A stretch of 27,771 bases of DNA from a virus. The stretch spans positions 1 to 27,771 of the IMG/VR virus record IMGVR_UViG_3300037189_012894; one strand, given 5' to 3'. The translations under genes were made by a program, and so were the position numbers. Below the pieces are notes generated by a model. The model worked only from the letters and a program-made list of their open reading frames with translations, was not told the DNA's origin and did not search any database. Numbering within the stretch: position 1 is the stretch's first letter; each line of letters begins with the position of its first letter. Below are positions 1 through 27,771 of this stretch, piece after piece.

Positions 1-87
1 AAACTTTGGAACCCAAGTTGCCTTGACCGGATTCAATAGTGGGGGCGTAACCACGCAATTCCCGATGTGGGACTTATACACCTCACC
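1..87. repeat. Terminal direct repeat, left copy (circular join)
   Basis: These 87 bases are identical to 27685-27771. The gene running off the right end continues in frame from this copy, so the repeat marks a circular or circularly permuted molecule of 27,684 bp. An odd length of 87 fits a k-mer overlap left by an assembler at least as well as a true packaged terminal repeat. Confidence 0.95.
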
Positions 88-1357
88 AACGCTTACGCAA
101 GACATCGTTGATTTTAGGTTGGGTGTCCCCAATATCAACTGCTTCACGTTCTTTAAGTCCATGATTACGATGTTCAACTTGATTGTCATCCAGGACGAGG
201 TCAAAAAGCAAATCCGTATTGAGCCCTATAATTGGTACTATAATGACAACGAGCGAGTACAAAAAGATTGGACGAACATACTTGACCTCAATAGCGAAAA
301 GCGCATTGAGCCGTTGTCTTTTGACCTGTCCAAAGAAATCGTCTGGACATACCAGAATACAGATTTTGAGTATCTGCCAAAGCTTTTTTACGACCGATAC
401 GATTATGTCTATGGTCGCAAGAAGTTCACGACCGGAAACGACATTTTTGTTGGCGAACAAATATACGAGGTTCCATTTGGTTCGTGTCCTACAAGTGGGG
501 TAACCGGAGCACCAAACTTCATCATCCCCCAATTCTACTACCAGAACAATCAGCAGCAAGCACCATACGCAACCAAGCCGCATATTTTCTTTTGGGTGGG
601 GAATAGGCTTGCCTACAAGGACGTATTCAAGAGCCAGCAAGGTAGATGGTATTTGTTGTCTGGGGCAACACCAGTAGCTCAAACCACTTACCCGTGCGTG
701 AGTCATTTGAGCATCTTGGAAAGTGAGTTTCCAAACGTCATCTCTGACCTTAACTTCAACCCCACCTTTGACTTCTTTGGCTTTGACACAAATCTCATTG
801 AGCAATTTACGCCATTCAACGTGTATCAAAGCTTCTGGGAAACCTATATTGAAAACTTGTATTCTTATGAAACAAGAAGGCTCACCGGCAACTTTTACTT
901 CACCCCTCTTGATGTATATGAAACCAGCTTGAAGGACAAAATCTGGATTAAGGATGCCAACTACACCATTGAAAAAATCACTGATGCAAACCTTGTGAAT
1001 AAGGGGTTGGTAAAAATATCCTTAATCAAGAACACCACACCTTACTATAAAATCACACCTCCAGGACCGATTTACATCTATGCACCAAATCAACCCTACC
1101 CAACGCCTGAACCAGCATACATAACCCTATGTTATGTATCCACTAACCAAGATGCGGTTTGCACAGGGTCTGCCGGCCTGCAAAACGTGCTTTCATTCAG
1201 CAATACTGGTGTCCTTGAAAATCTGGACAAGGTCTATTATGACACAGGTTCAAGCTATGCTTTGTTCCCAATTGGGACATACCTGCGTCAAACCACAAGC
1301 TCTACCACCTTCGTCGTTGCGGATAGTTATGGTAGAATACTACAATCCAACTGCTAA
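1..1357 (+). CDS. Large tail protein, C-terminal part (gene spans the circular join)
   Basis: This is the 3' continuation of the gene beginning at 26456. The frame is open from base 2. The TAA at 1355-1357 lies 3 bases before the tape measure start. Most of this part is a tail-protein body rich in aromatic residues. Near residue 776 of the joined protein a short PT linker (PYPTPEPAY) leads into a terminal module of about 85 residues. That module has spaced cysteines, a VYYDTGSSYALFPIGTYLR stretch and a final Cys. The ending resembles other PT-tethered modules in this genome, so the tail body seems to carry an added surface module. Confidence 0.8.
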   Translation, partial: NFGTQVALTGFNSGGVTTQFPMWDLYTSPTLTQDIVDFRLGVPNINCFTFFKSMITMFNLIVIQDEVKKQIRIEPYNWYYNDNERVQKDWTNILDLNSEKRIEPLSFDLSKEIVWTYQNTDFEYLPKLFYDRYDYVYGRKKFTTGNDIFVGEQIYEVPFGSCPTSGVTGAPNFIIPQFYYQNNQQQAPYATKPHIFFWVGNRLAYKDVFKSQQGRWYLLSGATPVAQTTYPCVSHLSILESEFPNVISDLNFNPTFDFFGFDTNLIEQFTPFNVYQSFWETYIENLYSYETRRLTGNFYFTPLDVYETSLKDKIWIKDANYTIEKITDANLVNKGLVKISLIKNTTPYYKITPPGPIYIYAPNQPYPTPEPAYITLCYVSTNQDAVCTGSAGLQNVLSFSNTGVLENLDKVYYDTGSSYALFPIGTYLRQTTSSTTFVVADSYGRILQSNC

Positions 1358-1360
1358 TCT

Positions 1361-4300
1361 ATGGCTCAAAATATCGCACTCAAATTACAGCTTTACGGGA
1401 CTGAAGTTGCCATTGAAAATATGGAACAACTGGAAATGGCTATACGTACTTCCAGGGATGAACTCAAGCGTCTTACCATCGGGAGCCAGGAGTTTGACAA
1501 GATGGCTAACCAAATCAAAAAGGCGGAATCCCAACTCAAGAACCTACAAAAGCAAGCAGAGGGTAAAGACCTTGAAGCACAAATCGGGGACTTCGGTAAA
1601 TTGGGGGGTGCCATTGGAGCTTCATTTGCAGGAGCCACGGCTGCATTGCAATTATTCGGTAAAGAAAGTGAAGACGCTACGGCAGCAATCACCACAGCAC
1701 AGAATGCTTTGACACTTGCCCTGGCTGCAAGGGGGGCTGCTGAAGGGGCCGTTGTGGTAAAAACCTATGCCTCTATTGTTGCAACCAAAATACAGACCAT
1801 AGCCACAAATACATTGAACGCTTCAACAAGAGCTTTTTTTGCTACGTTGTTGGCCAATCCCTTAACTTTAATAATCACCCTCCTTGGGGCAGCTGCGGTA
1901 GCCCTATATGCCTTTGGCGACAGCGAAGAAGAAACTGCAGAGAAGACGGTAGATTTGACAGGAAAAATGCAGGAGAATGCTGCTGCAGTTGTTGTTGAAA
2001 CACAAAAGATGCAGATACTTACGCAGGTAATCAACGACCAAAACTCAACGCAGGAGCAAAGATTGGGTGCTTATGCTGAACTGCAAAAGCTTGTCCCCAC
2101 CCTCACCAATTTGACATTGGAGCAAGCTGAAGCTGAAGGGGTCATCAACGAATATATTGCTGACCAAATCCGTCTATTGGAGCTTCGTGCCAGAGCAAAG
2201 GCACTGGAAGAAGTGGTATTTGAGGACGAGAAAAAGCGTGTTCAACAACAAATTGCGCAACTCCAAAACCTGAACATTGTTCGCGGACAAGAGCGAATGG
2301 AACTGGAAAGACGCTTGAAGCTTGGTGGGGGAACTGCCGAGTTTATTCGTCGTGAATTGCAAGCATTTGACGATGAAACCCAAGTCATCAGGGAAAGCCT
2401 TGACCCCAAAAAACAATACTACAAAATCACCCAGGAAATCTCTGGCATTCAACAAAAGCAAACGGAGATACTTGATGGCCAGAAAAAAGCGACAGAGCAG
2501 CTTGAAAAAAGCGAGCAGCAACGTTTAAATACCCTTCGTCAGCTTCTGGAAATTCGTCTTCAACAAATCAGCCTTGAACAAGCTGCAGAACGCCAAATCC
2601 AGAATCAACTTACAGCAGGTGGTGAAATTGCAGAAAGCGAAGCAGGTATTGTCAAAGCTCTCAAAGACAGATTAAATACACAAAATGCACTTATCAAATC
2701 CCTTGAGCAGTTTTTGCCGTTGTCAATGCGTCTTAACGAAGTGATGAGCCCAGAAATGACGGATGAGGCTGGAAATAGTTTCCGCAAATTGAGAAACGAC
2801 ATCTTGGGGGTATACGATACAATCATTACGGAGGGGCCATTGACAAATCAATCTTTGGCTAATTTATTCATAGGCCCTGATGGATTGCTGAAAAAAACCG
2901 CTGATTTTAAACGTGAGTTCAAAGACGTTTTTGATGAAGCGACAATCAAAAATATTGAAACTTATGTAGGTAATGCACGTGTATTAGCAGATTTTTTCAA
3001 CAAAAATATTAAAGCAGCAAAAGACCAGAAAATCGACCTTGAAAATATTTTACGTGTATATGCTGGATTGGTTGATGCATCTGATGATTTAAACCTTGGC
3101 GCAAAAACAAGAGAGGAAATTATACGCAAATTGGCTCAACAAGAAAAAGATTTGTTGAACATTCAAATCCAATCGTTGCAAACCAATAGCAAGGACTACC
3201 AAGACTTACTTAAGCAAAGGGAAACTGCTACTGGTCAGACCTTAGATGACATTAACGCTCAACTCAAAAGATTTGACGATGAGTTTGCAAAAACTGCTGC
3301 TGATGGGGTAAAAAATATCACAGGTCTTATTCTGCAAACCGACAAGTTTGACCAAGGCATCAACAACACAGAAGCTTCAGTCAAAAAATTAAACAAACAA
3401 CTCAAGCAAGGAACCCCCGATGCAATTAACGCTTTTATCCTTGCCAACCGACAGCTTTTTGCACAAGACCTTCAACTTGGATTTGGGGGCTTTAATGCTC
3501 AAGACCTTGAAAAAATTGATGAGGAAATTACCTCGGGTCGTTTTGACAGGTTCCAGGTTTTTGCTGCAGACATTAATGACCTTGAGTATAAGCTCCTAAA
3601 AGATGGATTTGACATCCGCAAAATGTCCTATGAGCAGAAGCTCGTATTATTGCGTGAGTTCATCGCAAAAGAAGTAAAAGATACTGAACAAGGCGATAAG
3701 GAAGTAAGCGACAACTTCAAGAAAAGAACTACAAACATTTTGGCTGGACTTCAAGGTCTTCAAAGCGCACTTACGTCCCTGGCACAGCAGACCAGCGACT
3801 ACTACCGTTTTCAACTTGACCAGCTTGAAGCATACAATCAAAAAATCCAAGACCAGATAGTGGGCACCAGTGAGGAGGCAAACCAAAAACGTTTGGAGGC
3901 AGATACGATTTACCAGAACAAGCGTAAGGAATTGGAGAAAAAAGCTGCCAAGACAGCACTACAAATATCCCTTGCTCAAAGTATCTCAAACGCAGCAGAG
4001 GCAATCACGAAAGCATTTGCTCAAGGAGGCCCTGTATTGGGTCAGATTGCATCCGTTGTTGTGGCTGGAATCAACGCAGCTCAAATCGGTATAATCACCG
4101 CACAGCTCAATTCTTTAAACTCCATGCAACGTGGTGGATACATCCGCACTGGGCAGGGGGGAATTGTTGTTGGGCCATCCCACGAGTTTGGCGGGGTTAC
4201 TTTTGGTCAGGCTGGAGTCCAGCTTGAAGGAGGAGAAGCGGTGCTGAACCGTGTAAGCAGCATGCGGTTTAATGATTTGTTGTCAAGTGTTAATATGGCT

Positions 4301-4462
4301 GGCGGTGGCAAGCCATTGATTATGAACAACTTTGACGACAGCCGTTTGCTTGAAGCATTGGCAAAACAAAAGATGGAACCCATACGTGCTTACGTGGTGG
4401 AGTCCGACATAACATCCTCACAGGCAGTTCAACGCCGCCTTGAGCAACTATCAACCCTTTAA
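1361..4462 (+). CDS. Tail tape measure protein
   Basis: This is the longest gene, 1033 residues. The protein sets tail length and is usually packed inside the tail tube. The N-terminus (about 15-70) is a predicted coiled coil rich in Glu, Lys and Gln. A hydrophobic stretch at about 159-186 (LLANPLTLIITLLGAAAVAL) could insert into a membrane during DNA entry. A long helical, Gln/Lys-rich middle follows. The C-terminus has a hydrophobic alanine/isoleucine region and then, at about 925-975, a Gly-rich tail with GGYIRTGQGGIVVGPSHEFG and LEGGEAVLNRVSS, a pattern seen at the end of many Bacteroidota phage tape measures. At about 0.15 nm per residue it predicts a tail near 155 nm. Three bases separate it from the preceding tail gene. 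Confidence 0.93.
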   Translation: MAQNIALKLQLYGTEVAIENMEQLEMAIRTSRDELKRLTIGSQEFDKMANQIKKAESQLKNLQKQAEGKDLEAQIGDFGKLGGAIGASFAGATAALQLFGKESEDATAAITTAQNALTLALAARGAAEGAVVVKTYASIVATKIQTIATNTLNASTRAFFATLLANPLTLIITLLGAAAVALYAFGDSEEETAEKTVDLTGKMQENAAAVVVETQKMQILTQVINDQNSTQEQRLGAYAELQKLVPTLTNLTLEQAEAEGVINEYIADQIRLLELRARAKALEEVVFEDEKKRVQQQIAQLQNLNIVRGQERMELERRLKLGGGTAEFIRRELQAFDDETQVIRESLDPKKQYYKITQEISGIQQKQTEILDGQKKATEQLEKSEQQRLNTLRQLLEIRLQQISLEQAAERQIQNQLTAGGEIAESEAGIVKALKDRLNTQNALIKSLEQFLPLSMRLNEVMSPEMTDEAGNSFRKLRNDILGVYDTIITEGPLTNQSLANLFIGPDGLLKKTADFKREFKDVFDEATIKNIETYVGNARVLADFFNKNIKAAKDQKIDLENILRVYAGLVDASDDLNLGAKTREEIIRKLAQQEKDLLNIQIQSLQTNSKDYQDLLKQRETATGQTLDDINAQLKRFDDEFAKTAADGVKNITGLILQTDKFDQGINNTEASVKKLNKQLKQGTPDAINAFILANRQLFAQDLQLGFGGFNAQDLEKIDEEITSGRFDRFQVFAADINDLEYKLLKDGFDIRKMSYEQKLVLLREFIAKEVKDTEQGDKEVSDNFKKRTTNILAGLQGLQSALTSLAQQTSDYYRFQLDQLEAYNQKIQDQIVGTSEEANQKRLEADTIYQNKRKELEKKAAKTALQISLAQSISNAAEAITKAFAQGGPVLGQIASVVVAGINAAQIGIITAQLNSLNSMQRGGYIRTGQGGIVVGPSHEFGGVTFGQAGVQLEGGEAVLNRVSSMRFNDLLSSVNMAGGGKPLIMNNFDDSRLLEALAKQKMEPIRAYVVESDITSSQAVQRRLEQLSTL

Positions 4463-4492
4463 GTTTCCAAAGGGGCAACTATTTATCAAGAT

Positions 4493-7228
4493 ATGTTTAA
4501 GGTAATTGAACTGGACATTGACCCCGAATTGAGTGGGGACAGCCGCGTAACCGAAATCGCATGGGTGGAATATCCTGCAATTGAGCAAGATATGATTTAT
4601 TTTGGTCGCTACCAATTTTACGTCCCCCCCCAATATGTAGCTGACCGAGCATGTCAGGCAATCAAGGAAAACGAACAACGTGGCAATCCAGCAGGAACCC
4701 AGGTAGGCAAGGTTCGTGCCCAGCAGCTCTGCCAAAAAAAGGAAGTGAGCTTGGAGACCATTAAACGCATGAAGTCGTACCTTGAGCGAGCAAAGACCTA
4801 CAATACCAACAACTGGGATGACAATGGCACCTTGGCTTATGGCCTATGGGGTGGTGGTGGTTCTGGTGATGACGCTTTGACTTGGGTTGATGCAATTTTA
4901 TCCAGCATTGAAAACCAAAATCAATCAAAAGCCACCAAGCAGGAGTTTGCAGAATGCCCACCAGCAACAAAGAGCATAAGCATCAATTTGAAAAATAGAC
5001 AGAAAGCCATAGATGTTGCAAATTACGGACCATTAAATCCCAACGAACCCAATGACAAATATTGGGAAGCAAAAGCAAAACAATTCAATACAACTATTGA
5101 TGAAGCTAAAACTGCTTTATGTCAAAATTGCGCATTTTTTAATGTCAGCCCACGTATTGAAGATTGTATTGCAGAAGGGATTAGTGATGACCCGTATGAT
5201 GTTATTAAAGCAGGTCAATTGGGATATTGTGAAGCATTTGATTTCAAATGTGCTTCCAAAAGAACTTGTGATGCTTGGGTAGTTGGTGGTCCAGTCAAAG
5301 AAGAAAAGTTTGTTTATCCATCTGGTGGCGAAACCAAGGACGAGTTTATTTCCCGTTGCGTCCCTTACGTTGTCGCTGAAGGCAAATCCCAGGATGAAGC
5401 CCTTGGCAAATGCTATGGCATGTGGGAGCAAGGTTTTCAACAAGAGCAATTTGCACCAGATAAGGTAAGCTTTGATTGGGACGGAACTCTCACAACTGAA
5501 AGGGGAATCCGAACTCTTGAAAACGAACGCAGACGCGGTAGTATCATCTACATCATCTCGGCACGAAATCGTCCAAATAGGGACATGATTGACCTGTCCT
5601 TGGACTATGACATCCCTGGCAGCAGAATATTCACTGTGGGGTCAAATGTAGCGAAGGTAAGAAAGGTTGAAGAGCTTGGCATTCAACGCCATTATGACAA
5701 CAACCCAGAGGTAAGAAATGAACTCGGGTCAGTTGGAATGAACTTTGACTACGATGTAAGCGGATTGCCTGACTATGCGTCCTACCCCCAAACTGCAATG
5801 ACAGAAAGCGTTCTTGGCTTTGAGAGCTGTGGATGCGAAAAAGAGCAAGAGTTCAAGATAGTTGGATACATGGATGGCTACCCAGTATTTGACAACCAAG
5901 AGGAAGCTGTAAAATGGGGGGAAGAAAAAGGATGCGAGGGCTACCATACCCACACAGACGATGAAGGTAATGAGGTCTATATGGGCTGTGCCTTGCATTC
6001 AATGATGGACAACTTGGAGTTTGCCCTGGATGAATACAGCGAAGAAGAGCTGGAGGCTTACCACGCGCTTATGAAGATACGAGATGAGGACTACCATACC
6101 TTCCAGGAGTTCATCTACAAGATTGACGGCAGAACCGAGATGCAGGTAAAGGGATTGAACTTACGTAAAGCCACGAGGTTCTTCCGCTACCAAAGGAAGG
6201 TGGAAACAAGATGGGGTGGTCCAGACCGACCAGAATGCACTTTGATTGAAAACAAATACTTCCGTCGCTTTGAAATTGACCTTATGCGCAATCTGGCATT
6301 GCAATATGGACACAATCGCCAACCTTACTCCAAATATCTTTGGAAATATGGGCCAAATTGTGTCCATGCTTGGTATAAGGTTATGGTTCAAGGAGATAAT
6401 ATTGTTGGTGAGGGATGGGCAGAGGGTCAAGCTGGTAGGGCAATGCTCAAAGAGACCGCCAACGATGGATATTATGGCCCAGAAGAAAAACGCAAGAGCC
6501 AAATCCGCTACTTGATTGACAACAAAGACCGCTTCAGCAAGGACATTAAACTTGAAGGAGAACTTGAACCAATCGCATACGTGGATGGCTACCCTGTCTA
6601 CGAGGTGCTTTCTTTGGCGATTGACGCATCTTTGGCTCTTGGGTGTGGTGGAATATACGAAGACATTATTTACGACGGCCAGGAGCGATTTATGGCTTGT
6701 AGCACAACTGCTTTAAAGGCAGAAAAGCAAAAGCAGCTATTCGCAGCTGTAGAAGAAAAGCGAATGATTTATACCCCCCTGATGATTCCGCGGATACTCA
6801 TTCCAAGGATTGATGAGTTTGGCGAGAAATACTACGTCAAGTTCACCGAAGAGGCCGTTTTGCGTGCACAAAGAAAATACATGCTGGAGGGTAGACTGCG
6901 AAATACGAACCTTGAACACAGCGACCAGAAGTTCACCGACGTGGTGATGGTTGAAAGCTGGATTGTAGAGGGCGAGAACGATAAGGCTTATCAACTGGGC
7001 TTTACTAAAGAACAAATCCCAGTTGGGACTTGGATGGGGGGCTTTACGGTTCTGGAGACCCCTGAAGGCGATGACATTTGGAACAACTATGTCAAACCCG
7101 GAAAGGTCAGGGGTGCCTCTATAGAAGGCAGCTTCATTTTGAATTTTTCAAAACAGAATGACCCTGACTATTTATTGCTGAACCAAATAATAAACATACT
7201 CAAATCTATTGATGATGAACGCAAATGA
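4493..7228 (+). CDS. Multidomain head maturation protease (XkdF-like) with HAD and Cys-rich domains
   Basis: The product is 911 residues. From the N-terminus: (a) about 40-135, a domain with GTQVGKVRAQQL, ETIKRMKSYLERA and YGLWGGGGSGD, matching a module found in phage head proteins; (b) six cysteines, C210, C213, C225, C246, C253 and C259, around RTCDAWVVGGP, a likely metal site; (c) DEFISRCVPYV...CYGMWEQ at about 280-310; (d) a HAD-like domain with FDWDGTLT (D328, D330), ISARN and HYDNNPE (D402); (e) two copies of a GYxDGYPV module at about 457 and 693; (f) a region ending in YGPNCVHAWYKV; (g) about 764-900, an XkdF/S78-like serine protease region with candidate H809 (NLEHSD) and S822 (VESWIVEG), then GTWMGGF and SIEGSF. 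It lies just upstream of scaffold and capsid genes, as expected for the prohead protease. Catalytic residues are inferred. Confidence 0.82.
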   Translation: MFKVIELDIDPELSGDSRVTEIAWVEYPAIEQDMIYFGRYQFYVPPQYVADRACQAIKENEQRGNPAGTQVGKVRAQQLCQKKEVSLETIKRMKSYLERAKTYNTNNWDDNGTLAYGLWGGGGSGDDALTWVDAILSSIENQNQSKATKQEFAECPPATKSISINLKNRQKAIDVANYGPLNPNEPNDKYWEAKAKQFNTTIDEAKTALCQNCAFFNVSPRIEDCIAEGISDDPYDVIKAGQLGYCEAFDFKCASKRTCDAWVVGGPVKEEKFVYPSGGETKDEFISRCVPYVVAEGKSQDEALGKCYGMWEQGFQQEQFAPDKVSFDWDGTLTTERGIRTLENERRRGSIIYIISARNRPNRDMIDLSLDYDIPGSRIFTVGSNVAKVRKVEELGIQRHYDNNPEVRNELGSVGMNFDYDVSGLPDYASYPQTAMTESVLGFESCGCEKEQEFKIVGYMDGYPVFDNQEEAVKWGEEKGCEGYHTHTDDEGNEVYMGCALHSMMDNLEFALDEYSEEELEAYHALMKIRDEDYHTFQEFIYKIDGRTEMQVKGLNLRKATRFFRYQRKVETRWGGPDRPECTLIENKYFRRFEIDLMRNLALQYGHNRQPYSKYLWKYGPNCVHAWYKVMVQGDNIVGEGWAEGQAGRAMLKETANDGYYGPEEKRKSQIRYLIDNKDRFSKDIKLEGELEPIAYVDGYPVYEVLSLAIDASLALGCGGIYEDIIYDGQERFMACSTTALKAEKQKQLFAAVEEKRMIYTPLMIPRILIPRIDEFGEKYYVKFTEEAVLRAQRKYMLEGRLRNTNLEHSDQKFTDVVMVESWIVEGENDKAYQLGFTKEQIPVGTWMGGFTVLETPEGDDIWNNYVKPGKVRGASIEGSFILNFSKQNDPDYLLLNQIINILKSIDDERK

Positions 7229-7979
7229 AGCAATCACAAAAATTGCAGACCTATTAGGTATGCGCTTCAAAAGTGAAAAGTTCTTCACAACGAAATTGGT
7301 GGATAATCTTACTACGATTACCAACAATACGGAAACCCCATTCACAGTGGGCGAAGAACTCTACATCGTGGAGGACTCAATCCTCAAACCAGCACCAGTA
7401 GGCAAACACACAACCCGCGAAGGCCTCATTATTGAGGTTGACGAAATGGGAGTAATCATCGCAATTATGGACGAACCCAAAGAGGAGATGCCAAGCGATA
7501 TTGTTGAACCTGCTATTGAAATTGAAATTGACACCGAAACGATGACCCGCGCAACCTTAACCGACGGCACAGAAATTATGACCGAAGAAGAAGGTGAAAA
7601 GTTTGAAGTAGGACAAAAGCTGTATGCAAAAACCAAGGAAGGTGAAATCGTCACCGCTCCTGAAGGTGAGCATACCACGGACTCCGGAATTGTCCTTACG
7701 GTAGACGGAGAAGGATTTATCACTGGGGTTAAATACCCTGACGAAAGTGGTGAAGGTTCTCTTGAAAACTACAAAAAAGAAATGGAAAAAATGCGCAAAG
7801 CGATGGGCGAAATGCTGTCGATGATGCAAGGTTTTTCCAAGGAGTTTGAAGCTGTCAAAAATGACTATATGGAGTTTAAGAAGCAACCACAGGTTGATGC
7901 TCCTATTGTCAAAAAGACCTTCGCTAAAGAAAGCGTCTTGGACGCAAAGGTTGCTTTCCTCAAAAAAGCACTCAACTAA
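7212..7979 (+). CDS. Capsid scaffold protein with duplicated domain
   Basis: It lies between protease and major capsid genes, the usual scaffold position. The start is ATG 7212 or the next codon, ATG 7215; both overlap the protease end. The product has about 255 residues. It holds two tandem copies of a small beta-rich unit, about 45-92 and 130-177, each with 'VG..LY', 'P.G.HTT..G' and a hydrophobic 'VD..G.I..' ending. A strongly charged helical segment follows (YKKEMEKMRKAMGEMLSMMQ and onward, about 185-225). The end is short and basic (AKVAFLKKALN), as in scaffolds that bind coat protein by a C-terminal helix. The protein is acidic overall. The role is inferred from position and build. Confidence 0.72.
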   Translation: MMNANEAITKIADLLGMRFKSEKFFTTKLVDNLTTITNNTETPFTVGEELYIVEDSILKPAPVGKHTTREGLIIEVDEMGVIIAIMDEPKEEMPSDIVEPAIEIEIDTETMTRATLTDGTEIMTEEEGEKFEVGQKLYAKTKEGEIVTAPEGEHTTDSGIVLTVDGEGFITGVKYPDESGEGSLENYKKEMEKMRKAMGEMLSMMQGFSKEFEAVKNDYMEFKKQPQVDAPIVKKTFAKESVLDAKVAFLKKALN

Positions 7980-8001
7980 ACAAAAATAACATTTTACAAA
8001 A

Positions 8002-8988
8002 ATGAAAAGAACATCAAAACCTATGAAGTTCCATCGCAAGGGTGAAGTGTCAAACTTCTCGTTCAACTACGACTTGGCCAACCTACCCGAATACAACTCT
8101 TACGGCGATGAAATGCTTATTAAGGCATTCCTTGGACTTACAACCCCTTCTGTGGTGTCTGTAAGACCAAACCTGAAAGGAACTACAGAAAAAGTCGGTT
8201 TCGTAACCAACGAAATCTACCTGCAAGACCTGTCTTGTGGATTTGACCCTTCAGGAACAACCACTCAAAATCTGGTCACTATTGACCTGTGCAACAAGAA
8301 GTTAAACCAAAACCTGTGCCCTTATTCGCTCTATGACACTTACCTCTCACAGTACTTGTCAAACGACAATTTCCAAGAAAGTGTGCCCTTTGAAGAAACT
8401 ATCTTGACTGACATCTCCAATCGCGTGGCCAACAAAATTGAACTGGCCCTCTGGAAAAACACAACCGCTACTGGTGCAACTGAATACAACAATCAGTGCT
8501 TCCAAGGCATCAACGCACTCATCACCTCTGGTAACGGAGCTACGCAAATTGCATTTACAGCTTTGACTGCAAATAATGCTTTGGACGTATTTACTTCACT
8601 TTACCAAGCAATCCCCCAGGACGTATTAAATCGCGAAGATTTGGTAATTTTCTGCGGCTACGATGCGTTCCGTGCCTTGACAAGTTCAATGCGCAACAAC
8701 TCATACATCAATCTTTTTGACTTCTCTTCTGGCGACATGACCCAAGGCCCAGCTTCATGGGGCGTGGTTCTTCCAGCAACGAACGTTCGTGTAGTTCCTA
8801 CTCAAGGTTTAACTGGAGTTTCTAAATTGGTGGCAGGGCCTGCTGGCTACATCCTCGTGGGCTTCAATGCGGAGGCTATGACGATTAAATCTATGTATGA
8901 CCCCTTCTCTGATGAGGTGAAAATTAACCTGCATGCGACCTATGGAGTCGGCGTCTTTGACGTAAGTGCTTTCGCTATTGCAGCATAA
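8002..8988 (+). CDS. Major capsid protein (HK97-like fold expected)
   Basis: The product has 328 residues and lies directly after protease and scaffold. The A-rich leader ending in ACAAAA, without a Shine-Dalgarno sequence, is what an abundant Bacteroidota-type transcript would show. The N-terminus is basic (MKRTSKPMKFHRKGE), followed by a region that may be trimmed by the protease. The middle holds 'ILTDISNRVANKIELALWKN', an alpha-helical spine-type segment. The C-terminal half has 'VLPATNVRVVPTQGL', 'GYILVGF' and a final 'YGVGVFDVSAFAIAA', a strand pattern common near the end of HK97-fold coat proteins. No stretch unique to one known phage is recognised. Confidence 0.85.
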   Translation: MKRTSKPMKFHRKGEVSNFSFNYDLANLPEYNSYGDEMLIKAFLGLTTPSVVSVRPNLKGTTEKVGFVTNEIYLQDLSCGFDPSGTTTQNLVTIDLCNKKLNQNLCPYSLYDTYLSQYLSNDNFQESVPFEETILTDISNRVANKIELALWKNTTATGATEYNNQCFQGINALITSGNGATQIAFTALTANNALDVFTSLYQAIPQDVLNREDLVIFCGYDAFRALTSSMRNNSYINLFDFSSGDMTQGPASWGVVLPATNVRVVPTQGLTGVSKLVAGPAGYILVGFNAEAMTIKSMYDPFSDEVKINLHATYGVGVFDVSAFAIAA

Positions 8989-9013
8989 ATTGAACATAAC
9001 TAACTAACATACA

Positions 9014-9568
9014 ATGAGTTGCTTTATTTCATCAGGGTACACGCTGGACTGTCGTAATTCGTCAGTGGGCGGCGTATCTTACCTGTGGATTCTCGGCGGA
9101 GCTGGGAATACCATTTCAGGGTGGACAGAGGACGTGCAAGAGCGCATCACCTCAATCAGCGGCAGCGGAACGTGGTATTTGTTTGAGCTTTCTAAACAAG
9201 GTACATCCTTTGAAGAAACCATAGCGGTCAATGGCACATCACAGTCAGTGGTGTATCAACCCGCCTTGACGGTTAATTTACCGAAGCTTGATTACGAACT
9301 ACGAAAACTTTTTGCTGAACTTACCAGTCAAAATAACATCTATTTTATCTGGAAAGACAACAATGGTCGCTACTTCAGCGGTGCATTCACCAACGGCGTT
9401 TTGGCAAGTGCTGGTTCTCTCTCCAGTGGTCTTGCTTACTCCGACTTAAACGGCATGTCTGCCTTGGTTCTCGGACCAGGTGGCGAACCAAACCCAACGC
9501 AGCAGTTGCTCGTAACGACCAACTTGCAGGCTTTGATGACCGGAATGACCGTCGCACAGGAAGCGTAA
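9014..9568 (+). CDS. Abundant structural protein, candidate major tail tube protein
   Basis: The product has 184 residues and follows the major capsid gene after 25 bases. A strong terminator comes just after it. This pairing with the coat gene ahead of a terminator suggests a virion protein made in large amounts. The N-terminus MSCFISSGYTLDCRNSSVGG has Cys, 'LDCR' and a Gly pair, a start seen in proteins next to the coat gene in Bacteroidota phages. Much of the rest looks like beta strands with 'TSGNxx' type turns, and no transmembrane segment is seen. Tail tube is the best guess, because no other clear tail tube candidate exists in the genome. A head decoration or head-completion role is also possible. 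Confidence 0.55.
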   Translation: MSCFISSGYTLDCRNSSVGGVSYLWILGGAGNTISGWTEDVQERITSISGSGTWYLFELSKQGTSFEETIAVNGTSQSVVYQPALTVNLPKLDYELRKLFAELTSQNNIYFIWKDNNGRYFSGAFTNGVLASAGSLSSGLAYSDLNGMSALVLGPGGEPNPTQQLLVTTNLQALMTGMTVAQEA

Positions 9569-9582
9569 GCTTATATTTACTT

Positions 9583-9622
9583 AAGGGGGGTCAAGGCATA
9601 GGGCCGGAAACCCCCCTTTTTT
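9583..9622 (+). terminator. Strong intrinsic terminator after the coat cluster
   Basis: AAGGGGGG at 9583-9590 pairs with CCCCCCTT at 9611-9618. A run of T follows to 9622. It sits 14 bases after the stop of the preceding gene and before the fibre genes. No promoter is seen between it and the gene at 9639, so downstream genes probably depend on read-through. Confidence 0.85.
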
Positions 9623-9638
9623 ACAAAAACAAAATCAA

Positions 9639-10769
9639 ATGCGCTGGAAGGGAAAAAACATTCGCCCGTATGGGCCCATAATCAAAAAAGCAGAGTTCAA
9701 CTACGAACAAGCTTTAAAGCCACTTGGAGAAAAGCTCCACGAAATCCCTGTATGGCAGCCAGTATTGGCAAACGTCTATAAGGAGCCAGAAACTGGTCCT
9801 CAACCCACTCCTTCAATCACGCCAAGCAACACGCCGACTCCGAGCGTAACTGCGCAACCAACACCTACTCCTACCGCAAGTGGAACCCCACCTCCAACGG
9901 GAACCCCAACGAATACTCCGACAGCCACAGGAACTCCATTGGTCAGTCCAACGATGACTACAACCCCAACTCCGTCAGCAACCATTCCTGCTTCGGGAAC
10001 CACTGAAGCAAATGAATTCTTGAACAGAGTTGTAACCTCTGGAGGAACTCTCAACTCAACGATTTCTGCTGCTACACAGACTTTATTCACTTCAATAGTA
10101 TCAAACAACCTTTGGGACAAATTGGATGTATTCTATCCAGTTATTGGGGGTAATGCACAGGGGCACATGCAGGCTGCTGGTTCAAGATATTCTAACACAA
10201 ACAATTTAGCGTTTGCTGGAGGATGGACACACTCTATTTCTGGTATGACACCAAATGGTGTAAATGGTTATGCAAATACGCAATATTCACCACAGAACTC
10301 TGCATCAGGGGGGGTCAATGTCCAAACCTGTTCTTTGGGAGGTTATGTGAATACAACAGGATATAATGGCGCGGTATTAGGAGCGATTGACCCTGAAATT
10401 GACATTTACCAAATTCGTGTTAATACGGGTTCAAATACTATTGATGGACAACCAAACACAACAATTGGGGGAGCATTATCAGCTACGCTCTCAGCATCTA
10501 CTGGAATGTACATTGCATCAAGAACTGGTTCAACTCAAACTTTTCTTTTACAAAACTCTGGAGCAACTGTTCTCTCACAAGCACAAGGAAGTTTTGGAAC
10601 TACCACCGAGGTTTATGTGGGTGCAAGAAACTATGCTGGTATTGACGCTTATGGAAACGGAAGCATCGCATTTGTATTCATGGGTCGTAGTTTAACGGTT
10701 CCTGAAGCACAAACTTTAAGGAATATCATTCAAACATTCCAAACATCTTTAAGTAGAAACTCCGTATGA
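9639..10769 (+). CDS. PT-linked surface or fibre protein with lectin-like C-terminal domain
   Basis: The product has 376 residues. The first 50 form a small, possibly virion-binding head (MRWKGKNIRPYGPI...). Residues about 53-120 are a Pro/Thr/Ser linker with repeated TPTP and TPSxTP units. Residues about 127-376 form a beta-rich domain. It contains LWDKLDVFYPVIGG, then repeated Gly/Asn/Thr segments and a final helix-like LTVPEAQTLRNIIQTFQTSL. This 'DxFYPxIGG' domain recurs in Bacteroidota phages and looks like a concanavalin or LamG-type sugar-binding fold. The start follows an A-rich leader. Its stop overlaps the next gene (ATGA). A host-surface or sugar-binding role is inferred. Confidence 0.68.
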   Translation: MRWKGKNIRPYGPIIKKAEFNYEQALKPLGEKLHEIPVWQPVLANVYKEPETGPQPTPSITPSNTPTPSVTAQPTPTPTASGTPPPTGTPTNTPTATGTPLVSPTMTTTPTPSATIPASGTTEANEFLNRVVTSGGTLNSTISAATQTLFTSIVSNNLWDKLDVFYPVIGGNAQGHMQAAGSRYSNTNNLAFAGGWTHSISGMTPNGVNGYANTQYSPQNSASGGVNVQTCSLGGYVNTTGYNGAVLGAIDPEIDIYQIRVNTGSNTIDGQPNTTIGGALSATLSASTGMYIASRTGSTQTFLLQNSGATVLSQAQGSFGTTTEVYVGARNYAGIDAYGNGSIAFVFMGRSLTVPEAQTLRNIIQTFQTSLSRNSV

Positions 10770-11029
10770 CAAAAGTAGCAATAATTACCTCACCACAATA
10801 TGACCTTGTTGTTGGTCAATTTTATAGTGATGACAGCACCTTCAATCCAGTTTTGGATTGCAATCAAGATTGGATTATATCACAGCAAGAAATTGAGTTT
10901 TGCACAAATCCAGATTTTGATTGGATTAAAAATCTGCCTCTAATTGATTGGTGTGGGCCTTATGTTCCCGTATCCGGTCAAACTGAAAATTACTTTACCC
11001 AGTTCTTCTCTGGTCAAACAAACAATTAA
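10766..11029 (+). CDS. Small conserved-type protein of unknown function in the fibre cluster
   Basis: The product has 87 residues and starts inside the stop of the upstream fibre gene (ATGA overlap), so translation is probably coupled. It has an acidic and aromatic centre with FNPVLDCNQDWIIS, three cysteines, and DWIKNLPLIDWCGPYVP. 'FNP..D...W.IS..E' followed by 'W...LP.I' is a pattern seen in short proteins next to fibre genes of Bacteroidota phages. No signal peptide or membrane segment is seen. It may be a fibre partner or assembly helper, which is inferred only from its place. Confidence 0.6.
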   Translation: MTKVAIITSPQYDLVVGQFYSDDSTFNPVLDCNQDWIISQQEIEFCTNPDFDWIKNLPLIDWCGPYVPVSGQTENYFTQFFSGQTNN

Positions 11030-11032
11030 AAA

Positions 11033-11830
11033 ATGGCTTCACTTACTTCACAACAAATCAACGACACGTATAAGGGCTTAATTAAGCTTGCAGACGCAAC
11101 CACGGGCATTACCAGCTCACTTCAAAGCATCCAGGATGGATTGGGTAATGACTTGCCATTAAAGGTCAAGGAAGGGCAAATCCAAGGACAGAACATTTTT
11201 AGCTTTGGATACTTTGTTCCGGATTACGAAGGGCCTGGCTTTACAGGAACTGGAACTCAATATCCTGCCGGAACTCAAAATAAATTGAATATGACCCCAT
11301 TCTATAATCCAGGGTTAAATAGCTTTTCAGCAATCACCTATCGTGTGATTACAGCAACTACAGTAAGCGACAGCGTCCAGTTAAGTTTTTATACTGCACA
11401 ATATGTGAATGGAAGAGGCTACCAACCAAAAGATTTGGTCATGTCGGGCATAACTCTGGAAGCAGGAACAACTGGATTGAAGGTCACCGCATTACCATCA
11501 ACTTTGTCTTTTAGCGGTTACGGGTCTGGTATTTATATTGCTGTGGTAAAGGTGAGCAATTCAGGAGTCCAGCCAACAATAAGATATGGTGCCCTTGCTA
11601 ATACCAATTCTTTAGGCGTTTTTTCAGCTCATTTAGGAATGGTTATGAATACAACTAACGATGGAGTTTCTATGATTCAGCAAACCGCATCTGTTCTTGC
11701 TAATTCCAATGGTGCTGTTTATTCTACATTGGCCGATTTTCAAACCAGTTTCGCACCAGGAGATTTTTCTGGTGGTATTTTGGCTTCTACATATGCTGGA
11801 CTTGGCTTTGCATTAAACGTCATTAAATAA
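11033..11830 (+). CDS. Tail fibre or surface structural protein
   Basis: The product has 265 residues and starts 3 bases after the previous stop. The N-terminus [20 protein letters not shown] and then '[13 protein letters not shown]' matches a short attachment motif ('DTY..L.K..D...I...[12 protein letters not shown]') found at the start of many Bacteroidota phage fibre-type proteins. The remainder is beta-rich and low in charge, with repeated Gly, Ser, Thr and Asn and hydrophobic alternation. There are no cysteines and no PT linker. A trimeric fibre or cover protein is likely. The receptor is unknown. Confidence 0.6.
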
Positions 11831-11840
11831 CCCAAAGAAA

Positions 11841-13820
11841 GTGGGTAAGGTTTTTTATCGTAAGGAGTTTTCGTCCTACCTGGGCGAAAATAGGGCAATT
11901 CTGGATATTGTGGTTGGGTTTGTTCCCGAGGCTTCAGCAAGCCCTATACCATCTCCTACGCCTACACCTACCCCCAGCGTAACTTTACCATTACCTTCAT
12001 CTTCACCTACACCAACTCAAACTGCCACCTCAAGTCCAGTTGCTCAAACGGTCACCCCAACCCAAACCGCAACTTCAACTCCAATTCCACCAACACAGAC
12101 ACCTACCCAAACGGCGACTTCTACACCACTACCGCCAACGCCAACCCCGTCAATTACATCTACTTCAACCCCAACAAATACGCCAAGCGAAACCCCAACA
12201 AACACTCCGACGGAAACCCCCACAAATACTCCAACCGAAACGCCAACGAATACGCCTACCGAAACTCCAACTCAAACGCCTACCAGCACAAGCTTACCAG
12301 GATTTACACCAACACCTACGGCAACTCCATTACCTTTGGATTGCACGTGGAGTGGAACAACTTCATTGTGGGAAAACGACATCAACCAGTGGCAGATTTG
12401 CAGTCAGTTACCACAACCTACTCTTACACCAACCCCAAGCATTACAGCGAGCGTAACCCCAACACCGAGCATCACAGCAAGCAATACTCCAACACCAACG
12501 CCCACAGCAACCCCAGTTTATCCTCTTATGTTCTTGGTGAGTAGTGCAACAACGCAAAACAACGCTTGTGAAATCGGGCCTTACTTCTATGTTTATGCTG
12601 AAGACCTTGGAAACTGCGGTGGATGTTATGGTGCTGGCGTAACTTGTTGGGCATGTTTGAATACATCACAACAAGTATTCGCTGATTACAATTTGACTAT
12701 ACCAGTTGCAAATGGCTATTATTCAAATGAAACTCAATTAGGTCAATATTCAACTTGGTATATTGTTGGAGGTTTCCCTCAAGGAGCAGGATTTGACAGT
12801 TGTTTAGTTCAACCAACACCTACGCCGACGGAAACTACTACACAAACTCCTACGACAACCCCTACTCCGACTCCCACACCATATATTAATCAATGGGTCG
12901 CAGTCGGTGGAGATTTGGACAGAATAGCAATATCTGCTGACGCCATAAATTGGGTTCCAGCAACAAATGCTAATTTAGTTTTTGGAACTGAAAATTATTC
13001 AGTAGCATATAATGGTTCATTGTGGGTAGCTGGCTCAAATAGTCTTGGTGGAGATAGTTTGGGATACTCAACAAATGGAATACTTTGGTCAGCTTCAACG
13101 AATGGAACAAGCATACAGACAAGTAATTTTGCTTTAGCTTGGGATGGTTCAAAGTTTGTTGGTGCTGGAACTGGAACAAATACTTTAGCTTACTCTACAA
13201 ATGGCACATCTTGGACGGCTTCAAGTAATGGTAATTCTATTTTCAGCTCTGCAAGAGCAGTTGCATATAATGGTTCCTTATGGGTAGCTGGTGGTGAAGG
13301 TTCAAATACATTGGCTTACTCTACTGATGGAATTACTTGGTCAGCATCTACAAATGGGAATAGTATTTTCACAACAAATGTTGAAGGGGTTGCTTGGAAT
13401 GGTAGTATGTGGGTAGCTGCTGGTAAAGGAACAAATACTTTAGGATATTCTACTGATGGAATTACTTGGAGTGCTTCTACTAATGGCAATAGTATAATTG
13501 CAACCGAGGGTTTTGCGGTAGCTTGGAATGGAAGCATATGGGTTGCTGCTGGTAGAGGTGGTAGTCATTTGTCATATTCAACAGACGGCATGACTTGGAG
13601 TGGCTCAAGTAATGGAAATACTTACTTCACAATACAAGCTGCTGGTGTGGCTTGGAATGGAAACGTTTGGGTTGCAGTTGGAACTGGCACGGATTCAATT
13701 ATTTACTCAACGAACGGAATTAGTTGGACCCCATCAAATGAGAATAAAACTTACATAAGCCCTGGAGGAAGAGCAGTAGCATCAAGACCAGCTCCTAATT
13801 TAAACCCACCATTAAGCTAG
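11841..13820 (+). CDS. Modular PT-linked adhesin with a seven-bladed beta-propeller
   Basis: The product has 659 residues. The start is GTG 11841, chosen because [20 protein letters not shown] follows at once and looks like a conserved anchor. Layout: anchor 1-30; PT linker about 33-162, with four 8-residue TPTETPTN-type units; a small Trp/Cys segment about 164-195; PT linker about 196-231; a Cys-rich domain about 232-325 ([14 protein letters not shown]); PT linker about 327-347; and a propeller about 349-655. The propeller has seven blades of about 42 residues, each like 'VAWNGSxWVAAGxGxxxLxYSTDGxxWSxSxNGNS'. The first blade lacks its opening strand and the last stretch (GGRAVASRP) can supply it. 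A receptor-binding role is inferred from propellers being common sugar or protein binders. Confidence 0.8.
12180..12275 (+). repeat. Four 24-bp coding repeats in the PT linker
   Basis: Four units begin at 12180, 12204, 12228 and 12252. Each encodes a T-P-x-E-T-P-T-N/Q type block. The units differ mostly at third codon positions, so the protein pattern is kept better than the DNA. Confidence 0.85.
12885..13800 (+). repeat. Seven propeller-blade repeats of about 126 bp
   Basis: The 3' part of the adhesin gene encodes seven repeats of about 42 residues with the core 'YSTDG..WS.S.NGNS' and 'VAWNGS.WVA.G'. Blades four to six are the most alike. Similarity at DNA level is clear between 13258-13380 and 13386-13506. 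Confidence 0.82.
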
Positions 13821-13827
13821 TAAAAAA

Positions 13828-14265
13828 ATGATTTATCTTAACCAGGGACAACTCAATCAACCGGCTACGGTGTGTTCGCGTAATGCTACGTTGAACAACC
13901 CCTATTATTTGTGGAGTGCAACTCACTTGCTTTCCAGGCAAACTTGGAACTTCATTCCTTTTCGCATTCCGCCGGCGACGGTTGGCTATAGCCCTGGCTA
14001 TGATTTATTTTGCTTTTCTATTGACGAAAACTCGCCTCAAGTATTTACTGGAAGCTGTGGCGTAGTTAATGTCCATCTATTGCCTGGCCAGTACGAATTG
14101 CAGGTCTGGGAACAAACTTCAAACACTAATCTACATCTGTCCGCTGCAACGAACATAGTTCAAACAAATATGCTCACGGTCGTCGGAGTAAATAAAAACA
14201 TCCCAATCACGTATAGCGGTGGTGGCGGGGATACTTACATAATATACAACGCTGACAATGATTAA
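13828..14265 (+). CDS. Virion-associated protein of unknown role, next to portal
   Basis: The product has 145 residues. The start follows an A-rich leader. The sequence opens MIYLNQGQLNQPATVCSRN and continues with a Trp/Tyr-rich strand region (NPYYLWSATHLLSRQTWNFIPF). Next come 'DLFCFSIDENSPQVFTGS' and LLPGQYELQVWEQTSNTNL, and a glycine-rich end. The order 'YLWSATH....W.FIPF...D.F.....GQY...VWEQ...NL' is a recurrent pattern in Bacteroidota phage structural clusters. The stop overlaps the portal gene by 8 bases, so the two are probably translated together. A head or collar protein is the best guess. No catalytic motif is seen. Confidence 0.6.
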   Translation: MIYLNQGQLNQPATVCSRNATLNNPYYLWSATHLLSRQTWNFIPFRIPPATVGYSPGYDLFCFSIDENSPQVFTGSCGVVNVHLLPGQYELQVWEQTSNTNLHLSAATNIVQTNMLTVVGVNKNIPITYSGGGGDTYIIYNADND

Positions 14266-15340
14266 ACTGGATTCATTCAATTTTGGAGCAAACGAACTTT
14301 ACGACCGTTGGGAAGAAAAAATCGTAAAGGGAGAGCCGTTTATACGCTGGGGCGCGGACAACCTTGAACCTCAACGACTTATTTGGTATACGGATTATTC
14401 TCCCATTCACAATGCTTGCATCAAAAGTATTGTAGATAATGCACGTGGTCGTGGTCTTGTAAAGGACTATAAAATCAATAATCGTGAAACATTAAACGAT
14501 GTCATCGGTCAAATCTATTGGGAGTATGTAGTCAGTGGCAATTTATTTCTTGAGGTAATTTGGAAGAAGGACCGCCGTGAAGGGATACATTCAATTCACG
14601 TAATTCCAAGTAAGTTCATGCGTATTGCGCAACCAAAAAACTACGAATTGGAAACCGACACCTGGTATTATTCCAGAGATTGGGTTGGCAACAACTGGAA
14701 GAAAGCTGGTTTGATTGAACTCAAGGAGTTCTCACCAGACATATACGAAGACCGTCAGGTCATTCACGTCAAGAACTACCAGGGTGGATACAACTGGTAT
14801 GGTTCTCCTGGATACGCAAGTGCTTTGCTTGACGTGCGTTTGTCGCATTCAATATCCCAGTTCAATTTATCCAACATCAGCAATGGTGCCTCACCATCAC
14901 TTTTCATCCATCTACCGGATTCCCCGCCGGATTCCCAAAATGAGCAGGAAAATATCCTTGCGAGATTTGAGGAACGCTACGTTGGAAGTGGAAACGCTGG
15001 TCGTATCATCCTGTCTTGGGGAGGAGTAGAAGGTCAAAAGCCAGAAATCACACAAATTGCCCCAACGATGCAAACGGGGGGATATGCTGAAATCTTTGGA
15101 TTGGTTCGTGAGAACATCATGTCTGCTCACAAAATCATTGACGGAAGCATCATTGGGCTTCCCTCTCCAACGGGCTTCAATTCATCTGCAGAGCAGTTGG
15201 AAACCACGTTTAAACTCTTCATGAGCACCACGGTGAAGCCTCTTCAAAAGTTCATTTTGGACGAAATTAAACCCGTTCTTGAGTTGATGTATCCTGGTGA
15301 GGAAATTACTCTGGAGATTGAGCAAAACACAATCCTATAA
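14258..15340 (+). CDS. Portal protein
   Basis: The product has 360 residues. It should form the dodecameric ring through which DNA enters and leaves the head. The early region has 'RWGADNLEPQRLIWYTDYSPIH' and then 'ACIKSIVDNARGRGLV', the usual 'SP.H...I..K......G.G' start of this portal type. 'YWEYVVSGNLFLEVIWKKD' and 'HVIPSKFMRI' follow, with 'VIHVKNYQGGYNWYGSPGYASAL', which matches the 'G.P.Y.SA' portal motif. The C-terminal part has 'FGLVRENIMSAHKIIDGSIIGL', 'SSAEQLETTFKLFMSTTVKPLQ' and 'ILDEIKPVLEL'. It is unusual for the portal to lie after the fibres and far from terminase. Confidence 0.88.
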   Translation: MIKLDSFNFGANELYDRWEEKIVKGEPFIRWGADNLEPQRLIWYTDYSPIHNACIKSIVDNARGRGLVKDYKINNRETLNDVIGQIYWEYVVSGNLFLEVIWKKDRREGIHSIHVIPSKFMRIAQPKNYELETDTWYYSRDWVGNNWKKAGLIELKEFSPDIYEDRQVIHVKNYQGGYNWYGSPGYASALLDVRLSHSISQFNLSNISNGASPSLFIHLPDSPPDSQNEQENILARFEERYVGSGNAGRIILSWGGVEGQKPEITQIAPTMQTGGYAEIFGLVRENIMSAHKIIDGSIIGLPSPTGFNSSAEQLETTFKLFMSTTVKPLQKFILDEIKPVLELMYPGEEITLEIEQNTIL

Positions 15341-15342
15341 CG

Positions 15343-15990
15343 ATGATTTACAACGTATTACTTGTCAGCGAGCAGAAGCTCAAGGACTCAACGCCTATTA
15401 CGGAAAACGTCCAGAGTAGCGAACTCCGATACGGGCTTACCACGGCCCAAAATATCTTCCTTCAGGAGAGCTTGGGAACTAATTTATTTGAACATATATT
15501 GAAGCTTGTTCAGGATGGAACCATTGACCAAGCTGGCAATATCAAATATAAGGAGTTGCTTAACAATTTTATCCAGCCTATGCTGATTGCGTATGCTTGG
15601 TATTTGATTATGGACAACCTCTACATCAAAGCTGTCAATATAGGCCTGCAAAACTTTTCAAGCGAGCAGAGCAGCAGCATTGGTATTAAGGAGCTGACCT
15701 ACCTGAAAGACAATGCAAAAAATGTTGCAGAGTTCCAGGATAATTTGTTGCGTCGGCATCTTGTATTTAACAATCAGGACTACCCACAATATACCCTGAC
15801 AACAAACAACGGGCAGTTGATTCCAGAGTTTGCAGGGGCTTTTCGTTCTTCAATTACCCTACCTACCACAAGATACGTGAACGGCTCTCTGGGGCCTTCT
15901 GGATGGGGTGGAAGCTACGGAGTAAATCCATGGTTGGATTGTCCTTACCCTTGGTGGTATTCTGGCAACAATAGCCGCAATATTCCTTAA
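15343..15990 (+). CDS. Head-tail adaptor or head-completion protein
   Basis: The product has 215 residues and starts two bases after the portal stop. The N-terminal half is helical: 'ELRYGLTTAQNIFLQESLGTNLFEHIL', then 'YKELLNNFIQPMLIAYAWYLIMDNLYIKAVNIGLQNF'. Another helix (LTYLKDNAKNVAEFQDNLLRRHLV) follows. This all-helical build, a start that names residues to be attached to the portal ring, and its place after portal fit the small adaptors that sit below it. The C-terminal 45 residues are Gly/Pro/Trp-rich (WGGSYGVNPWLDCPYPWWYS) and probably disordered. The stop TAA shares bases with the stop of a gene on the other strand. Confidence 0.68.
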   Translation: MIYNVLLVSEQKLKDSTPITENVQSSELRYGLTTAQNIFLQESLGTNLFEHILKLVQDGTIDQAGNIKYKELLNNFIQPMLIAYAWYLIMDNLYIKAVNIGLQNFSSEQSSSIGIKELTYLKDNAKNVAEFQDNLLRRHLVFNNQDYPQYTLTTNNGQLIPEFAGAFRSSITLPTTRYVNGSLGPSGWGGSYGVNPWLDCPYPWWYSGNNSRNIP

Positions 15991-16121
15991 ACTTTAGGTT
16001 TTTCTTTGTCCCCCATTTTTGAGCGGACAAAAACAAAATCATCAAGTTCCTCTTTCAATATCCGTCGCTCCATTGGAGTTGATGGAATTGTTCTTTCGTA
16101 AAGTTTGCTTTGTATTCCCAT
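15987..16121 (-). CDS. Small 44-residue basic protein with own promoter
   Basis: ATG is at 16121-16119 and TAA at 15989-15987. The product is MGIQSKLYERTIPSTPMERR followed by ILKEELDDFVFVRSKMGDKE and KPKV. No family is recognised. Support comes from a full-consensus promoter just upstream, TTTG at 16157-16154 and TATATTTG at 16133-16126 with 20 bases between. That leaves only four bases before the ATG, so the message is probably leaderless. The ATG also lies in a hairpin stem. The frame uses ordinary codons for the genome and ends exactly against the convergent adaptor gene (shared TTAA). Confidence 0.55.
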   Translation of the reverse strand: MGIQSKLYERTIPSTPMERRILKEELDDFVFVRSKMGDKEKPKV

Positions 16122-16146
16122 ACCCCAAATATAGGGGTATTTTTTT
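16120..16146 (+). terminator. Terminator of the late plus-strand operon
   Basis: ATACCCC (16120-16126) and GGGGTAT (16134-16140) form a 7-bp stem with a 7-base loop. A run of T to 16146 follows. It ends the head and fibre operon about 130 bases after the adaptor gene. The same bases hold the -7 box and part of the start codon of the minus-strand 44-residue gene. Confidence 0.7.
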
Positions 16147-16157
16147 ATCGTATCAAA
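16126..16157 (-). promoter_or_regulatory. Bacteroidota-type promoter for the 44-residue gene
   Basis: Read on the minus strand: TTTG (16157-16154), 20 bases, then TATATTTG (16133-16126). This is an exact match to the -33/-7 pattern TTTG and TAnnTTTG. The start codon begins four bases further on. Confidence 0.65.
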
Positions 16158-16369
16158 TTGCCCTTGGAGATTTCCTGAAACTTTTGTTCGGCCATTTGAG
16201 ATAGGGTATTTCTGTCTTTGTTGAAGGTCTTGTCAGTGGGGGGGATTTGAACAATCCAGGTGTCTATAAATTGACGTAGCAAGAGCTTTGCTCCTGTGAT
16301 GTCCTGAATGCTTTTAGCCTTTTTGATTACCCCTTCAACATACCGGTATTCCTTCTCGTATTGGGTCAT
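16145..16369 (-). CDS. Small unknown protein, last gene of the minus operon
   Basis: The product has 74 residues: MTQYEKEYRYVEGVIKKAKS and then a segment with 'ITGAKLLLRQFIDTWIVQIP', and a charged end with 'QMAEQKFQEISKGNLIR'. It is mostly helical by composition and has no cysteine. The ATG overlaps the stop of the upstream gene (ATGA), so translation is probably coupled. The stop sits in the A/T run of the plus-strand terminator. No known family is recognised. A regulator or a partner of the zinc-finger protein ahead of it is possible. Confidence 0.6.
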   Translation of the reverse strand: MTQYEKEYRYVEGVIKKAKSIQDITGAKLLLRQFIDTWIVQIPPTDKTFNKDRNTLSQMAEQKFQEISKGNLIR

Positions 16370-16653
16370 AGTTCGTGTTTGATTAAGAATTGCTCATACA
16401 CAGGAATTGATGATTTTGGGTCGTATCCCATATCACGTAGGACTTCGTCAGCATATTTGCGTGAATGTTGTTCAACACTTGCTTTTGTCTGTCCCGGGCC
16501 ATGACCTCGTTTTGCTGTGTCCTGACAGAAGTATCTGTATCCGTGTGGAGTCCGTGGGTCTGGGTCATGCTGAATGCAGTCGTGGTATTTTTCACAACGA
16601 CGGCACCAGCACATTTCAACATAGTTGTCTATGTAGTAATTGACCTTTTGCAT
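16366..16653 (-). CDS. Small zinc-finger-like protein C, paralogue of protein A
   Basis: The product has 95 residues. The N-terminal part has C-x-C-x2-C (CWCRRC), then another Cys after 'KYHD', and 'TPHGYRYFC', which gives enough cysteines and histidines for a zinc site. The C-terminal 25 residues, VLRDMGYDPKSSIPVYEQFL and IKHEL, match the end of protein A (LLEKLGYKTGPGELPIWQQF, LTKHNL). Both also share 'TP.G..Y.C'. The two are therefore paralogues that differ in the middle. DNA binding is likely but unproved. It follows the HTH gene by three bases and overlaps the next gene by four. Confidence 0.68.
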   Translation of the reverse strand: MQKVNYYIDNYVEMCWCRRCEKYHDCIQHDPDPRTPHGYRYFCQDTAKRGHGPGQTKASVEQHSRKYADEVLRDMGYDPKSSIPVYEQFLIKHEL

Positions 16654-16656
16654 AAG

Positions 16657-17073
16657 CTATAAATACTCCTGCACAAAAAAATTGTGGAAATCCATAATTT
16701 GCTTTTTGCCGGGCTTTTTTAACATCAAGGATACTGGTGGTCCATCTACCTCTTGATTGTCCTTGTACGTCAAGAAAAACCACTTCTCCAGGCTTCTGGT
16801 TTGAAGCCATCCGAGTTCAGTGCGTAGCACGACTCCGTTGACCGTAGTTTCAATTACAGGTAAATCCTTGATGTCCTCCTTCATTACAAAAGATTTGGTT
16901 TCATCATTCCAACGCTTACCAATGCGAATATCCCTGACGGTCATCCGGGAAATCTTTTGTCCTTTGCGGGGAATGTATTGCCGTGCGATTTCACAATCAT
17001 TATACCCAAGGGTGGTAAGACGGCGTATTTCTTGCGCGTCATATTTGTCAAGTTTGCTTGCTCCTATTGCCAT
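16657..17073 (-). CDS. Helix-turn-helix DNA-binding protein B
   Basis: The product has 138 residues. The N-terminal 50 hold a clear helix-turn-helix pattern: 'AQEIRRLTTLGYNDCEIARQ', a short turn with Pro and Gly, then 'ISRMTVRDIRIGKRW'. This is the arrangement seen in small phage regulators and in the DNA-binding part of some homing enzymes. No nuclease motif follows. The C-terminal part, with 'VNGVVLRTELGWLQTRSLEKWFFL' and a charged end, may form the dimer or a ligand-binding part. It starts 11 bases after protein A and lies in the same operon. It is a candidate regulator of the divergent promoters. Confidence 0.68.
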   Translation of the reverse strand: MAIGASKLDKYDAQEIRRLTTLGYNDCEIARQYIPRKGQKISRMTVRDIRIGKRWNDETKSFVMKEDIKDLPVIETTVNGVVLRTELGWLQTRSLEKWFFLTYKDNQEVDGPPVSLMLKKPGKKQIMDFHNFFVQEYL

Positions 17074-17084
17074 TTTGATTTTGT

Positions 17085-17411
17085 TTAAAGATTATGTTTA
17101 GTTAAAAATTGCTGCCAGATTGGTAATTCCCCTGGCCCAGTTTTGTAGCCAAGCTTTTCCAGCAGTGTTTTTGTTTGCTCGTAGTCGTCTTCGGTAATTG
17201 GTTGAAGTTTCAGGTATTCCATTTCTGGGTCGCTTTCCTCGTTCTTTTTGTAGTGCAATTTGCACTTGTAGGTAATCCCGAAAGGTGTGTCCTTGCTTCG
17301 GTAGAACTCGGTTTCAAGTTTGTAGTCCATACACTGCGAGCAAAAATAAGTCCAGCCGGATGAAGTCATCATTCTGCGGTTCTGGTATTTTTGCATGTTT
17401 GGTGTTCCCAT
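17085..17411 (-). CDS. Small zinc-finger-like protein A, first gene of the minus operon
   Basis: The product has 108 residues. ATG 17411 was chosen because a promoter (TTTG at 17448-17445, TATATTTA at 17424-17417) ends five bases before it. A longer frame from 17462 would begin inside that promoter. The N-terminal part has 'YFCSQC', then 'TPFGITYKC' with His nearby (KLHYKK), so a C2-C-H metal site is likely. The C-terminus LLEKLGYKTGPGELPIWQQF, then LTKHNL, is shared with protein C. It may bind DNA or RNA. Proteins of this kind occur in early regions of Bacteroidota phages, but no exact family can be named. Confidence 0.68.
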   Translation of the reverse strand: MGTPNMQKYQNRRMMTSSGWTYFCSQCMDYKLETEFYRSKDTPFGITYKCKLHYKKNEESDPEMEYLKLQPITEDDYEQTKTLLEKLGYKTGPGELPIWQQFLTKHNL

Positions 17412-17416
17412 ATAAA

Positions 17417-17448
17417 TAAATATACGACAAATACAAAAAAATATCAAA
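17417..17448 (-). promoter_or_regulatory. Promoter of the minus-strand operon
   Basis: On the minus strand: TTTG (17448-17445), 20 bases, TATATTTA (17424-17417). This differs from TAnnTTTG only in the last base. ATG follows after five bases, so the message would have almost no leader. Confidence 0.6.
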
Positions 17449-17475
17449 CAACCCAAAATCAATTCACTTTTTTTT

Positions 17476-17490
17476 GCACTTTATTTGTGC
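17476..17490. promoter_or_regulatory. Candidate operator at the divergent promoter
   Basis: GCAC (17476-17479), seven bases, GTGC (17487-17490). This small inverted repeat overlaps the -33 box (17484-17487) of the plus-strand promoter. It is short and may be chance. Confidence 0.3.
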
Positions 17491-17514
17491 GTTTTCAATT
17501 TTGTCGTATATTTA
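17484..17514 (+). promoter_or_regulatory. Promoter of the plus-strand early operon
   Basis: TTTG at 17484-17487, 19 bases, TATATTTA at 17507-17514. The A-rich 21-base leader leads to ATG 17536. The -7 region is in the 15-bp inverted repeat shared with the minus promoter. Confidence 0.6.
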
Positions 17515-17535
17515 CAAAAAAAAACGAAAAGTAAA

Positions 17536-18075
17536 ATGAGAAAAGCATTTAATTTTTATCGTAGCTACTACGACATCTTACCTAAAATAAAAAAGGACGA
17601 GGACAAGCTGACATATCTGCTGGCTTTACTTGACAAACAATTCTTGGGAATTGACCCCACGTTGGAGGGGGATGCAGATTTTGCATATACAAGCCAACTC
17701 CATTCCATCATCAAATCCGTTGAAGGATGGGAAAACAAAACCAAAACCAAACTGAATGCACCTACCCAAGGACCTACCCAAGGACCTTGCCAACCCCCTA
17801 CCGAAGGACCTACCGAAGGTCCTTGCCTACCCCCTACCGAAGGCCCTTGCCAAGACCCTTGGCAACAAGAGGAAGAAGAAGGGAAAGAAGAAGAACAAGA
17901 ACAAGAACAAGGACAAGGGGAAGGACAAGGACAAGAACAAGTAATGCAAAAATCCATTCTCTTTCCTGAACACCATCCAACTCAATTGATGTATCACAAC
18001 TTAACTGAAGATGTCCAGAAGGAAGCTGACAGACAGGCTGAATTGGCTCTTGAAAAACTATTCAACAAAAACTGA
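17536..18075 (+). CDS. Putative phage replication protein (DUF6291-like) with repeat-rich middle
   Basis: The product has 179 residues. ATG 17536 follows an A-rich leader. A frame from 17485 lies inside the promoter and was rejected. The first 65 residues (KAFNFYRSYYDILPKIKKDE, DKLTYLLALLDKQFLGIDPT, LEGDADFAYTSQLHSIIKSV) fit the small 'FYRSYY...' helical domain often annotated as DUF6291, found in replication regions of phages and plasmids. Residues 76-111 are nine 4-residue units, such as PTQG, PTEG and PCQP, coded by 12-bp repeats. Then come Glu/Gln/Gly runs to about residue 136. The C-terminus is a helix (EADRQAELALEKLFNKN). It heads the early operon. A replication role is inferred and moderately supported. 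Confidence 0.62.
   Translation: MRKAFNFYRSYYDILPKIKKDEDKLTYLLALLDKQFLGIDPTLEGDADFAYTSQLHSIIKSVEGWENKTKTKLNAPTQGPTQGPCQPPTEGPTEGPCLPPTEGPCQDPWQQEEEEGKEEEQEQEQGQGEGQGQEQVMQKSILFPEHHPTQLMYHNLTEDVQKEADRQAELALEKLFNKN
17761..17868 (+). repeat. Nine 12-bp iteron-like repeats inside the putative replication gene
   Basis: Nine 12-bp units run without gaps, for example CCTACCCAAGGA (twice), CCTACCGAAGGA and CCTTGCCAACCC. They are arranged in three groups of three, so a 36-bp period is also visible. Each unit encodes four residues. A site of repeats in a replication gene resembles phage origins such as lambda's, which lie inside the O gene. Confidence 0.8.
17869..17943 (+). repeat. GA-rich, T-free tract next to the iterons
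   Basis: About 75 bases hold only A, G and C, with repeated GAACAA and GGACAA hexamers. The strong strand bias directly beside the 12-bp repeats is the kind of asymmetric tract that can melt or act as a start site. It encodes a Glu/Gln/Gly run. Confidence 0.7.
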
Positions 18076-18365
18076 TGATTACCATTCAAACCAAAGGATG
18101 CTCTGTGCATCTCTCATTTCATCGTAAAACGATTATTCTACACGAGATGGAGTATTCCTCCTTCAAGGAAAACTTATTCGTTCTGGAGGGCTCTAAACGA
18201 ACACAAATCCAACCCGAAGATTTGAGTTGGATTGATTTTCACCTTTTGTTCTTCAAACATAAGCCAGTGTATAATGACCCACTTCAAGATAAATTGGATA
18301 TGGAATACTTATTGAAGAACTTTTCTTGGAGTTCAATTGAAACCTACTCCAACGAGCAAATTTGA
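18075..18365 (+). CDS. Small early protein, unknown
   Basis: The product has 96 residues and begins at the last base of the previous stop (TGATG), so it is coupled to the replication gene. The sequence is MITIQTKGCSVHLSFHRKTI followed by a charged middle, and ends YLLKNFSWSSIETYSNEQI. The first half alternates hydrophobic and polar residues as in beta strands, and the second is more helical (DPLQDKLDMEYLLKNF). No catalytic or metal motif is seen. It may be a partner of the replication protein. The stop TGA lies in the -33 box of the next promoter. Confidence 0.6.
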   Translation: MITIQTKGCSVHLSFHRKTIILHEMEYSSFKENLFVLEGSKRTQIQPEDLSWIDFHLLFFKHKPVYNDPLQDKLDMEYLLKNFSWSSIETYSNEQI

Positions 18366-18392
18366 CATTCGGGTATTAAATTACTAATTTTT
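18361..18392 (+). promoter_or_regulatory. Promoter for the 57-residue gene at 18408
   Basis: TTTG (18361-18364), 20 bases, TAATTTTT (18385-18392). A 15-base A-rich leader leads to the ATG. The -7 box fits TAnnTTT but lacks the last G. Confidence 0.5.
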
Positions 18393-18407
18393 ACAAAAGC
18401 AAAAAAA

Positions 18408-18581
18408 ATGGAACCAAAAAAAAATGTATCACGCATCCTGGACTACGAATTCCTGGGTATTTTCCGTCCTGACCAAAATCCAGAAGTGGAGTTTCTTTAC
18501 TACCAACTGATGATGGAGGACGATACTGAAGGACTATGTTTTTTCCCATTCAAGGAATGCCATTTTAATTTGGTGGATTAA
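18408..18581 (+). CDS. Small early protein of 57 residues, acidic
   Basis: ATG 18408 follows a run of A. The product starts MEPKKNVSRILDYEFLGIFR and continues with PDQNPEVEFLYYQLMMEDDT and EGLCFFPFKECHFNLVD. The C-terminal half is acidic, with two Cys and several Phe. No family is recognised. Support comes from the promoter upstream, the A-rich leader and coding-like codon use. The last codons overlap the -33 box of the next promoter, which suggests tight packing rather than a chance frame. Confidence 0.5.
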   Translation: MEPKKNVSRILDYEFLGIFRPDQNPEVEFLYYQLMMEDDTEGLCFFPFKECHFNLVD

Positions 18582-18600
18582 AAAACTTATTGTATCTTTG
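18569..18600 (+). promoter_or_regulatory. Full-consensus promoter before a near-leaderless gene
   Basis: TTTG (18569-18572), 20 bases, TATCTTTG (18593-18600). This matches TTTG and TAnnTTTG exactly. The ATG at 18605 comes after only four bases, so the transcript would begin at or next to the start codon. Confidence 0.7.
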
Positions 18601-18604
18601 ACCT

Positions 18605-18778
18605 ATGAAAAAGAAAAACTTCCACATCGTGCGATACTACCGCGGCAGCAAATGTATCTTTGCAACCAACATTACCAAAAAGCAAGCTCGACAATACAGC
18701 AATTTTATTGACGACGCCTATATGAACGATGGCGGTGGCATTACAGTTTGGTACCGTATGAACCTTGAAATCCAATAA
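18605..18778 (+). CDS. Small basic protein of 57 residues
   Basis: ATG 18605 to TAA 18778. The product begins MKKKNFHIVRYYRGSKCIFA and then TNITKKQARQYSNFIDDAYM, and ends in NDGGGITVWYRMNLEIQ. Ten Lys/Arg against four Asp/Glu make it basic. The middle looks helical and may bind nucleic acid. It has its own near-perfect promoter and no room for a leader. It is followed after four bases by the next gene. No known family is recognised. Confidence 0.55.
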   Translation: MKKKNFHIVRYYRGSKCIFATNITKKQARQYSNFIDDAYMNDGGGITVWYRMNLEIQ

Positions 18779-18782
18779 TCAA

Positions 18783-19145
18783 ATGAGCCTGTACTCGCAC
18801 GACCTGGAAATCTACTACACCCTGGAATACCCGGACAAGAACCAAATTGACATGGGGGATTTGACCCTCAACTTTTCATTGAACCTTGCATCCCATCTTG
18901 TAAATCAAGGAGAGATTGATTACTCTGAAGACCTTACCATTGAAGATATTGATGGGGTAATCTTGCAACTGCTTGAGGACAACATTGTCGGCTCATGGGA
19001 TACTTGGGATTACAAGATTACTCCAGCTATTGATTTGGAAGCCTTTAGGCTTGAAGTCCAAAAAGAAATTGACTTAAAAGAGCATTGGGATTGGGTTGAA
19101 GTAATGAGTGAGGCAGAATGGATTGACAGCAAAACTACTTATTGA
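18783..19145 (+). CDS. Small acidic early protein, unknown
   Basis: The product has 120 residues. The start is ATG 18783. An upstream TTG at 18765 would overlap the previous gene and lacks support. It is strongly acidic, with 28 Asp/Glu against 6 Lys/Arg. It carries Trp-rich ends (GSWDTWDYKI and HWDWVEVMSEAEW). The first 50 residues look like beta strands and the rest like helix. Acidic early proteins of this kind in phages are sometimes DNA mimics or inhibitors of host defence, but nothing in the sequence proves that here. It is probably cotranscribed with the gene before and after. Confidence 0.6.
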   Translation: MSLYSHDLEIYYTLEYPDKNQIDMGDLTLNFSLNLASHLVNQGEIDYSEDLTIEDIDGVILQLLEDNIVGSWDTWDYKITPAIDLEAFRLEVQKEIDLKEHWDWVEVMSEAEWIDSKTTY

Positions 19146-19146
19146 A

Positions 19147-19356
19147 ATGGAATACTACAAACTAAACAAAGAAACCAACGACCAAATCGTTGAATGCTAC
19201 TTGACACTTCAAGACATTAAAGTCCTTCACAACGCTTGTTTGGACATAACCAAGAACTTCCCAGAAATGATTGGGTACGAAGAAATAAGATATAGGCTTG
19301 AGTTCTACATCAAAGATGTAGAGTTTGAGCAACAATACCCGACCAATCAGGCATGA
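19147..19356 (+). CDS. Small early protein, unknown
   Basis: The product has 69 residues. ATG 19147 lies one base after the previous stop. A longer frame from 19108 overlaps that gene and was rejected. The sequence MEYYKLNKETNDQIVECYLT, then LQDIKVLHNACLDITKNFPE and MIGYEEIRYRLEFYIKDVEF, looks like two or three amphipathic helices with an acidic tail. No motif is recognised. It is the last gene before two tandem terminators, so it closes the early operon. Confidence 0.6.
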   Translation: MEYYKLNKETNDQIVECYLTLQDIKVLHNACLDITKNFPEMIGYEEIRYRLEFYIKDVEFEQQYPTNQA

Positions 19357-19371
19357 TTGTTTTTTTTTACT

Positions 19372-19408
19372 AAAAAGGGATTGAGGTCGGTTTGCTGTCC
19401 CTTTTTTT
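19372..19408 (+). terminator. Terminator 1 of the early operon
   Basis: AAAAAGGGA (19372-19380) pairs with TCCCTTTTT (19398-19406), followed by more T to 19408. The stem has nine base pairs and the loop 17 bases. It starts 16 bases after the last early stop. Confidence 0.8.
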
Positions 19409-19409
19409 A

Positions 19410-19439
19410 CCCTCACCCCTAGAAAGGTGGGGGTTTTTT
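19410..19439 (+). terminator. Terminator 2 in tandem
   Basis: CCCTCACC (19410-19417) pairs with GGTGGGGG (19426-19433), with one G-T pair. Six T follow to 19439. It starts one base after the T run of terminator 1, and the next promoter begins at 19441. Confidence 0.8.
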
Positions 19440-19440
19440 G

Positions 19441-19471
19441 TTGTCTTACTCCTAAAAATTGCCTATATTTA
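19441..19471 (+). promoter_or_regulatory. Promoter of the terminase and tail operon
   Basis: TTG (19441-19443), 20 bases, TATATTTA (19464-19471). A 22-base A-rich leader leads to ATG 19494. It follows two terminators directly, so this operon would be controlled apart from the early genes. Confidence 0.55.
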
Positions 19472-19493
19472 TCAAGGAACAAATAAGTAAAAA

Positions 19494-19745
19494 ATGGGCT
19501 GTAATTGCAAAGGCGGAAAAGCGCAAGTCATCAATAACCTTCAAAGCGAAGACCATATCCTTATGGCACGCGAAATAAAAGAACGTATCATTGACCAGAA
19601 AGCCCCTGGTATGTTTGATGAGATTGAAACCCGTGAAGTCATTGGTGCATTCCATTTACTATACCCAAACGCCAAGATTACTCCCACGATTGAAAACGCA
19701 ATTCACAACATCAATCACGCAATACAAAATTACAGAAAACGATGA
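19494..19745 (+). CDS. Small Cys-x-Cys protein before terminase
   Basis: The product has 83 residues and starts MGCNCKGGKAQ. Short 'MGCNCGG' type proteins are common in Bacteroidota phage structural clusters. The two cysteines could bind a metal or link to the virion. The remainder is helical with 'NNLQSEDHILMAREIKERII' and ends in HAIQNYRKR. It is the first gene after the promoter and overlaps the terminase small subunit by four bases (ATGA). It has no known enzyme motif and the role is open. Confidence 0.65.
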   Translation: MGCNCKGGKAQVINNLQSEDHILMAREIKERIIDQKAPGMFDEIETREVIGAFHLLYPNAKITPTIENAIHNINHAIQNYRKR

Positions 19746-20167
19746 GCGAGCAAGATAAAAAAAAGGGTGGAAGACCCCGCATCAATATCCAACTACCCAA
19801 GGGTTGGCAAGATGTATTATTGGAGTCCGGTCGTGAGGGAAAACATATCACAGACTTCCTAATCAAACTGGACATGACTTGGGACAGACACTATTTGTTG
19901 CTTCAACGCAACCCAGAATATCACGATGTATTCCAAAACTATCAAAGGTTATGCGAGCAGTGGTGGTATGAGCGTGCTCACGAGGCAATGGCTTCTGGCA
20001 ATAGCAATAAGTTCAACCAACGTCTTTGGACAATCATTATGAAGAACAAGTTCCGCGACGAATGGCACGACGAGAAGAAGCTTGACATCTCTTCCAACGG
20101 GGAGAGCATTGTGCCAGATACGACACTACAAATTGAAATCATCAAGAAGGGTTTAATCAACGAATAG
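19742..20167 (+). CDS. Terminase small subunit
   Basis: The product has 141 residues. The N-terminus is basic (SEQDKKKGGRPRINIQLPKG), then 'WQDVLLESGREGKHITDFLI' and a helical middle with 'WWYERAHEAMASGNSNKFNQ' and 'RLWTIIMKNKFRDEWHDEKK'. The 'W..IMKN.FRDEW.D' pattern is characteristic of small terminase subunits of PBSX/phage type. The small subunit recognises the packaging site and recruits the large one. It is followed by one unknown gene and then the large subunit. Confidence 0.8.
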   Translation: MSEQDKKKGGRPRINIQLPKGWQDVLLESGREGKHITDFLIKLDMTWDRHYLLLQRNPEYHDVFQNYQRLCEQWWYERAHEAMASGNSNKFNQRLWTIIMKNKFRDEWHDEKKLDISSNGESIVPDTTLQIEIIKKGLINE

Positions 20168-20168
20168 T

Positions 20169-20594
20169 ATGAGAAATAAGGGACTGAATTACGACCTCAA
20201 AGCAACCTACCCCAATGTTAAGTTTCTTACCTCAACCACAGACCGAAAAGCACTGAAAGCATTTTGCTATGAAATCCGTTTTTGGTATGAAAAAAGTGCG
20301 CACTCAAACACTCAAGTTGTTCTTGACAATTTGTTCCGTGCAACCAAGCGTAGCATTCATCGGCAAATGACCCCCTATTTTAGTCGGGACAAGTTCATTG
20401 CAATCAAGGATACACCAAAAGATTTGGAAGGCTCTGCCGAAAATGTTTTTGGCATATTTGAGTTCACCCTATTCCCAGAGATGAAGCTGGAGAATAAAAT
20501 GGAGGTAATCCAAATATTCAACAGCATAACCCAAAACGTCTATGAGGACGTGTTTGAGGGCCGTCAGGACATCAAAAAGACAAAGAACGGGTGA
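20169..20594 (+). CDS. Unknown protein between the terminase genes
   Basis: The product has 141 residues and lies between small and large terminase, with an overlap of GTGA into the latter. The sequence starts MRNKGLNYDLKATYPNVKFL, then has a Lys/Arg-rich helical part (LDNLFRATKRSIHRQMTPYF) and an acidic helical end (FNSITQNVYEDVFEGRQDIK). It has no catalytic motif that can be seen and only one Cys. Its position suggests a packaging or head-related partner. It could also be an inserted gene. No close family is recognised. Confidence 0.55.
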   Translation: MRNKGLNYDLKATYPNVKFLTSTTDRKALKAFCYEIRFWYEKSAHSNTQVVLDNLFRATKRSIHRQMTPYFSRDKFIAIKDTPKDLEGSAENVFGIFEFTLFPEMKLENKMEVIQIFNSITQNVYEDVFEGRQDIKKTKNG

Positions 20595-21757
20595 AGATAC
20601 AGGCCAACGAATTATTTGAGCTTATACGCAACGAAATACAGGGGGGGAAAAGATACATCTTCCTCCGTGGTAGTTCGCGTTCAGGCAAAACTCGTGCGGC
20701 AATACAGAACCTAATCGTGGAAGCACTCACCAGTAAGGTAATGATTACCATTGCTCGTGAGACCCAGGTGTCAATCAAGAACACAATTCTCCTGGACTTC
20801 CAGGAAGAAATGGAAAAGGTTGGTCTATGGGAAGACAAAAGATACAATAAGGTAGATATGGTCTATCGTTTTGAAGGGGGGGCTATAGTTCGTTTCATAG
20901 GGCTTGACGACAAGACCGGCAAATTGAGGGGACTGCGTAGCGACATCGTAATGGTTGATGAGGTCAATACCGTAGAAATGAGCAGCTTTGTGCAGCTGGA
21001 CATAAGATGCGAGAAATACCTTATCACCGCCTATAACCCAGAAATACCGTTGGACTGGTGGGGTCTGGATTACGAAAAAAAAAAGAATGGGTGTGTCCTT
21101 GTTTCAACGTGGAGGGACAACGCATTCCTCGACCAACGCATCATTGACAGCATCAATTCGCTAAAGGAAACGGACGAGGATTTGTGGCTAATCTATAGTG
21201 AAAGCAAAATCGTGCCCCCCCGAGAAATTGTGTATCTGCGTCCTGAAATATACGTTGACCCTCCTGGTGGTATTCGCTATACCTATTACGGAATTGACTT
21301 TGGTTTTTCTATGGACCCGACCGCAGTCATTGAGGTCAAGGTAAGGGATAAGGAACTCTATATTCGTGAGATGGTATATCAAGCCGGCCTTACCAACGAT
21401 GACCTTTTGCACTTGCTCAAAAACGAACATAACCTTAACCGGAACCACGACATCGTTGCGGATTCCGCTGAACCCAAATCCATTGAAGAACTCAAAAGGG
21501 GGGGACTGAATGTAAGAGGTGTGCGTAAGGGCGCGAATAGCGTGCTATACGGCATCCAAAAGATACGCCAACACAAGGTATTCATTCACCACGAAAGCAA
21601 AAACCTTATGCTTGAGTTTGAGAACTACCGATACAAGAAAGACCGCTCTGGCCGCGTTACAAACCAGACAGAGGGGCCTGAACACTTGCTGGATGCCTTG
21701 AGGTATTGCGTCAGCGAGTTCATTGACAATCAACCAAAAAAATTCGCCTTCGTATGA
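20591..21757 (+). CDS. terL: Terminase large subunit
   Basis: The product has 388 residues. The start is GTG 20591, overlapping the previous stop (GTGA). The ATPase part has Walker A GSSRSGKT (27-34) and Walker B VMVDEVN with D123 and E124. The nuclease part has an RNase H-like acidic set: D236 in YYGIDFGFSMDPT, D291 in DIVADSAEP, and D368 in HLLDALRYC. This is the motor and DNA cutter of packaging, of the Terminase_3/PBSX (XtmB) type. Its length is a little short for the family, but the motifs are complete. The stop overlaps the tail chaperone gene (ATGA). Confidence 0.93.
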   Translation: MKIQANELFELIRNEIQGGKRYIFLRGSSRSGKTRAAIQNLIVEALTSKVMITIARETQVSIKNTILLDFQEEMEKVGLWEDKRYNKVDMVYRFEGGAIVRFIGLDDKTGKLRGLRSDIVMVDEVNTVEMSSFVQLDIRCEKYLITAYNPEIPLDWWGLDYEKKKNGCVLVSTWRDNAFLDQRIIDSINSLKETDEDLWLIYSESKIVPPREIVYLRPEIYVDPPGGIRYTYYGIDFGFSMDPTAVIEVKVRDKELYIREMVYQAGLTNDDLLHLLKNEHNLNRNHDIVADSAEPKSIEELKRGGLNVRGVRKGANSVLYGIQKIRQHKVFIHHESKNLMLEFENYRYKKDRSGRVTNQTEGPEHLLDALRYCVSEFIDNQPKKFAFV

Positions 21758-22452
21758 TTGAAGTTAAACTGGACGACAGAACCATCAGCATTGAACCCTA
21801 TCTTACGGTGGGGCAATATCAGGAGCTTATGCGCCATCCTGACAAGTATAAAAACCCAACAAATCTTTTGTCGCTTTACCTGGGCATCACCCCCGATGAA
21901 CTCGCCGACCTACCATTTGAGCAAATCAAGTTTGTCAATGACTACATCAGCAATGAGCTTATTCAATACGACGCTGACAAAATCGTTTTTACCTTCCAGA
22001 TGGACGGAATTACCTATGGCCTTGAGAACAAATGGCATGAGCTAAAGTGGGGGCAATGGACAAACCTGGAGGTATATTCCCAACGAGATAAAATCAACGA
22101 GAATATCCATATCTTGCTTGCCCTGCTTTACAGACCAATTGAGGTAGAGAACGGAACCAAATATTCCCTATCAAAGTTTAAGTCAGCAGAGGTATTGGAA
22201 CGTGCCGCATTATTCCAAGACAAGCTGTCAATCCAGATTTGGTTCAGTGTGGCTGCTTTTTTTTTGGTCATCAGCGAAGCATCCATCAGCAGTTTTCAGC
22301 GTTTTATGAAGTGGAGGATGAGGCTGGAAACGATGGTGAAACCGATGAGGGGGATATTCCCAAAATGGCTCCTACCGAAGCCGCTTCCAGATTCTACTTT
22401 GAGCTTACTCTCCAGCTTGCAGGAGAAGACCTTACAAAATACGAAAGCATAA
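21754..22452 (+). CDS. Tail assembly chaperone, unshifted product
   Basis: The product has 232 residues and starts in the terminase stop (ATGA). The opening MIEVKLDDRTISIEPYLTVG, then QYQELMRHPDKYKNPTNLLS, resembles small chaperones that bind the tape measure. It continues with 'NENIHILLALLYRPIEVENG' and 'FQDKLSIQIWFSVAAFFLVI'. The T9 run at 22257-22265 lies in this gene. After it, the frame yields a short tail of odd composition (basic, with LLPKPLPDSTLSLLSSLQEK), as expected for the shorter product of a frameshift pair. Confidence 0.7.
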   Translation: MIEVKLDDRTISIEPYLTVGQYQELMRHPDKYKNPTNLLSLYLGITPDELADLPFEQIKFVNDYISNELIQYDADKIVFTFQMDGITYGLENKWHELKWGQWTNLEVYSQRDKINENIHILLALLYRPIEVENGTKYSLSKFKSAEVLERAALFQDKLSIQIWFSVAAFFLVISEASISSFQRFMKWRMRLETMVKPMRGIFPKWLLPKPLPDSTLSLLSSLQEKTLQNTKA

Positions 22453-22559
22453 ATGATGAGAATATTTATTTATGCTTGAGCACCGCAGCCTTGTTTAAAG
22501 ACCGCGCACTAAAGCAACAGCAGGAAGCTCTCAAACTGCAGCAAAAACTCAAGGTATGA
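21754..22559 (+). CDS. Tail assembly chaperone, predicted -1 frameshift fusion
   Basis: The frame from 21754 reaches codons TTT TTT TTG inside nine T (22257-22265). A -1 slip gives TTT GGT CAT and continues to TGA 22557-22559, forming about 268 residues (170 + 98). The extension is acidic, then helical: 'YEVEDEAGNDGETDEGDIPK' and later 'YLCLSTAALFKDRALKQQQE'. Its stop overlaps the next gene's ATG (ATGA), which means the extended frame is the one coupled to what follows. This is the G/GT-type arrangement of many long-tailed phages. A sequencing error in the T run is the main alternative. Confidence 0.72.
22257..22265 (+). promoter_or_regulatory. Slippery T9 run for -1 frameshifting
   Basis: Nine T in a row; the zero-frame codons are TTT TTT TTG. 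A -1 shift on T TTT TTT or T TTT TTG keeps Phe-tRNA paired. The downstream open -1 frame runs to the next gene. A CATCC/GGATG pair downstream might form a weak stem, but no convincing pseudoknot was found. Confidence 0.7.
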
Positions 22560-23605
22560 ACCAAGACATTACATTCCATCGCATCCTGGACATCCTGGAA
22601 AACTTCCAGAAAAATAGCCCAATGCTCAACACGTTTGCTTATGGCAACTTAATTGACTTTGGACAGCAGCATATAAGCGGGGGGACAGTGAATTACCCCT
22701 TCATGTTTGCCGTTCCACAAAGCGTAGAATATCAGGAGAATATCACCGTCTATCAGTTCAACCTGATTTTTGCTGACATCCTTAACGTCAGCCTGGACAA
22801 CGAAAAGGACATCATCAGCAACATGAGCCTTGAGGTGCGCAGATTTTTGTCGTTTGTAAAATACGGCATCAACACTTACCCAGAGCTTTTTGACAACATT
22901 GACATCACCCTTCCAACGGTGGGCTACCCATTTTGGGAACGTTTCGCCGACCACGTCGGGGGAATAGCTCTTGATTGCCAAATCACCGTATTTGAACCAC
23001 TTGATGCTTGTGATTGGTTCCCAACTCCAACAGCCACTCCAGCTCCCACAACAACCCCAACTGGAACTCCAGTATTGAGCCCAAGTGCTACGCCGGCGGT
23101 TACGCCAACTCAAACGATGACACCATCCGCAACGTGTGGATTGACCACCCAATATCTCAAAGAAGAGATACAAGGTGGCAGCTCAATCAAATTGAGTTTA
23201 TTCGTAGACGCAGGATTTACTACGGCAGCAAATGCCACCTGTGATTTGGGCGTGAGTGGAACATACGATATTTCAGGTGGGGCCACGGGAGTAAGCTTCA
23301 CAACAGCCATAAGCAACGCAGAGCACACACTCGTTTTTAACACTGGAAGTAGCATAAGTGGATTCACGATTTCAAACATCAATACCATAGGTTGCACTTG
23401 CCCAACTGACATTAAAATATGCAGAACATACAACATAACTGGCCTTTCTTTTGGGGGAACCTTCAATTGGTTTGATTGTGATGGAACAACGCAAACTTCA
23501 GGAAACATAACTACCACACAAACAATTTGTGCAATGCAGGACACCGTCAATTTGATTGCTGGGACCGGAACCATAACTGAAGTGGGGGATTGTAAAATAA
23601 TCTAA
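22556..23605 (+). CDS. Probable tail terminator or neck protein with PT-tethered Cys module
   Basis: The product has 349 residues. Residues 1-153 look like the neck or tail terminator proteins of Bacteroidota siphoviruses: 'RILDILENFQKNSPMLNTFA', then 'YPFMFAVPQSVEYQENITVY', and 'DILNVSLDNEKDIISNMSLE'. 'GYPFWERFADHVGG' and 'DCQITVFEPLDAC' follow. A PT linker runs from about 155 to 193. The end holds two Cys-rich parts, with 'CTCPTDIKICRTYNITGLSF' and 'WFDCDGTTQTSG'. A neck protein with a tethered surface module is unusual. The stop is two bases before the next gene. Confidence 0.65.
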   Translation: MNQDITFHRILDILENFQKNSPMLNTFAYGNLIDFGQQHISGGTVNYPFMFAVPQSVEYQENITVYQFNLIFADILNVSLDNEKDIISNMSLEVRRFLSFVKYGINTYPELFDNIDITLPTVGYPFWERFADHVGGIALDCQITVFEPLDACDWFPTPTATPAPTTTPTGTPVLSPSATPAVTPTQTMTPSATCGLTTQYLKEEIQGGSSIKLSLFVDAGFTTAANATCDLGVSGTYDISGGATGVSFTTAISNAEHTLVFNTGSSISGFTISNINTIGCTCPTDIKICRTYNITGLSFGGTFNWFDCDGTTQTSGNITTTQTICAMQDTVNLIAGTGTITEVGDCKII

Positions 23606-23606
23606 A

Positions 23607-24164
23607 ATGGATACTGACAAACTCAAGGATTTTATCCAAGACCAGCTACGCGTTCAAATCCAAAGTGAGCTGCTAATTAAGCGCGCACCAAGGGGTTATG
23701 ACGGCAAGGTAAAATACGCTGGAAATAGGGGGGCTTTGAGCGATAGGGTCTATCGTGGCACCCTATTCAAGAGCACCAAAGTTGAGATTGTTGAAGACCT
23801 TGAAACCAACGGCAGATTTATCCTTGAGGTAAGCTTCCCAGGAGCTCCAGAATGGTATTGGGTCAATTATGGTCGTAAGGGCAAAAGACAAAACCCAGCC
23901 TTAAAATATCCCCCATTAAACACAATCCTACTATGGACAAAATCCAGGAAGGGATTTACTGGTTTTCGTGGGGCGAATGGCCCGATGGATGACCGCACAA
24001 CTGCCTTTTTGGTTCAACGTAGCATCGGTGAGTATGGAACTTACAAAACGGACTTCATTGGCCAAGCCCTTATTAAAACCAGAAACAAACTTGAGAAGCA
24101 AGTAGGCGATTATGCTGCAGCGTTTTTTGAGGAACTTATACTAAAAATCAAGACCGACCTATGA
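23607..24164 (+). CDS. Tail completion protein, HK97 gp10-like candidate
   Basis: The product has 185 residues. It starts MDTDKLKDFIQDQLRVQIQS and has a basic middle. 'GAPEWYWVNYGRKGKRQNPA' and 'PLNTILLWTKSRKGFTGFRG' give a pattern of Trp, Tyr and basic loops. The C-terminal half holds 'TTAFLVQRSIGEYGTYKTDF' and a helix. The 'FLVQRSI.E.G' stretch and its place between the neck and baseplate genes fit a small tail completion or HK97 gp10-type protein. Its stop overlaps the next ATG. No enzyme motif is seen. Confidence in the named family is moderate. Confidence 0.58.
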   Translation: MDTDKLKDFIQDQLRVQIQSELLIKRAPRGYDGKVKYAGNRGALSDRVYRGTLFKSTKVEIVEDLETNGRFILEVSFPGAPEWYWVNYGRKGKRQNPALKYPPLNTILLWTKSRKGFTGFRGANGPMDDRTTAFLVQRSIGEYGTYKTDFIGQALIKTRNKLEKQVGDYAAAFFEELILKIKTDL

Positions 24165-25909
24165 GCGTTCAATTTGTAGATACACCCGCATTATTCCAGC
24201 CCGTATTAAGCGATGGGCTTTTCTTCACCGTGTCAAGTGCTACTTACGACGCACAAACGACATTCAAGTTCCGTTATGTCTATGACGTGTATATTGACGG
24301 CCAGCTTGAGTTTGCCGGCAAATGCACACCAAACCCTTATGGCTTGGGCATCATTGACCTCCAACAGATTCTGGAGAGCTATACCTCCTCTTTGCCAATA
24401 TCGTATTTTTCTGGTGTGCCAATTTATACGCACCAGACACCAGTATTCTCCGTTCCAGCAGGGGATACGAGTTTGTTTTTTGAGGTAAAATGCGGATACG
24501 AATATGCCAGTAGCGAAATAGCATCTACGACTGGGTTTACCGGTGTGGGGAATGCCATCGGTCTTCCAGCTTATCCAAGTCAAGGATACAAAGTTTTTCG
24601 TTCAACGATGGGAACAAATGGTCGTGCAACACAGCAGGATTTCAACACAGGCCCATTCATCTTGTCCGGTAGTCCAGTTGGGGTATTCCCAACGACATCA
24701 GGGTTGTTCTTGACCAACGCTCCCCGTATTCAAGACATCCGTGAGGACTTCTACTATACCCTCTCCTTTACCAACTACTATACAGCCTCCGGACAAACGC
24801 CAACCTACCTGTCAGAGCCCTACTACGTAAAATACACGTTCCTTGACGACCAAGGCGCTGTGATTTCTGCAAGGACTTACGACAACATCTATCAAAATGG
24901 GGGTGGACCAAGAACAAACTGCAACGACGTGTATCCAGCTCTGTATCTGGTCAATCCTTGGACTGGCACGACCTACGACATTTTGAACGTAGCGGCAGGG
25001 CCAAGAAACATTCCTGACTTTCCAGATGGGGTTGCTCAATACACGGTTCAGTTGTTCGGCAAATTCACCGGCAGCACCTCACCAATTCAGGCTACACCCA
25101 CTCCAACACCGACACCAACGGCAACTGGGTTTGGACCACGTCCAAGTCCAACACCATCAAGCACCCCTCCTTGCACGAATTGCCGTAGCTATTCTGTGGA
25201 ATATACTGGTGTAAATGAAAACGCCATCGCTACATATACCAACTGCATAAGTGGGGCTGTCCTTCAAGTGATTTTATACCCTGGAATCCAATATGAGTTT
25301 TGCTCTTGCGTTACGCCTACGGGAACTGACCTTGATGTGATTGATTTGGGACCTTGTTCAACACCACCTCCAACGCCTTCACCAACGCCTACGATGACTC
25401 CATCTTGTGTTTGTAGCGAATACCTCGTTGAAAACCTTAACGACTACTCCGTATTCATTTCCTACATTGATTGTAATGGCGTTCCAGATACGATGATGAT
25501 TTCTGGTTTCAACGTAATCAATCTCTGCGCTTGCGATGGAACCATTGAGGTTGGCCCCAACGTAACGGTGGACTACCTGAACCCTTGTGTTCTCCCAGTA
25601 ACCCCAAGTCCTACCCCAACCAGAACGCTGACTCCAACGCCAAGCATTACTCCTGGTTGCTTTAAATCTTGGAATATCACCGAATGTGCCAGCCCTTGTT
25701 CTGGTGGCATCTGTGCTTGTGAAGGTGGGGTAAGCAGAACGGTCTATACAAAATGTAGCGTAACCAACATCACAGCATTAACAACCGAAATATACGAAAA
25801 CACGGCACTCACCAATCCATTCACTGGCGACTTCATCAGCTCGGGTTCTATCTGGAACTCAACTGGCTCATCAGTAGTTCTGGTATGTAATGTTGGGGGG
25901 CCTTGCTAA
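24161..25909 (+). CDS. Baseplate or tail-tip protein with PT-linked Cys modules
   Basis: The product has 582 residues. The first 310 form the tail body: 'FVDTPALFQPVLSDGLFFTV' and 'YVYDVYIDGQLEFAGKCTPN', then 'IDLQQILESYTSSLP'. This 'DGL.F...YVYD.Y' layout is a recurrent tail protein of Bacteroidota phages. Three modules then follow on PT linkers: linker about 311-336 and module 1 with 'CTNCRSYSVEYTG'; linker about 402-415 and module 2 with 'CVCSEYLVENLND'; linker about 478-497 and module 3 with 'CFKSWNITECASPCSGGICA'. Each has six or more cysteines, so they are probably disulfide- or metal-held. Its end is followed by a gene that resembles the missing C-terminal half of such a body. Confidence 0.68.
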   Translation: MSVQFVDTPALFQPVLSDGLFFTVSSATYDAQTTFKFRYVYDVYIDGQLEFAGKCTPNPYGLGIIDLQQILESYTSSLPISYFSGVPIYTHQTPVFSVPAGDTSLFFEVKCGYEYASSEIASTTGFTGVGNAIGLPAYPSQGYKVFRSTMGTNGRATQQDFNTGPFILSGSPVGVFPTTSGLFLTNAPRIQDIREDFYYTLSFTNYYTASGQTPTYLSEPYYVKYTFLDDQGAVISARTYDNIYQNGGGPRTNCNDVYPALYLVNPWTGTTYDILNVAAGPRNIPDFPDGVAQYTVQLFGKFTGSTSPIQATPTPTPTPTATGFGPRPSPTPSSTPPCTNCRSYSVEYTGVNENAIATYTNCISGAVLQVILYPGIQYEFCSCVTPTGTDLDVIDLGPCSTPPPTPSPTPTMTPSCVCSEYLVENLNDYSVFISYIDCNGVPDTMMISGFNVINLCACDGTIEVGPNVTVDYLNPCVLPVTPSPTPTRTLTPTPSITPGCFKSWNITECASPCSGGICACEGGVSRTVYTKCSVTNITALTTEIYENTALTNPFTGDFISSGSIWNSTGSSVVLVCNVGGPC

Positions 25910-25922
25910 AAAATAAGAAAAA

Positions 25923-26456
25923 ATGGCAATAGTTCCTCAACCAGTCCCCACCGGCTATACTTCGGGCAACTGCACGCAGTATCAGCCCGTAAGTGAAGCA
26001 TTCACTTTCAACGTATCCTGCTTGCCCAGCAGAAGTCAAAATCCAAAGCGTCAGCTGATGTGGCTTAACCGCTACGGAACGTGGGATTATTATGCCCTAT
26101 TGTTTGAAAGATATGAGGGCTTGAATATCACCCGACAGAGCTACAAATCACTCAACATTGACTGGGGTAGCGACAACCCTGTAAAGACACAATACTCGCG
26201 TGGTAAGACCGATGCAGTGGTCAATATGGAGCAGACAGTAGTAACCAATTCAGGCTTTGTAAATCAGCCAACTTTTCAGTGGTTGCAAGACCTCTATACC
26301 TCACAGCTGGTCTATGAAATCCAACCTGACGGGGGGGTATGGCCAGTAAATATTTTAAACACCGAGTTTGAAATCAAAATTGAGGGCAACCGCTCGCTAT
26401 TCAACTTGGAGGTTCAATACCAATACTCAAATAATATCCAACTCCTGAGCCAGTAA
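25923..26456 (+). CDS. Tail protein, possible split-off C-terminal half of the preceding baseplate protein
   Basis: The product has 177 residues. The ATG follows a strong A-rich leader. It starts MAIVPQPVPTGYTSGNCTQY and goes on to 'QLMWLNRYGTWDYYALLFER', 'YEGLNITRQSYKSLNIDWG' and 'QWLQDLYTSQLVYEIQPDGG'. In related phages, 'LN.YG.WDYY.' and 'W......Y.S..V.....' follow the DGL.F-type body in one protein. Here the two parts are separate genes, with PT-Cys modules closing the first. Its stop is joined to the next gene (TAATG). Confidence 0.62.
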   Translation: MAIVPQPVPTGYTSGNCTQYQPVSEAFTFNVSCLPSRSQNPKRQLMWLNRYGTWDYYALLFERYEGLNITRQSYKSLNIDWGSDNPVKTQYSRGKTDAVVNMEQTVVTNSGFVNQPTFQWLQDLYTSQLVYEIQPDGGVWPVNILNTEFEIKIEGNRSLFNLEVQYQYSNNIQLLSQ

Positions 26457-27771
26457 TGAATACTACCTTACTTGTTGCCATATCGGGCAACACCTACGAG
26501 AGGGTAGATTTGTTTGAGGAGCTACCCATTACCTTAACCATTCAGCAAAGCGATTTGCTTGAGCTTAATGGTAGAAGAGCCCCATACTCAAAGACAATCC
26601 AGCTGCCAGATACTGCGCAGAACTCACTTATTTTTGAGCACTACTACGAGGTGAATGGTTTGGACTTCAACCCATTAAACAAAGTTCCGTGCGTGGTTCA
26701 ATACAGGGGCACTGACATTTTTTCAGGTGTCCTTCGTTTGAATGCTGTAATTGAAAGTCAAGGCCAACGTATCTGGGAGGCATACATCTTGGGAGAGGTA
26801 ACCGACTTTGCAGCCCAATTCCGGGACTTGGAACTTCAGGACTTGAGCTGGGTTGATTTGCAACACGAGCTTACGTATTCTGCCGTAACCACTTCATGGG
26901 AGTATTCAGGAACAACTGGGGGCTTGTTTAACGGCGCTGTGCTGTATCCGTTAATCAATTATGGTCTGGACTACCAAGGAAGCAGCGAAAGTGGCGCTAC
27001 GCCATCTTTTACCTACACCTTTGGGCAGACACGTAGTTTTGACCAGCCAGGATTTGGGGTGCCACCACAGATATTCAAGCCATCACTGCAGATAAAAAAC
27101 ATCTTGGATAGGATTTTTGACGTAACCGAATACGAGGTGGTCAGCGATTTTTTTGACACAGACTACTTTAAGAGCATCTACATTGACACTTTTCAAAATA
27201 GCGAAATAGGGATTACCTCTGCAAGTGCAATCACCAACCAAAATATCTTCAAGGTCTATACCAATAGGGTCAATCAGCAACTGCCAGTTTTTCAACAAAC
27301 CGGTAGCTTTCAATTCCTACCCATCAACTGGAGAAGCACCTTCCCTGATGGATACGACCCATTAAACAATTTTCAGCTTGGCACAACACTTCAGGTAGCT
27401 CCCTTGAACGAGGGGTATTTCCGTGTGCCCTATGCTGGCGATTATTTTTTTAATCTTCGCTTCAACTATTCAAATCCTAATTTTCCAATTGGAAACTCAA
27501 TTTTCAGCATTTTAGGACAAAAAAATACCAACCTTAACAACATCGCAATCGGTTCAACTTTTTACACAAGCCCTTCGTTTTTGTGTCCTGCAGATGGAAG
27601 CGAGTTAAGCGCTGATTTGTATTTTTCTGCAAGCTGTGTAGCTGGTGAATATGTTAAGATTTATATTGCCCTGGATGGAGGGTCAAACTTTGGAACCCAA
27701 GTTGCCTTGACCGGATTCAATAGTGGGGGCGTAACCACGCAATTCCCGATGTGGGACTTATACACCTCACC
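26456..27771 (+). CDS. Large tail protein, N-terminal part (gene spans the circular join)
   Basis: The ATG overlaps the TAA of the previous gene (TAATG). The frame stays open to the window end and continues at 1-1357 once the 87-bp repeat is collapsed, giving about 861 residues. The opening residues include QQSDLLELNGRRAPYSKTI and then NSLIFEHYYEVN and FNPLNKVP. This pattern (a short N-terminal strand region, 'R..YSKTI.LP.T..N..IF', then 'FNP') is typical of a large tail or baseplate protein encoded next to the tape measure in Bacteroidota siphoviruses. Its place between the baseplate genes and the tape measure supports a role in the tail tip. The exact role (distal tail or tail-associated protein) cannot be fixed from sequence reading. 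Confidence 0.8.
   Translation, partial: MNTTLLVAISGNTYERVDLFEELPITLTIQQSDLLELNGRRAPYSKTIQLPDTAQNSLIFEHYYEVNGLDFNPLNKVPCVVQYRGTDIFSGVLRLNAVIESQGQRIWEAYILGEVTDFAAQFRDLELQDLSWVDLQHELTYSAVTTSWEYSGTTGGLFNGAVLYPLINYGLDYQGSSESGATPSFTYTFGQTRSFDQPGFGVPPQIFKPSLQIKNILDRIFDVTEYEVVSDFFDTDYFKSIYIDTFQNSEIGITSASAITNQNIFKVYTNRVNQQLPVFQQTGSFQFLPINWRSTFPDGYDPLNNFQLGTTLQVAPLNEGYFRVPYAGDYFFNLRFNYSNPNFPIGNSIFSILGQKNTNLNNIAIGSTFYTSPSFLCPADGSELSADLYFSASCVAGEYVKIYIALDGGSNFGTQVALTGFNSGGVTTQFPMWDLYTS
27685..27771. repeat. Terminal direct repeat, right copy (circular join)
   Basis: Exact copy of bases 1-87. It should be removed once to obtain the unit genome. The reading frame of the tail gene that starts at 26456 is kept through this copy into base 88 onward. 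Confidence 0.95.

Follow-up and report, generated by a model that had tools for sequence, protein, structure and literature searches.

How can a gene be read when its promoter ends only four or five bases before the start codon? This question is raised by three genes, here called P1, P2 and P3, in a viral genome of 27,771 bases (IMG/VR virus record, G000), which was analysed over its whole length and is referred to below as the window. The genome is AT-rich and contains tape measure, portal and large terminase genes. Named phages searched with the window DNA and the P2 protein gave no match, and the portal alone matched, its best named-phage match being Nonlabens phage P12024S/L (26% identity). 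Because of this similarity and of the promoter type described below, the host of this small phage is probably a member of the Bacteroidota. The GTDB contigs searched contained no P2 relative, so integration of the phage is not indicated. Ribosomes of the Bacteroidota work without Shine-Dalgarno pairing, and to our knowledge the way in which phages of this group get their messages read has been little studied.

A sequence-only reading of the window had described Bacteroidota-type promoters that end four bases (18605 and 16121) or five bases (17411) before the ATG. All three sites read in this way, and their boxes match those of sigma-ABfr, the primary sigma factor of the Bacteroidota. The -7 box of sigma-ABfr promoters, TAHHTTTG, is exact in P3 (TATCTTTG) and P1 (TATATTTG), and the P2 box (TATATTTA) deviates from it at the last base. 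All three genes also have a perfect -33 TTTG exactly 20 bp from the -7 box (Table 1), within the spacing of approximately 19-21 bp of sigma-ABfr promoters; this element was absent from the earlier description and is less constant among relatives of P2. The window's TTTG-N20-TATMTTTR-N4/5-ATG sites are exactly the three named genes, and the pattern TTTG-N19-21-TATMTTTR-N4-5-ATG, present three times in the window, has a mean count of zero in 100 dinucleotide shuffles. An extended -33 element similar to TTTGGYRGATTAAAA is found in the window at 18569-18583 and in related loci (L018 4110, L025 4571 and others, L016, L019). Many promoters of the phage family carry a -33 element of this kind, often together with a stereotyped stretch of 22-25 nt, like taagacacttaacaactaaagac, before the ATG.

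Table 1. Coordinates of the promoters, genes and repeats discussed in the text (positions in the window unless a related locus is named).
Feature	Position	Strand	Remarks
P3 -33 box TTTG	18569..18572	+	first bases of TTTGGTGGATTAAAA; overlaps last codons of ORF 18408-18581
P3 -7 box TATCTTTG	18593..18600	+	followed by acct (18601-18604) and ATG
P3 CDS, 57 aa	18605..18778	+	predicted transcript start 18604-18605 (from PMC6847099, PMC9723704)
P1 -33 box TTTG	16154..16157	-	N20 to -7 box
P1 -7 box TATATTTG	16126..16133	-	followed by gggt (16125-16122) and ATG
P1 CDS, 44 aa	15987..16121	-	conserved start MGxQxKxYEKTIP; predicted transcript start 16121
P2 -33 box TTTG	17445..17448	-	N20 to -7 box
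P2 -7 box TATATTTA	17417..17424	-	followed by tttat (17416-17412) and ATG
P2 CDS, 108 aa, CxxC...CxxH zinc-binding-like	17085..17411	-	heads leftward gene group 17411 to 15987
-7 box TATATTTA, leadered contrast gene	17507..17514	+	21 nt to ATG 17536
-7 box TATATTTA, leadered contrast gene	19464..19471	+	22 nt to ATG 19494
Weaker -7 box, leadered gene	18385		15 nt to ATG 18408
Inverted repeat, left arm, perfect 15 bp	17417..17431		over P2 -7 box
Inverted repeat, right arm, perfect 15 bp	17500..17514		over -7 box of divergent neighbour
P2 / divergent RHH-like ATGs in relatives	L005 4470/4527; L006 8594/8651; L009 11911/11968; L033 1968		

Transcription in F. johnsoniae starts 4-5 nt past the -7 box (PMC6847099), and in F. 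psychrophilum this box spans -12 to -5 (PMC9723704); the earlier statement that Bacteroidota transcripts start approximately 4-5 nt after the -7 box agrees with both studies. Given this published distance, the messages of the three genes should begin at the AUG, with a leader of 0-2 nt. At the 4 nt spacing of P1 and P3 the A of the ATG is the predicted +1, and at the 5 nt spacing of P2 in the window the predicted +1 is either this A or the base before it. Many relatives of P2 have a spacing of 6-7 nt, where the leader is more likely to be 1-3 nt long; as an A replaces the near-invariant G at the end of the P2 box and the spacing varies from N5 to N7, such a leader is likely in many members. 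We infer the exact 5' ends of the P1, P2 and P3 messages from these distances.

The placing of a promoter with its predicted +1 at the start codon is both above chance and conserved. Homologues of the three proteins align from Met1 with about 36-61% identity, which supports all three reading frames as genes. Relatives of P2 were found in approximately 25 IMG/VR contigs (about 50-62% identity over most of the length), those of P1 in approximately 15 IMG/VR contigs and those of P3 in two contigs. A scan of related phages for the same spacing had been proposed as a check, and the distance from box to ATG is indeed kept for all three genes. For P1, 15 distinct upstream regions were compared, including that of the window. 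In 12 of them TATATTT(G/T) is separated from the conserved ATG by exactly 4 nt; one of the others has a degenerate box and two are leadered. Among 22 distinct homologues of P2, TATATTTA is found 5-7 nt before the ATG in 13 and with one mismatch in five more, and the remaining four have no promoter there and are placed after another coding sequence. P3 has TATCTTTG-acc(t/c)-ATG in both of its distinct versions, the relative (L006/L051) carrying TATCTTTG-accc-ATG. Relative to the window, seven relatives of P1 preserve 10-12 of the 12 box positions but only 6-12 of the 20 positions in the spacer. Most of the evidence for conservation in the family is contributed by P1, P2 and a divergent gene of ribbon-helix-helix (RHH) type described below, P3 having only one independent homologue. 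As the arrangement is kept in distant relatives, it looks real.

As regards function, a Pfam search placed none of P1, P2 and P3 above the cut-off, with merely weak zinc, endonuclease VII and Lar-like matches for P2. The structure model of P2 (pLDDT 77, pTM 0.39) gave no significant match in a fold comparison, the model of P3 was poor, and none of the matches found for the three proteins points to a repressor. An ATGGGA start (codon 2 GGA) is near-constant in P1 and P2 and is absent from the four promoterless P2 homologues. We considered it as a signal specific to leaderless genes and rejected it: there are near-leaderless genes that start with ATGAAA, and the leadered gene at 19494 (g19494) starts with ATGGG, so that family descent is the simpler reading.

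Leadered promoters had also been claimed for the same genome, and they are found at 17507, 19464 and 18385, 15-22 nt before the ATG. In order to compare the two arrangements, distinct promoters with a TTG -33 element were counted across the family loci by their distance to an ATG-opened ORF. The spacing is bimodal: of 97 distinct promoters, 38 have 3-7 nt between the -7 box and the ATG, two have 8-12 nt and 57 have 13-35 nt, and a reversed-motif control is flat. At genes with a conserved start the -7 motif occurs 32 times at N4-6, against a mean of 3.6 and a maximum of 9 in 100 shuffles, although this count is dominated by few families. The 97 promoters belong to 55 protein families, eight of them only near-leaderless, 42 only leadered and five mixed or other; the mixed set includes the P1, P2 and RHH families, which are mostly near-leaderless. 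Start contexts differ as well, with a purine at -3 in 89% of leadered starts and a T at -1 in 76% of near-leaderless ones, the latter as predicted for transcripts whose first base is the A of the ATG. All 32 near-leaderless ORFs of at least 60 aa start with ATG and none with GTG or TTG, whereas 28 of 141 leadered sites have a non-ATG start, a contrast weakened by the fact that some of these non-ATG sites are due to chance.

With leadered and near-leaderless messages predicted from the same phage, two leader classes coexist. The suggestion that two translation modes may be in use holds to the extent that there are two leader-length classes with different start contexts. The association with small genes has to be abandoned, because families that are only near-leaderless (60-413 aa) and those that are leadered (45-402 aa) overlap in length and size does not separate them. 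One gene, g19494 (MGCNCK...), is leadered in the window, 22 nt after its -7 box, and near-leaderless in L015 (4546, 5 nt). The -7 boxes of P2 and of its divergent neighbour are covered in the window by the arms of an inverted repeat (TAAATATACGACAAA / TTTGTCGTATATTTA) that is absent from the other family loci compared.

A short motif in an AT-rich genome invites the explanation that the sites are chance matches. The pattern appeared in none of the 100 shuffles, the reversed-motif controls are flat and conservation across relatives refutes it, so we regard chance as negligible. It could also be argued that the promoters are real and the true starts lie further in, behind ordinary leaders; P2 has a further in-frame ATG at 17396, preceded by a short A-rich stretch, and a start there would give a leader of 15 nt. 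This internal Met is not conserved, however, and homologues align from the first Met, with MG at residues 1-2 near-invariant in P2 and invariant in P1; P3 is without an internal ATG ahead of its conserved residues. Internal start codons were rejected on these alignments from Met1, and we consider them very unlikely.

A further possibility is that expression of the genes depends mainly on read-through from upstream promoters, the ATG-proximal box being minor and its closeness a product of genome compaction. Intergenic gaps are short, P1 is the last of a leftward gene group, and P3 comes after ORF 18408-18581, whose end its -33 box overlaps. As both genes lie downstream of co-directional genes, read-through is probable for them, and leadered messages of P1 and P3 probably also exist. 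Read-through cannot supply P2, however, which is the first gene of its group. With compaction alone, the 8-12 nt class would not be nearly empty (2 of 97) beside a pile-up at 4-6 nt, and this explanation is further disfavoured by boxes that are conserved though the spacer between them has diverged. Overall, expression mainly by read-through seems unlikely, and the reading in which the near-leaderless promoters serve these genes is preferred.

In four relatives (L005, L006, L009 and L033) the ATG of P2 lies 56 bp from that of a divergent 54-aa gene resembling ribbon-helix-helix repressors; the Pfam 56B_RHH cut-off is passed by the homologue in L018 and not by those in L005 and L006. Both divergent starts are near-leaderless in the loci checked (L005, L006 and L009), and the two promoters take their -33 TTG from one dyad, TTGAC-N5-GTCAA (in L005, TTGAA-N5-GTCAA), TTGACNNNNNGTCAA being the dyad common to the two. 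This layout suggests that the RHH gene and P2 may form an autoregulated switch. At the corresponding place beside P2, the window has no RHH-like gene. It is rather doubtful that leaderless translation is, in the phages of this family, a dedicated second mode for chosen regulatory and early genes, including the 56-bp RHH/P2 switch on the TTGACNNNNNGTCAA dyad. A 413-aa TET-associated glycosyltransferase-like gene is also near-leaderless in relatives (L006 10199, Pfam TAGT, E 6e-38; L017 4360), hinting at DNA base modification in these phages.

The distribution of the layout was assessed in viral and bacterial genomes. Among the IMG/VR matches listed, TTTG-N19-21-TATMTTTG-N4-ATG opened an ORF of at least 40 aa at 105 of 132 sites (80%), against 17 of 79 (22%) for an N11 control, the two spacings being compared by the fraction that opens ORFs. 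One viral contig of 106.8 kb (L205, IMGVR_UViG_3300042451_001197) has six TTTG-N-TATCTTTG-N4-ATG sites in 5 kb. In eight named Bacteroidota phages we found two near-leaderless sites, each at the start of an annotated CDS, as compared with approximately 18 leadered ones; frequent use is thus no general feature. Across 60 Cellulophaga-family genomes the strict pattern was counted 23 times and its reversed control gave roughly 12, which makes about half of the count background; in the 28-kb window phage it occurs twice, or three times if TATATTTA is allowed. Within Bacteroidota chromosomes (L055-L132), the N4 layout recurs at starts that resemble those of Fur, GntR and TetR regulators and of RsmI. 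The mode is thus widespread, but its use at high frequency appears to be a property of the window's phage family.

Our proposal is that host RNA polymerase with sigma-ABfr would recognise TTTG-N20-TATMTTTR and start the RNA on, or within approximately 2 bases of, the A of the ATG. Such a message would have no leader and thus no A-rich Kozak-like context, and by analogy with lambda cI its translation would probably fall to ribosomes able to recognise an AUG at the very 5' end. Binding of 70S ribosomes to a 5'-terminal AUG is the main route for leaderless messages (PMC9031893), and we infer the same route for these phage messages by analogy. The same phage would also make ordinary messages with leaders of approximately 15-20 nt. 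Taken together, we assign a probability of roughly 0.8 to the reading in which P1, P2 and P3 are true near-leaderless units in a phage that probably infects Bacteroidota, with sigma-ABfr-directed starts at the AUG, probable 70S-type reading and two leader classes. Having both classes on one promoter type, and genes like g19494, provides natural pairs for asking what the leader does in Bacteroidota cells. For annotation, an ATG that follows a TAHHTTTG box at a distance of 4-6 nt gains support as the start codon.

Both in Bacteroidota and in phages, leaderless messages have been described before. They make up 5.5% of mRNAs in F. psychrophilum (PMC9723704), 13% of those F. johnsoniae transcripts that have a probable promoter carry leaders of 10 nt or less (PMC6847099), and approximately 3.7% of 5' UTRs in Bacteroides thetaiotaomicron are shorter than 10 nt. 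Against this background of about 4-13%, what stands out is the unusually high share in one phage family; the literature searched contained no description of such genes in phages of Bacteroidota. The genes described here share promoter type and TSS geometry with the leaderless mRNAs of these three species, which are bacterial and mapped by RNA-seq, whereas the phage family is known from sequence alone and has 38 of 97 promoters near-leaderless. They also resemble the near-leaderless chromosomal regulators, in which TTTG-N19-21-TATATTTG-N4-ATG recurs in orthologues, although the layout is rare there and those regulators (Fur-, GntR-, TetR-like, RsmI) were named by eye from N-terminal sequence. 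Among phages, the lambda cI message from PRM is a leaderless repressor message. As in lambda cI, a phage gene has its predicted transcript start at the AUG, and in relatives a repressor-like RHH gene shares the layout. In contrast to lambda cI, the sigma factor and promoter are different, the three genes of the window match no repressor, and the layout is common to several unrelated genes.
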